Virus record (IMG/VR): IMGVR_UViG_3300044530_000342
Span: 1 to 40,955 of that record
Reading direction: 5' to 3' (one strand)
Source: a virus
Length of the DNA: 40,955 nt
Below are positions 1 through 40,955 of this stretch, piece by piece (positions within the stretch are counted from its first letter, which is position 1; every line of letters begins with the position of its first letter). A program made the translations under genes and the position numbers. The notes below the pieces were generated by a model. That model had not been told where the DNA came from, did no database searches, and saw only the letters and a program-made list of their open reading frames with translations.

Positions 1-185
1 TCTAAACTGCCGTAAACGCTGGATGTATAATCTACCGCCTCAGTCTTATTAGTTGTTTCATTGTAAATGTAAACGGTGTAATCAGTGCCGGGGGTTACAT
101 CGCCCAAATACAATAATGAAGACTCAGTGCAGTTACCCGGTTGGATAAGGCATTTTACTTCGGTGCAATCAGTTACGCAAATCAT
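1..185 (-). CDS. Hypothetical virion-type protein, C-terminus cut by window start
   Basis: An ATG at 183-185 opens a minus-strand frame that runs off the left edge after 61 codons. The start lies 2 nt after the stop of the 192-aa gene. The visible part is Cys-rich near the N-terminus (residues 3, 7, 12 and 18) and then looks like beta structure. It continues the terminase/connector transcription unit, so a tail or connector role is an inference from position only. The partial gene at 40752-40955 is probably its other half: sharing 2 nt (tc) between the window ends joins the frames into a protein of about 128 aa. The family is not recognised. Confidence 0.6.
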   Translation of the reverse strand, partial: MICVTDCTEVKCLIQPGNCTESSLLYLGDVTPGTDYTVYIYNETTNKTEAVDYTSSVYGSL

Positions 186-187
186 GT

Positions 188-766
188 TTAACAAGTATAT
201 GTTTCAAAACAATTATCATATCCATCCAATATCACATTGTAGTCAATTACAACTAAGGCTAAATCATGCCTGAACTTTAACTCTACATTCTGGAAGATAT
301 TATCTATTTCTTTGCTATCGGTGTTTATTGTTCCCACCTCCACGTTAATAGAGTTTAGGTTTAAGGTAGTTCTTAATGAGTTTATATTGCCCCTTAACTT
401 ATGAATGATGTTAAGCCCTATTTCCTCAGGGGTGTAAGCTGTATCGTTTATCTTTGACTTTCCTACAATGGCTATACATTGCATTGGGTAGGTCATTCTT
501 AATAGATCGTTGTTAGCCCTTAACCCTTGCTCTAATAATACTTCAATGTTTGTTGATTCGGTTTGAACGTGGAATAAAACCCCACTCCTAAAGTCGTATT
601 GAGTTACAAACTTATAAGAATCTTTACCTGTGTATATCGCTGGGAATGTTTGAACCGTTCCGTCATCTTTAGTTTGGCCTATGAAATCACATAACCCTTT
701 AACCTCTTTAAATAGGTTTAAGGTTGCTATCTCTATATTGCGGTTATCAATTACATCTTTGAGCAT
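188..766 (-). CDS. Hypothetical tail-completion or connector-like protein
   Basis: This 192-aa soluble protein directly follows the gp10-like gene below the large terminase subunit. That is where siphophages often encode head-tail connector and tail terminator proteins. No membrane segment, signal peptide or catalytic motif is visible. The sequence looks mixed alpha/beta, with Cys at 188 and at the C-terminal residue 192. The ATG start is preceded, exactly 4 nt upstream, by a TAnnTTTG box (771-778). The role is inferred from gene order and size, and I do not recognise the family. Confidence 0.7.
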   Translation of the reverse strand: MLKDVIDNRNIEIATLNLFKEVKGLCDFIGQTKDDGTVQTFPAIYTGKDSYKFVTQYDFRSGVLFHVQTESTNIEVLLEQGLRANNDLLRMTYPMQCIAIVGKSKINDTAYTPEEIGLNIIHKLRGNINSLRTTLNLNSINVEVGTINTDSKEIDNIFQNVELKFRHDLALVVIDYNVILDGYDNCFETYTC

Positions 767-770
767 ACCA

Positions 771-778
771 CAAAAATA
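771..778 (-). promoter_or_regulatory. TAnnTTTG box 4 nt before the start codon
   Basis: On the minus strand TATTTTTG is followed by tggt and then the ATG of the 192-aa gene. The box matches the Bacteroidota -7 consensus. Transcription starting there would begin at or next to the ATG and give a leaderless mRNA. No good -33 TTTG was found, so it may also be chance in AT-rich DNA. Confidence 0.3.
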
Positions 779-1354
779 CTACTTTACTATGGCATTTACA
801 AATATATCGGTAAACTTTTGTAAGATATATTCACGTTCCTTTTTGCTTAACTTAAACGCTAATGGGTAGTTATCCACTATTCCTTCTACCTTGCCTTTGG
901 GGTTTCCCCCATCATGTCTTACGCTATAAACAATCTCGAATCCGTTATTCATTACCTTAATAGGGTTGGCACTATTTAAGAACCCTCGTTTAAAGTTACC
1001 ACTAAGCCACAAGTTTATGTTCCTTCCTGCCACCGCTTTGCCTACTGTTTGCTTATACGCATAGTACCCACCTGCAAAATAACCTGACCTATGCATCTTA
1101 CCATTCTTAAACTTGGTTTCCCCATTCTTACCTTTAGGGCTGAACTTACGTGGTGACTGCCTTAATGAAATATAGGTAGGTGTAGTTGACAGTTGCCCAA
1201 TAGCTGAACCTTTACTATCTATCCCCTTGTTGAATATCCTTTCAGACTGCATTATGATTATCTCATTAGTAGCCTCGTAAAAAGGCTTAATGTCTAATTT
1301 CTTAGCCGTCTTTTGTAGCTTCTTAATGTATTGATCGGTGGTATAGTTTGCCAT
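779..1354 (-). CDS. HK97 gp10-like / virion morphogenesis protein
   Basis: The protein is 191 aa from the ATG at 1352-1354, and the same frame could begin at a TTG at 1369. It is basic, with a Lys/Gly-rich central section (about residues 70-95) and a C-terminal helical region. This resembles the gp10/gpG-type connector or tail-completion proteins encoded just after the large terminase gene in many siphophages. The ATG is preferred because a TATCTTTG box (1359-1366) sits 4 nt upstream and the TTG would overlap that box. The family assignment is tentative and rests on size, composition and neighbours. Confidence 0.65.
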   Translation of the reverse strand: MANYTTDQYIKKLQKTAKKLDIKPFYEATNEIIIMQSERIFNKGIDSKGSAIGQLSTTPTYISLRQSPRKFSPKGKNGETKFKNGKMHRSGYFAGGYYAYKQTVGKAVAGRNINLWLSGNFKRGFLNSANPIKVMNNGFEIVYSVRHDGGNPKGKVEGIVDNYPLAFKLSKKEREYILQKFTDIFVNAIVK

Positions 1355-1358
1355 AACA

Positions 1359-1366
1359 CAAAGATA
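1359..1366 (-). promoter_or_regulatory. TAnnTTTG box 4 nt before the start codon
   Basis: TATCTTTG on the minus strand is followed by tgtt and the ATG of the gp10-like gene. The arrangement is the same as at 771-778 and 34432-34439. It could be a promoter giving a leaderless transcript in the 15-nt gap after the terminase gene. No clear -33 element was seen. Confidence 0.3.
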
Positions 1367-1371
1367 CAAAA

Positions 1372-2703
1372 TTAAATTCTAATCCAATCTGCATTAAACG
1401 TGGCTAAGTCATACCGTAACGCATCGAATAAATCCGCCTGTTCTAATACGTTTGCCCGGTTATCCTTCATAATACTTCCATCATTCTTAGCCTTTACAAA
1501 CTCACAATCCCTTATTAGATTCTTATTCTTTGGATGGATTAACAACTCAGGGAAGTTACTAAAGATCGAATTACATAACACCCGGCTATCTATGTGAGTG
1601 CTGTTCTTACGTGGTACGACTATCGCCTGTGGGCTTATATTAAACGCATCCATTACCATACTCCATGCAGTTGCACCTACCTTAGTTAATACACTTTGAC
1701 TCCTTCCACTTGCATCGCCTGTTATCATGTAGGCATTTACTTTGGCTTGGCTTGGTGTACGTGCCTTAATCTCATCTACAATAGCCGTAATATACTCTTT
1801 ACCCTGTATCATGTTTGGTGTTAGTTCAATGCTATCAAAATAATGAATGTACTGTTTTTGTGTATCAGGGTTATAACCTCTATGGGAAAGTACGCAAACA
1901 TAAGGATTCGTGTTAAAGTCAAATGAAACATACACTAATTGGTTAGGCTGGTAAATAGCCCTATCGCTTACGTGCTTAGCCCTCTCAAAAGAATAAAGCC
2001 AATTAAACCCTGCCATAGTTACACGTTCACACATTACCTCACGGGCAAAGGTGTACTTATCATACATCTTCTCTAAACTTTCAATATATCCTGCTGGTAG
2101 GTTTTTAACATTATCATAGGTAGTTCCAAATACGGTAGGTATTGCATCATCCCCGTAAACTAACTCATCAATATCCGGGTTAGCACCGGGAGGGGTTAGC
2201 GTGTAAAATGTTTTTGGGTTATCGCTACCACTCATACGACCTAATACCACATCCAAGTCCTTACGATCACTATCCTGTATTTCATCGCCCCATGACCATC
2301 CTAATTCAATACCTCTTATTTGTGTTTCAAGTGAGAATGTAAATACTTGCGCCCCGTTCCAAAATGACCAAACCCCACTATGATCGGTAAACTTTGACCG
2401 ATAGTTAAACATCCGTTCTGGGTTCTTATTCACTAAGTAGTCCTCACCTTCATATAACCCATACGATGCTAACACCCCTTTAAACTCTTTTAAGGTTGCC
2501 TTTGTTAACTGCTTATTAGTATTGGAGAATATCCCACCTAATTCGTTTTCACGGTGCAATATCATTTCTAAGGCTAAATGGCTTCCAACGATTGTCTTAC
2601 CAGATCGAATACCACCTACATAGGCAGCTATCCTAACTAATGGGGCTGTTATTAAATTGAGTGCTTTCTTTTGCTTTTTATGTAGAACGTACTTACTCCT
2701 CAT
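1372..2703 (-). CDS. terL: Terminase large subunit
   Basis: The terminase large subunit is the ATP-driven DNA packaging motor and headful or site-specific nuclease docked on the portal. The 443-aa sequence shows a Walker A motif GGIRSGKT at residues 30-37 and a Walker B-type acidic pair (D140, E141) in WGDE. A C-terminal RNase H-like nuclease has acidic residues at about D262 (SFDFN), D330 (TGDASG) and D427 (DALRY). The length is normal for the family. Its ATG overlaps the end of the small-subunit gene by 11 nt, consistent with translational coupling. Gene symbol is by function. Confidence 0.95.
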   Translation of the reverse strand: MRSKYVLHKKQKKALNLITAPLVRIAAYVGGIRSGKTIVGSHLALEMILHRENELGGIFSNTNKQLTKATLKEFKGVLASYGLYEGEDYLVNKNPERMFNYRSKFTDHSGVWSFWNGAQVFTFSLETQIRGIELGWSWGDEIQDSDRKDLDVVLGRMSGSDNPKTFYTLTPPGANPDIDELVYGDDAIPTVFGTTYDNVKNLPAGYIESLEKMYDKYTFAREVMCERVTMAGFNWLYSFERAKHVSDRAIYQPNQLVYVSFDFNTNPYVCVLSHRGYNPDTQKQYIHYFDSIELTPNMIQGKEYITAIVDEIKARTPSQAKVNAYMITGDASGRSQSVLTKVGATAWSMVMDAFNISPQAIVVPRKNSTHIDSRVLCNSIFSNFPELLIHPKNKNLIRDCEFVKAKNDGSIMKDNRANVLEQADLFDALRYDLATFNADWIRI

Positions 2704-3007
2704 CTAACGGCTCATGCCTAAATATAATTGTCTTTACTTCTGCTACCTCCCTAACAACACTCTCCTTTGCCTTACCATAAGCATACTCTAGTAATATCTT
2801 AGCTGCATTAATATCACCTGACACAGCTTTATTGGCTATCTTCATAATTATAGCCTGCATCAATGTTATGTTGTTTTTTTCCTCTCCTAAAACCTCCTTT
2901 AACAGCTCCTCTAGGTGAGGTAATTTCTTAGGCCTCCCCTTTGGATTACCTGACTGTCCCTTTTTAAAAGGCTTAAAGTTTTGCGGGTTTCCTTTTGGGT
3001 TAGCCAT
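2693..3007 (-). CDS. Terminase small subunit-like (DUF5681-type N-terminus)
   Basis: This 104-aa basic protein begins with the Gly/Pro/Lys-rich stretch FKKGQSGNPKGRP (residues 14-26), typical of DUF5681 proteins encoded next to large terminase genes. A helical remainder could form the oligomeric DNA-recognition ring. It overlaps the ParB-methyltransferase gene upstream by 8 nt and terL downstream by 11 nt, so the three genes look translationally coupled. The assignment as small terminase comes from position and the N-terminal motif; there is no direct evidence for the packaging site it binds. Confidence 0.75.
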   Translation of the reverse strand: MANPKGNPQNFKPFKKGQSGNPKGRPKKLPHLEELLKEVLGEEKNNITLMQAIIMKIANKAVSGDINAAKILLEYAYGKAKESVVREVAEVKTIIFRHEPLDEE

Positions 3008-4172
3008 TTACTGCTTTTTTACTGTTTTGAATATACTTTTCTCCATTCCTTTTTATCTCAATAGTAGGGTCTAAGGCTAACATCCTGTCTACTATTACTT
3101 GGCAGTATTTAGGGTCTAATTCCATGCCGTAACATTTACGGTTTAATTGGTGGGCTGCAACCATAGTGGTTCCCGAACCAAGAAATAAATCAAAAATCAA
3201 ATCTTCACCTTTACTACTGTTTGAAATCCCTTTAGCTACTAATCCTACGGGTTTCATTGTGCTATGACATTCACTGCGCTTTGGTCTTTCAAATTCCCAA
3301 ACCGATGTTTGCTTTCTGTCTCCCTCAAATTTGTGCGACCCACCTAATATCCAACCGTAAAAGATAGGCTCATGCTTTGAATGGTAATCTCCACGCCCCA
3401 TAACTAAAGTATCTTTTACCCATATAATTTGACAACTAAAGTGGCAATGATTCCTAAAAACCTCATTAAAAATATCGCTGCATTTATCTGAATGACAACA
3501 ATAAACCGATGCTCCACTTTTTGAATTTATTGTGTAGTTGGAAAACGCTGCATTAAGTAAATCTTTAAGCCCAGCCCTATCATCGTTATTTATTCCTTTA
3601 TAGTCAACTCCATAAGGAGGGTCTGTAAATACCATATCAGCCTTTTGTCCGTTCATTAGCTTTGCCACTTGGTCACTATCTGTTGAATCCCCACACAATA
3701 ACCTATGCTGCCCAATCTCAAACAAATCGCCTAAAACAATATCCGTTTCAATCCCGCCTTCAGGAACATCAAAATCATCTTCTTGAGCATCCAACACCTT
3801 ACCTGCAAAGTCAGGAATATCTAAGCCCCACTCTGCTACTTGTTCAACATCCCATTCATTGGCTATCATTTCCCAATCCCATTCACCAAAGCCTACGTTG
3901 TCTTTTATAATGAACTGCCGCTGTTGGTCTTCTGTTAGGTTGGTAACCTTTATAATTGGTACTTCTTTTAGCCCAGCTTCCTTACAAGCCTTTAGCCTCA
4001 TATTACCGCCAAGAACAACCATGTCTTCATTGACAACTATTGGTCTTATTGATAGCATTTCAGGGAACTCGGAAATGGACTTAACCAACTTTAGGAACTT
4101 ATCATCCTTTATAAGCCTCGGATTATTGGGGTTAAATTTTATTTCTGATATTTTAACGGTTGTTGTGTTCAT
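3000..4172 (-). CDS. ParB-like nuclease domain fused to beta-class DNA methyltransferase
   Basis: The protein has 390 aa. Residues about 5-95 form a ParB/Srx-type domain with GGNMR at 55-59. Residues about 145-385 form an N6-adenine or N4-cytosine DNA methyltransferase of beta order, with catalytic DPPY at 184-187 before the SAM-binding FLGSG at 330-334. Such fusions are common in phages and probably methylate phage DNA for protection or packaging control. The gene runs straight into the terminase genes (8-nt overlap). Its 5' end has a TATCTTTG box and a 17-bp palindrome (4182-4198) between box and ATG, so it may be separately regulated. Confidence 0.9.
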   Translation of the reverse strand: MNTTTVKISEIKFNPNNPRLIKDDKFLKLVKSISEFPEMLSIRPIVVNEDMVVLGGNMRLKACKEAGLKEVPIIKVTNLTEDQQRQFIIKDNVGFGEWDWEMIANEWDVEQVAEWGLDIPDFAGKVLDAQEDDFDVPEGGIETDIVLGDLFEIGQHRLLCGDSTDSDQVAKLMNGQKADMVFTDPPYGVDYKGINNDDRAGLKDLLNAAFSNYTINSKSGASVYCCHSDKCSDIFNEVFRNHCHFSCQIIWVKDTLVMGRGDYHSKHEPIFYGWILGGSHKFEGDRKQTSVWEFERPKRSECHSTMKPVGLVAKGISNSSKGEDLIFDLFLGSGTTMVAAHQLNRKCYGMELDPKYCQVIVDRMLALDPTIEIKRNGEKYIQNSKKAVNG

Positions 4173-4181
4173 TTTATATAG

Positions 4182-4198
4182 TTTAGAATGATTCTAAA
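4182..4198. promoter_or_regulatory. Perfect 17-bp palindrome, candidate operator
   Basis: TTTAGAAT, a central G and ATTCTAAA form an 8-bp perfect inverted repeat with a 1-nt centre. It lies between the TATCTTTG box (4202-4209) and the ATG (4172) of the ParB-methyltransferase gene, about where transcription should begin. It could bind a dimeric repressor, or form a short hairpin at the mRNA 5' end. I saw no second copy in the window. Confidence 0.5.
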
Positions 4199-4201
4199 TA
4201 A

Positions 4202-4209
4202 CAAAGATA
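4202..4209 (-). promoter_or_regulatory. Candidate promoter -7 box (TATCTTTG) for ParB-methyltransferase gene
   Basis: The box matches TAnnTTTG on the minus strand and lies about 30 nt before the ATG, a normal leader length. No TTG is seen 19-21 nt upstream. The overlapping TTTGTTATTT also matches the motif shared with the other late promoters, so the exact role of this stretch is uncertain. Confidence 0.4.
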
Positions 4210-4277
4210 GTAAATTATCTCCAATAGTGGTTAATTGTTCTTAATTCTATTATTGCTTTTAGTAGTGTTAACATATC

Positions 4278-4748
4278 CTAGTATATTGAGTTTGTGATTA
4301 ATTCTGTTTTTATTGGCATACAGTGAATAATCATTACGCTGTCCTTTTTTTCAATATGTAGGTTTCCCCATGCCTTGTCAGTATATCCAAACTTTGCTAT
4401 CCCTTCGATTGAAAAATAGTTAATAAACGTGTGAGGTCGGTAGCATCTTACATGGGTTGGGTCGGCAAATTCTAAGTCCGGGTCTTCCCCTGCTATTGGT
4501 GTTTCAATGTACAAAGTTCCACCGGGCATTAGTACCCTATGGGCTTCATTCATAAAGTGCCTTAAGTCATTTAGGTGTTCTATTAGGTGAATGGCTATGA
4601 TAGAATGATAGTCATTATCTTTTATAGGCCAATCGTTGTTTAAATCGGTTACTAAGTCTATTCCTTCAGCTGGGATAATATCTACTAATGTTTGGTTTGG
4701 TAGTTTATTCCATCCTATTCCGGCTCCTAAAACTAATTGTTTAACCAT
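4278..4748 (-). CDS. Class I SAM-dependent methyltransferase (small-molecule/sugar type)
   Basis: The 156-aa protein has a shortened Rossmann methyltransferase fold. It includes a glycine-rich LGAGIG loop at residues 6-11, an acidic turn (VTDLNNDWP), the HLIEHL segment typical of Methyltransf_11 proteins, and RVLMPGGTLYIETP. It overlaps the glycosyltransferase gene upstream by 8 nt. In this block it most likely methylates a sugar or glycan intermediate rather than DNA, because no DNA-methyltransferase motif IV is present. The substrate is unknown. Confidence 0.85.
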   Translation of the reverse strand: MVKQLVLGAGIGWNKLPNQTLVDIIPAEGIDLVTDLNNDWPIKDNDYHSIIAIHLIEHLNDLRHFMNEAHRVLMPGGTLYIETPIAGEDPDLEFADPTHVRCYRPHTFINYFSIEGIAKFGYTDKAWGNLHIEKKDSVMIIHCMPIKTELITNSIY

Positions 4749-5712
4749 TTGTTAAAATATTATTTATTTCTTTTATGCGTTCATCCCAATTATTGTACTC
4801 TAAAGCGGGTTTACATCCATTTTGTAAACTTTTGTAAACCTCCTTATTTGTTAAGAGTGTTTTAGCCGCCTTGTAAAGTTGCTGCTCACTATATCCGACC
4901 TTTAGGCAGTTCACGTTGTTTATCAAGTCATCATCCCCTTTTATGATTGCCCTTGCTGTTACCGTTCCTTTTGTCATTGCTTCCATTGGACTACATGACC
5001 TTGCATCATATTTACTTGCCTTTAACAAAATAGTTGCACGGCTGTAAAGACTATTTAACCTTTTTAAGTCTGGGCTTATGTAAACCTCCTCCGGCACATA
5101 ACTCATATACTTTGGGGCTTCCCTTCCATACGTGATAATATTATAACCTTCCCTTTTTAGTTTTAAAGCTACTTTAGGGGCAATGTTTTCGGTATCTTTT
5201 GACGGGTTTCCAGCGTTCCATCCTTCTACTAAAACTGTTTTAAAGTCTTTTTCCTTAAAGTCAATCGGAAATTCATCATAGTTTATGCCGTTTCCAATGT
5301 AGTAAGTCGGGGCTGTTCTTTTATAAACGTTTTTTAACTGTTCAATGTTCCACTCGGATATACTCATTAATGGGTGTTTACTTGTGTACGTTTTAACACA
5401 TTCCTCTTTCCATTTGGCATTACCACTAAATAAATGTTCCATCATTTGCAGATGGATAAAAATTTTGCCTTTGAAAGTATCTTGTAAATGGATCGTATGA
5501 GGTGATCCTATTAATAAGGTATCTTGACCTTCAAAGTCTATCTTATCAGTTACTTTTACTTTTTCGTTTATATTCCAATATTCAATACCATGCAAACCCT
5601 GTAAAGAATAGATCGTTACATTATGCCATTTCGATAGCCTGTTAGCAAGTTCGATAAGTATTCTTATACCTCCGTGTTTAGCAAATGCTGGTATGCTTAT
5701 TAGTAAATTCAT
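4741..5712 (-). CDS. Glycosyltransferase, GT4-like (GT-B fold)
   Basis: The 323-aa protein starts with a strand and Gly-rich loop (AKHGGIRILIELANRLS) as in GT-B enzymes. Its C-terminal half holds an LKASKYDARSCSPMEAM segment, which corresponds to the nucleotide-sugar-binding E-x7-E-like region of GT4 enzymes. It probably transfers a sugar from an NDP-sugar. It overlaps the phosphatase gene by 4 nt and the methyltransferase gene by 8 nt. Possible targets are virion protein, phage DNA or host surface glycan; the sequence does not decide. Confidence 0.85.
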   Translation of the reverse strand: MNLLISIPAFAKHGGIRILIELANRLSKWHNVTIYSLQGLHGIEYWNINEKVKVTDKIDFEGQDTLLIGSPHTIHLQDTFKGKIFIHLQMMEHLFSGNAKWKEECVKTYTSKHPLMSISEWNIEQLKNVYKRTAPTYYIGNGINYDEFPIDFKEKDFKTVLVEGWNAGNPSKDTENIAPKVALKLKREGYNIITYGREAPKYMSYVPEEVYISPDLKRLNSLYSRATILLKASKYDARSCSPMEAMTKGTVTARAIIKGDDDLINNVNCLKVGYSEQQLYKAAKTLLTNKEVYKSLQNGCKPALEYNNWDERIKEINNILTNG

Positions 5713-6146
5713 TCTAAATGCTTTAATAGTTCAGCCATTACTCCTTTACCTCCCTCAGTCCTTAAAATAGTTACTCCTTTAGTAGCCTTTATAGCCTCTA
5801 AACTATCACTTGGGCAAAAAGCCCTATAAGCACCTTTCAATAATCCAAAATCCCAAACATCATCACCAACCGCTATATAAGCCTTATTGCCTATTAAGTC
5901 CTTTACTTTCTGCTTATCCCTTAGGTATAAAACTGTTGCACCTGTTTTTTTAGCCCATTTTTCAGTACCCGGCCATGAAGATGCGGTTACAATATAAACC
6001 TCATATCCCATGCTTATCATTTCACGGATTGCTGATACATCCCTAGTATTAAAACCCTTGGATATTTCGCCATGCTGGGTCATCCATGTTTTACCATCGG
6101 TTAAAACCCCATCACAATCGGTTACTATTACGTTTATATTACTCAT
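5709..6146 (-). CDS. HAD-family phosphatase, KdsC/YrbI-like
   Basis: The 145-aa protein has the HAD nucleophile motif DCDGVLTDG (D10 and D12 from the chosen start), motif II in IVTASS, a conserved Lys region and motif IV in GDDVWD. Length and lack of a cap domain fit the KdsC group, which dephosphorylates 8- or 9-carbon sugar acid phosphates during Kdo or nonulosonate synthesis. I chose the ATG at 6144-6146 because it overlaps the preceding stop as ATGA; an upstream start at 6170 would add 8 residues. Within the glycosyl block it probably makes or tailors a sugar precursor. Confidence 0.85.
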   Translation of the reverse strand: MSNINVIVTDCDGVLTDGKTWMTQHGEISKGFNTRDVSAIREMISMGYEVYIVTASSWPGTEKWAKKTGATVLYLRDKQKVKDLIGNKAYIAVGDDVWDFGLLKGAYRAFCPSDSLEAIKATKGVTILRTEGGKGVMAELLKHLE

Positions 6147-6769
6147 TTTTGTACAATAAAAATAAACCACTCCCGTCCTAACATTTCAATCCAAATCTTT
6201 TTAAAAAACAATCCACTATCAATATAGTCAATCTTGCCGCTTTTATGTTCAACTCTTAAAGTTCCTGTTTCGGTTACACTTAAATTCCATTGATGGAAAC
6301 CCTGCCATTTTTCCTGTAATCCTTCATTCTCGAACCCTTGTATAATTAAAAAGCCTCCTTTTTTTACAGCTCCTAACAGCTTGTTATAACTTGTTAAAAC
6401 ATCTTGTGTATGGTCTAACGCATTGCTTATATGTACAATATCAAATTCATTCTCATACGGCAAGTCCTCACACCCATAAGGCTCAGGTTTTTTACAGCCC
6501 ATTAACTCATAGTTAAATATCTTTGCATATTCATCCCCTAAAAGATCGCAAACAATTAAATCATCATTTTTAACAGTACCATTTAGGATTGAAACAACTC
6601 CACTACCACAATCTAAAACTTTAGCCTTTGGATGCCCTACTAAGAACCCGTAAACAATATCATTTAGTTCCGGGGTCTTTACATCTTTTGCCCATCCTTC
6701 CAAAAAACGATCTGTTTTAACAAAGTCTTTCCAAAAGTTAATCTCGTGGTCTGCTCCTTTAATTTTCAT
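6143..6769 (-). CDS. Class I SAM-dependent methyltransferase
   Basis: The protein is 208 aa from the ATG at 6767-6769, which overlaps the preceding gene by 11 nt. A start at 6802 would give 219 aa but a longer overlap. Motif I is VLDCGSGVVS, followed by an acidic strand (IVCDLLG), a motif like DIVHISNALDH and KKGGFLIIQGF. This is the Methyltransf_11/23 pattern. It is the second small methyltransferase of the glycosyl block and probably modifies a sugar or lipid carrier intermediate; the substrate is not predictable. Confidence 0.85.
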   Translation of the reverse strand: MKIKGADHEINFWKDFVKTDRFLEGWAKDVKTPELNDIVYGFLVGHPKAKVLDCGSGVVSILNGTVKNDDLIVCDLLGDEYAKIFNYELMGCKKPEPYGCEDLPYENEFDIVHISNALDHTQDVLTSYNKLLGAVKKGGFLIIQGFENEGLQEKWQGFHQWNLSVTETGTLRVEHKSGKIDYIDSGLFFKKIWIEMLGREWFIFIVQK

Positions 6770-7391
6770 ATTTGAATAGTATTTGATTCCAATTTTTACC
6801 AAACTCAGCTTCCAACTTCTTTACCTCTATCTTATGCCTCCAATTCCTTAAACTCTCCCTTATCTTGCTTATTTCCTCTTTTTTATTATTCCTTAGATAA
6901 GCATGGCCTACTTTTACTCCGTGATTAACTCCCATCTTTATACCGTCTTCACGCATCCGCTTGCTGATTATCAAGTCATAAAACCAATACCAATAACCCT
7001 CATCTAACATATATTTCTCAAATACCCATGTCCTAAACATTGGAGCGGTAAACTCTATAAAACTAACCTCTTTAACTAATCCTGACCCATCGCATTGTAT
7101 ATGTTTGTGATCTGAATTAAACGAAGGATGAACAGCCCCATAAGTACCCATGCCGTTTACTAGGTTATCAAAGTCAATCTTGGTAAAAGTAATATTACTC
7201 ACAAACCAGACGAACTCATATTGCATACCTAAAACGTGCTTTTTATACGCATCATTGTAGGCTCTACTCATTGAACCAACACCATCACGGTAAGCATAAA
7301 ATATATCAGCATCTAATCCTACTAAACAATCCAATGTTTGTTGAAAACTTTGCTCTAAATATTCTAAAACTATGATGGCCGTTTTTTGCAT
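6759..7391 (-). CDS. Glycosyltransferase family 2-like protein
   Basis: The 210-aa protein looks like a GT-A fold. The N-terminal strand AIIVLEYLEQ is followed by a nucleotide-sugar-binding-like region and EFVWFVSNITF, which stands where the metal-binding DxD of GT2 enzymes would be. The canonical DxD itself is absent, so activity may be altered or the protein may be a divergent transferase. A late Trp/Tyr-rich patch (YWYWFYDL) could bind acceptor sugar. It is the first gene of the five-gene glycosyl block. Confidence 0.7.
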   Translation of the reverse strand: MQKTAIIVLEYLEQSFQQTLDCLVGLDADIFYAYRDGVGSMSRAYNDAYKKHVLGMQYEFVWFVSNITFTKIDFDNLVNGMGTYGAVHPSFNSDHKHIQCDGSGLVKEVSFIEFTAPMFRTWVFEKYMLDEGYWYWFYDLIISKRMREDGIKMGVNHGVKVGHAYLRNNKKEEISKIRESLRNWRHKIEVKKLEAEFGKNWNQILFKYEN

Positions 7392-7430
7392 TGTTCTTTA
7401 CATTTGGTATGATGTCCGCATAATTGGCAT

Positions 7431-7670
7431 TTAGTCGATAATTGTGGCTTCACTGATTCCTCCGGCTTCTCCTTCTTCTTTTGGCTCATCCTTTATAGCG
7501 TGTAAAGCGTCCTTACTTTGTTGAATACCTATGTACTGGCCTACTCGAACTGCATAGGCAATAATTCTTAAAATACCCGGCTTTAAATATTTTTTAGGGT
7601 CTTCTTTATATTCTTGACACCACTTAAAAATGATGTTTCTCGCTGTTGGCTCTAGTTTTTTACCTTCCAT
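7431..7670 (-). CDS. Hypothetical protein, first gene of the minus-strand unit
   Basis: The 79-aa soluble protein has a basic helical N-terminal half and an acidic C-terminal tail (Glu/Asp-rich residues about 57-79). No family is recognised. It is the first gene after the promoter at 7688-7720, so it is likely abundant early in expression of this unit, and size plus position would suit a regulator or adaptor. No DNA-binding motif is obvious. Confidence 0.7.
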   Translation of the reverse strand: MEGKKLEPTARNIIFKWCQEYKEDPKKYLKPGILRIIAYAVRVGQYIGIQQSKDALHAIKDEPKEEGEAGGISEATIID

Positions 7671-7687
7671 GATTGCTTATTGTATTG

Positions 7688-7720
7688 CAAATTTACAAAA
7701 AAGATTTGCAAATAACAAAA
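7688..7720 (-). promoter_or_regulatory. Bacteroidota-type promoter for the minus-strand unit
   Basis: TAAATTTG (7688-7695) fits the -7 consensus TAnnTTTG. A TTTTG (7716-7720) lies 20 nt upstream, counted from its TTG. The predicted transcript starts near 7682, about 12 nt before the ATG at 7670. The -33 region reads TTTTGTTATTTG, as at 24843 and similar to 28365. Confidence 0.7.
7704..7713. promoter_or_regulatory. Palindrome in promoter spacer, candidate operator
   Basis: ATTTGCAAAT is a perfect 10-bp palindrome placed between the -33 and -7 elements of the promoter at 7688-7720. A second TGCAAAT half-like copy overlaps the -7 box. A dimeric regulator bound here would block RNA polymerase. 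No regulator can be assigned; the ribbon-helix-helix-like protein at 8412 is a candidate. Confidence 0.35.
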
Positions 7721-7790
7721 TTAAAACATAGTTTTGTGATGCGAATATGATTGAATAATGACAACTAACTTAAAAATATTTATTTCAAAG

Positions 7791-7836
7791 GCCCGGGTCG
7801 TATTCGCGTACAGTCATTCCCGGGCTTCACTTTTTT
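7791..7836 (+). terminator. GC-rich hairpin followed by T-run
   Basis: GCCCGGG (7791-7797) and CCCGGGC (7819-7825) form a 7-bp perfect stem around a 21-nt loop, and a run of six T follows at 7831-7836. It could end a plus-strand transcript entering from the left, insulate the early promoter, or be part of a small RNA. The arms are far more GC-rich than their surroundings. Confidence 0.45.
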
Positions 7837-8025
7837 ACATAGTTGAGTGTTTAATATTTGTTAGACTCAACGGCCTGTTAAGCCAACCAACTCAAACAAA
7901 CGCTTTTTATACATTTTGAGATTCCACGATAACTGAGTTTCACCAATTCAATTTGTAATTTAAAGCAGTGAGTAATTATCAAGGCCGTAAACAAGTTGCA
8001 CTAGGTTGGTTTATGGTTGGTGGTC

Positions 8026-8062
8026 GTTAATAGGTTTGAACCCGGTGTACGGTGCTATTAAC
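8026..8062. repeat. Inverted repeat GTTAATAG / CTATTAAC
   Basis: Perfect 8-bp arms at 8026-8033 and 8055-8062 surround a 21-nt loop. There is no T-run, so a terminator is unlikely. It may be an operator or structured origin element. Confidence 0.45.
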
Positions 8063-8067
8063 TAATA

Positions 8068-8085
8068 GATATAAAATACTATATC
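8068..8085. repeat. Inverted repeat GATATA / TATATC
   Basis: Perfect 6-bp arms with a 6-nt AAATAC spacer lie only 5 nt after the GTTAATAG repeat. Arm length and spacing suit a dimeric regulator site. This is weak evidence in AT-rich DNA. Confidence 0.3.
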
Positions 8086-8241
8086 GGATAGGGGACTACT
8101 ATAATTGCTAAACAGTTGCACTAACTTAAAGGACTTTTGTTATTTTAGGGATAGGTGCAACCTAGCGAAGCCATGTCTAATCGAATAAAACAGCATAATA
8201 AAAGGCGTTTTTACCATTAACAAATATTTAACAATTTAATA

Positions 8242-8273
8242 TTTGCACATTATAATTATAATTGCTTACTTTG
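8242..8273 (+). promoter_or_regulatory. Early promoter P1
   Basis: TTTG (8242-8245), a 21-nt spacer and TACTTTG (8267-8273) form a near-consensus Bacteroidota promoter. The spacer contains TATAATTATAATT, which recurs in the promoter at 11226-11257. The first small gene starts at 8300. Confidence 0.55.
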
Positions 8274-8299
8274 CTGTATTCAAAAACGAAAAAACAAAT

Positions 8300-8410
8300 A
8301 TGAGAGATTTTACAAATACAAGAGCCAAGCGAAGCCTAATTAAAGGACTAGTGGTATGCTTTACCCTACTTATACTATCGGTAATAATTTTAACCCATTT
8401 AAACAAATAA
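8300..8410 (+). CDS. Small single-pass membrane protein
   Basis: The 36-aa frame begins with ATG at 8300 behind an A-rich leader, about 27 nt after promoter P1. A basic N-terminus (RAKRSLIKG) is followed by a hydrophobic helix (about residues 17-32), which fits one membrane span with the N-terminus inside. As the first early gene it may alter the host envelope, for example by excluding superinfection; this is a guess. The next gene starts 1 nt downstream of its stop. Confidence 0.5.
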   Translation: MRDFTNTRAKRSLIKGLVVCFTLLILSVIILTHLNK

Positions 8411-8411
8411 C

Positions 8412-8549
8412 ATGAGCAAACAACAAGTAACATGGCAATTAGACCCTGATACCATTAAAAAGGTAAAGGAGTTAGCCGAATTAAAAGGATGGGCTATCCA
8501 AGTAACAGCCGATAAACTAATGCAAAAAGCCTTAAAAACTAAGTTATGA
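8412..8549 (+). CDS. Ribbon-helix-helix-like small DNA-binding protein
   Basis: The 45-aa protein fits the Arc/CopG layout. A short N-terminal strand (VTWQL) is followed by a first helix beginning DPDTIKKVKELAELKG and a second helix beginning about VTADKLMQKAL. Its size, and its position as second gene of the early unit next to palindromic sites, suit a transcription regulator. The stop overlaps the next ATG by 4 nt. The fold is inferred from pattern only. Confidence 0.55.
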   Translation: MSKQQVTWQLDPDTIKKVKELAELKGWAIQVTADKLMQKALKTKL

Positions 8550-8824
8550 GAATAGAACTTTTTTCAAACAAGGCAACTGACTTAGCACTCGACTACAAAG
8601 AATACCCAAATGGGATAGACTTTGAAGGTGATGTTTGGACTGATGAAGATGGGGAGGTGGATTATCGTGGTAGGTTTACTACATTCGATGAAAACGAAAA
8701 CGAAGTTGAAATAGAGATCGAACCAGACCCGTATGAACTTTGTGATGCGCTTAACGTGGATATTGAATCTGCTATTCAAGATTGGAAGTCCGACTATTTA
8801 AGTTACTTAGCAGATACAGAATAA
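8546..8824 (+). CDS. Highly acidic small protein, possible DNA mimic
   Basis: The 92-aa protein is rich in Asp and Glu throughout, with very few Lys or Arg, so its isoelectric point must be very low. The densest acidic stretch is residues 25-62. Early phage proteins of this kind include DNA mimics that block restriction enzymes or nucleoid proteins, but no specific family is recognised. The stop codon TAA is the first part of the TAAC core of the attC-like site at 8822, as also happens with the methyltransferase gene at 8904-9656. Confidence 0.65.
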   Translation: MRIELFSNKATDLALDYKEYPNGIDFEGDVWTDEDGEVDYRGRFTTFDENENEVEIEIEPDPYELCDALNVDIESAIQDWKSDYLSYLADTE

Positions 8825-8950
8825 CGGTCGCGGCTTGGCGAAGTGGGGGAAGTATACCCACCAAAGCCGATTAGAATTACTAATGTTCAATAACAGATAA
8901 AAGATGATAGAAAGCAGTCAGCCCCCATTTTGCCAAGCCGATGTTAGCGG
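8822..8950. repeat. attC-like imperfect palindrome, site 1
   Basis: The left arm CGGCTTGGCGAAGTGGGGG (8831-8849) pairs with the right arm CCCCCATTTTGCCAAGCCG (8922-8940) over 19 positions, two of them G-T pairs. The outer ends are TAAC (8822-8825) and GTTAGCGG (8943-8950), separated from the arms by spacers of unequal length (5 and 2 nt). This is the layout of integron attC sites. The enclosed loop carries the start of the following methyltransferase gene. A nested partial right arm (8857-8870) could pair alternatively with the left arm. Confidence 0.65.
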
Positions 8951-9656
8951 AAGGCATGGGTTAATTCAAGGGAACGCAATGGATTTAATTTGCGATTTAG
9001 ACGACCACAGTATTGACCTAACAATATTAGACCCTGATTATCAAGATTGGGATAAACTTTGTGGGGATGGTTTAATATGCCAATCAGTAAGAGTTACAAA
9101 ATTAACTGGAAATATTATTTGCTTTACAAAACAGCCGTTTGATTACGAATTGAGAAACGAAGTGAACCATATTTTTAGGCGTGAAATTATTTGGAGCTTT
9201 TCAAATGGTGGTGCTTGGGTAAGTAAGCGGATGCCACTTGTATCATTCCAAAAAATATTCTGGCTTACACTTACAAAAGATTTTTATATTGATGTAAGAA
9301 CTGGATTAGATTACAATGAAGGCACAAAATCAATGAAACGAAGTAGCAAGGTATTTGGAGACTATAAAGCAGAAGGAAGGCAATTTGATAAATCAGACGA
9401 AGGAACTTGGATAAGAGACCACTATCATTTTAATAAACCACATACAGGTAAAATACCTGCAAAGCCCAAAGATTTGATGCAAATACTTATTAAATGCTTT
9501 TGCCCTGAAAATGGGATTGTTTTAGATCCGTTTTTTGGAAGTGGAATAGTTGGAGAAGTTTGTCAAGAATTAAACAGAAAATTTATAGCATACGAAATTG
9601 ACGAACAAAGGGTAAAAATGTTCAATGATAAGCAGGGTGCTAATGCTTTCCGCTAA
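8904..9656 (+). CDS. Beta-class DNA methyltransferase, cassette-borne
   Basis: The protein has 250 aa. The segment HGLIQGNAMDLI (18-29) is the usual start of small beta-class N4/N6 DNA methyltransferases. Motif IV follows as DPDY (43-46) where DPPY is normal, and the SAM-binding motif I is DPFFGSG (208-214). The first 16 or so residues are encoded by the loop and right arm of attC-like site 1. No in-frame start after the arm keeps residues 18-25, so the ATG at 8904 is likely. The stop codon TAA lies in the CTAAC core of site 2. It probably modifies phage DNA against host restriction. The DPDY variant may change base specificity or reduce activity. Confidence 0.85.
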   Translation: MIESSQPPFCQADVSGRHGLIQGNAMDLICDLDDHSIDLTILDPDYQDWDKLCGDGLICQSVRVTKLTGNIICFTKQPFDYELRNEVNHIFRREIIWSFSNGGAWVSKRMPLVSFQKIFWLTLTKDFYIDVRTGLDYNEGTKSMKRSSKVFGDYKAEGRQFDKSDEGTWIRDHYHFNKPHTGKIPAKPKDLMQILIKCFCPENGIVLDPFFGSGIVGEVCQELNRKFIAYEIDEQRVKMFNDKQGANAFR

Positions 9657-9776
9657 CGGTTCTGGGCTTTGCGAAGGCAGGGCTAAATAGTACAAAAGTT
9701 TAAATAATTACAAAAGAAAGTACAAATGTTGAAAACATGCACCAAAGCCCTGCTTTTGCAAAACCCTTGTTAGCAG
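9650..9776. repeat. attC-like imperfect palindrome, site 2
   Basis: The left end CCGCTAAC (9650-9657) with arm GGGCTTTGCGAAGGCAGGGCT (to 9684) faces the right arm AGCCCTGCTTTTGCAAAACCC (9746-9766) and GTTAGCAG (9769-9776). The arms pair imperfectly, with GCAGGGCT/AGCCCTGC exact. Total length is 127 bp, against 129 bp for site 1. The loop again contains the start codon of the next gene. Confidence 0.65.
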
Positions 9777-10417
9777 AAGGCACGGGTAATTTGGTCGAAT
9801 TGTTCGCTGGTTCTCGATCCGTTGGAAGTGTAGCCGAAGCAAAAGGAATGAATGTTTTTAGTGTTGATTGGCAAAAGTTTGATAAAATAGATTTAGCCAT
9901 TGATATTGAGGAATTACAAACAAAAGACGTTCCATTTATTCCTGATGTGGTTTGGGCTTCGCCTGATTGCACTACTTACACTATTGCAGCAATAAGCACA
10001 CACCGAAACGGAACAGAACCAAAAAGCGAATACGCTAAAAAATGTGATGCAGTAAATAAACATTTTATAAGCCTTATTGATGAATGGCTTTTAATAAATC
10101 CTAAAATGGTATTCTTTATTGAAAACCCAAGAGGAATGATGCGTAAAATGCCATTTATGCAAAGATTTAAAAGGCATACGGTTTGGTATTGTACTTATGG
10201 CGATGACAGAGCAAAGCCAACGGATATATGGACTAATAGCGAAGTATGGCAACCAAGACCAATGTGCCACAACGGAAACAAAAATTGTCATCACCAACCT
10301 GCACCAAGAGGATCTAAAACAGGAACACAAGGCAAAAAAGGAAGTTTTAACCGTTCAAAAATACCAAAAGAATTATGTCAAGAAATAATCGAATGTTCAA
10401 TTTTAGCAGTAGTGTAG
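9737..10417 (+). CDS. C5-cytosine DNA methyltransferase-like protein, cassette-borne
   Basis: The 226-aa protein has motif I LFAGS (22-26), a catalytic-loop candidate SPDC (75-78) with Cys78, and motif VI ENP (129-131). These fit the compact phage Dcm-like methyltransferases. Motif IV is normally PPC; here the residue before Cys is Asp. A His/Cys cluster near residues 177-187 (CHNGNKNCHH) might bind metal. The ATG at 9737 lies in the loop of attC-like site 2, so the first 11-12 residues come from its right arm. It probably protects phage DNA; whether it is active is uncertain. Confidence 0.8.
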   Translation: MHQSPAFAKPLLAEGTGNLVELFAGSRSVGSVAEAKGMNVFSVDWQKFDKIDLAIDIEELQTKDVPFIPDVVWASPDCTTYTIAAISTHRNGTEPKSEYAKKCDAVNKHFISLIDEWLLINPKMVFFIENPRGMMRKMPFMQRFKRHTVWYCTYGDDRAKPTDIWTNSEVWQPRPMCHNGNKNCHHQPAPRGSKTGTQGKKGSFNRSKIPKELCQEIIECSILAVV

Positions 10418-10418
10418 T

Positions 10419-10440
10419 GCTTTCTGCTAACTACCGTATA
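10419..10440. repeat. attC-like half site 3 at end of second cassette
   Basis: GCTTTCTGCTAAC (10419-10431) matches, as an inverted repeat at 12 of 13 positions, the start of the same cassette (GTTAGCAGAAGGC at 9769-9781). No matching right arm was found downstream, so the palindrome is missing or decayed here. Confidence 0.5.
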
Positions 10441-10459
10441 TAAGAAATAATACCACACA

Positions 10460-10687
10460 ATGAAAATAACAGTATCAACTACTTACGATGTAATATGGCA
10501 GTTAAAAGACCATACTCATTACAAGTTTACAAAAGATGGTATCTGTATAAATTCAAAGCGAAATAAAATAGTGAAACGGGTTAAAAATGGAGGCTCAATA
10601 GGATATTGCATATCCGGTAAGTTTTATTCATTGACTTCATTAAGAAACGAGTTAGAAAAAATTACTAACATTGAATGTCCTTTTTAA
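10460..10687 (+). CDS. Conserved-looking hypothetical phage protein
   Basis: The 75-aa basic protein (MKITVSTTYDVIWQL...) has a small beta-rich centre with YKFTKDGICINSKRNK and IGYCISGKFYSL. It resembles short proteins I associate with Bacteroidota phages, but I cannot name a function. It is the first gene after the cassette region and lies 2 nt before a tiny frame at 10689. Confidence 0.7.
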   Translation: MKITVSTTYDVIWQLKDHTHYKFTKDGICINSKRNKIVKRVKNGGSIGYCISGKFYSLTSLRNELEKITNIECPF

Positions 10688-10688
10688 T

Positions 10689-10775
10689 ATGATAAACCTA
10701 ATTTTAGAACTAGCCTCACTTATGCCGGGCATGGGTTGGCTTATAAACTTTAAATACAAAGCAAATGATAGATAA
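10689..10775 (+). CDS. Possible 28-aa hydrophobic peptide
   Basis: A short ATG frame begins 1 nt after the stop of the 75-aa gene and overlaps the next start by 11 nt. It has a hydrophobic stretch (LILELASLMPGMGWLI) and a basic end. The tight fit between neighbours supports translation, but the length makes it uncertain. Confidence 0.3.
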   Translation: MINLILELASLMPGMGWLINFKYKANDR

Positions 10776-11202
10776 CTATGAGTTCAATCTTATGATTGAA
10801 AGGAAAAACGAAGCGCAAAGGATTTCAAATACTTTTTTTGATGGAAGGTACGTGATACATATTGTAGATACCAGACCTGTTTATAAAGGTGATTTTGATA
10901 TATTCAGCGATTCGTTAATTAACTTGGTATGCAGGTTTTTTAACTTGGATGTTGACAGGTTCAAAGGTCGTGATAGGCACAAACATTACTGCGATGCTAG
11001 AAATATGTACGCTTTTTACATTCGAGATACCTATAAAGCCCAAATAAGTTTAACCCAATTAGGTAAAACAATCGGAAGAGATCACTCAAGTATCATTCAT
11101 TACTTAAAGCAGCATGATAATTTAATGTTTAGGGATGAACTTTACACGGCAAGGTATAAGGCACTAAAGGCTGTTTTAGATCAAAAGCCTGTTAATTGTT
11201 AA
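10765..11202 (+). CDS. DnaA domain IV-like DNA-binding protein
   Basis: The C-terminal half of this 145-aa protein matches the DnaA DNA-binding domain. A helix-turn-helix reads SLTQLGKTIGRDHSSIIHY, with the signature GRDHSS at residues 104-109. The AAA+ ATPase domains of DnaA are absent. A stand-alone domain IV could bind DnaA-box-like sites to direct or block replication initiation on phage or host DNA, or act as a transcription factor. It precedes the recombination genes and an internal promoter (11226-11257). Confidence 0.8.
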   Translation: MIDNYEFNLMIERKNEAQRISNTFFDGRYVIHIVDTRPVYKGDFDIFSDSLINLVCRFFNLDVDRFKGRDRHKHYCDARNMYAFYIRDTYKAQISLTQLGKTIGRDHSSIIHYLKQHDNLMFRDELYTARYKALKAVLDQKPVNC

Positions 11203-11225
11203 ATAACTGTTAACGTATATTAATC

Positions 11226-11257
11226 TTGCATTTATATAATTATAATTACTATATTTG
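11226..11257 (+). promoter_or_regulatory. Early promoter P2
   Basis: TTG (11226-11228), a 21-nt spacer and TATATTTG (11250-11257) match the Bacteroidota consensus. The spacer holds TATAATTATAATT, as in P1. Three GTTAA copies lie just upstream at 11192-11214, possibly a regulator site. The next gene begins at 11278. Confidence 0.7.
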
Positions 11258-11277
11258 CATAAACAAACAACAAGCAT

Positions 11278-11508
11278 ATGGAAAAATTACACAATCTAAC
11301 AAAAGACGCTGCCGAGATAATCGAAGCTGAAAGTTTTGAAGTTAACCACAACTTCCATAAGGTAGAAGGGTATTACATTCTTAACAACATTACTATCTAT
11401 TTTAAAGATAGCAACATTGATAAGTTCCACAGCTTAACCTTTTCAAGTGAGGAAAAAGCCATTGATGGTATTACAGGATTCATACAACTTTATAAAAACG
11501 TAGAATAA
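11278..11508 (+). CDS. Hypothetical protein
   Basis: This 76-aa protein is not recognised. It has no membrane segment, a helical start, a beta-type centre (YYILNNITIYF) and an acidic overall character. It is the first gene after promoter P2 and lies 7 nt before the Erf-type gene, so it probably belongs to the recombination unit. Confidence 0.65.
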   Translation: MEKLHNLTKDAAEIIEAESFEVNHNFHKVEGYYILNNITIYFKDSNIDKFHSLTFSSEEKAIDGITGFIQLYKNVE

Positions 11509-11515
11509 AACAAAC

Positions 11516-12058
11516 ATGGAAAAACTGATTAACATTCAAAACTCACTTAAAGCACCTAAAGGGCAGTTTAACGCATTTGGTAAATATAACTACCGATCTT
11601 GCGAAGATATTTTAGAAGCTGTAAAGCCTTTATTGTACGAAAATAAGTGCCTTTTATTATTGACTGATGAAGTTATTGATAAAGGTGGTAGGGTTTATAT
11701 TAAGGCTACCGTCAGCTTATTTGATGGGGAAAAAGAGTATAGTGTTTCAGCTATGGCTCGTGAAGAAGAAAATGTCAAAGGAATGTCGGCAAGTCAGGTT
11801 ACGGGTGCAGCTTCAAGCTATGCACGTAAATACGCTTTAAACGGCTTGTTTTGTATAGACGATAATAAGGATTCAGATAGTAAACAACCACCAAGCAAAG
11901 ACACGGAAGACTTATCCGATTGGGTAAACTTAGTTAACGGATGTTCAACTGTTGAAGAATTAGAACTCGTTTACAAGTCAAACGCTAATACCATTGGCAA
12001 AGATACCAAGATACTTAAACTATTTTCTAACCGCAAAAAAGAATTAGGCAATGTTTAG
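11516..12058 (+). CDS. erf: Erf-family single-strand annealing protein
   Basis: ERF proteins anneal complementary single strands for phage recombination and genome circularisation. This 180-aa sequence has the conserved core from about residue 20 to 120, ending in GAASSYARKYALNGLFCIDD (about 97-116), the most diagnostic stretch of the family. The C-terminal tail (about 125-180) is a variable helical region. The next gene overlaps by 8 nt and encodes the matching nuclease, forming an exonuclease-annealase pair. Gene symbol is by family. Confidence 0.9.
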   Translation: MEKLINIQNSLKAPKGQFNAFGKYNYRSCEDILEAVKPLLYENKCLLLLTDEVIDKGGRVYIKATVSLFDGEKEYSVSAMAREEENVKGMSASQVTGAASSYARKYALNGLFCIDDNKDSDSKQPPSKDTEDLSDWVNLVNGCSTVEELELVYKSNANTIGKDTKILKLFSNRKKELGNV

Positions 12059-12707
12059 ATGCTCGAAATTAGGCGACCTAATGACAGGCAGCCGTGATAA
12101 GTCGGATTTACTTGGTGAAACCTGCAAGGCTTATTTAGATGAAATGGTTATCTTTAAAAAGTACGGTATTAAAAAGGATATAACCAGCAAGTACATTGAG
12201 AAAGGTCTATTGATGGAAACCGACAGCATAGGACTACTTTTAGCCATTGATGGTATCATTTACTCAAAGAATGAGGAAAGGTTTTCTAATGGGGTTATAA
12301 CAGGTGAGCCGGATATTATACACGAAGGTAAGATCATTGATGTTAAAACCTCATGGGATTTATTCAGCCATGTTAAGAATAAGAAAATTAATCCTAAGTA
12401 TGAATGGCAGGTATTAGGGTACATGGAGTTAACAGGCTGTAAAACTGCTGAGGTTATACACTTGTTAGTAGATACACCCGAAACGCTTGTACAAGATGAA
12501 ATAAGACGTACAGGATGGAAGTTAGGAATGGTTGAAGTACCCGAAGAACTTGAAAGCGACATTCGTAAAAACATGATGTTTGAGCAAGTACCATTATCCG
12601 AAAGATGTATTAGATTTGCGGTTGAATACTCGGATGAAAAAATATCCAAAATGTATGATAAGTTACAACTTTGCGCTGAATACATTGAAAAACAAATGAA
12701 CCTATGA
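12051..12707 (+). CDS. YqaJ-like PD-(D/E)XK exonuclease
   Basis: The 218-aa protein shows nuclease-core residues in order: E56 in KGLLMETD, GEPD at 85-88, and IDVKT with D97 and K99. This is the pattern of YqaJ/lambda-exonuclease-like phage enzymes that resect DNA ends. It overlaps the Erf-type gene by 8 nt and the next small gene by 4 nt. Together with Erf it should drive single-strand annealing recombination during replication. The catalytic residues look intact. Confidence 0.85.
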   Translation: MFRCSKLGDLMTGSRDKSDLLGETCKAYLDEMVIFKKYGIKKDITSKYIEKGLLMETDSIGLLLAIDGIIYSKNEERFSNGVITGEPDIIHEGKIIDVKTSWDLFSHVKNKKINPKYEWQVLGYMELTGCKTAEVIHLLVDTPETLVQDEIRRTGWKLGMVEVPEELESDIRKNMMFEQVPLSERCIRFAVEYSDEKISKMYDKLQLCAEYIEKQMNL

Positions 12708-12931
12708 TACTAGAACTATTTGACAAGGCAATGAAGCTAACAAAGGCTGGAATGTTTGGAGTTAGTTTAGATATTATCTTTGAACAAGGTGATGTTATTG
12801 GAGTGGATATATGGGTAAATGTAAGAACGGGTAACAGCTTTGAAGTTGAGCCTACTAACCACATATCTTGCCACTCTTTAGAATCAGCCTATGAGGAATT
12901 AACATTTTTAGAAATCAAATTAAAACAATAA
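12704..12931 (+). CDS. Hypothetical protein
   Basis: The 75-aa protein is not recognised. It appears alpha/beta, starting with a helix and then two strands (VSLDIIFEQGDVIGVDIWV). Its ATG overlaps the nuclease stop by 4 nt, and the SSB-like gene follows after 1 nt, so it is probably co-translated with the recombination proteins. Confidence 0.65.
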   Translation: MILELFDKAMKLTKAGMFGVSLDIIFEQGDVIGVDIWVNVRTGNSFEVEPTNHISCHSLESAYEELTFLEIKLKQ

Positions 12932-12932
12932 A

Positions 12933-13172
12933 ATGAGCAACGAAAAGAAGTTTTTTGGTAACGTAAAAACCATAGCAACCCAATACGGGGAAATGACTAA
13001 GATAAGTTTTAAGAAAACAGAATTAGCCGAAATGATTAACAACTGCAATGACAAAGGTTATTTTAACCTAGTTATTAAGGAATCAAAGAATAAGCCCGGA
13101 ACTAAGTACATGGAGCAAGATACCTTTGTTCCTAAGAATGATAGCAATGATAAAACCGACTTACCTTTTTAG
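12933..13172 (+). CDS. Small SSB-like protein with acidic DLPF tip
   Basis: The 79-aa protein ends in SNDKTDLPF, very like the C-terminal tip (D-D-[IL]-P-F) by which single-stranded DNA-binding proteins recruit partner enzymes. The body (FFGNVKTIATQYGEMTKISF) has the strand pattern of a minimal OB-like binder, but it is shorter than normal SSB. It lies between the recombination and helicase genes. It may be a reduced SSB or an adaptor that mimics the SSB tip; the tip is directly visible and the fold is inferred. Confidence 0.65.
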   Translation: MSNEKKFFGNVKTIATQYGEMTKISFKKTELAEMINNCNDKGYFNLVIKESKNKPGTKYMEQDTFVPKNDSNDKTDLPF

Positions 13173-13174
13173 TT

Positions 13175-13405
13175 ATGGAAAACAAGATACAGTCTTTACT
13201 TATTGAATCAACCCAAAAATTAGGTACTGCAATAAGTTATGAAAAGACAATAAGGGTAGATCATGATGGTACTATTAGCACAAAATATTTTATAGTTTAC
13301 ATAAGTGGTGAATCTGAATCCGAATATGATGCAGTATGTAGGTCTTTTGATAACTCTATGGAGGTTGTAATTTACTTGGAATCATTAATTAATTTGATAA
13401 AATGA
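13175..13405 (+). CDS. Hypothetical protein
   Basis: The 76-aa acidic protein is not recognised. It contains a beta hairpin-like centre (TISTKYFIVYISGESESEYD) and a C-terminal helix. Its ATG follows the SSB-like stop by 2 nt, and its stop overlaps the next ATG by 4 nt. Confidence 0.65.
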   Translation: MENKIQSLLIESTQKLGTAISYEKTIRVDHDGTISTKYFIVYISGESESEYDAVCRSFDNSMEVVIYLESLINLIK

Positions 13406-13692
13406 AACTAGCAATTAAGTCAATACTCCTAGCCTATCCGATGGACAAACGCTTTACAACGGCACTGCTAAGTCAGTTACTATCTTTGAAGTTAGGGTAT
13501 TGGCCTGATGCTGGTGAAGTAACTAGGGTTTGTAGGGAACTAATTGAGGCAAAAGAATTAAACCTTTGCCATATCTTTGAGAATAAAAAGTGGAGGTATT
13601 TAAGGAGTGTAAAGCATCATGTACTATTGAAGCATAACATCCACCTACATAGAGATCAAATGAATAAAGAAATAAGAAAAAAACAAATATAA
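13402..13692 (+). CDS. Hypothetical basic protein, winged-helix-like
   Basis: The 96-aa basic protein could be a small winged helix. Helices span about 5-20 and 35-50 (AGEVTRVCRELIEAKEL), then a short wing (ICHIF-like strand, KKWRYL) and a Lys/His-rich tail. It overlaps the helicase-methyltransferase start by 1 nt. DNA binding is plausible but unproven. Confidence 0.6.
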   Translation: MKLAIKSILLAYPMDKRFTTALLSQLLSLKLGYWPDAGEVTRVCRELIEAKELNLCHIFENKKWRYLRSVKHHVLLKHNIHLHRDQMNKEIRKKQI

Positions 13693-15887
13693 TGAACGAA
13701 TACAAACAATTTTTAGAAAGTAAACAAAAGAGCCATGTTTTTAGCGGCTTTGATGTTAATGAATCAGACCTTAATAATTCAATGTTTGACTTCCAAAAAT
13801 TCATAGTTAAACGGGCTTTAAAAGCTGGTAAGTATGCTATCTTTGCAGATTGTGGATTAGGTAAAACCCTAATGCAATTAGAGTGGTCTAATAAAGTAAT
13901 GAATGAAACTGGCGATAGTGTTTTGATTTTAGCACCTTTAGCGGTGGTAGGTCAAACAATAAAGGAGGGTGATAAATTTGGAATACCTGTTTATAGATAT
14001 AGCACTGATGCTAAAAGTATGGCGGGTATTTACATTGCCAACTATGAACAATTAGACAATATTGATACTTCGTTTTTTTCGGGTATCGTATTGGATGAAA
14101 GTAGTATTTTAAAGAACTTTGAAGGGGCTACTAAAAAACAAATTATAGACGGATTTAAAGATACTCCTTATAAGTTAGCGTGTACTGCAACCCCATCACC
14201 TAACGATCCTATGGAGTTAGGAAACCATGCAGAATTTTTAGATGTTATGGGTCGCAATGAAATGTTAGCCATGTACTTTATCCATGATGGAGGGGAAACG
14301 GCTAAATGGAGGCTAAAAGGCCATGCTGTTAAATTGTTTTATCAGTTTGTAGGTAGTTGGGCTATCATGCTTAACAAGCCTCAGGATATTGGATTTACAA
14401 TGGAAGGGTATAACCTACCAAGCCTTAACTTAATTGAAAGGCAAATAGTAACTCCTAAACGTGATAACGGGTCTTTGTTTAACGATGCTATTATTTCAGC
14501 CACTAACTTTAATCAGGAACTAAGGTTAACAAAAGATTTACGTTTACAGGAGGTAGTTGATATTGTAAATTCTAAGCCGGATGAAAACTTCATTATTTGG
14601 GTTAAACAAAATGAGGAAGGGGACTTGTTAAGAAAGATGCTACCAGAGGCGAAGGAAGTAAAAGGAAGTGATACTAACGAGTATAAGGAAAAAACACTTT
14701 TGGGATTTGCTAATAATGATTTTCGCATCCTTATAACTAAAACAAAGATAGCTTCATTTGGTATGAATTACCAGAATTGTAGGAATCAGATTTTCGCCTC
14801 ATTAGACTTTAGCTTCGAGGGTTTATACCAAGCCATTAGAAGATCGTATCGTTTCGGGCAAAAGAATGAAGTAAATATCTATCTTATTACTACCGATACA
14901 ATGGCAAACGTAAACCAATCTATAAACAACAAACAAAAACAATTTGAACTTATGCAAGATGAAATGGCAAAGGCCGTAAATGATAACTTAAACGGCAAAT
15001 TAATGACTAATGCAATCTTTGATACTACCGAAGAATCAAATGAATGGTATAAAATTAAACGAGGGGATTGCGTTCAACTCATTCAGGAAGTTGAAAGTGA
15101 ATCGGTAGGGCTATCTGTTTTCAGTCCCCCGTTTGCTGAACTTTACACCTATTCAAGTCATTTAGAAGATATGGGTAATTCAAAAGATTATACCGAGTTT
15201 TTAACTCAATTTGGATTCTTAATAAAGGAACTTTATAGGGTTATGATATCAGGCCGTAATGTAGCAGTACATTGTATGGACTTGCCTATTCAAAAGGGTA
15301 AAGAGGGCTTTATCGGATTAAGGGATTTTAGCGGAATGATTTTAAGAGCCTTTGAAGATGCTGGGTTTATTTATGCTAGTCGGGTAACTATTTGGAAAGA
15401 CCCTGTGGTAGAAATGCAAAGAACTAAGGCACTCGGATTACTTCATAAGCAAGTTAAAAAGGATAGCACTATGAGCAGGGTAGGTATTCCTGACTATGTA
15501 ATGATTTTTAGAAAGGATGGGGAACGTGTAAGCCCTGTTACAAATACCGATTTACCCGTAGATTTATGGCAAAAATACGCATCCCCTGTATGGATGGATG
15601 TTGATTATGGAAATACTTTACAAGGGTTTAGAAATGGCCGTGAAGATAATGACGAGAAGCATATTTGCCCTTTACAGTTAGATACTATTGAAAGGCTTAT
15701 TCATTTATACAGTAATAAAGGTGATACCGTTTTTACACCGTTTATGGGTATTGGTAGCGAAGTTTATCAAGCCGTTAAAATGGGCCGCAAAGGCATGGGT
15801 TTTGAACTAAAAGAAAGTTATTTTGATCTTGCTAAGAAAAACGTAAATGCAGCTGTGGTTGCTAAGGCTCAACTTTTAATATTATGA
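13692..15887 (+). CDS. SNF2/SF2 helicase fused to DNA methyltransferase
   Basis: The protein has 731 aa. The N-terminal SF2 ATPase (about 25-400) shows Walker A DCGLGKT at 53-59, motif II LDES at 134-137, motif III TATPSPN near 165-171 and motif VI RRSYRFGQ at 383-390. The C-terminal methyltransferase (about 450-731) has motif IV SPPF at 478-481 and motif I FMGIGS near 684-689, a beta-class order. Such fusions are known in phages and mobile elements and may scan DNA while methylating it, or support replication. All key motifs are intact. It is the largest early gene and overlaps the next start as ATGA. Confidence 0.9.
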   Translation: MNEYKQFLESKQKSHVFSGFDVNESDLNNSMFDFQKFIVKRALKAGKYAIFADCGLGKTLMQLEWSNKVMNETGDSVLILAPLAVVGQTIKEGDKFGIPVYRYSTDAKSMAGIYIANYEQLDNIDTSFFSGIVLDESSILKNFEGATKKQIIDGFKDTPYKLACTATPSPNDPMELGNHAEFLDVMGRNEMLAMYFIHDGGETAKWRLKGHAVKLFYQFVGSWAIMLNKPQDIGFTMEGYNLPSLNLIERQIVTPKRDNGSLFNDAIISATNFNQELRLTKDLRLQEVVDIVNSKPDENFIIWVKQNEEGDLLRKMLPEAKEVKGSDTNEYKEKTLLGFANNDFRILITKTKIASFGMNYQNCRNQIFASLDFSFEGLYQAIRRSYRFGQKNEVNIYLITTDTMANVNQSINNKQKQFELMQDEMAKAVNDNLNGKLMTNAIFDTTEESNEWYKIKRGDCVQLIQEVESESVGLSVFSPPFAELYTYSSHLEDMGNSKDYTEFLTQFGFLIKELYRVMISGRNVAVHCMDLPIQKGKEGFIGLRDFSGMILRAFEDAGFIYASRVTIWKDPVVEMQRTKALGLLHKQVKKDSTMSRVGIPDYVMIFRKDGERVSPVTNTDLPVDLWQKYASPVWMDVDYGNTLQGFRNGREDNDEKHICPLQLDTIERLIHLYSNKGDTVFTPFMGIGSEVYQAVKMGRKGMGFELKESYFDLAKKNVNAAVVAKAQLLIL

Positions 15888-16117
15888 AAATATTTATAAC
15901 CGGATTTCTCCAAGTGTTTTTTGTAAGCGTTAACACTTATTTAATATCTAAGGTATTGTTTTTAGGCATTTTTATTTGTGCCTTTACAATATCATTTATT
16001 TGGAGTTATAACGTAACTAGAATAGCACTTGGAACATTTAAAGAGAAACTAACCTACTCCTTTGGGGCTGGGTTAGGTTCTTTACTTGGAACTTATTTAA
16101 TTACTTTAGTATGCTAA
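15884..16117 (+). CDS. Small membrane protein
   Basis: The 77-aa hydrophobic protein has about two or three membrane helices (about 3-22, 24-44 and 58-76). It overlaps the helicase gene stop by 4 nt and the next gene by 7 nt. No family is recognised. A role at the host inner membrane during early infection is possible. Confidence 0.65.
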   Translation: MKIFITGFLQVFFVSVNTYLISKVLFLGIFICAFTISFIWSYNVTRIALGTFKEKLTYSFGAGLGSLLGTYLITLVC

Positions 16118-16383
16118 TACAATCTACCGAATTAGATGAATGCTGGGAACTTTGGAAACAATACCGCAAAGAGCAGCATGGATTTACTTACAAGCCAATA
16201 GGCGAGGGTATGGCTAAAAAGTCCCTAATGAAACTAGCCAAAGGAAACGAAACCACAGCCATTGAAATAATGGAGCAGTCTATGGCTAATGGATGGAATG
16301 GATTTTTTGAACTTAAAAACAAAACAAATGGAAACGAACCAACTATCGAAGCAATCCACGCAGCTACCACAGCTAAGTATTAA
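16111..16383 (+). CDS. Hypothetical replication-region protein
   Basis: The 90-aa mainly helical protein has a repeated-looking motif: ELWKQYRKEQHGFTYKP, then AKKSLMKLAKGNETTAIEIMEQSMANGWNGFF. That second part resembles the C-terminal helices seen in some phage replication or primosomal proteins (the GWNGFF-type ending). It overlaps the next gene by at least 56 nt. Function unknown. Confidence 0.6.
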   Translation: MLIQSTELDECWELWKQYRKEQHGFTYKPIGEGMAKKSLMKLAKGNETTAIEIMEQSMANGWNGFFELKNKTNGNEPTIEAIHAATTAKY

Positions 16384-17125
16384 TCAAATACTCCAAGATA
16401 AGCCCGTTAAAATAGGCTCTTTAATCCATCAAGATTATATGGGAGTTAAGGAATCTATCATTCACGTTATAAGCGGACATAATAAGAACCTTGCAACATT
16501 CATGCACTTAACACCTGACCAACTAAATGGCATTTCAGACTTCATAATTAACCAATATAGCGATCTTAGCATGGATTGTTTTAGACTTGCCATGATGAAC
16601 GGAATGGCGGCTAAATATGGTGAGGTTAAAAGGTTTGACGGGGCTGTAATTTACGATTGGTTAACAAAGTTTAGGGAGGAAAAAAGACAAGCGGCCATGA
16701 CTTTTAAGCCAAAGACAAAAGAGGACTTAACAAAAGCAGTGCCTATGCCTGTGGAAATGTTTAAGCTAAAAGAGGACTTAAAAAAAGCCAAGACAATCAA
16801 CTTTAAAACGGAAGTTGACAAAGACGAGGAAATAGAGTTTATTTACGGTAAACGTGGTAAGAAATACCCAAAAATGAAACCACTAACACCAAGCGATTTA
16901 GAGTTAAACGCTTTTGATACTTTTGATTTCATCCACCGAAAACAAGCCGGGAGGCATGATATAAAGTCAGACGGCTCAACAGCAATGGGAATAGGTCAAA
17001 GAATGATTGAATACAACGGGATTACGTACACTCAAGGTTCATGGGTAAACTACTATGTATTTGAGATAAACCGCAACGAAGGAATGATAGAAGCCTTTGA
17101 AGCGTATTTAAACACGTTAACATAA
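16328..17125 (+). CDS. Hypothetical replication-region protein
   Basis: This 265-aa form starts at the ATG at 16328; an earlier ATG at 16289 would add 13 residues and lengthen the overlap with the preceding gene. The sequence is mostly helical, with a Lys-rich linker (about 125-175) and a more mixed C-terminal part. A segment like GMAAKYGEVKRFDGAVIYDWL recalls proteins of Bacteroidota mobile elements, but I cannot name the family. Lying between helicase and NinG genes, it probably acts in DNA metabolism. Confidence 0.65.
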   Translation: METNQLSKQSTQLPQLSINQILQDKPVKIGSLIHQDYMGVKESIIHVISGHNKNLATFMHLTPDQLNGISDFIINQYSDLSMDCFRLAMMNGMAAKYGEVKRFDGAVIYDWLTKFREEKRQAAMTFKPKTKEDLTKAVPMPVEMFKLKEDLKKAKTINFKTEVDKDEEIEFIYGKRGKKYPKMKPLTPSDLELNAFDTFDFIHRKQAGRHDIKSDGSTAMGIGQRMIEYNGITYTQGSWVNYYVFEINRNEGMIEAFEAYLNTLT

Positions 17126-17129
17126 TCAT

Positions 17130-17738
17130 ATGAAGCCAATAACTAGGAAGTGCCTACACTGCAAACTAAGGTTTGAACCTTACAGACCTAACCAAGTGGT
17201 ATGCTCTGGTACTTGTGCTGCTCATTATGCTGCTTTAAAATCAAAGGTAAAAGCAAAGAAAGAGAAAAAAGAGGCAAAGGAGAAATTGAAAACTAGGACG
17301 GATCACTTGAAAGACCTTGAAAAAGAGATAAACAAAACAATACGTATAATAGATAAAGGCCATCCGTGTATAAGTTGCAGAGGTAATAAGACACCACAAG
17401 CCGGGCATCTACATTCAGTTAAGGCAGCACCTCAATTACGCTTCCATTTAGAAAATATTTGGATACAGGATACATACTGCAACGTACATAAATCAGGCAA
17501 TCAGTTAAAGTATTTAGAAGGCATTGCCGCAATTTACGGCAAAGAGTATGCAGATTATATCCAATACGATCTTATCAGGACTGTAAAGGAACTTAAAATG
17601 ACTGAATCAGAAATAATAGAGGTCGTTAAGATTGTAAGAAATAAGAATAAAGAATTGATTGCATTAGATGAATACTACTCTGATAAAGAAAGGGTATCAA
17701 TGCGAAAGGTTTTAAATAAGTATTTTGGTATTTACTAA
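17130..17738 (+). CDS. ninG: NinG-like recombination nuclease
   Basis: The 202-aa protein matches the lambda NinG family. An N-terminal zinc-binding part has Cys8, Cys11, Cys25 and Cys29, a Lys-rich coiled region spans about 32-70, and a C-terminal nuclease-type domain has Cys80, Cys83, H93 (AGH) and CNVHKSGN at 117-124. NinG (Rap) cleaves branched DNA such as Holliday junctions. Here it should resolve intermediates made by the Erf/YqaJ pair. It is the last gene of the plus-strand unit and converges on the lysis-side genes. Confidence 0.85.
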   Translation: MKPITRKCLHCKLRFEPYRPNQVVCSGTCAAHYAALKSKVKAKKEKKEAKEKLKTRTDHLKDLEKEINKTIRIIDKGHPCISCRGNKTPQAGHLHSVKAAPQLRFHLENIWIQDTYCNVHKSGNQLKYLEGIAAIYGKEYADYIQYDLIRTVKELKMTESEIIEVVKIVRNKNKELIALDEYYSDKERVSMRKVLNKYFGIY

Positions 17739-17757
17739 ACAAATTTGTTTACTTTTT
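17737..17757. terminator. Possible bidirectional terminator between convergent units
   Basis: AAACAAATTTGTTT (17737-17750) is a perfect 14-bp palindrome, followed on the plus strand by ACTTTTTA. Only 10 nt separate the two convergent stop codons, which both overlap the palindrome. The stem is all A/T except two pairs, so the terminator call is weak. Confidence 0.35.
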
Positions 17758-18039
17758 AACCGTAGTCCTTTTACGTGGTGGCTTAATCATTTTAGCGTAC
17801 TGAGCTGCAACTTGAACCATAATAGCAGCCGCAAACCTATCTGATACGCTTATAATATTCATATCGACAATATCTAATGGATCGGGGGTGTATATTTCAT
17901 CCCCGTTTTTCATGTAAATTAACGTACCTTCATCCGAGTTTTTAGGGTTATACATACATAACCTTACTATGTGAAAGGGATTAACCTTGTAAATAGCCTT
18001 TGATCCGTCTTGTTCATTTACATTTATCGCTACTAGCAT
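17749..18039 (-). CDS. Hypothetical protein
   Basis: The 96-aa protein has an N-terminal beta-rich segment (about 1-60) with NGDEIYTPDPLDIVDM and a basic C-terminal tail (PPRKRTTVKK). It lies 1 nt after the phosphoesterase stop and is the last gene of the long minus-strand unit. No family is assigned. Confidence 0.65.
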   Translation of the reverse strand: MLVAINVNEQDGSKAIYKVNPFHIVRLCMYNPKNSDEGTLIYMKNGDEIYTPDPLDIVDMNIISVSDRFAAAIMVQVAAQYAKMIKPPRKRTTVKK

Positions 18040-18040
18040 A

Positions 18041-19039
18041 TTAATAAACTTTGCCGTTTATAATCTGAAAATTATCTACTCTAAAATTACCATTGTCGAA
18101 TATATCAATGATGGCTGCCCCGTGGTTATGTTCATTTTGCTCCATGTATTCAGGCTCATCTTCGCAAAGCATACCAGTTGACCATGCCATTTGTATATCC
18201 CCATCGTATATCTTTTGGTTTGCCTGACTTGTCCTATGGAAATGACCACAAATAGTTGAACGTTTAAACTTTAAAAGTAATGACCTTGCTGGATTAACAC
18301 CCCCAGCACCTTTCATTTTATCCCCATGCTCTACTAACAACTTTCCAAAGTAAACCTTACTCTTATGGTCTAAATAATGGATTCTTTTTTCGCCTAATTG
18401 AAGTAAGCTATCTAACTTAAATTCTTTTATCCCTAATAACTCAGGGGCTTTAACTATTAAATAGCGTTCTAGTCTATGTTCATGATTGCCGGGAATGAAG
18501 TAAATTTGCTCAGTAGGAAACTTAGAACGTAACTTATCTAAGAACTGCCTACCCATCTCCAATTCCTCACTCATTCTAGGACGTTTCCTAGCGTCTTTCT
18601 CATGGAAAGAACAACCAAAAAAGTCAAGTATATCCCCATTCAAATAAACAGTATCTACACCCTGTTCAATGCCGTAATTTACAGCCGCATCAATAGCCTG
18701 AATATCATGATAAGGGATATGAATATCACTTAGTAATAAAACCTTTTTAGAACTCTTTGGAAGTACAAAAGCCTCCTTTTTATAGGCATGGCTTTCAGGC
18801 CATTCGTAAGCGTTTAAACTCTTTGGAGTTGATTGTGGGGTCATCTTATCAGATACCACACTCCTCTTTAACTCACCTCGATAAAACCTTATCATGGTTC
18901 TTGCAGCCTCTACATTAGTAAAGTTTTGTGGATATTTACCGTACAATAATTTTGCTAATGTTAAAGTAGCTTTTGTTGGAAACTCTTTACAGATTTCTTC
19001 TGCTAATTTACCTGCGATTGTTTGTTTGTTGGTTGCCAT
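18041..19039 (-). CDS. Metallophosphoesterase
   Basis: The 332-aa protein has all calcineurin-like motifs: SDIH (D105, H107), NGD (135-136), GNHE (184-187), VEHGD (H238) and GHFH (265-268). The first 95 residues form a separate helical domain that might bind DNA or a partner. Phage members of this superfamily include nucleic-acid and nucleotide phosphatases. The substrate is unknown. It overlaps the spanin gene by 1 nt, which places it at the end of the late unit. Confidence 0.85.
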   Translation of the reverse strand: MATNKQTIAGKLAEEICKEFPTKATLTLAKLLYGKYPQNFTNVEAARTMIRFYRGELKRSVVSDKMTPQSTPKSLNAYEWPESHAYKKEAFVLPKSSKKVLLLSDIHIPYHDIQAIDAAVNYGIEQGVDTVYLNGDILDFFGCSFHEKDARKRPRMSEELEMGRQFLDKLRSKFPTEQIYFIPGNHEHRLERYLIVKAPELLGIKEFKLDSLLQLGEKRIHYLDHKSKVYFGKLLVEHGDKMKGAGGVNPARSLLLKFKRSTICGHFHRTSQANQKIYDGDIQMAWSTGMLCEDEPEYMEQNEHNHGAAIIDIFDNGNFRVDNFQIINGKVY

Positions 19040-19557
19040 TAAAAAGGTAGTTTAAATTTAGCGTATGTTTTTAGCAGCTTCATTGCTAAAATTGTCGCTA
19101 AGATACTAATAGTTATCCAAAACCAATAGTCTTTAAACCTTTGAAACCCAGTTTTATCTCCTTTTATCTTTACTACTTTTGTTAATTCAGTGGATCGGTA
19201 AATACTCCTTACCTTGTCGTACAAGCGAAGCCGTATCTCTAAAGCCTCACAAGTGGCCGTTAAACTTAATCTTTTGTTAATTACCTTTAACAGAATTTTA
19301 ACACCGTTAGAATCTTTGTTTATCTCAAAATCATTGCAAGGGACTGTATCATGGATCGTTAAAGTCCTTTCCTCAATCTTAATTAAGGTGTCACGTACTG
19401 TGATGGTATCATGGATATACACGCTATCCTTTCGGCTTTCAGTCCAATACTTTGAACAGGCCTTTTCAGTTGCACATGAAGTAAGTAAAGCGGCTAATGT
19501 TATTAATCCGATTACAAGCCAAAATATACTAGGGCTTTTTGGGTAGTTTGCTGTCAT
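19039..19557 (-). CDS. Unimolecular spanin (u-spanin)
   Basis: The 172-aa protein begins with a lipoprotein signal (hydrophobic 11-25, lipobox LLTSC with Cys28) and ends with a transmembrane helix (about 143-162, YWFWITISILATILAM). The section between is a periplasmic domain with strand-rich repeats (SVYIHDTITVRDTLI). A lipid anchor in the outer membrane plus an inner-membrane helix in one protein is the u-spanin design, which fuses the membranes in the last step of lysis. It follows the endolysin gene by 12 nt, as expected. Confidence 0.8.
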   Translation of the reverse strand: MTANYPKSPSIFWLVIGLITLAALLTSCATEKACSKYWTESRKDSVYIHDTITVRDTLIKIEERTLTIHDTVPCNDFEINKDSNGVKILLKVINKRLSLTATCEALEIRLRLYDKVRSIYRSTELTKVVKIKGDKTGFQRFKDYWFWITISILATILAMKLLKTYAKFKLPF

Positions 19558-19569
19558 GTTTGTTTTGTT

Positions 19570-20169
19570 TTATAAATTAAATAAAGGCTCGTTAAACTTT
19601 TTAAAGGATTCTAACCTGTTTAACCAACCTTGTAAAAACTTACTATTGTTACTTCCGGGCTTTGCTATTTCTTTGAAAAAAGCCTCACGACAATCGCATA
19701 ACTCTTTAAATACTTGCTTTGCCCCTAACTCTTTACACCTTGCGTTTAATACATCAATAGCACTTCCCCATTTATCTGCATTCTTACCTATCCTGTTTAT
19801 GTACTTAATTAAGATATCCCAAGCACCTGCACTGCCACTTCCCCAAGCCCATTGTGCTAAACAATTTGCAACGGGTACGCTATCTACAAAGTCAGCTTTA
19901 ACCTTATCCCAATACAGTCTTTTGAATATCTTACCTGCCACCTCAGGAGTGATCGTAAAAAATTCATCTGTCTTAGTTAACGGGTCTAATTTATAGTCTT
20001 TGCAATAAGCGCAAAAGGTAGTCCAAGTTATTCCCCTGTTAGTATGGTAGCCGCTTACTCCTTTGTAAGGTACGGGGCATGGATTCTTACTAGCACTATC
20101 TTTTTTATCGTTGCTTAAACCGCCCTCCCACTTTAAAATATGAGGAATGATATGTTTGTACTTTTCCAT
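19570..20169 (-). CDS. Endolysin, glycoside hydrolase 108-type muramidase
   Basis: The 199-aa protein has the N-terminal KWEGGLS motif (catalytic Glu15) and NRGIT at 44-48, typical of GH108 N-acetylmuramidases. A C-terminal part with GWLNRLESFKKF fits the PG_binding_3-type end. It should cleave the glycan backbone of peptidoglycan. No signal peptide is seen, so export needs the holin. It overlaps the preceding gene by 1 nt, and the spanin gene follows. Confidence 0.9.
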   Translation of the reverse strand: MEKYKHIIPHILKWEGGLSNDKKDSASKNPCPVPYKGVSGYHTNRGITWTTFCAYCKDYKLDPLTKTDEFFTITPEVAGKIFKRLYWDKVKADFVDSVPVANCLAQWAWGSGSAGAWDILIKYINRIGKNADKWGSAIDVLNARCKELGAKQVFKELCDCREAFFKEIAKPGSNNSKFLQGWLNRLESFKKFNEPLFNL

Positions 20170-20393
20170 TAAGAAAATATGTTATCCCAAAATTTAACAA
20201 CTAATGCCCATATAGCACTCAAAGATATGATTATTCCACGTTCAGTCCACATTCTTTGCTTGTTTTCTTCTACGTGCTTTTCAATATCTTGTAACCTCTG
20301 CATATAACCTTCATTTCCAAAGCCATCACCTAGTAATGCCTTTTCAATACGATCAACTTTTTGCTCAATATTATTTAACTTCTCCTCCATCAT
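20169..20393 (-). CDS. Holin-like or holin-accessory membrane protein
   Basis: The 74-aa protein has a charged coiled-coil N-terminal section (about 3-48) and one C-terminal membrane helix (about 53-71). This is the layout of phage hemolysin XhlA-like holin partners. It overlaps the two-helix holin candidate by 23 nt and the endolysin by 1 nt. It is probably part of the membrane-permeabilising complex. Confidence 0.75.
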   Translation of the reverse strand: MMEEKLNNIEQKVDRIEKALLGDGFGNEGYMQRLQDIEKHVEENKQRMWTERGIIISLSAIWALVVKFWDNIFS

Positions 20394-20592
20394 GTTCTTT
20401 AACAGAAAAAAAGTTAGTCAAAAATTTGCCAAAAACTCCTAATATAACCGAAGCCAAAGGAATCCATTTATCTACATGAGGAATAGATACAGTAGCCGTA
20501 CCTATGAATACACTTACAGCCATTATACTATCGCCTAGTTTCCTCCATTTTTTAGGAGTTGGTTTCTTATAACTATTCCAAATCTTTTTCAT
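20371..20592 (-). CDS. Putative holin
   Basis: The 73-aa protein has a basic N-terminus (KKPTPKKWRK), then two hydrophobic helices (about 21-38 and 44-62) and a charged tail. Size, topology and position before the endolysin fit a class II holin. No named holin family can be assigned from the sequence by eye. Confidence 0.75.
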   Translation of the reverse strand: MKKIWNSYKKPTPKKWRKLGDSIMAVSVFIGTATVSIPHVDKWIPLASVILGVFGKFLTNFFSVKEHDGGEVK

Positions 20593-20601
20593 AAGGTTTT
20601 T

Positions 20602-21351
20602 TTATATTGGTTTAAATACTAGCCCTACTGCATTAATAGTGCCGTTCACTCCACGAATTTTCCAATTTCCATTAGTATCTGATCCATCAAATTCAGTAAA
20701 CGAATCTGATCCAGAAATAAATGCTCCTGTGTATGGAGTTGATCCTGTGGCAAACTGTGGATATGCCTCAGTTATATCATAAATTATAGCACCAGTAACA
20801 TCACCTATTGCAGGAGAATTATATAAATGAACCGTGAAATCACCATTTGGGTCTTCTATATTAGGAAATGATGCGACAGCACTTGTATAATCCAAAGTGA
20901 TATAATCTAAAGCTACACCTGAGCCATAAATTAATGGGAATTCATATACAGTTATTAAAAAAGGGTCTAATATAGTTACAACCTGTGGAGTATCATTTAT
21001 AAAATATGCCCATACTTCAATAGTAAATGTCCTAGGAGAACTTTCACAGTTATTAGCATCTAATACTGTTACAGAGAATGTATAAGAACCAAATGTAGTA
21101 GCAGAGCCATCAAGAATTACATAATACTCTCCTGATTTTTCAAAAACAGCTAAATCAAATCCTGGTGGAACTGTACCTGTTACAGTTCCTATTGTATAAC
21201 CTGGTTCACCTCCACTAATTAAAGCAACTAATGTATCCATTCCCATTATAAATACAATCCCACTTTCTTGATTATCGCCTATTGTAATAGTAGGGCATGG
21301 CGAACCGCCTCCCGTACCCTCAAACATTTGAAAACCTACCCTACTTGTCAT
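20602..21351 (-). CDS. Secreted-type adhesin/structural protein with Ig-like and P-domain-like parts
   Basis: Residues about 20-115 of this 249-aa protein look like a putative Ig-like repeat (GGEPGYTIGTVTGTVPPGFDL, then SYTFSVTVLDANNCE). Residues about 145-249 resemble the proprotein-convertase P-domain jelly roll, ending FTEFDGSDTNGNWKIRGVNG and then AVGLVF. No signal peptide is present, so it is probably a virion decoration or receptor-binding protein. It is coupled by ATGA to the upstream gene. Its AGA/A-ending codon use differs from the neighbours, suggesting recent exchange. Confidence 0.65.
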   Translation of the reverse strand: MTSRVGFQMFEGTGGGSPCPTITIGDNQESGIVFIMGMDTLVALISGGEPGYTIGTVTGTVPPGFDLAVFEKSGEYYVILDGSATTFGSYTFSVTVLDANNCESSPRTFTIEVWAYFINDTPQVVTILDPFLITVYEFPLIYGSGVALDYITLDYTSAVASFPNIEDPNGDFTVHLYNSPAIGDVTGAIIYDITEAYPQFATGSTPYTGAFISGSDSFTEFDGSDTNGNWKIRGVNGTINAVGLVFKPI

Positions 21352-22349
21352 GGTATTCTTGTATTAATAGTTACGTTTGGAGTACAATAAAAACACGCAT
21401 TGTTAGGTACGTGCAAATTTTGCATTATACCTTTCATCGTATCATTGTACTTCAATATTAAATCTTCTTTCATTGCCCTTGCTTTGTCTAATCCAATAGT
21501 AGTATAGCTGTTTAATCTATCCGAGTTTATAACCTCATCCATTAATTCAATCCCAAACCTATAATACATTGGTAGCATAAACCGATTAGCCATTGAACAA
21601 ACAAAATACTCATGATCGCAACTTACTGAATACTGTAAACTGATTCCATTCGTATCACTTTCGCCCCTTAAATTACTATTGATTATAGCCGAAGCCTGTA
21701 AAATACTAACTCCCCTGCCACTTGAATAAGTACCAATAGGCTTTAAACCTGTATGGCAAGTTCTACAACCATCCCCAAATGGGTTAACATCGTAAACATT
21801 CGTTAAACTTGAGTCAACAAGTACCGCTAAGTTCAAATATTGGCCTTTATTCTTGTAAGTTTTTCCTGTTCTTATGTAATTTATTTGACCGCCTACTACA
21901 TCACTTGTAAATGTATCTAAAAGTAACCCCTGTGTTAGATCGTAAACGTAAAAATTCACATCATTTAAACTCGATACAGGGAAAAAAGCAATCTGATCTA
22001 AATAAATTTCAGTGTAAGGGTATAACTCCGTGCTAATTTGAATCCCTTTATATTTTGAAGCCTCTAAAGACTTTACATTCCTGTTAAAATCGGCTATCCC
22101 TGCCGTACCATTCCATAACACACTACTCATCTGAACCCTTGGATTAAGGTTTCCTAGTATCTCATGCTTTAAAAACAACCCACTTTTATTTCTTATACTT
22201 TCAAGCAATGATAATGGGCTAGTATCTTGCTCTTTTTGTAGCCACTCTGGCACACTTAAGTCAAATCCCGGCAAGTCATTAATATATAACTTGTCTTCTT
22301 TGGCTGTACAGCCGTCCCAAATACCTACTAAATTATTTAAACAATCCAT
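21348..22349 (-). CDS. Hypothetical virion protein after the capsid gene
   Basis: This 333-aa protein lies directly after the capsid gene and its terminator hairpin. It has scattered Cys residues, including CRTCH (about 194-198) and a C-terminal CFYC, and a helical C-terminal third (DKARAMKEDLILKYNDTMKG). It is probably structural (head or connector) by position. No family is recognised. Confidence 0.65.
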   Translation of the reverse strand: MDCLNNLVGIWDGCTAKEDKLYINDLPGFDLSVPEWLQKEQDTSPLSLLESIRNKSGLFLKHEILGNLNPRVQMSSVLWNGTAGIADFNRNVKSLEASKYKGIQISTELYPYTEIYLDQIAFFPVSSLNDVNFYVYDLTQGLLLDTFTSDVVGGQINYIRTGKTYKNKGQYLNLAVLVDSSLTNVYDVNPFGDGCRTCHTGLKPIGTYSSGRGVSILQASAIINSNLRGESDTNGISLQYSVSCDHEYFVCSMANRFMLPMYYRFGIELMDEVINSDRLNSYTTIGLDKARAMKEDLILKYNDTMKGIMQNLHVPNNACFYCTPNVTINTRIP

Positions 22350-22361
22350 ATTTTATTTGTT

Positions 22362-22389
22362 AAAAGAAAGGGGGCTTTTTACACCCCCG
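22362..22389 (-). terminator. Terminator or attenuator after the capsid gene
   Basis: On the minus strand GGGGG-TGTAAAAAG-CCCCC forms a stem of five G-C pairs followed by TTTCTTTT. It lies 37 nt after the capsid stop and 13 nt before the next ATG. Partial termination here would lower expression of the genes downstream relative to the capsid. Confidence 0.7.
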
Positions 22390-22425
22390 TTTCTCAGGAT
22401 AAACAACCACAACAAGCATCGTTTA

Positions 22426-23502
22426 CTATGGGTTCACAATACGGAAAGAAGTCAATCCGTTCACACCCTCTAATTGGTCACCTGCCTTGTAAATATCAGT
22501 AGGCAAGTAAGCAAAAGCATAGTTTAAAGCAAGTTCAATAGTCCAAGTTTTAGCACCAGAATTGTTACAAGAATACTCTGCTCTGTAATCAAATGTTACA
22601 GGAATAGTTGCATCTGGGTAAGCTAATACACCTTGCTTAATTGAATCATCGTCAATGTAGTTAATGTTTCCATCTGCTCCAATGAACTCGTTAAAGTGTA
22701 GTAATTGAACTGAACCAGGTACGATAGCCACTAAATCATCAGCATTAGAAGCATTCATTGATACACGATCAGAGAAAGCCATTCTAATACCTGATTGAGT
22801 TGCGTAAACACCTGAATCAATACCAAGATCACCACAACAAGCAGCTCCTAAAGCAGCTCCATAATTCCATAGTTTCTCACCACCAAATACGAAAGGCTTC
22901 ATAGCATCTTCGTTAGCAGTAGAGTTGTATGCAATCGTTTCTAAAAGGGCAGTAGAAATTCCACCTCCGCTTAGTTTGGTAGCAGCTTGAATTTGAGTAG
23001 TAGTTCCAGCCGGATCACCATTGATAACATCACTTGCAAAGTTACCAAAGTTAGCCAACATAGAGATTGCTAAATCAGTTTCAAACTTACGAAGTACACC
23101 GTCCATCATTTTTTTGATCTCATCGGCAATGTAACTTGGGTTTGTTTGACACATATAAAGCAAGTCGCTGGTAGTCCAAGTCTTTACTACTCTCGATCCA
23201 TCGGTAGGGTCAATAGTGTAAATAGTTGAAGTAATACCATCTCCATCACCTGTATCACAAGTAATACGACCACCGCTGGTAATGTCGGCTTCGGTTAATC
23301 TTTGACCATAAGTAACAACGAAATCTCTCAATCCATTTGGACGGAAGTTAATCGCTGTATTAATAGTGTCATTTTTGTTAATTGGGGATAAAAGGAAACG
23401 AGTTAAGTTTAAGTTTCCTAACTTTTGGTTATTATAACCCCATGAGTTTAAAAGCGAATCCTGTACGGAATTACACGCTACGTATGTGCTAATAGTTGAC
23501 AT
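22426..23502 (-). CDS. Major capsid protein (putative)
   Basis: The 358-aa protein follows the scaffold-like gene and precedes a terminator, the usual setting of a major capsid gene. It has no signal or membrane segment and shows a mixed alpha/beta pattern. An N-terminal arm is followed by a long helix with PSYIADEIKKMMDGVLRKFETDLA (about 121-145, spine-helix-like) and a strand-rich end with VTFDYRAEYSCNN. This fits an HK97-type fold, though the call is by context. A conserved two-hairpin leader lies 45 nt upstream of its ATG, shared with the putative major tail gene. Confidence 0.75.
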   Translation of the reverse strand: MSTISTYVACNSVQDSLLNSWGYNNQKLGNLNLTRFLLSPINKNDTINTAINFRPNGLRDFVVTYGQRLTEADITSGGRITCDTGDGDGITSTIYTIDPTDGSRVVKTWTTSDLLYMCQTNPSYIADEIKKMMDGVLRKFETDLAISMLANFGNFASDVINGDPAGTTTQIQAATKLSGGGISTALLETIAYNSTANEDAMKPFVFGGEKLWNYGAALGAACCGDLGIDSGVYATQSGIRMAFSDRVSMNASNADDLVAIVPGSVQLLHFNEFIGADGNINYIDDDSIKQGVLAYPDATIPVTFDYRAEYSCNNSGAKTWTIELALNYAFAYLPTDIYKAGDQLEGVNGLTSFRIVNP

Positions 23503-23539
23503 AAAAAATCTAAATTAAAAATTAATAATCAGTTTATAC

Positions 23540-23602
23540 CTTTTTATTGGTATGGCTAACCACAGTTTTAAGTAGATTTTTTGGGATACTAGCCCACTAA
23601 AT
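23540..23602 (-). ncRNA. Two-hairpin leader element upstream of the capsid gene
   Basis: On the minus strand AT(T)TAGTGGG starts hairpin A (23582-23596: TGGG, 7-nt loop, CCCA). Hairpin B follows (23548-23562: TGGT, 7-nt loop, ACCA), then ATAAAAAG. The same element occurs at 28264-28325 before the putative major tail gene. Exactly 45 nt separate hairpin B from each ATG. No promoter was seen between the scaffold stop (23611) and this element, so it acts on a longer mRNA or marks processing. Confidence 0.7.
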
Positions 23603-23610
23603 AACGGTAA

Positions 23611-24426
23611 TTACTTACCTGTTTGAGCCTCTGCTAATTTACGCATCTTCTCTAAGTAGGCTGCTTGACTTGCAGGTAGCCCTTCTGCTTTCTTTTCACT
23701 CTCTAATTTCTTATTTGTAGCCCCATTCTTTTTAATGAGGTTTTCTTTTTCTGCTAATTGAGTAAAGAACTTTTTGGCGGTCATTTTGCCTACTCCATCT
23801 TTTAACCAATTTTCCCCGGTAGCATCGTAAACAATCAAGTCATTTCCTTCTTCAACAAAAGTAACCTTTCCGTTTACCTCATCGTTCCATAAACCACCTT
23901 TAGTATATTTGCTTACACCGTCTACCCAATCAATAGATTCAAAGATGCTGTTAACCTTACCATCTAATACCAACTTTTGATACTTCTTTTCGGCCTCAGT
24001 TAATATACCTTCTTTTGCAGATTCGGCTTCCGCTATTTTAGCTTGTGCCTCTTTTAACGCTTCATCAAGTTGCTTTTTTTCATTTGCCAACTTAATTAAC
24101 TCCTCTGCATTTTTACCTGTACCTTTAGAAGCCTCTTTTAAAGTTTCCATTTCTGCTACTTGGTTTGCAATCTTAGCCTCCAAAAGTTCTACCATTTCAT
24201 CGTATTGCTTTCCGTTGGCATCCGACCCTAACAACTTTGATAGTCTGTTTTCAGCCTTTGCCGTTGCTTGTGCATAACGCTTTTTTAATTCAGCATCATG
24301 TATATCTGCTTTAACATAAGTCTTCCCAAAGGCTTCGTTAACATCATCCATTGTGGTTTCATCTGTTACCTCAAAACTTGGTAAGAACTGTGTTACTATT
24401 TCTTTTTGTTCGCTTGTTAATGACAT
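23611..24426 (-). CDS. Scaffolding-type coiled-coil protein
   Basis: The 271-aa protein is highly charged. A long coiled coil (about 45-150, rich in Ala/Glu/Lys) is followed by a more globular segment (about 160-225) and a charged Lys/Glu-rich end. Position immediately before the capsid gene and the Ala/Lys/Glu composition are typical of phage scaffolding proteins, which direct capsid assembly and then leave. The sequence similarity to a named family is not established. Confidence 0.7.
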   Translation of the reverse strand: MSLTSEQKEIVTQFLPSFEVTDETTMDDVNEAFGKTYVKADIHDAELKKRYAQATAKAENRLSKLLGSDANGKQYDEMVELLEAKIANQVAEMETLKEASKGTGKNAEELIKLANEKKQLDEALKEAQAKIAEAESAKEGILTEAEKKYQKLVLDGKVNSIFESIDWVDGVSKYTKGGLWNDEVNGKVTFVEEGNDLIVYDATGENWLKDGVGKMTAKKFFTQLAEKENLIKKNGATNKKLESEKKAEGLPASQAAYLEKMRKLAEAQTGK

Positions 24427-24428
24427 AT

Positions 24429-24800
24429 TTATTCTGCTTTAGTTGTTTTTGCTTTCTTTGGTTCGTCTAACTTTGCTTTCATTTCAGCTATTTGAGCTTC
24501 CATTTCTGCTACTTGTTTTTGATATTCGGCATTTGCCTTTTCAAGTTTAGCCGCTTTGTCGTTTCCTAAAATACGATCTTCAATCAATCCATATTCAGAA
24601 AATCTACCAGCTTCATAATCTTCTTTCAACATCAATCCTTTATTCCCGATTTCTTTCTTCCATAAAGGGTTTCTTGTTTGCGACTTTGAAAACTCAATCT
24701 CTTTTAAGAACAGGCTTTTGTTTAATGTCTTTTTGCCATCTCTTAGGGTTTTTTCTACATCGACCCTAACTAATGTAATGTTTCTTGCGTTGTTGCTCAT
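24429..24800 (-). CDS. Hypothetical capsid-module protein with coiled-coil end
   Basis: The 123-aa protein has a beta-type N-terminal half and a C-terminal coiled coil (about 75-115, KANAEYQKQVAEMEAQIAEM) with a basic tail. A TTG at 24818 in the same frame would extend it, but the promoter -7 box (24816-24823) overlaps that TTG. The ATG at 24798-24800 is therefore the likely start. It is the first gene of the scaffold/capsid transcript and may assist capsid assembly. Confidence 0.7.
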   Translation of the reverse strand: MSNNARNITLVRVDVEKTLRDGKKTLNKSLFLKEIEFSKSQTRNPLWKKEIGNKGLMLKEDYEAGRFSEYGLIEDRILGNDKAAKLEKANAEYQKQVAEMEAQIAEMKAKLDEPKKAKTTKAE

Positions 24801-24815
24801 AATAAAATGTTTGTA

Positions 24816-24847
24816 CAAATTTAATTATAATATTCCAAATAACAAAA
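24816..24847 (-). promoter_or_regulatory. Promoter of the scaffold/capsid unit
   Basis: TAAATTTG (24816-24823) with TTTTG (24843-24847) gives a 19-nt spacing between TTG and TAnnTTTG, matching the Bacteroidota consensus. The region reads TTTTGTTATTTGGAAT, almost the same as the promoter at 7688-7720. It decides the ATG start of the gene at 24800. Confidence 0.75.
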
Positions 24848-24872
24848 TGTTAATTGTGAAAAATTTAACAAA

Positions 24873-26726
24873 TTAAGTTTGGGCAGCAGCATCTAATATA
24901 CTCGTTGCCGTACTTACTACCGGGTTCAATCTCGTTACCACCTCATTAGCATATCCATAAATGATACTCTTTTGCTCTGGGTAGTCCTTACTCCAAAAGT
25001 CTGGATAGTCAGATAAAGCATTAGTAATGAATGAACTTATAGAATCATGTATTACCAAGTCAAACTTATCTGCCGTACTGCCTACCATTGCCCTAGATTG
25101 TAAGTCATCTTTATTCCATAGCCTATCTATTCTATAAATAAATTCTAACTCAGCCTCGCTTGATGGGCTTGTATTGAACCTTGTATTGTTACTTTCAGTT
25201 ACTAACCTTTGTACATAAACGCTTGGCAATCCGTTCTTTTTAGCCTCGGATATTTCAGCCGTTATATCTGCATTCGTTTTTAAACTGAAGTTTTTAGGCT
25301 TGGTAATCGAAGGCATAACAAACGAAGTGCCATAACGCATCCATCCCATTGCCTCAATAGTGAATCCCATTAATGCAAACAACTCATTACTAAACTGAAT
25401 TAAGAAACTTACAAACTCCTCTTTTTCTAACTCCTTACCAGTTGCCGTTGCTGCATTTGCTTTTTCACTTTCAAAGAATTGCCCAAAAGCTGATTTCTTT
25501 TTTTCCTCAATTATCTTACCTAAGTAGTCTAATATGGCCGAGTCAGGTGCCGCAAATTGAACAGGCGGAGTCATTGGTAATATGTTATCACCTAATCCAT
25601 TTTGAGTTCTAGCCACAACTTCATATACTCCCGTTGGGCTATGGTTGCTTTGCTTTCCGCTTCCATCACAACTAGGGCAAGTAGCATAACCACCACTCAT
25701 ATTTATAATCCTACCACCGTTACACCTTGCTCCTGTGGTTTGATCTTGGTAACTACATGGGTCTACCACCGCTATAATAACAGGGTAGGCCATCTTATTA
25801 ATACTCATTGAACGAGTAGCACTCATTCTAATAACATCGTTTAGGTCAGGTATTGCACCTGCAAAATGGCTGTTATATAATATCCTTCCATCATCTATCT
25901 TTACTGCCCTGCCTTGTAACTTCCTTGCTGGCAACCATCCCCAATTATGTTCATACACTACAACGTATTCAAATACGGGCAAGTGGTCATTGTCGAATCC
26001 TGTTTGTCTAATTTCTACAATCTTTTCACTATCGTAAAATTTAAACAACAATCCATTCTCATACTTAACCCCTCCGTAAGTGTACTCATAATCGGTTTCG
26101 TCAATAACAAGTAAATACTCATTATCAATGTAATCAACTATTTTAACCTCCTTTATAATCTTTGCAATAGGTTCTATTAACTCTGATTGGTCTGGAATAA
26201 AGTCATCTTCATCATTGTAATATCCGGGAATATATCTTGGTTCAATTACCAAAACTTCATTAGGATAGTCTATTTTTTTATCTCTTACAATGTCAAAAAA
26301 GTAATCAATTACAGAATGATAAGCTGGGTAATCTTCGTAAAAATATTCCTTTTGCGTTTCATCCCATCCGTCAATAGCGTAGTTTTGATCGTTGGCAATT
26401 ATCTTTGTTTTGTCTTTTGCTCTTACCCAAGTTGAATTAGTATAAGCCTCATACAATCCCATTTGATATTCCCATTCCGATTCACTTTGGTTAGGTGCTT
26501 TGCTTTTTAATATCTCATAAGGGAAAACTTCTAACTCTGAATGAACCGCTACTTTATGATACTGCAAAACAGCATCCTTATAAATAGGGTTTAATTTGGG
26601 TAGGCTCTTAACCGATTCATCCCATTTGTATGACTTATCAAACGACCTACTAAAGTCATCTAGCTTCCTACGTTGCAATTCTTTTGCAGCGTGCCTAACA
26701 AGTTCTTGGATAAATTCTATTTCCAT
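24873..26726 (-). CDS. Portal protein (putative)
   Basis: The 617-aa protein has the size and position of a portal, before the scaffold/capsid unit. A basic/aromatic N-terminal part is followed by beta-rich segments, and a long helix-rich C-terminal half carries SAFGQFFESEKANAATATGKELEKE and MGWMRYGTSFVMP. A Cys cluster at about 335-370 (PCSY, ARCNGG, CPSCDGSG) looks like a zinc-binding knuckle inserted in the body, which is unusual for classic portals but seen in Bacteroidota phage homologues as far as I recall. It forms the DNA entry ring that the terminase docks on. Confidence 0.7.
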   Translation of the reverse strand: MEIEFIQELVRHAAKELQRRKLDDFSRSFDKSYKWDESVKSLPKLNPIYKDAVLQYHKVAVHSELEVFPYEILKSKAPNQSESEWEYQMGLYEAYTNSTWVRAKDKTKIIANDQNYAIDGWDETQKEYFYEDYPAYHSVIDYFFDIVRDKKIDYPNEVLVIEPRYIPGYYNDEDDFIPDQSELIEPIAKIIKEVKIVDYIDNEYLLVIDETDYEYTYGGVKYENGLLFKFYDSEKIVEIRQTGFDNDHLPVFEYVVVYEHNWGWLPARKLQGRAVKIDDGRILYNSHFAGAIPDLNDVIRMSATRSMSINKMAYPVIIAVVDPCSYQDQTTGARCNGGRIINMSGGYATCPSCDGSGKQSNHSPTGVYEVVARTQNGLGDNILPMTPPVQFAAPDSAILDYLGKIIEEKKKSAFGQFFESEKANAATATGKELEKEEFVSFLIQFSNELFALMGFTIEAMGWMRYGTSFVMPSITKPKNFSLKTNADITAEISEAKKNGLPSVYVQRLVTESNNTRFNTSPSSEAELEFIYRIDRLWNKDDLQSRAMVGSTADKFDLVIHDSISSFITNALSDYPDFWSKDYPEQKSIIYGYANEVVTRLNPVVSTATSILDAAAQT

Positions 26727-26729
26727 AGT

Positions 26730-26789
26730 TTAATACTTTGGTCTTGGTCTTGGTTTAGGCTTACTACAAGCCCCACAAACTTTACTCAT
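26730..26789 (-). CDS. Possible 19-aa CxxC micro-protein
   Basis: An ATG frame encodes a 19-aa peptide with CGAC (residues 5-8) followed by a Lys/Pro/Arg tail (KPKPRPRPKY). It overlaps the glycosyltransferase stop by 8 nt and ends 3 nt before the portal ATG, so it fits the gap exactly. It might bind zinc or nucleic acid. It is too short to be sure of translation. Confidence 0.35.
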   Translation of the reverse strand: MSKVCGACSKPKPRPRPKY

Positions 26790-27684
26790 ATCGCTTAATT
26801 TGAGGTTTAATGTTCAGTCTTATCCCATCTAAAACAACTAACTTATGTTTAACTAAGTGATCGTATTTATATGGGTTTTGTTTTCCTAATATTTTCTTAT
26901 GTATCATGTTAGCCTGTAAATCGTAGTTACGATAATGGGCTATATACTTTCCACTTTTACCACCCCAATAACTCATGATAGGGGCTATCTCTTTTAGCTT
27001 AGTTATTCCTAAGTTCTCATTCTCTATACGGCTTGTCATTAATATAGGGTAGTGATCTCCACTGTTAGGAATCTTAATCTCGTAATCGATCACAGCCGCC
27101 GCCGCATCAAATCCTAATTCATCTGGGAATCTTTTTCCCCATAGGCTTTCAAAGTTTTCAATGAAATTAGCACTTGCTTGTTTCCAAAACTTAGCCGCCT
27201 CTTTGTTTTTCTTTGAATAAATTATACTCGAATTAATTTCAGGTACGTTTGAACTTACACCGTAGAACTCGTTTAACTGTTCCCATGTAGCCCATACACA
27301 CTTCCAATCTTCTTTATAGTTTGCAGTATTGTAAACTTGCAACCCTATATTTAAGTCTTTGCACTTGTCAAAGATCGAATCCACTTCATTTATTAGAATA
27401 CTATCAGCATCTATAAATAAGTTTTCATCATGTTTAAAATACTTGTAAAGGTTTAACTTTGCTTTGCCGGGCTGAAACATTCCTTTCTTATCGGTATAAT
27501 CACACAAAGCAACTTGCTCTACTGAATCAAATAACCCTAATTCATCAGGTATTAATTTAACACCATCATGTAATAAAGTAATATGCAGCAATGGACTGTA
27601 ATACTTTACCGAAGCGGCAAGGTTCACAGCCCATTGAGCATAACTAGGATGACCTAGCGATAGTATGTAAATTCCTCTACTCAC
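26782..27684 (-). CDS. Glycosyltransferase, GT8-like (GT-A fold)
   Basis: The 300-aa protein has the GT-A nucleotide-sugar pattern. An N-terminal strand and Rossmann-like part is followed by FIDADS with the metal-binding DAD at 92-94, and later NSSIIYSKKNKEA and a DELGFDAAA region. It starts at GTG (27682-27684), overlapping the stop of the putative major tail gene by 1 nt. A transferase coupled to a main structural gene suggests glycosylation of the virion protein itself; this is inference. Confidence 0.8.
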   Translation of the reverse strand: MSRGIYILSLGHPSYAQWAVNLAASVKYYSPLLHITLLHDGVKLIPDELGLFDSVEQVALCDYTDKKGMFQPGKAKLNLYKYFKHDENLFIDADSILINEVDSIFDKCKDLNIGLQVYNTANYKEDWKCVWATWEQLNEFYGVSSNVPEINSSIIYSKKNKEAAKFWKQASANFIENFESLWGKRFPDELGFDAAAAVIDYEIKIPNSGDHYPILMTSRIENENLGITKLKEIAPIMSYWGGKSGKYIAHYRNYDLQANMIHKKILGKQNPYKYDHLVKHKLVVLDGIRLNIKPQIKRYE

Positions 27685-28226
27685 TATGCAAATATCCCAG
27701 CAGGTGCAGTTACTCTTGAAGGGAAACCATCAGGCTTAGTTCTCCAAGTAATTGATACGTTATATCTTTGGTTACCTGTTCCCATATCATCATTAGCAGG
27801 GGTTACAACAAGGGTACACAAGTAGTCAGAAACTACCATTAGTTGATCCTCCTCAAAGTTATACCATGCAATATAAACGTTACGGCCATTGGCAGTACTC
27901 CAAAATGTATCGTTATTTCCGCTAACGTTAGGGTCTAAAAAAGTGAAAGTATGGTTCATTCCTCTTAGTTGCTGATCAGCTCCGTTTGCTCTCGAATTAT
28001 CTACCATAATAGCGGCAGCATCGGCATAAGTTCCTTTACCATCACGGATAATGTATGCTGAGTTAGCGGCAATGTTAGTTGTCCACTCAGTAGCATCACT
28101 GTAATCGGTGAAGGTATTATCTTGGTCTATAATAGCAAAAGCTGAGATACCAGCAATAAGATCGTTGCCACAAAGATCACTTACATAAGTTCCTAAGTCG
28201 CCTAAACAATCGTTAATTATACTCAT
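27684..28226 (-). CDS. Putative major tail protein
   Basis: The 180-aa protein is beta-rich and Asn/Thr/Asp-rich, with no signal or membrane segment. Its size suits a tail-tube subunit, and a strand-rich C-terminal half (YLCTLVVTPANDD, then YNVSITWRTKPDGFPS) is consistent. The call rests mainly on expression signals: its own promoter-like box and the same two-hairpin leader found only before the capsid gene, as expected for the second most abundant virion protein. A head decoration protein is the main alternative. Confidence 0.55.
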   Translation of the reverse strand: MSIINDCLGDLGTYVSDLCGNDLIAGISAFAIIDQDNTFTDYSDATEWTTNIAANSAYIIRDGKGTYADAAAIMVDNSRANGADQQLRGMNHTFTFLDPNVSGNNDTFWSTANGRNVYIAWYNFEEDQLMVVSDYLCTLVVTPANDDMGTGNQRYNVSITWRTKPDGFPSRVTAPAGIFA

Positions 28227-28263
28227 ATTGAGAAAATTAAAAGGTTAATAAAAGTTTGATTGT

Positions 28264-28325
28264 CTTTTTGTTGGTGCGACTAACCACAGCTTTAGCAGTT
28301 TGGATGGGATGCAAGCCCACTAGAT
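28264..28325 (-). ncRNA. Two-hairpin leader element upstream of the putative major tail gene
   Basis: Hairpin A (28305-28319) and hairpin B (28272-28286) each have a 4-bp stem and 7-nt loop, with the same stem sequences as at 23540-23602. The two conserved blocks match that copy at 18 of 21 and 22 of 26 positions, with most changes in the loops. Hairpin B ends 45 nt before the ATG, as in the other copy. Transcription predicted from 28341-28348 would start just before the element. Confidence 0.7.
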
Positions 28326-28340
28326 AGTGAAAAGAATATA

Positions 28341-28368
28341 CAAATATAAATATTTTTTAGATAACAAA
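28341..28368 (-). promoter_or_regulatory. Promoter-like site of the putative major tail gene
   Basis: TATATTTG (28341-28348) matches TAnnTTTG. TTTG at 28365-28368 is only 16 nt away, shorter than usual. The upstream part reads TTTTTGTTATCT, similar to the promoters at 7688 and 24816. Predicted start is near 28334, so the leader element would lie at the mRNA 5' end. Confidence 0.5.
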
Positions 28369-28415
28369 AAAATTTATTATCTTAGCCGTGGTTTTTTCAT
28401 CTATGTTTGTTTTTA

Positions 28416-28441
28416 CCTAGCCCCGTAAGGCTAGGTTTTTT
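28416..28441 (+). terminator. Hairpin with T-run on the plus strand
   Basis: CCTAGCC (28416-28422) and GGCTAGG (28429-28435) form a perfect 7-bp stem with a 6-nt loop, followed by six T on the plus strand. On the minus strand, where all nearby genes lie, the hairpin follows the lipoprotein stop but is followed by TAAAAAC rather than T. It may block antisense transcription or act as a minus-strand mRNA 3' end. Confidence 0.55.
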
Positions 28442-28781
28442 ATTGGCAGTATGCCGTTGTGCTTTGAGGTTGGCTTTGTTGCCATATAATATCCCCATCT
28501 TGCTCGAATACTATCGTAACATTATCCGAAAAATAACTAATATAAGAGTTAACTAATAGGCAGTTTAACCCACTCGAATACCGATAGGCTTCCAAATGTT
28601 TAACTCCTACCACATCCCCATAGTAAACTGTTTCGTGATACATTGTTTCCCCTACTTTGGTATTGTTTGTAATGTGAACAAAACAACTATCACAAGTAAC
28701 GGTAATATCTACTTTTTGATCTGACTTGCCCGGCATACATGATGCCATAAGTAATAATGCTGCTATTGCTGTGTATCTCAT
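28440..28781 (-). CDS. Small lipoprotein
   Basis: The 113-aa protein starts with a lipoprotein signal peptide (AIAALLLMASC, lipobox Cys15). The mature part is a small beta-rich domain with Cys pairs (TCDSC near 29-33, further Cys at about 72 and 112). It sits among virion genes with a hairpin at its end, as expected for a moron-type gene. Phage lipoproteins often block superinfection by masking a receptor; that role is inferred. Confidence 0.75.
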   Translation of the reverse strand: MRYTAIAALLLMASCMPGKSDQKVDITVTCDSCFVHITNNTKVGETMYHETVYYGDVVGVKHLEAYRYSSGLNCLLVNSYISYFSDNVTIVFEQDGDIIWQQSQPQSTTAYCQ

Positions 28782-28799
28782 AGGCCGAATATACGGTAA

Positions 28800-29756
28800 T
28801 TACTTTAATTTGTTTTGTATGTCCTCTGGTAAATCTTCTAAATTAACATATCCTTCACTTATTGCCCTTTCAATTACATCAATAGGTGTTTCATTTATTC
28901 CCCTCGGTACTAAAGAATGTTGGCAATTATAACCTCCTAGTAAAGAGAAGATTGTATCTTTTGAAGTACCTGCCGCCATACCTTGCCACGGGTTGCCGCA
29001 ACTCTTTAAACCGCCTGCCGTTGTTTTACCTTCGCCCCATAACTCTATTTCTTTTTTATGGAAAGTCTTTCCTACCCTTTCCTCACAAAAGCATCGAGTA
29101 GTATCCATTTCACCACCTGCATAATAATAAAACTCAATCCCAAACTCTTTAGCAACTGTGGTAGTATAGTTACGATCTGCAATAGCAAACAAGTCATTTG
29201 CCTCCTGTTTAGCGTATCGGTTTAACATTCCTAACTTAGCATTGCTGCCCGTTGTTCCTACCGTGCTTTCGCTTATTATTTGTTGAACATCCAAAATGTT
29301 AGACCCGTTACTGATAGCGTTGTTTAGATTGTCTTTAAATATCGCTAGGTTTTCTTTAACTGAACTTTCAGCAAGTATATCTACTGCCGTTTTTTTACTT
29401 TGCTCATAGGTTAAATCAAATACATCTTTATTCTCGAACCCTTCAACAGCCTTTGAATAGTAAGCCTTGTTTAAACTCTTTTGTGTGTTAAACTCTTTTA
29501 TGAAGTCCGTTAGATTATCATAGTACCCGGATGACTGAACAGCCGCCTCAAAGTCATTGCCTAAAACCTCAATTAAAGAATAGTTTTCAGCATTCAATAT
29601 TACATTCCCGTTGCTATCTAATTGAAGTTTCTTTAAAGCCTCTACAAGATCGTTGTATATTTTCCTTTCGGATGCTGGGATAGTATTAACAAAGTCGGCA
29701 GGTATTGTTTCCAGCCTCTTTAGTTTCTTTTTTAATATCTCGTTTTCGCTTGGCAT
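28800..29756 (-). CDS. Minor head / head morphogenesis protein (SPP1 gp7-like)
   Basis: The C-terminal third of this 318-aa protein has the typical pattern of phage minor head proteins: DTTRCFCEERVGKTFHKKEI, a Gly-rich stretch, then GGYNCQHSLVPRG. The helical N-terminal two-thirds is normal for the family. These proteins sit inside the head near the portal and assist DNA delivery. In most siphophages the gene follows the portal gene; here it precedes it by about 2 kb. It overlaps the preceding gene by 1 nt. Confidence 0.75.
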   Translation of the reverse strand: MPSENEILKKKLKRLETIPADFVNTIPASERKIYNDLVEALKKLQLDSNGNVILNAENYSLIEVLGNDFEAAVQSSGYYDNLTDFIKEFNTQKSLNKAYYSKAVEGFENKDVFDLTYEQSKKTAVDILAESSVKENLAIFKDNLNNAISNGSNILDVQQIISESTVGTTGSNAKLGMLNRYAKQEANDLFAIADRNYTTTVAKEFGIEFYYYAGGEMDTTRCFCEERVGKTFHKKEIELWGEGKTTAGGLKSCGNPWQGMAAGTSKDTIFSLLGGYNCQHSLVPRGINETPIDVIERAISEGYVNLEDLPEDIQNKLK

Positions 29757-31543
29757 TAATAGTTATTCCTTAGATACTTTTGGTTTTTCTTAGTTACGTT
29801 TACCACTACACTTGCCACTTCATCATCTCCCCAATCAGGTGCGTATGCGCCCGTGCGTGTATAGTTAATACCGTTTATCTTTAAGGTTGGATGCGATAAG
29901 GCAACTCCTAGTATATCATGTGCATACTCTGGCATAGGCTGGGTAGCGAACTCCTCACCCCTTCCAAGATTGTTATAAGGCTGAACCTGTGAATCTAATG
30001 AACTCTTAAACGGGCTAAATTCTATATCGTTTAAAGTAGCGTTTCTAGTTCTACCAAATACCCTGTAATTCATTGTGAAAGTCCCATCGAAATAACTTCC
30101 AAAAGTTGGCCTATCTGATCCGTATTGAATTAAAGCTGTACACTCATTAGTACATACACAAAGGCACTCGCTTAATCCATCCATCGAAGTAATGATAGCG
30201 TCAGCCGTTGCCGTTACTGTAAAGTTATCTATTCTAAAAGTAGCAGCCGCCCCTGTTACAATTATGCTTATAGTTGAACTATCTGCACTTGCCGTAAATG
30301 TAAATGATATGGTTGCCGTACCCTGAGCAGCTGAGCTATAAGACGGGCTAATGATACCTTGTGCCGTTTCAATATAGTACGATCCTGTTTGGATTCCACT
30401 TCTATTTGTTATATCCCATTGTACCGTATATTCTAAACCTGCTTTAATATCACAATTCAAAGCACCTACCGCCCCATCGGTACTTGCTACTCCTTGAAAA
30501 ACTAAGTACCCTGCTACTATTGTTACACCTGCATCCAAAGTCCAATCGTCAGTAGTTGCAAATGTGCTATTGGCTACTATGTTTCCCTCGCATACTGCCG
30601 CATCCGTTACACCTATTACATAGTTGCCACAAGCCGGATTCAAAGTATCTGCATTCCAATTTAAGTTAACAAAGATATTACCTATGGTTAAGCTGTCGCT
30701 TGTTTCACTCCAAGAAATATAATCTACAAATAACTCTGTTTCCTTATCAAATAAAACTACCGAGTAATCTGTTACTAATTCCCTTACATCCAAACTTAAT
30801 CCATCGTAAGAACCTACAAAAGTATTTGAAGCCTGTACTAAAAAAGTATCGGTACTATCTGCTTGCCCATATACAGTATGCTCACCTACACTTGTAATGG
30901 TTGCACAAACAACCCCACCTACATTTATATATAAGCTACCAGCCGTTATGTCAGTTACGTTTATTGTGATCTTATACCAATTCCCTATGGTTAATACACC
31001 CGTATATTCTACATAATAACCACCGCCTGCCGTGCTTACTGTGAATAAATCGGTAGCCGGGAAATATCTAAATCCCCCATTTACTATGATTGAATAAATA
31101 GAATAGTTGCGTGGGGTTGCCGTGAATATATCTTGCTCCATTGATAACGTACTTGCGCTATCTACGTTACTCACATAAGTTCCTGTATTGTTAGTTGTGT
31201 TTACTACTAATTCGTTAATATCTACCGACCCAAATGGGTTGCCGCTATCTACTAACTTACCAGCACTTACACTCGTATTAGTTCCTGTTAAATAAGGATT
31301 GAATAAAGGTAGCACTAAGTTTGCCCCTGTAGTCTTTGCTTTAAACTGAAATTGTAGTTTATCCGTTGCTTTGTTTACAGGGGTGCAATAATCTAACCCA
31401 TAAAAATAGCAATCCCCTTGCCTTTTATGATAGGCCGTAGTTGCCCATGATGTATAACCTTCCTCTATTTCTGTTGAAGTAGGATTAACCAAGTACATTT
31501 GTATTGGTTGGTTTGGTAAATATATTATATCGTTTGCTGCCAT
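29756..31543 (-). CDS. Large beta-rich virion protein, tail fibre/adhesin type
   Basis: The 595-aa protein is rich in Thr, Ser, Asn and strands. An N-terminal segment (about 1-75) with Cys pairs is followed by two or three carbohydrate-binding-like jelly-roll sections (about 95-260 and 310-450, with TIDNFTVTATAD-type ends). A C-terminal Cys cluster CLCVCTNEC (about 461-469) precedes the final beta region. It probably forms part of the tail tip or side fibres that contact host glycans. Residue limits are estimates. Confidence 0.65.
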   Translation of the reverse strand: MAANDIIYLPNQPIQMYLVNPTSTEIEEGYTSWATTAYHKRQGDCYFYGLDYCTPVNKATDKLQFQFKAKTTGANLVLPLFNPYLTGTNTSVSAGKLVDSGNPFGSVDINELVVNTTNNTGTYVSNVDSASTLSMEQDIFTATPRNYSIYSIIVNGGFRYFPATDLFTVSTAGGGYYVEYTGVLTIGNWYKITINVTDITAGSLYINVGGVVCATITSVGEHTVYGQADSTDTFLVQASNTFVGSYDGLSLDVRELVTDYSVVLFDKETELFVDYISWSETSDSLTIGNIFVNLNWNADTLNPACGNYVIGVTDAAVCEGNIVANSTFATTDDWTLDAGVTIVAGYLVFQGVASTDGAVGALNCDIKAGLEYTVQWDITNRSGIQTGSYYIETAQGIISPSYSSAAQGTATISFTFTASADSSTISIIVTGAAATFRIDNFTVTATADAIITSMDGLSECLCVCTNECTALIQYGSDRPTFGSYFDGTFTMNYRVFGRTRNATLNDIEFSPFKSSLDSQVQPYNNLGRGEEFATQPMPEYAHDILGVALSHPTLKINGINYTRTGAYAPDWGDDEVASVVVNVTKKNQKYLRNNY

Positions 31544-31549
31544 ATTTTT

Positions 31550-32437
31550 TTAGCTTACGCATCCCCAAAACGAACTTGTACCTCCGCTTATTGCAGTTGC
31601 CGTTGCTGGTAATGCTGTTGTTAAACCTGATGTTGAAGAGCCTCCCATAGTTGGTAATGCTGCGTTTAATTGCCCACCGGTTTTAGTAGTATTACCTTTT
31701 AAAGTAGGCACTGTGGTAGCCGTTACCATTAATCCTAAGTAATGAAGTCCCGAATAAGTAGTAGTAAATGCACTTGTTAAGGCTAATGTTTTACGTGAGT
31801 TAGCCGCCCATGCTGTTGTTGTATCGTTTACGCTTGATCTTAATAGGTTTAAATTAATATCATACAATCCAAATAATTGGTTAGTAGGTGTACCTGCTGC
31901 CGTACTTGCACTCCAAATACTAATCGAATTAATAGTAGTTCCTGCTGGTAGATAAATAGCCTGTAAACTTAATCGGCCTGTTGCAAGTACTACGCTAATT
32001 ACTTCATCACATAAATCCCTGTCAAATGTTTCATATAAAGCACCTGTTACACATTTCCTATTGTTTAATAAAGGCAAAATATTATTAGTGGTATTTTTCC
32101 ATCCACCCTCACCACTCCAGCTTATTACATCGCCAATACCTATTACTCCTTTATAAAGTATCGTTTCTGTTCCGCTTACATCCAATTTAATGGTAACCGT
32201 TTGGGCTACCGTATCATTATTGTAAACGTTTATATTTTGAATGTCGTAAACCTGACCACTCGAAGGCGCACCTGCTAAAGCTACATCGGTAGTATTGTTT
32301 GTGTTAATTGCTACCTTTCCATCTGTGGTAGCCGAAGTTGTAAATATCTTATACGAGGTTACGCATTGAAGCTGGTTAGTTGTAACCGATCCCCCTAAAA
32401 CTATTTGGAGTATGTCGTTTGTAGTTGTTAGTTTCAT
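31550..32437 (-). CDS. Beta-rich virion protein
   Basis: The 295-aa protein is very rich in Thr, Ser, Ala, Gly and Leu, with regularly spaced strands and no signal peptide. The first 110 residues look like a structural domain with SGQVYDIQNINVYNNDT. The rest resembles an adhesin-like beta domain. It is coupled by ATGA to a 57-aa fibre-like gene upstream. It is probably a fibre or tail-tip accessory protein. Confidence 0.6.
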   Translation of the reverse strand: MKLTTTNDILQIVLGGSVTTNQLQCVTSYKIFTTSATTDGKVAINTNNTTDVALAGAPSSGQVYDIQNINVYNNDTVAQTVTIKLDVSGTETILYKGVIGIGDVISWSGEGGWKNTTNNILPLLNNRKCVTGALYETFDRDLCDEVISVVLATGRLSLQAIYLPAGTTINSISIWSASTAAGTPTNQLFGLYDINLNLLRSSVNDTTTAWAANSRKTLALTSAFTTTYSGLHYLGLMVTATTVPTLKGNTTKTGGQLNAALPTMGGSSTSGLTTALPATATAISGGTSSFWGCVS

Positions 32438-32607
32438 CGTCTTATAATTCTTCTTACGTTTGATTGTGTTACTTTAGTATTTATTTCTGTTACTGTATTA
32501 TCCACATAAGCCTTAGTAGCCTTTTGACTTGCTACCATTTCATCGCTGTTAGCCGCTAAATTAACGTCTACATCTATTGGAACTCCTTTTGTTGAACCTT
32601 GTGCCAT
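32434..32607 (-). CDS. Short tail-fibre-like protein
   Basis: This 57-aa protein begins MAQGSTKGVPIDVDVNL and contains SQKATKAYVDNTVTEINTK, a stretch common in phage fibre proteins near trimerisation regions. Its stop overlaps the next ATG by 4 nt. It shares the MAQG start with the 416-aa neighbour, which suggests a common virion attachment piece or a shortened duplicate. Confidence 0.6.
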   Translation of the reverse strand: MAQGSTKGVPIDVDVNLAANSDEMVASQKATKAYVDNTVTEINTKVTQSNVRRIIRR

Positions 32608-32608
32608 A

Positions 32609-33859
32609 TTATCTTATTTCTCTAAATTTAATTGATGCATAAACTACTTGTGTACCACTTAATGATGTAGCTTTAAGAGTTAAAGTACCTAAAGATCTTT
32701 TCAATCCTGCTGCATCTAAAGTAATTGGATAACGTGATATAATAGCTGTATTAGTAACTCCTTTTGCGCCACCTGATGCAGCAACATACCCACCATCAAT
32801 AATTATAGCAGGACTTCCGCTAAGAGTTCCTAGTATATTATATTCAGAACTGCTGTATGTGCTATTTACAGCATTATATGCAGTTGTTCCTGATATGGCT
32901 TGTCCTATACAAAGCTGCCATTGAATAGCTTGATTTCCTGAATTGTAAATCTCAACATCTATATATGCTACTCTTGTTCTATTAGATATTCCATTAAATG
33001 TTGTTTTAGGTCTAAGGCTTAACATATGAGTCCCACCTGTACCTACACTAATAGCTCCTGAGTCTTGTTGAAATGTATATCCAAATACATTTATATCTTC
33101 CGAACCACCTTCTGAAATAACAGCACCACAAATAAAATTCATTGTTGTAGATACTGTTCCAGTACAAGTCATACCACATCTTACAGGAAGATTTGCTGTT
33201 TGAATATATGGTGAACTAAATAAATTAGCATGAAGAAATTCATGACAATATATTACTTCTCCACCCATATCAAATCCTATTCTTACTCTTCCTACATAAA
33301 GAGCTTGTACATCTATAACTAAAATTTGAGTTCTACTTACATCTAAAGTTAATCCACTTGTACCTGTACCATCTAATTTATCTAAATTCCAAGATGATTG
33401 AGTTACAGTTTCATTACCTGATGAACTAGCTGAATATACAACAAATTGTGGTGTTGTTCCGTTTAATTGAAATTCTATACCATTAGTTCCATCAGAATAT
33501 CCTGCAAATTTTAATGTGTCAGCTACACCAGCTATCATATTAAAAGTAAGAAATATTAATTGAGATCTACCCGGTTGATAAGGAAGGTATTCATAACTCT
33601 GCATATAAGCTTTCCCACCTGTAGGTGTAGAACTAAAAGTCATTAAAGCTTGTCTATTTGTAGAGTCATGTGTAATTGTAGCACCTGTACCGTTGGTAAT
33701 TTGCTCTAAAATAATTGGAGCTAAATCGTATGTAAATTGAGAATTAAATAAAATAAGGGGATTTGATACCCTTAATCTACTAAATGCATCCAAGTTTGCA
33801 CTATCACTAAATGATATTTCGTTACTAAGTATTGTTTGTCCTGCCGTTCCTTGTGCCAT
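32609..33859 (-). CDS. Virion-associated protein, DAFSRLRVSNP-type
   Basis: The 416-aa beta-rich protein starts with MAQGTAGQ and has ANLDAFSRLRVSNP (about 22-35), a stretch I associate with structural proteins of many tailed phages. No signal or membrane segment is visible. Its codon use differs from the flanking genes: Arg is nearly always AGA, while nearby genes use AGG and CGT more. This suggests the gene was acquired more recently, as receptor-binding genes often are. Confidence 0.65.
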   Translation of the reverse strand: MAQGTAGQTILSNEISFSDSANLDAFSRLRVSNPLILFNSQFTYDLAPIILEQITNGTGATITHDSTNRQALMTFSSTPTGGKAYMQSYEYLPYQPGRSQLIFLTFNMIAGVADTLKFAGYSDGTNGIEFQLNGTTPQFVVYSASSSGNETVTQSSWNLDKLDGTGTSGLTLDVSRTQILVIDVQALYVGRVRIGFDMGGEVIYCHEFLHANLFSSPYIQTANLPVRCGMTCTGTVSTTMNFICGAVISEGGSEDINVFGYTFQQDSGAISVGTGGTHMLSLRPKTTFNGISNRTRVAYIDVEIYNSGNQAIQWQLCIGQAISGTTAYNAVNSTYSSSEYNILGTLSGSPAIIIDGGYVAASGGAKGVTNTAIISRYPITLDAAGLKRSLGTLTLKATSLSGTQVVYASIKFREIR

Positions 33860-33861
33860 GA

Positions 33862-34191
33862 TTAAGTATTTTCTTGTCCGTATAAATTAAAACTAAGGTT
33901 AGCACTACTAGCATACACTCTTATCTTATCGGGTGTATCTAATGTCATACCAATAGTTGCAATAAAAGTATCATTACCAGCAAGTGTTACATCATAATAC
34001 AAATAGTCTTTGGTTGCCGTTGCACCACCTCCAACTGAATGACTTACCCTAAATGTAGCAGAGGTATTAGCCCTATTACATATTACAATAGAACTACAAA
34101 CAGCCGTTCTAGCTGTTGGCACGGTGTATAAATCCGTTTCCGTTGTAGCTAAAGGGGCTACTTGCCCTAAACTTTTAATTACTACTGCCAT
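33862..34191 (-). CDS. Small conserved-type virion protein
   Basis: The 109-aa beta-rich protein has VIKSLGQ near the start, LYTVP at 21-25, SSIVICNR and DYLYYDVTLAGNDTF, and ends FNLYGQENT. This layout recalls short structural proteins found next to fibre genes in many phages. It probably decorates the virion or links fibres. It overlaps the 78-aa gene by 1 nt. Confidence 0.7.
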   Translation of the reverse strand: MAVVIKSLGQVAPLATTETDLYTVPTARTAVCSSIVICNRANTSATFRVSHSVGGGATATKDYLYYDVTLAGNDTFIATIGMTLDTPDKIRVYASSANLSFNLYGQENT

Positions 34192-34427
34192 TATGCTCCC
34201 ATTAATAAAAATAAACTTCCATAATCTTGGCTACTGCTACCTGATACAGCCGCCCACTCTAAAGCCGTGCCTAATGAATTAACTCTTAAATATTTTAAAG
34301 CATCAGACCCCGTATAACTTGGAGGCAATGCAGCGTATAACTCATTGAAGTTATTGTTAATATCATCCTCAGCCGTTAAATATTTATCGGATAAATTAGA
34401 TACTAAAACTATTGTTTCCTGTGCCAT
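34191..34427 (-). CDS. Short virion-associated protein
   Basis: The 78-aa protein has a helical part with FNELYAALPP (about 27-36) and then KYLRVNSLGTALEW (about 45-58), a pattern seen in tail-fibre stem regions. Its ATG lies 4 nt after a TATCTTTG box. Probably structural. No precise function. Confidence 0.65.
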   Translation of the reverse strand: MAQETIVLVSNLSDKYLTAEDDINNNFNELYAALPPSYTGSDALKYLRVNSLGTALEWAAVSGSSSQDYGSLFLLMGA

Positions 34428-34431
34428 ATTG

Positions 34432-34439
34432 CAAAGATA
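34432..34439 (-). promoter_or_regulatory. TAnnTTTG box 4 nt before the start codon
   Basis: TATCTTTG is followed by caat and the ATG of the 78-aa gene. It is identical in sequence and spacing to the box at 1359-1366. A promoter here would give a leaderless mRNA for the fibre genes. No -33 TTG at the right distance was seen. Confidence 0.3.
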
Positions 34440-34440
34440 A

Positions 34441-36807
34441 TTAAACTCCTCCTTTTTTCCTAAATTGTTTCAATGCAGTTTCACCACTTAATAAACCCCT
34501 GCTAATACTTTCAATAAAACCGCTAAAGTAATTAACACTTCCATCATTTGTATGATAATATCTAAATGGGTATTGCATTACACTATCAAATACATCACGA
34601 TTGACCGACAAAGTTGATTCACCTACCAATAGCCTACCTTCCTCACATTCATTCGTAGGCACTAAACCACCTCCATTATATAAGGCATCCACTCCAAAGA
34701 ATGATAGCCCGGTACTACCTACAACTCCATAAGCAATTCCTAAAACATCGAACTCACTAAAAGGTACGTATTGGTTTAACCATAATCCATTTAATCCGAA
34801 AGGTTTTTTAACATATACCCCTAGCGTATCACCCTCACTCATATAAAAAGTCCTATCTAAAACAAACGTATATGAACTTAAATCTAAAATAGTTACGGCT
34901 GCACTTTCACTTGCTATAATGTTTCCACTAACTGATACTTGAACTAACTCAACTTGCTGGGTAAAGTCATAAGAGAACCCACTTGCCCCACTGCTATTGT
35001 TTACTCTTACACTACAATAAGCATGGTAATATCCATCTTGGATAGCCGTATATTCTCCCGTTGCAGCATCATAGTTTCCATTCGTATCGAAGTTAGGGGC
35101 TGAACTATCATCGTTAAATCTTATTCTCCTGTATTGATCGTTAGGTACCGTTTTAAAGTAAGTCGTATTATCTAATACTTGATCGACTGTTAACTCACTT
35201 AAAAACTGATCGTTACCATCTGAGAAATTATTTACTACCGATTGACATACGTTTCCTAAGTGCCTTTCTATTACCCTCCAATTTGCATAAACATCGTTAT
35301 AATAATACAATTCGCTTGGTGGGTCTATCAATGTTTGAAAAGCATAAGCCGTTCCTGCACTCGATGTACTTCTATCACATTGAATTAAAAATACGTCTTG
35401 ATCTAATGAACTGTCATCAGATGGGGTGAATATTTCATAATTTTTAACTAAGCCCGTATTGTCAACTATAAAGATTTCATCGAATGAATAAATATTATCA
35501 TTATCAATTACCGAAGATACGTATGAATATTCATCGCTTAACACGTTTCTAATTAAGAACCCACTACCTATTAAACTTTCTTGGAACGTTCCACTTGTAT
35601 CGGTTATTTGTTGGTTGCTTGGCCCTCCTGCCTGTGTTTGCTCCGTAGTGTATTTGCGTTTTGTCGAACTTCCATTATACCCACTTATAGGAGGCAAAGA
35701 TTGTGATATGGTGTTAGTGTTTATTATTAACCTTCTTAATCTTAGGTCTAATTCGTTTTGGGTATTACAGTTGCCGGATAATGGAAACTCCTCTTGTACA
35801 TGATGAACTAAAGGCACTTCGCCTATCGGGAAATTATTACTTCCATCACGGCTGCACCCTACAACAACCTTGCTGTAAATCTTTGAAAGGTCAATATATT
35901 CTACTAACCCTTTTACACTATCGAAATAAACATCACTGTTTATACTTCTAAAATAGTCCTCCCGTTCTACTCTTATAACAGGCTTACCTGCACTAGATAC
36001 TTCTAAGCTAAAGTAAACATTGCAAAGTTTATGTAAGTCATCAAAGAAATCTCTAAATGATATTGTAGGGTAGCCCGTTCCATTCCTTAATTGAAGCCCT
36101 GACATAATAACCGCAAAGGCTATTTCTCTATATGTACTTGGACTTGCTAAATCATAGGTAAAAAAATCACTTTCAAAATCCACCTCGTCATCAGTCATCA
36201 TAGCTATAAGCATATTCAAAGCATCGTAAATGAATATACCATTTCTTCCATAAGGTCTAATATCTACTAAGTCATCACCTTCACTTGCTGCAAAAGGTGG
36301 ATCGGTTTTGTTAAAGTTGGCTTCCGCTATAAAGTATCTACCCCTAAAAGGTGAAAACATTTGTACGTTATCATGGGCTACAAACTTATATTGAACATCT
36401 ACCCCATTCTTACTTAATAAGTTACCACCCGTTCTACCTAATTGAAATTCTATTTCGCTGTTATTGTTAATCTTACTTAAAAAACTATTATCAGTAATAG
36501 GGCATTCGGCCATTCGTTCCAACTGATTCCATTTAACCCCGGCTAGTTTAATAATCCCTTTGGCTATACTTCTATAACTTGCACCGAAATCTTCGCTTAT
36601 TTGAATGTCTAAATCTAAATCCTGACAATAATCAGAATCATATAAGGCTCGTATAGTTTCGTAATCGCTTCCTATAAAAGTTATCGACCCTTTAATTTGG
36701 TAAAGATAGCCGTGCAAATCATAGTTTAATGTCAGTTCTTCTACTAGGTCATCTAATCCTTTAGGGCTATCAGTACACAAAGAACCATTCAAAAATATTC
36801 TTATCAT
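34441..36807 (-). CDS. Tail-tip / baseplate hub-like protein
   Basis: The 788-aa protein directly follows the tape measure gene, the place of distal tail and hub proteins. I chose the ATG at 36805-36807 because it overlaps the tape measure stop as ATGA; a TTG at 36816 is also in frame. The N-terminal 400 residues look like domains that join the tail tube (IRIFLNGSL, ITFIGSDYE). A C-terminal section (about 545-690) has a TNF/C1q-like pattern (YTAIQDGYYHAYCSVRV, then FYMSEGDTLGVYVKK), which suggests receptor contact. Confidence 0.7.
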   Translation of the reverse strand: MIRIFLNGSLCTDSPKGLDDLVEELTLNYDLHGYLYQIKGSITFIGSDYETIRALYDSDYCQDLDLDIQISEDFGASYRSIAKGIIKLAGVKWNQLERMAECPITDNSFLSKINNNSEIEFQLGRTGGNLLSKNGVDVQYKFVAHDNVQMFSPFRGRYFIAEANFNKTDPPFAASEGDDLVDIRPYGRNGIFIYDALNMLIAMMTDDEVDFESDFFTYDLASPSTYREIAFAVIMSGLQLRNGTGYPTISFRDFFDDLHKLCNVYFSLEVSSAGKPVIRVEREDYFRSINSDVYFDSVKGLVEYIDLSKIYSKVVVGCSRDGSNNFPIGEVPLVHHVQEEFPLSGNCNTQNELDLRLRRLIINTNTISQSLPPISGYNGSSTKRKYTTEQTQAGGPSNQQITDTSGTFQESLIGSGFLIRNVLSDEYSYVSSVIDNDNIYSFDEIFIVDNTGLVKNYEIFTPSDDSSLDQDVFLIQCDRSTSSAGTAYAFQTLIDPPSELYYYNDVYANWRVIERHLGNVCQSVVNNFSDGNDQFLSELTVDQVLDNTTYFKTVPNDQYRRIRFNDDSSAPNFDTNGNYDAATGEYTAIQDGYYHAYCSVRVNNSSGASGFSYDFTQQVELVQVSVSGNIIASESAAVTILDLSSYTFVLDRTFYMSEGDTLGVYVKKPFGLNGLWLNQYVPFSEFDVLGIAYGVVGSTGLSFFGVDALYNGGGLVPTNECEEGRLLVGESTLSVNRDVFDSVMQYPFRYYHTNDGSVNYFSGFIESISRGLLSGETALKQFRKKGGV

Positions 36808-39155
36808 ACCGCCCAAGGGTTTTTAGTTTGCATAACCTTACCTAATAACTTATTGTTTTGTGAAAGTAAATTGACTTGGTCTAAGCCTAATCTATAAAGC
36901 CTGTAATCATCAAAAGACGACCCTGATTGAAGTAACATTGAAGCCGCTATGTTTTCGGCAAACTCTTTTTTATGTTCACGTTCTTGGTTCATTAAAGCAG
37001 GGCTTACCCATTTATCAATAACGTACTTATCTAAGTTGCCGTTAATCCATGCATTTGCTAATCCGGGTTCGCTTAGGTTCTTATCCGTTGGTATAATTGC
37101 CTCCCCTTCATGTGCCATTACAGGTATCGTATCTTTTCCTTTTGGGTTGCCGTTAAGCTGTAAGTAATCAGTACCATCAAAGAATTGTGGAGGGGTTGGG
37201 GTTTGCAATGCGTTTACTTGTTGAATAAGTCCTCCGATAGCGTTACCAATACCAGCCGTGATCGAAGTGATACCACTAATAATACTTATAGGATCGCCTT
37301 TAGCAATAGCCGCTATTCCTGAGGCAATGGCTTGGGCTGATGACAAAGCAATCTCAGCAATGGCAATAGCCTTTTGAAACTCTAAAAAGACTGCACTATT
37401 CTTAGCAGCATCCCCAAAGATATTAGTTAACGCATCGTTAAACGTTCCAGCTAATTGAGAAAGTTCGCCATATATTTCGGCATCCCTTTCCATTTGTTTT
37501 ATGAAGTTGGCATTAGCATCCGTTTGCTGCATGGTTGCTAAGATACCAGCTAACTTAATATCGTTTTGCTTTTTAATAGCCTCATAGTTAATGTTTGTTT
37601 CCTCAGTGTTTAATAAAACTATCTGATTGTTTTCACGCATTAACGCATTGGTAGAAGTAATTGAAGCGTTTAACTTTTGGTTAGCCTCATCACGTTGCTT
37701 TATTAAGTCAATTATTTCCATCTCTTGCTTAGTATAGTCTTTACCAAGCACGATGTTATCCAGCATTATTTTATTTAAGGCAGATATTCGATTGTTCAAT
37801 TTATCATAAGGCCCGACCACTGCCTCAGTTGACTTTGCAATGTCATCATGTAATGGCTTAACCTCCTTAATCTTACCTATGTATTTATCCCAATCTTCAC
37901 GGGTTACATTCAAAAACTTTTTAGCATTTAAAAAGGTTGTTTCTAAGTCCTCATCACTTGCGTTCTTTAACTCTAAGATAGCATCAGCCGTTACCCTTAC
38001 ACTTACTCCATACTTATCGGTTAAGTCTGTTAACTGCTTAAATTGTTGTTTGTTTATTTCTAATACCTTTGATAAGTCTTCAAATGTTTGAACTAAAACA
38101 CCTTGCCTCATCTCATCTGCAAACTTTTTAAACTCCATTGCAGTTGCATTAGTAGCACCTCCTAAGGCTTCAAATTGTGCCGTGATTTCCTCATCCGTTG
38201 CCAACGATACTTTAATAACTGACTTCTCATAGTCGGTCATGCTTTCGGTTAAGTCATCGACCCCCGTTATCATATCCCTTATTCCCGTTACTACCTGACC
38301 TGCAAAAGTATTTTCTAAGAATGTTAATACATCCCCTCTACCTAAACCTTGTGCAGATTCCCAAAAGCCATTTAATAAAGGTACTAATTGACCGCCTATT
38401 GTTTCCTGTAATTCTCCAAACCTATTCTTTAACTTCGCTACCTGACCAGCCGTTGTTTCACCCATTGCAACTGCCGTACCTCCGTACTTCTCGATTAACA
38501 AGTCAGCCGCCGCCCCGTTGGCTAGTTGCTCTTTTGTCAATCCCTTAAAGGCACTATCCAATTTACCCATCTTACCTATATTCCCTTCAAAGGTTGCATC
38601 TAATTGCATTACAGCCGTGTTTAAGTCTACTCCTGTTACAGTGCTTAACTCTACCGCTGCGTCAATTACTTTCTTTATTTGTTCCTCTGTTCTACCTTGA
38701 TTCGCTAGGAATGTTTGAGCCTGTTGGATGGTGTCATCGTCAAATATAGTTGTATTTTGTAACTCACTTGCCTGAGCCATTAACCTACCTTGTGCCGCTT
38801 CGTTTCCTTTTAAAGCAAACAATAATAATTGTGCGTTTTTTTCAGCATCTATAAAAGCCTCAGCACTTGCCTTGCCAAATTGAATAATCTGTTGAACTCC
38901 AAAAGCAACCCCTAATGAAGCCGCTATTCCTGTTAGGCTGGAAGCCATACCATTAAAAGCCCCTGTTGTTTGCTTAGTTTGCTTATCCGTTTTATTGATA
39001 GCCTGAGCCGCCTTATTAAATGAGGCTGTCGTTTTATCCCCGGCATTATCCCCAGCGATCCCAACTTTTACTAAATCACCTGTTAAGGCTTTTGTATCTT
39101 GGCTGAACTTTGAAGTGTCAGCACGGTATTTAATTATGATAGTATCAGCAGCCAT
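36804..39155 (-). CDS. Tape measure protein
   Basis: The 783-aa protein sets tail length and is ejected with the DNA. Long helical stretches, an N-terminal region with the usual tape-measure start (IIIKYRADTSKF), hydrophobic Ala/Gly-rich segments (about 65-90 and 590-640) and position after the chaperone pair support this. By the rule of about 0.15 nm per residue it predicts a tail near 115-120 nm. It follows the shifted-frame chaperone with no gap. No peptidase domain is visible. Confidence 0.85.
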   Translation of the reverse strand: MAADTIIIKYRADTSKFSQDTKALTGDLVKVGIAGDNAGDKTTASFNKAAQAINKTDKQTKQTTGAFNGMASSLTGIAASLGVAFGVQQIIQFGKASAEAFIDAEKNAQLLLFALKGNEAAQGRLMAQASELQNTTIFDDDTIQQAQTFLANQGRTEEQIKKVIDAAVELSTVTGVDLNTAVMQLDATFEGNIGKMGKLDSAFKGLTKEQLANGAAADLLIEKYGGTAVAMGETTAGQVAKLKNRFGELQETIGGQLVPLLNGFWESAQGLGRGDVLTFLENTFAGQVVTGIRDMITGVDDLTESMTDYEKSVIKVSLATDEEITAQFEALGGATNATAMEFKKFADEMRQGVLVQTFEDLSKVLEINKQQFKQLTDLTDKYGVSVRVTADAILELKNASDEDLETTFLNAKKFLNVTREDWDKYIGKIKEVKPLHDDIAKSTEAVVGPYDKLNNRISALNKIMLDNIVLGKDYTKQEMEIIDLIKQRDEANQKLNASITSTNALMRENNQIVLLNTEETNINYEAIKKQNDIKLAGILATMQQTDANANFIKQMERDAEIYGELSQLAGTFNDALTNIFGDAAKNSAVFLEFQKAIAIAEIALSSAQAIASGIAAIAKGDPISIISGITSITAGIGNAIGGLIQQVNALQTPTPPQFFDGTDYLQLNGNPKGKDTIPVMAHEGEAIIPTDKNLSEPGLANAWINGNLDKYVIDKWVSPALMNQEREHKKEFAENIAASMLLQSGSSFDDYRLYRLGLDQVNLLSQNNKLLGKVMQTKNPWAV

Positions 39156-39446
39156 TTACTTTTTTTTATTTGCTTGCTGTTGGGGCTGCTTATCCTTATC
39201 TCTTTGTAACCTCTCGACCTTAAGTCGTAATAACATTAACCAATCTTTAACCGTTCCTTCTTCATACAGTTGTCTATATTGATCGTAATTATCGTTTGAC
39301 AAATATAGCAATTCTTTTTGAAAGTTGTCTATATAATTTCTTACTTTAACTCGGTATAAATGTTCTCGTATGCCTCCTTCGCTACTTGTACTTGGGTCTT
39401 GTGCAACTCCCAAGAGTTTGCGATACTTAATACTAATTCCTTCCAA
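39156..39446 (-). CDS. Tail assembly chaperone, second frame (gpT-like)
   Basis: This frame overlaps the 227-aa gene by 106 nt in the -1 frame and has no ATG in the overlap; its first possible start is a TTG at 39446. That arrangement, directly before the tape measure gene, is the classic G/GT layout, in which a small fraction of ribosomes shifts to make a longer chaperone. About 61 residues would be added after the shift, ending in a basic/Gln tail (QPQQQANKKK). The coordinates cover the open frame; the real product is probably the fusion. Confidence 0.65.
   Translation of the reverse strand: MEGISIKYRKLLGVAQDPSTSSEGGIREHLYRVKVRNYIDNFQKELLYLSNDNYDQYRQLYEEGTVKDWLMLLRLKVERLQRDKDKQPQQQANKKK
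39341..39352 (-). other. Candidate -1 frameshift site
   Basis: The upstream frame ends GAG TTA AAG TAA (stop at 39341-39343). A slip on A-AAG would move the ribosome to GTT AAA GTA and into the second chaperone frame. The adjacent stop codon could promote slipping. Other shift points inside the 106-nt overlap cannot be excluded. Confidence 0.4.
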
Positions 39447-40024
39447 TTCGGCAAGTATTCTTTTAAGGAGGCTTCTACAAAAAAAGGTATCTCAGCTCCT
39501 TTGCTTTTAAATAACAAAAGTTTTTCAGCATGGATAACCTCGTCTATTGTCTTTGGGTCTTCATCATCCCTTATGATATTTAAGGCTAACAACTCTACCA
39601 TAATATCCGGGTGAAACATTAAAGTATTTCTCCTTAGTTCTAATTCCTCAAATACCCATAACGCTACACTCACCCCTTCAATTCGATTCGTTTGTTGAAC
39701 GCTGTTCATTGCCTTCTCCAAAGACTTCTTACCTATCTCGGCTAATCGCTTTAACTCATCATGGTCTAGCCTTGCACTTAATAACAATAGGTTAGCACTT
39801 GACTGCTCGAACCTTTTTATATGTACATTCTCGGCTGTCTTATACTTGAAATAGTCATGGCCTTCGTGATGGAATAGGAACTCACATTTGTTTTTCCATT
39901 CCACCTTTCGGCTTGACTCAATACCAGCATAAATACGCTTCTCCAATTCGGGTAGTAATTCCTCTACCTTCTTATCGGACTCGTCTTTAATTAGCTTGTT
40001 TAGTTTTGCTTGACTTACCCACAT
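39341..40024 (-). CDS. Tail assembly chaperone, first frame (gpG-like)
   Basis: The 227-aa largely helical, charged protein sits two frames before the tape measure, where gpG-like chaperones are encoded. They coat and fold the tape measure protein during tail assembly. The ATG at 40022-40024 overlaps the upstream small gene by 38 nt. Its 3' end overlaps the -1 frame at 39156-39446 by 106 nt, and a frameshift probably yields a longer fusion. Confidence 0.7.
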   Translation of the reverse strand: MWVSQAKLNKLIKDESDKKVEELLPELEKRIYAGIESSRKVEWKNKCEFLFHHEGHDYFKYKTAENVHIKRFEQSSANLLLLSARLDHDELKRLAEIGKKSLEKAMNSVQQTNRIEGVSVALWVFEELELRRNTLMFHPDIMVELLALNIIRDDEDPKTIDEVIHAEKLLLFKSKGAEIPFFVEASLKEYLPNWKELVLSIANSWELHKTQVQVAKEAYENIYTELK

Positions 40025-40190
40025 TTACTTCTAAAATTAAATTGATACCTAATACCAATAGTTTAATGTTTACAAACTTTTGCTCACGGTCTATATCAAC
40101 TCCAAATGCAAAGAAATCAAAGAAGATATAATCCTTTTGATAGCACGCACTTATATCGTAGTATAACTTTAACCTTCCTAGTTTTATCAT
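39987..40190 (-). CDS. Hypothetical protein
   Basis: The 67-aa protein has strand-type segments with aromatic residues (YIFFDFFAFGVD and LLVLGINLILEV) and a Lys-rich tail. It fills the gap between two tail-region genes, 5 nt after the preceding stop and overlapping the next start by 38 nt. Not recognised. Confidence 0.55.
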   Translation of the reverse strand: MIKLGRLKLYYDISACYQKDYIFFDFFAFGVDIDREQKFVNIKLLVLGINLILEVNVGKSSKTKQAN

Positions 40191-40195
40191 CTTGT

Positions 40196-40408
40196 TTATA
40201 TTATTTCGTCAATACTTTTTAATGCCATTTCCCAATCCAAAATACTATCTTCAAAACAATGATTTTCCTTTAATATTTGTATTGTTATTTCTACAAAGAA
40301 AATGGTTAGTTTTTTAGAAGATATTTCATTATTATTTGTTTGAGCCATTGACATATTATAAAACCATCGTATCTTATCTAAAGTATATATTGCATTTTCT
40401 AATCCCAT
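40196..40408 (-). CDS. Hypothetical protein
   Basis: The 70-aa helical protein has no membrane segment (SKKLTIFFVEITIQILKEN is amphipathic). It lies 3 nt after the membrane protein gene and 5 nt before the next. No family is recognised. It may be part of tail assembly, by position only. Confidence 0.6.
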   Translation of the reverse strand: MGLENAIYTLDKIRWFYNMSMAQTNNNEISSKKLTIFFVEITIQILKENHCFEDSILDWEMALKSIDEII

Positions 40409-40411
40409 AAC

Positions 40412-40693
40412 TCATCTTGTTAGTTTATTAAATAGTTCAGCAAATAGCCCGTTTACAAATATGGCCGATATAATAACAATAGGCCAATCATGTAAAGAGC
40501 CTCCCATGTAAAAATGTATAGCCGTTCCCCATATTGAAGCCATGCAGTTAACACACCCTAGTAAAGGTTTGTAAATCCAAATAGGTAACTTAGACTCTAA
40601 CCATATATCTACCTTATACAGGATCATGCGTTCATTAGTTGCAATGGATAACCCGTTGCAGATTAACGCTATTAGAATGATGTTTAAGATCAT
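40412..40693 (-). CDS. DUF1360-like small membrane protein
   Basis: The 93-aa protein has three hydrophobic segments (about 1-18, 45-65 and 70-86). A GCVNCMASIWG motif (about 46-56) is reminiscent of DUF1360 proteins, which carry GCxxCxxxW in a membrane setting. Function is unknown; phage copies are common. It is the first complete gene after the partial one at the right end. Confidence 0.65.
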   Translation of the reverse strand: MILNIILIALICNGLSIATNERMILYKVDIWLESKLPIWIYKPLLGCVNCMASIWGTAIHFYMGGSLHDWPIVIISAIFVNGLFAELFNKLTR

Positions 40694-40751
40694 GGTATGT
40701 AATAGTATTTAAAACTAAATTGACTAAAACCTGTATCGCTATATGTTATCT

Positions 40752-40955
40752 TCATATCTCTATACTTTGAGCCGTTGGGCATTCAATGATTCCTCCAATA
40801 AACACCCTTTCAAAGGTTGCTATGTAACAAGTGTAAATGGTAGCATCAATAGTTAAGTCCTCCTTATCTGTCATGTTACCACCTTGCAATGTAGCCCAAA
40901 TGTAATAAACTCCATGAGGGTTAAAGATTAATCCATAGTCAACTAAGTCTATATC
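40752..40955 (-). CDS. Hypothetical virion-type protein, N-terminus cut by window end
   Basis: The last 67 codons of a minus-strand frame enter at the right edge and end with TGA at 40752-40754. The sequence looks beta-rich (GVYYIWATLQGG, then IYTCYIATFERVFIGG). It is probably the second half of the gene cut at 1-185: the right edge begins at a codon boundary, and merging the shared tc makes the frames continuous. No family is recognised. Confidence 0.55.
   Translation of the reverse strand, partial: DIDLVDYGLIFNPHGVYYIWATLQGGNMTDKEDLTIDATIYTCYIATFERVFIGGIIECPTAQSIEI

Follow-up and report, generated by a model that had tools for sequence, protein, structure and literature searches.

Introduction

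The nearest known phage structure to the element described here is the operator of T4 gene 32, in which a 5′ pseudoknot of about 28 nt is followed by more than 40 nt of unstructured A/U-rich leader that includes the start site (PMC535899). Of all T4 mRNAs, that of gene 32 is the most stable, and a 2010 review regarded its pseudoknot as possibly the sole viral pseudoknot in translational autoregulation (PMC3014915). Tandem small pseudoknots have been described as the STAXI motif, which was found by comparison and has no known function (Weinberg 2010; PMC2864571). In E. coli, 5′-terminal hairpins hinder RppH and stabilise mRNA (PMC3997798).

The DNA analysed, hereafter the window, is an IMG/VR virus record of 40,955 bases; the host group of this and the related uncultured viruses is probably Bacteroidota. 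Bacteroidota hosts do not use Shine–Dalgarno initiation and, to our knowledge, very little is known of how their phages attain very high capsid output.

A repeated leader element in the window

Both copies of the element are on the minus strand, one (23603–23538) before a capsid-candidate gene and the other (28326–28262) before a tail-tube-like gene, at the places that an earlier note on this DNA had given. They fall within the top non-trivial self-match of the window by self-blastn (23512–23603 against 28234–28326; 95 columns, 76 % identity, E=6.7e-10; runner-up, 1e-4), and the similarity of the two leaders spans about 95 bp, running toward the start codons. Each of AGTGGGCTnGnATCCCA and CTGTGGTTAGnCnnACCAA has exactly two perfect matches in the window, both at the element copies; in a control allowing up to three mismatches, their total counts were reached in 1 and 3 of 100 shuffles, respectively. 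The hairpins TGGG/CCCA and TGGT/ACCA, with 7 nt loops, are present in both copies, and the second of these (hairpin B) does stand 45 nt from the ATG of both genes. Although the hairpins were correctly described, the 3′ boundary was not: the loop of hairpin B can pair with GGT in the capsid copy or GAC in the tail copy, and the element therefore extends about 10 nt further. No Rfam family was matched at gathering score by the window or six relatives, and a check of the window found no tRNA.

The ORF of 358 aa at 22426..23502 (minus strand) is labelled ‘capsid’ because of gene order: it follows the portal protein gene (24873..26726, minus strand; PHROG 7376, E=5e-17) and a scaffold-like ORF (23611..24426, minus strand). 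The latter lies directly upstream of the capsid-gene copy and is named by position only, having no family match in profile searches. The capsid candidate belongs to an orphan family for which a profile search of PDB, Pfam, PHROGs and NCBIfam returned nothing, and its structure model was too poor for use. Two weak profile alignments, both in the same region, connect it to the capsid-position proteins of P2559Y and PD691P4 and give only hints of a common stretch. The 180 aa ORF at 27684..28226 (minus strand), the first gene after a predicted promoter, has PDB fold matches to tail proteins, the best being Sf11 tail (E=2.2e-3, prob 0.99) and the SPP1 tail tube, obtained with a low-confidence model (mean pLDDT 65). 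The gene labels of the earlier note are thus retained in a weaker form, capsid by position without a family match and tail as a resemblance to tail tubes in that model.

Pseudoknots in the two copies

Within a unit, the loop of the hairpin has a further possible pairing partner immediately 3′ of the hairpin, such that two tandem H-type pseudoknots are predicted from the sequence of each copy, all on the minus strand. In the capsid-gene copy, pseudoknot 1 (23571..23596) would combine a hairpin stem (S1) of TGGG/CCCA with a loop–tail stem (S2) of AGTA/TACT over an A-rich connecting strand (L3) of AAAAATC, and it fits the layout of the other lineages described below. Pseudoknot 2 (23538..23562) has S1 TGGT/ACCA, S2 GCC/GGT and L3 ATAAAAA. 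The corresponding segments of the tail-gene copy are S1 TGGG/CCCA, S2 GCA/TGC and L3 TCCAAAC for pseudoknot 1 (28294..28319), and S1 TGGT/ACCA, S2 GTC/GAC and L3 ACAAAAA for pseudoknot 2 (28262..28286). The last base of pseudoknot 2, and thereby of the element, is 35 nt from the respective ATG in both copies.

The S1 stems are the same in both copies and the loop–tail stems are short (3–4 bp), with identical spacing owing to the 7 nt connecting strand. The letters of the loop–tail pairs differ in a compensatory manner: GTA/TAC in the capsid copy vs GCA/TGC in the tail copy for unit 1 (T–A vs C–G), and GCC/GGU vs GUC/GAC for unit 2. The evidence for pseudoknots from the window alone is modest, and the structural claim here rests on positional homology and compensatory changes rather than on stability; the capsid copy falls below the threshold of the tandem-pseudoknot scan. 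With invariant S1 stems, S2 stems of only 3–4 bp and a similarity of about 95 bp toward the start codons, the window could also be read as two short hairpins only, or as inverted-repeat DNA operators, kept by a recent duplication of a 95 bp leader in this phage.

Relatives and covariation

Exact and near-exact searches of IMG/VR found the window sequence elsewhere only in L018, a near-identical record of the same phage; the other 20 matches were without the second half of the element. Searching with single proteins gave no new relatives of the capsid or the tail. Relatives of the terminase led to records carrying capsid and tail homologues, and a capsid-candidate profile recovered 33, later 36, loci in IMG/VR, which comprise seven lineages: the window, L050, the L051 group, the L055 group, the L075 group, L077 and L084/L085. 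Searches of cultured phages with the three capsids tried gave no relatives, no capsid homologue was present in any of 395 sampled Bacteroidota genomes, and none was confirmed in a scan of GTDB contigs. The distant portal relatives P2559Y and PD691P4 carry no tandem pseudoknot ahead of the gene in the capsid position.

In the six further lineages the capsid leader is unlike that of the window in sequence, and leaders barely align between lineages, yet the same architecture is found in the same place. It consists of a TAnnTTTG box, pseudoknot 1, pseudoknot 2, a spacer of 25–35 nt and the ATG, the box being absent from the capsid copy of the window. Each unit has a hairpin of 4–5 bp, the loop of which pairs with 3–7 nt located some 4–10 nt downstream, usually over an A-rich strand; the spacer is A-rich and, by computed pairing, open. 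Unit 2 of L051, for instance, reads TCGGG-tgaa-GTTACC-CCCGA-aaaagta-GGTAAC, and that of L052 is the same but for GTTGCC/GGCAGC. Loop–tail stems elsewhere are TTTCGCC/GGCGAAA (L055), TCGCC/GGCGA (L084) and TCTCC/GGAGA (L085). The S1 opening is common to both units within a genome, being GTCG in L051, L055 and L084, GTG in L050, L077 and the window, and GCGG in L075. A search of related phages for further copies, as the earlier note had proposed, thus returned no direct sequence copies; the architecture alone recurs.

Nearly every pair of both units has changed on both sides between lineages, while inside the closely related L051 group full covariation is limited to one pair. Across eight leaders, own loop–tail stems pair completely in 14 of 16 units, vs 53 of 224 when swapped between lineages, and 14 complete own stems were reached in none of 5000 permutations; the parsing of leaders across lineages was done by eye so as to maximise pairing, which introduces bias, and shuffles and whole-locus scans are the fairer tests. 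Dinucleotide shuffles never reached the tandem score in L051, L052, L055, L084 or L085 (0 of 200 each). The leaders that are weaker taken singly, and for which some shuffles did reach the score, are the tail copy of the window (6 of 200), L050 (11 of 200), L075 (8 of 200) and L077 (15 of 200). The capsid leader outscores every other tandem-pseudoknot site across its 14–21 kb locus in L051, L055, L064, L066 and L084.

The predicted tandem-pseudoknot structure is well supported across lineages. The earlier note had considered base pairing to be without covariation support, which is overturned by the compensatory loop–tail pairs between the window copies and the double-sided changes across lineages. 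Its proposal of an RNA that acts in cis from the leader of a strongly expressed virion gene gains from the six lineages and their compensatory changes, but the two plain hairpins it described are replaced by tandem H-type pseudoknots. The reading as short hairpins or DNA operators kept by duplication is already disfavoured and appears improbable: S2 stems of 4–7 bp with compensatory changes are seen in subclades of L051, L055 and L084, the A-rich connecting strands are typical of H-type pseudoknots, and a DNA operator would not need the loop-to-tail pairing.

Specificity of the element

When a GTCG-type unit pattern was searched for in IMG/VR and 84,980 genomes, well-formed box-anchored tandem pseudoknots were found, among the inspected matches, only before the capsid-candidate family. 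Of 53 GTCG-type matches in GTDB genomes, those inspected look like chance, being in unrelated phyla and having no box-plus-pseudoknot layout.

The earlier note had placed the element before both capsid and tail genes. Its position before the capsid candidate holds across lineages, but a second copy before the tail gene is clear only in the phage of the window. The tail relative L202 is suggestive, with a box, GTG-type openings and possible pseudoknots, although this similarity is weak and was recognised post hoc; the other tail leaders examined have no such element.

Promoter position

The Bacteroidota −7 box is known to occupy positions −12 to −5 (PMC9723704). In five of the seven lineages, a TAnnTTTG box ends 4–7 nt before unit 1, and from the box position the predicted transcript start therefore lies 0–3 nt before unit 1 in these five. 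The distance from box end to unit 1 is 15 nt in L050 and 20 nt for the tail copy of the window, for which the predicted starts are 11–16 nt before unit 1. In the window, the box upstream of the tail-gene copy is TATATTTG (28341..28348, minus strand), with a predicted +1 at about 28336, 16 nt before the GTGGG motif. The capsid copy of the window follows the scaffold-like gene and has no recognisable −7 box or promoter. The density of TAnnTTTG boxes in the relatives is about 0.0008 per nt, and only 8 of 225 boxes in these genomes stand directly before a tandem pseudoknot scoring >43, seven of the eight being capsid leaders.

Possible functions

We infer from sequence that the element acts as RNA in the cell, where transcription starts, and that the mRNA is stabilised. 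With confidence a shade short of even, we propose that the element shields the 5′ end of the mRNA from decay by RNase E/G. Transcription starting 0–3 nt before the first pseudoknot in most lineages would mean that the 5′ end of the RNA is closed from the outset, hidden from pyrophosphate removal and from 5′-end-sensing RNase E/G, while the A-rich 25–35 nt before the ATG would stay open. The mRNA of a protein made in very large amounts would thereby be long-lived and heavily translated. RNase E/G, whose activity is raised when a 5′ monophosphate is accessible, was found in all 61 of the sampled Bacteroidota genomes; RNase J was above cut-off in none of the 61. Contrary to the proposal, the element in the window is not 5′-terminal, with the tail copy having a predicted 5′ extension of 16 nt, and for the promoterless internal capsid copy a shield would need mRNA processing upstream of the element. 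Stabilisers of the papA and bla-hairpin type have their structure at the very 5′ end of the transcript and protect it from 5′-end-dependent decay (PMC3997798), a position predicted here for five of the lineages; unlike those plain hairpins of bacterial genes, the present element has paired pseudoknots whose architecture is kept while the sequence changes.

The main rival to 5′-end shielding, though rather unlikely in our estimate, is that the pseudoknots are bound by a protein of phage or host, which would time or restrict production of the capsid protein and, in this phage, also of the tail protein, acting as in T4 gene 32 on the unpaired A-rich stretch and on the start codon 25–35 nt downstream. 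The leaders of gene 32 in T4, T2 and RB69 have the same layout, an H-type pseudoknot and then A/U-rich sequence that is unstructured as far as the start (PMC535899), the open region being a matter of computed pairing here. The S1 opening common to both units of a genome would fit a single factor that reads the two, and S1 stems are identical in the window copies despite the different genes. However, there is free divergence in loops and S2 stems, even from one window copy to the other, no gene for an RNA-binding protein was identified, and the start codon is not occluded. Additionally, gene 32 has one pseudoknot where there are always two here, it belongs to an E. coli phage with Shine–Dalgarno initiation, and it encodes an ssDNA-binding protein (SSB), unlike the capsid candidate and tail-tube-like protein downstream of the present element.

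The tandem pseudoknots could alternatively form an exoribonuclease-resistant block against 5′-to-3′ decay, with an effect like that of tandem viral xrRNAs. Such a block would cover both 5′-terminal and internal copies, and flavivirus xrRNAs are likewise tandem pseudoknotted elements, one of which halts bacterial RNase J1 in vitro (PMC5760640). They differ in having a ring-like fold and in belonging to eukaryotic viruses. As RNase J was not found above cut-off, the obvious 5′-to-3′ exonuclease is missing in the likely hosts, and this reading has been demoted to a very improbable one.

Small riboswitches use H-type pseudoknots with A-rich tails, and the put RNA of HK022, an antiterminator acting in cis, has two hairpins and resembles the present pair of structures close to a promoter. 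It is nevertheless highly unlikely that the element is such an antiterminator or a riboswitch that senses a ligand: there was no Rfam match, including to preQ1, SAM and other small pseudoknot riboswitches, no letters of a ligand pocket are conserved between lineages, and no terminator was seen between element and gene.

Significance

Leader pseudoknots are known already, and we rate the tandem capsid-leader element as a new variant of these. STAXI, with which it shares two or more tandem pseudoknots, is set apart by loops, neighbours and the lack of a match. STAXI usually has three repeats and frequent UUCG loops, whereas no unit here has a TTCG tetraloop; it lies near SSB, antirestriction and integrase genes, whereas the neighbour here is the capsid candidate; and no STAXI match was obtained at a permissive E-value in three stretches.

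In a more general and more tentative form than the shield proposal, paired 5′-terminal pseudoknots may be a sequence-independent ‘structural cap’ for virion-protein mRNAs of Bacteroidota phages, a new class of phage RNA element in which the architecture is selected, the sequence drifts, and a copy can be passed to a second structural operon. Since almost all base pairs have changed under a constant architecture, sequence-based searching misses the element. As a small covarying RNA located where the mRNAs of one gene family are predicted to begin, it can be tested with simple reporters, and it could become an expression part in Bacteroides and Flavobacterium. The kept pairing under changed letters suggests that production of the viral shell is aided by a specific shape of the RNA.

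In the capsid-position leaders of two distant portal relatives, Croceibacter phage P2559Y (~6905–6925) and Parabacteroides phage PD691P4 (~10390–10405), hairpins of the form GTG-CAAGGGTAA-CAC and GCG-CAAGGGTAA-CGC, respectively, are apparent. Between these two leaders the loop is the same and the stems differ in a compensatory manner (GTG/CAC versus GCG/CGC). This hairpin is a structure other than the tandem pseudoknots of the window type. The tail leader of the relative L202 carries a TATATTTG box together with GTGTG/GTGGG openings 1.4 kb into the reverse complement. Candidate pseudoknot stems in this leader, GAAG/CTTC and CTT/AAG, are possible and too weak to be counted.

Near the tail promoter of the window, a stretch of the plus strand (28402–28445) holds a TATGTTTG box directly followed by a terminator-like hairpin in the same orientation, ACCTAGCC-CCGTAA-GGCTAGGT-TTTTT; no plus-strand gene lies downstream of them. 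The pair may give rise to a tiny transcript that runs divergently from the tail promoter. Between the tail-tube-like and portal genes is an ORF (26782–27684) that, judged by eye, is glycosyltransferase-like; its sole match in a PHROG search was weak, to a family without known function. The second-best self-match of the window (8822–8966 with 9654–9791; 147 columns, 65 %, E=1e-4) surrounds the starts of two adjacent methylase-like ORFs and may reflect an old duplication.

Leaders of the L051 group, which has a homologous capsid-candidate gene behind a tandem-pseudoknot leader, and likewise the L064 capsid locus (~9865–9886), contain an ACAATG-N9-CATTGT inverted repeat in the capsid promoter. 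Located between the -33 and -7 regions in the L051 group, this repeat resembles a transcription-factor operator.

Follow-up and report, generated by a model that had tools for sequence, protein, structure and literature searches.

A tail-assembly-chaperone-like gene pair of uncultured phages with probable programmed -1 frameshifting at T_TTT_TTT

The IMG/VR virus record IMGVR_UViG_3300044530_000342, analyzed over its whole length of 40,955 nt and referred to here as the window, very probably carries a tail-assembly-chaperone-like gene pair that is expressed by programmed -1 ribosomal frameshifting at a T_TTT_TTT heptamer, as judged from its sequence and from those of its relatives. Most ribosomes would read the upstream frame to its stop and produce a 227-amino acid, G-like protein. 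A minority would slip back by one base on the heptamer while Phe codons occupy both the P and the A site, and would produce a 289-amino acid G-T fusion. By analogy with gpG and gpGT of phage lambda, the G part would be expected to bind the product of the neighboring tape-measure gene, and the T part to recruit tail subunits. A programmed -1 frameshift in these genes had been suggested in a preliminary description of the DNA, and the relatives support it well: a slip site is present in 68 of 69 distinct sequences, the same filter passes 0 of 316 control frames, and third-position variation drops after the site.

Two frames in front of a tape-measure-like gene

The upstream frame (39341..40024, minus strand) encodes the G-like protein, homologues of which were found in 122 loci comprising 69 distinct sequences. 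Codons 1-182 of this frame would be common to the 227-amino acid protein and the predicted fusion. The T-like frame (39156..39491, minus strand, stop to stop) lies in -1 register to it, as previously described, and contributes 107 codons after the slip, so that the fusion of 182 + 107 codons would be 289 amino acids long. It is bounded on its 5' side by a TGA at 39492..39494 (minus strand), and its similarity to a related locus, L028, extends from residue 3 on (E about 1e-10). Two further features of the preliminary description agree with the sequence: the upstream frame ends TTA AAG TAA, and the overlap contains no ATG of the second frame, which first has one 104 nt beyond the upstream stop. 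The overlap itself, put at 106 nt in that description, measures 151 nt from stop to stop (39341..39491, minus strand); the smaller figure counts from a TTG at 39446, the codon from which a second ORF of 96 amino acids can be read.

The pair had also been said to stand directly before the tape measure gene, and the T stop is indeed followed, with a gap of 0 nt, by the ATG of a tape-measure-like gene of 783 amino acids (36804..39155, minus strand). Its product is probably, not certainly, a tape measure, because the match to phrog_339 (tail length tape measure, E 1.4e-4) is weak and the score against Pfam TMP_2 falls below the family cut-off. The corresponding junction has a gap of 1 nt in L028 and an overlap of 8 nt in L083. 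No long ORF starts within 80 nt downstream of the T stop in clades B and C; thus, direct adjacency to the tape measure is not universal. At the end of the tape-measure-like gene (36804-36829), an in-frame AAACCCT occurs 19 nt before the stop and the next gene is in -1 register, which is probably due to chance because that gene has its own ATG.

An hmmscan of PHROGs and Pfam (the latter without the T alignment) placed neither protein of the pair in a named family; the best matches were to phrog_2759 (E 0.003) and phrog_13652 (E 0.005), both of unknown function. Structural models of the two proteins (pLDDT 72.9 and 68.6) gave no fold match at E 0.001, the best match in BFVD being to an uncharacterised protein (E 0.017). 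With no match to a named family or known fold for either protein, it is position and architecture that suggest a chaperone role for the pair.

Two other observations concern the window genome as a whole. A 131-amino acid ORF of L003 (4009-4404) matches in length the 64- and 67-amino acid ORFs that are cut at the two ends of the window (1-194 and 40752-40955); thus, the genome is probably circular or circularly permuted, with the terminase upstream of the tail genes. Elsewhere, at 32609-33859, the window encodes a phrog_1645 virion protein that is at least 80% identical in 13 of 22 other loci (the identical contig aside), yet none of these loci gave a match to the tail genes tested. This protein seems to move between phages.

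The slip site and its retention among relatives

The zero frame of the upstream gene contains a canonical X_XXY_YYZ heptamer, T_TTT_TTT (39479..39485, minus strand), within the codons CCT TTT TTT GTA. Only six bases separate it from the bounding TGA, which places it right where the open -1 frame begins. The preliminary description, which had reported no classic heptamer, was mistaken on this point, and its two further suggestions, that slippage occurs at the A-AAG beside the upstream stop and that the mechanism may be unusual, find no support: the canonical heptamer lies about 145 nt earlier, is kept across the family, and is the place where dual-coding constraint begins in the relatives.

A run of seven T is not in itself rare in this genome, the probability of an in-frame heptamer being 0.33 given Pro-Phe-Phe at that place. 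The length of the open -1 frame is far less common. When the upstream gene was recoded synonymously 20,000 times, with the protein fixed and the codon usage of the contig, the -1 frame was open over the 44 post-slip codons in 0.33% of the recodings; the same fraction was 0.18% for L028, 1.7% for L050, 5.5% for L083, 10% for L057, and 2.8% for L084. The 54 listed ORFs of the window (12,733 codons) contain 93 in-frame XXXYYYZ heptamers, and at six of these 93 the -1 frame outlasts the stop of the host gene; the heptamer is 145 nt from that stop here vs. 16-73 nt in the other five. Multiplication of heptamer probabilities over lineages was dropped because the lineages share ancestry, as seen in the terminase tree.

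Scans of IMG/VR recovered upstream-protein homologues at the 122 loci, and merging left the 69 distinct sequences, window included. To pass the filter, a slip site had to read TTTTTTT, CCCTTTT, or AAAAAAA, lie within the final 260 nt of the frame, and have a -1 frame open past the frame end; AAAAAAA was added after the A10 run of L194 had been seen. All sequences but one (68 of 69) contain a slip heptamer in frame, and the -1 frame read from it continues past the upstream frame's end or as far as the contig reaches; six of these 68 end at or near a contig end, where the full T frame cannot be shown. The single miss, L191, ends before the slip site. The positives comprise 34 T8, 27 T9, three T7, three C3T4, and one A10 site, located 142-187 nt before the end of the upstream frame in sequences where that end is uncut by the contig. 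The idea was formed on 25 of the 69 sequences, and 43 of the 44 added later fit it, the A10 type having been admitted post hoc. As a control, the same filter was applied to 316 further ORFs from these loci, each 600 nt or longer, and none passed.

The codon position of the site is homologous according to alignments A1 and A5 and, for the other sequences, by eye; L194 is displaced by several codons upstream. L028 and L050 instead carry C_CCT_TTT, displaced by one codon upstream relative to the T run, and the stop that bounds the -1 frame lies immediately next to it in the L028 group. Read at the level of sequence, the slippery property is retained in these two lineages while the bases and codons change. 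The distant relative L194 (1853-2572) has A10 in place of the T run, several codons upstream and at the start of the open -1 frame. The contig L039 / L041, with a T frame that ends at L039 7963, differs by one base over 431 nt from two otherwise identical contigs; the change creates a premature stop in the T frame and would reflect either a broken variant or an assembly error. A tblastn search of 50,697 phage records with either the upstream protein or the tape measure as query had no match, and scans of genome_contigs for relatives found none.

This distribution bears on whether the two frames result from a single gene interrupted by a sequencing or assembly indel in the T run, an error named at the outset as a possible refutation. 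Homopolymers are the usual place of such errors, but the same -1 arrangement recurs in 68 of 69 distinct sequences whose sites vary, and a second IMG/VR contig has exactly the window's site, which contradicts an indel and leaves it exceedingly improbable.

Dual-coding constraint and the position of the shift

Translation of the -1 frame from the T run onward would be expected to leave the upstream frame with fewer third-position changes after the run, and such a drop was seen in three clades of relatives. Third positions varied in 110 of 150 codons before the slip and 23 of 48 after it in clade B (p 0.0015; 11 sequences), and in 49 of 150 before vs. 6 of 59 after in clade C (p 0.0008; four sequences), with the contig-cut L053, L056, L093, and L034 excluded. 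In clade D, represented by 33 distinct sequences after exclusion of L179, L181, L189, and L191, the values were 99 of 110 and 34 of 57 (p 1e-5), and the drop sits at the slip codon itself, with 10 of the 11 codons just before it variable vs. 4 of 11 from the slip codon on. For clade C, the first 30 post-slip codons taken alone gave no significant difference (p 0.12). The -1 peptides were also compared with synonymous recodings. Those of L028 resemble the peptides of L050 and L083 beyond the recodings (fractions 0.0000-0.0003), the pair L050-L083 is borderline (0.058 and 0.050), and the overlap peptide of the window is weakly above the synonymous expectation, at 0.011 to 0.46 depending on pair and direction.

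Slippage further downstream, either at the terminal TTA AAG TAA or at an A_AAA_AAG that some relatives have about 100 nt beyond the T run, was also considered. The latter is the stronger shifter in E. coli (PMC5009743), and L050, L083, and some clade B sequences carry it; however, it is missing from the window, L028, clade C, L084, and the rest of clade B. Conservation among relatives, which the preliminary description had proposed as a check, holds for the slip heptamer with its -1 frame and fails for TTA AAG TAA, which reads, for example, ATA AAG TCT, ATA AGG TCT, or ATA AAT GCT elsewhere. Moreover, the third-position constraint starts at the T run, and a -1 stop lies only 0-42 nt upstream of that run in the 41 loci compared. 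A downstream shift is accordingly very unlikely.

We consider it similarly improbable that the second frame is a separate gene, translated independently from the TTG at 39446 or another start, perhaps by translational coupling. The 96-amino acid ORF does exist, and clade B has ATGs in the second frame before the upstream stop, but the 11 sequences compared have no start codon at a conserved place, and the constraint begins upstream of the possible starts.

Mechanism of slippage and relation to known systems

The product of such a shift might also arise by transcriptional slippage, in which bases are inserted or omitted by RNA polymerase at the T run, so that normal translation of the altered mRNA enters the -1 frame. 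T7-T9 or A10 runs make up 65 of the 68 positive sites, bacterial RNA polymerase slips efficiently at nine A or T (PMC5009743), and the slip site is the sole T run of at least nine on its strand in all five T9 loci checked. The window site, however, is only T7, and C3T4 is present at the homologous place in 3 of 68 sequences from two lineages, L028 and L050; a mixed site of this kind would suit tRNA slippage and not polymerase slippage. Polymerase slippage is therefore an improbable explanation, although the T9 or A10 lineages could use it instead. Somewhat less improbable, but still unlikely, is that one family employs two mechanisms, with tandem tRNA slippage at C_CCT_TTT and T7, RNA-polymerase slippage at T9 and A10, and the same two-protein output. 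A precedent for two slippage mechanisms acting on one gene in two organisms is provided by dnaX, whose second frame is reached by ribosomal slippage at A_AAA_AAG in E. coli and by polymerase slippage at T9 in Thermus (PMC5009743). The dnaX gene is a host gene, and its shift in E. coli leads to a shorter product (PMC4066793), whereas a longer fusion is predicted here, within one phage gene family.

Ribosomal slippage at the heptamer, which we favor, agrees with the general tendency of UUN codons, and of motifs in which X and Z are all pyrimidine, to be more shift-prone in E. coli (PMC4066793). U_UUU_UUU itself shifts far more weakly than A_AAA_AAG in that organism (PMC5009743). The ratio of gpG to gpGT in lambda is 30:1 (PMC5009743), so a weak slip site would suit the role proposed here, and the product ratio may likewise be dominated by the short form.

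Stimulatory elements were sought around the site. No downstream stem above background was found in the window, and a conserved stem-loop is not supported there; L028 and L050 have a stem 6-8 nt past the site that ranks at about the 10% level among gene positions. A Shine-Dalgarno-like word, AAAGGAG (39496..39502, minus strand), lies 10 nt before the heptamer, and its role is doubtful. Similar words occur 13-16 nt upstream in six T7 and C3T4 contigs compared and are absent from the 24 T9 contigs compared, except for one GGGAG at -19. A Shine-Dalgarno stimulator is doubtful, since the SD-bearing T7 and C3T4 contigs, with their four lineages, group together as one clade in the terminase tree (support 91/97) and the words may stem from Gly codons. 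At the gene starts of the window, SD-like words precede only 3 of 48, with a background of 0.11 per 15-nt stretch; this scarcity would fit a host that does not use SD, such as one of the Bacteroidota.

The layout resembles that of lambda gpG/gpGT, in which two frames in -1 register also precede the tape-measure gene and yield a short product and a longer fusion. The slip site is T_TTT_TTT here and G_GGA_AAG in lambda; furthermore, the shift in the window occurs 48 codons (stop counted) before the end of G, unlike that of lambda, and the two pairs have no detectable relation in sequence or fold. Across long-tailed phages, the gpG/gpGT arrangement is widely conserved even though sequence similarity is low (PMC5009743). 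Among the -1 motifs listed for the PRFect predictor are 'six' and 'threethree' (PMC10885494), and the homopolymer site would belong to 'six', judged by the name of the motif only; no phage of this tail-chaperone family was found in the available parts of that article. The kind of slip is already known, then, and the family itself is unnamed in the databases searched. Our literature search recognized no paper on this family. Poly-U sites may be included in Xu, Hendrix and Duda (2004), reportedly a paper on conserved tail-gene frameshifts.

For annotation, the 96-amino acid second ORF should be merged with the upstream gene as a single frameshifted product. The uncultured phages analyzed here contribute an unnamed family of tail-chaperone-like pairs in which the slip site can be read in the sequence. 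If the two-mechanism reading were true, the overlapping -1 protein would have been kept through changes in the base, length, and codon position of the site. The family offers a natural series, C3T4, T7, T8, T9, and A10, for the comparison of ribosomal and transcriptional slippage, and it comes with a phage, that of the window, whose gene starts show almost no Shine-Dalgarno signal.
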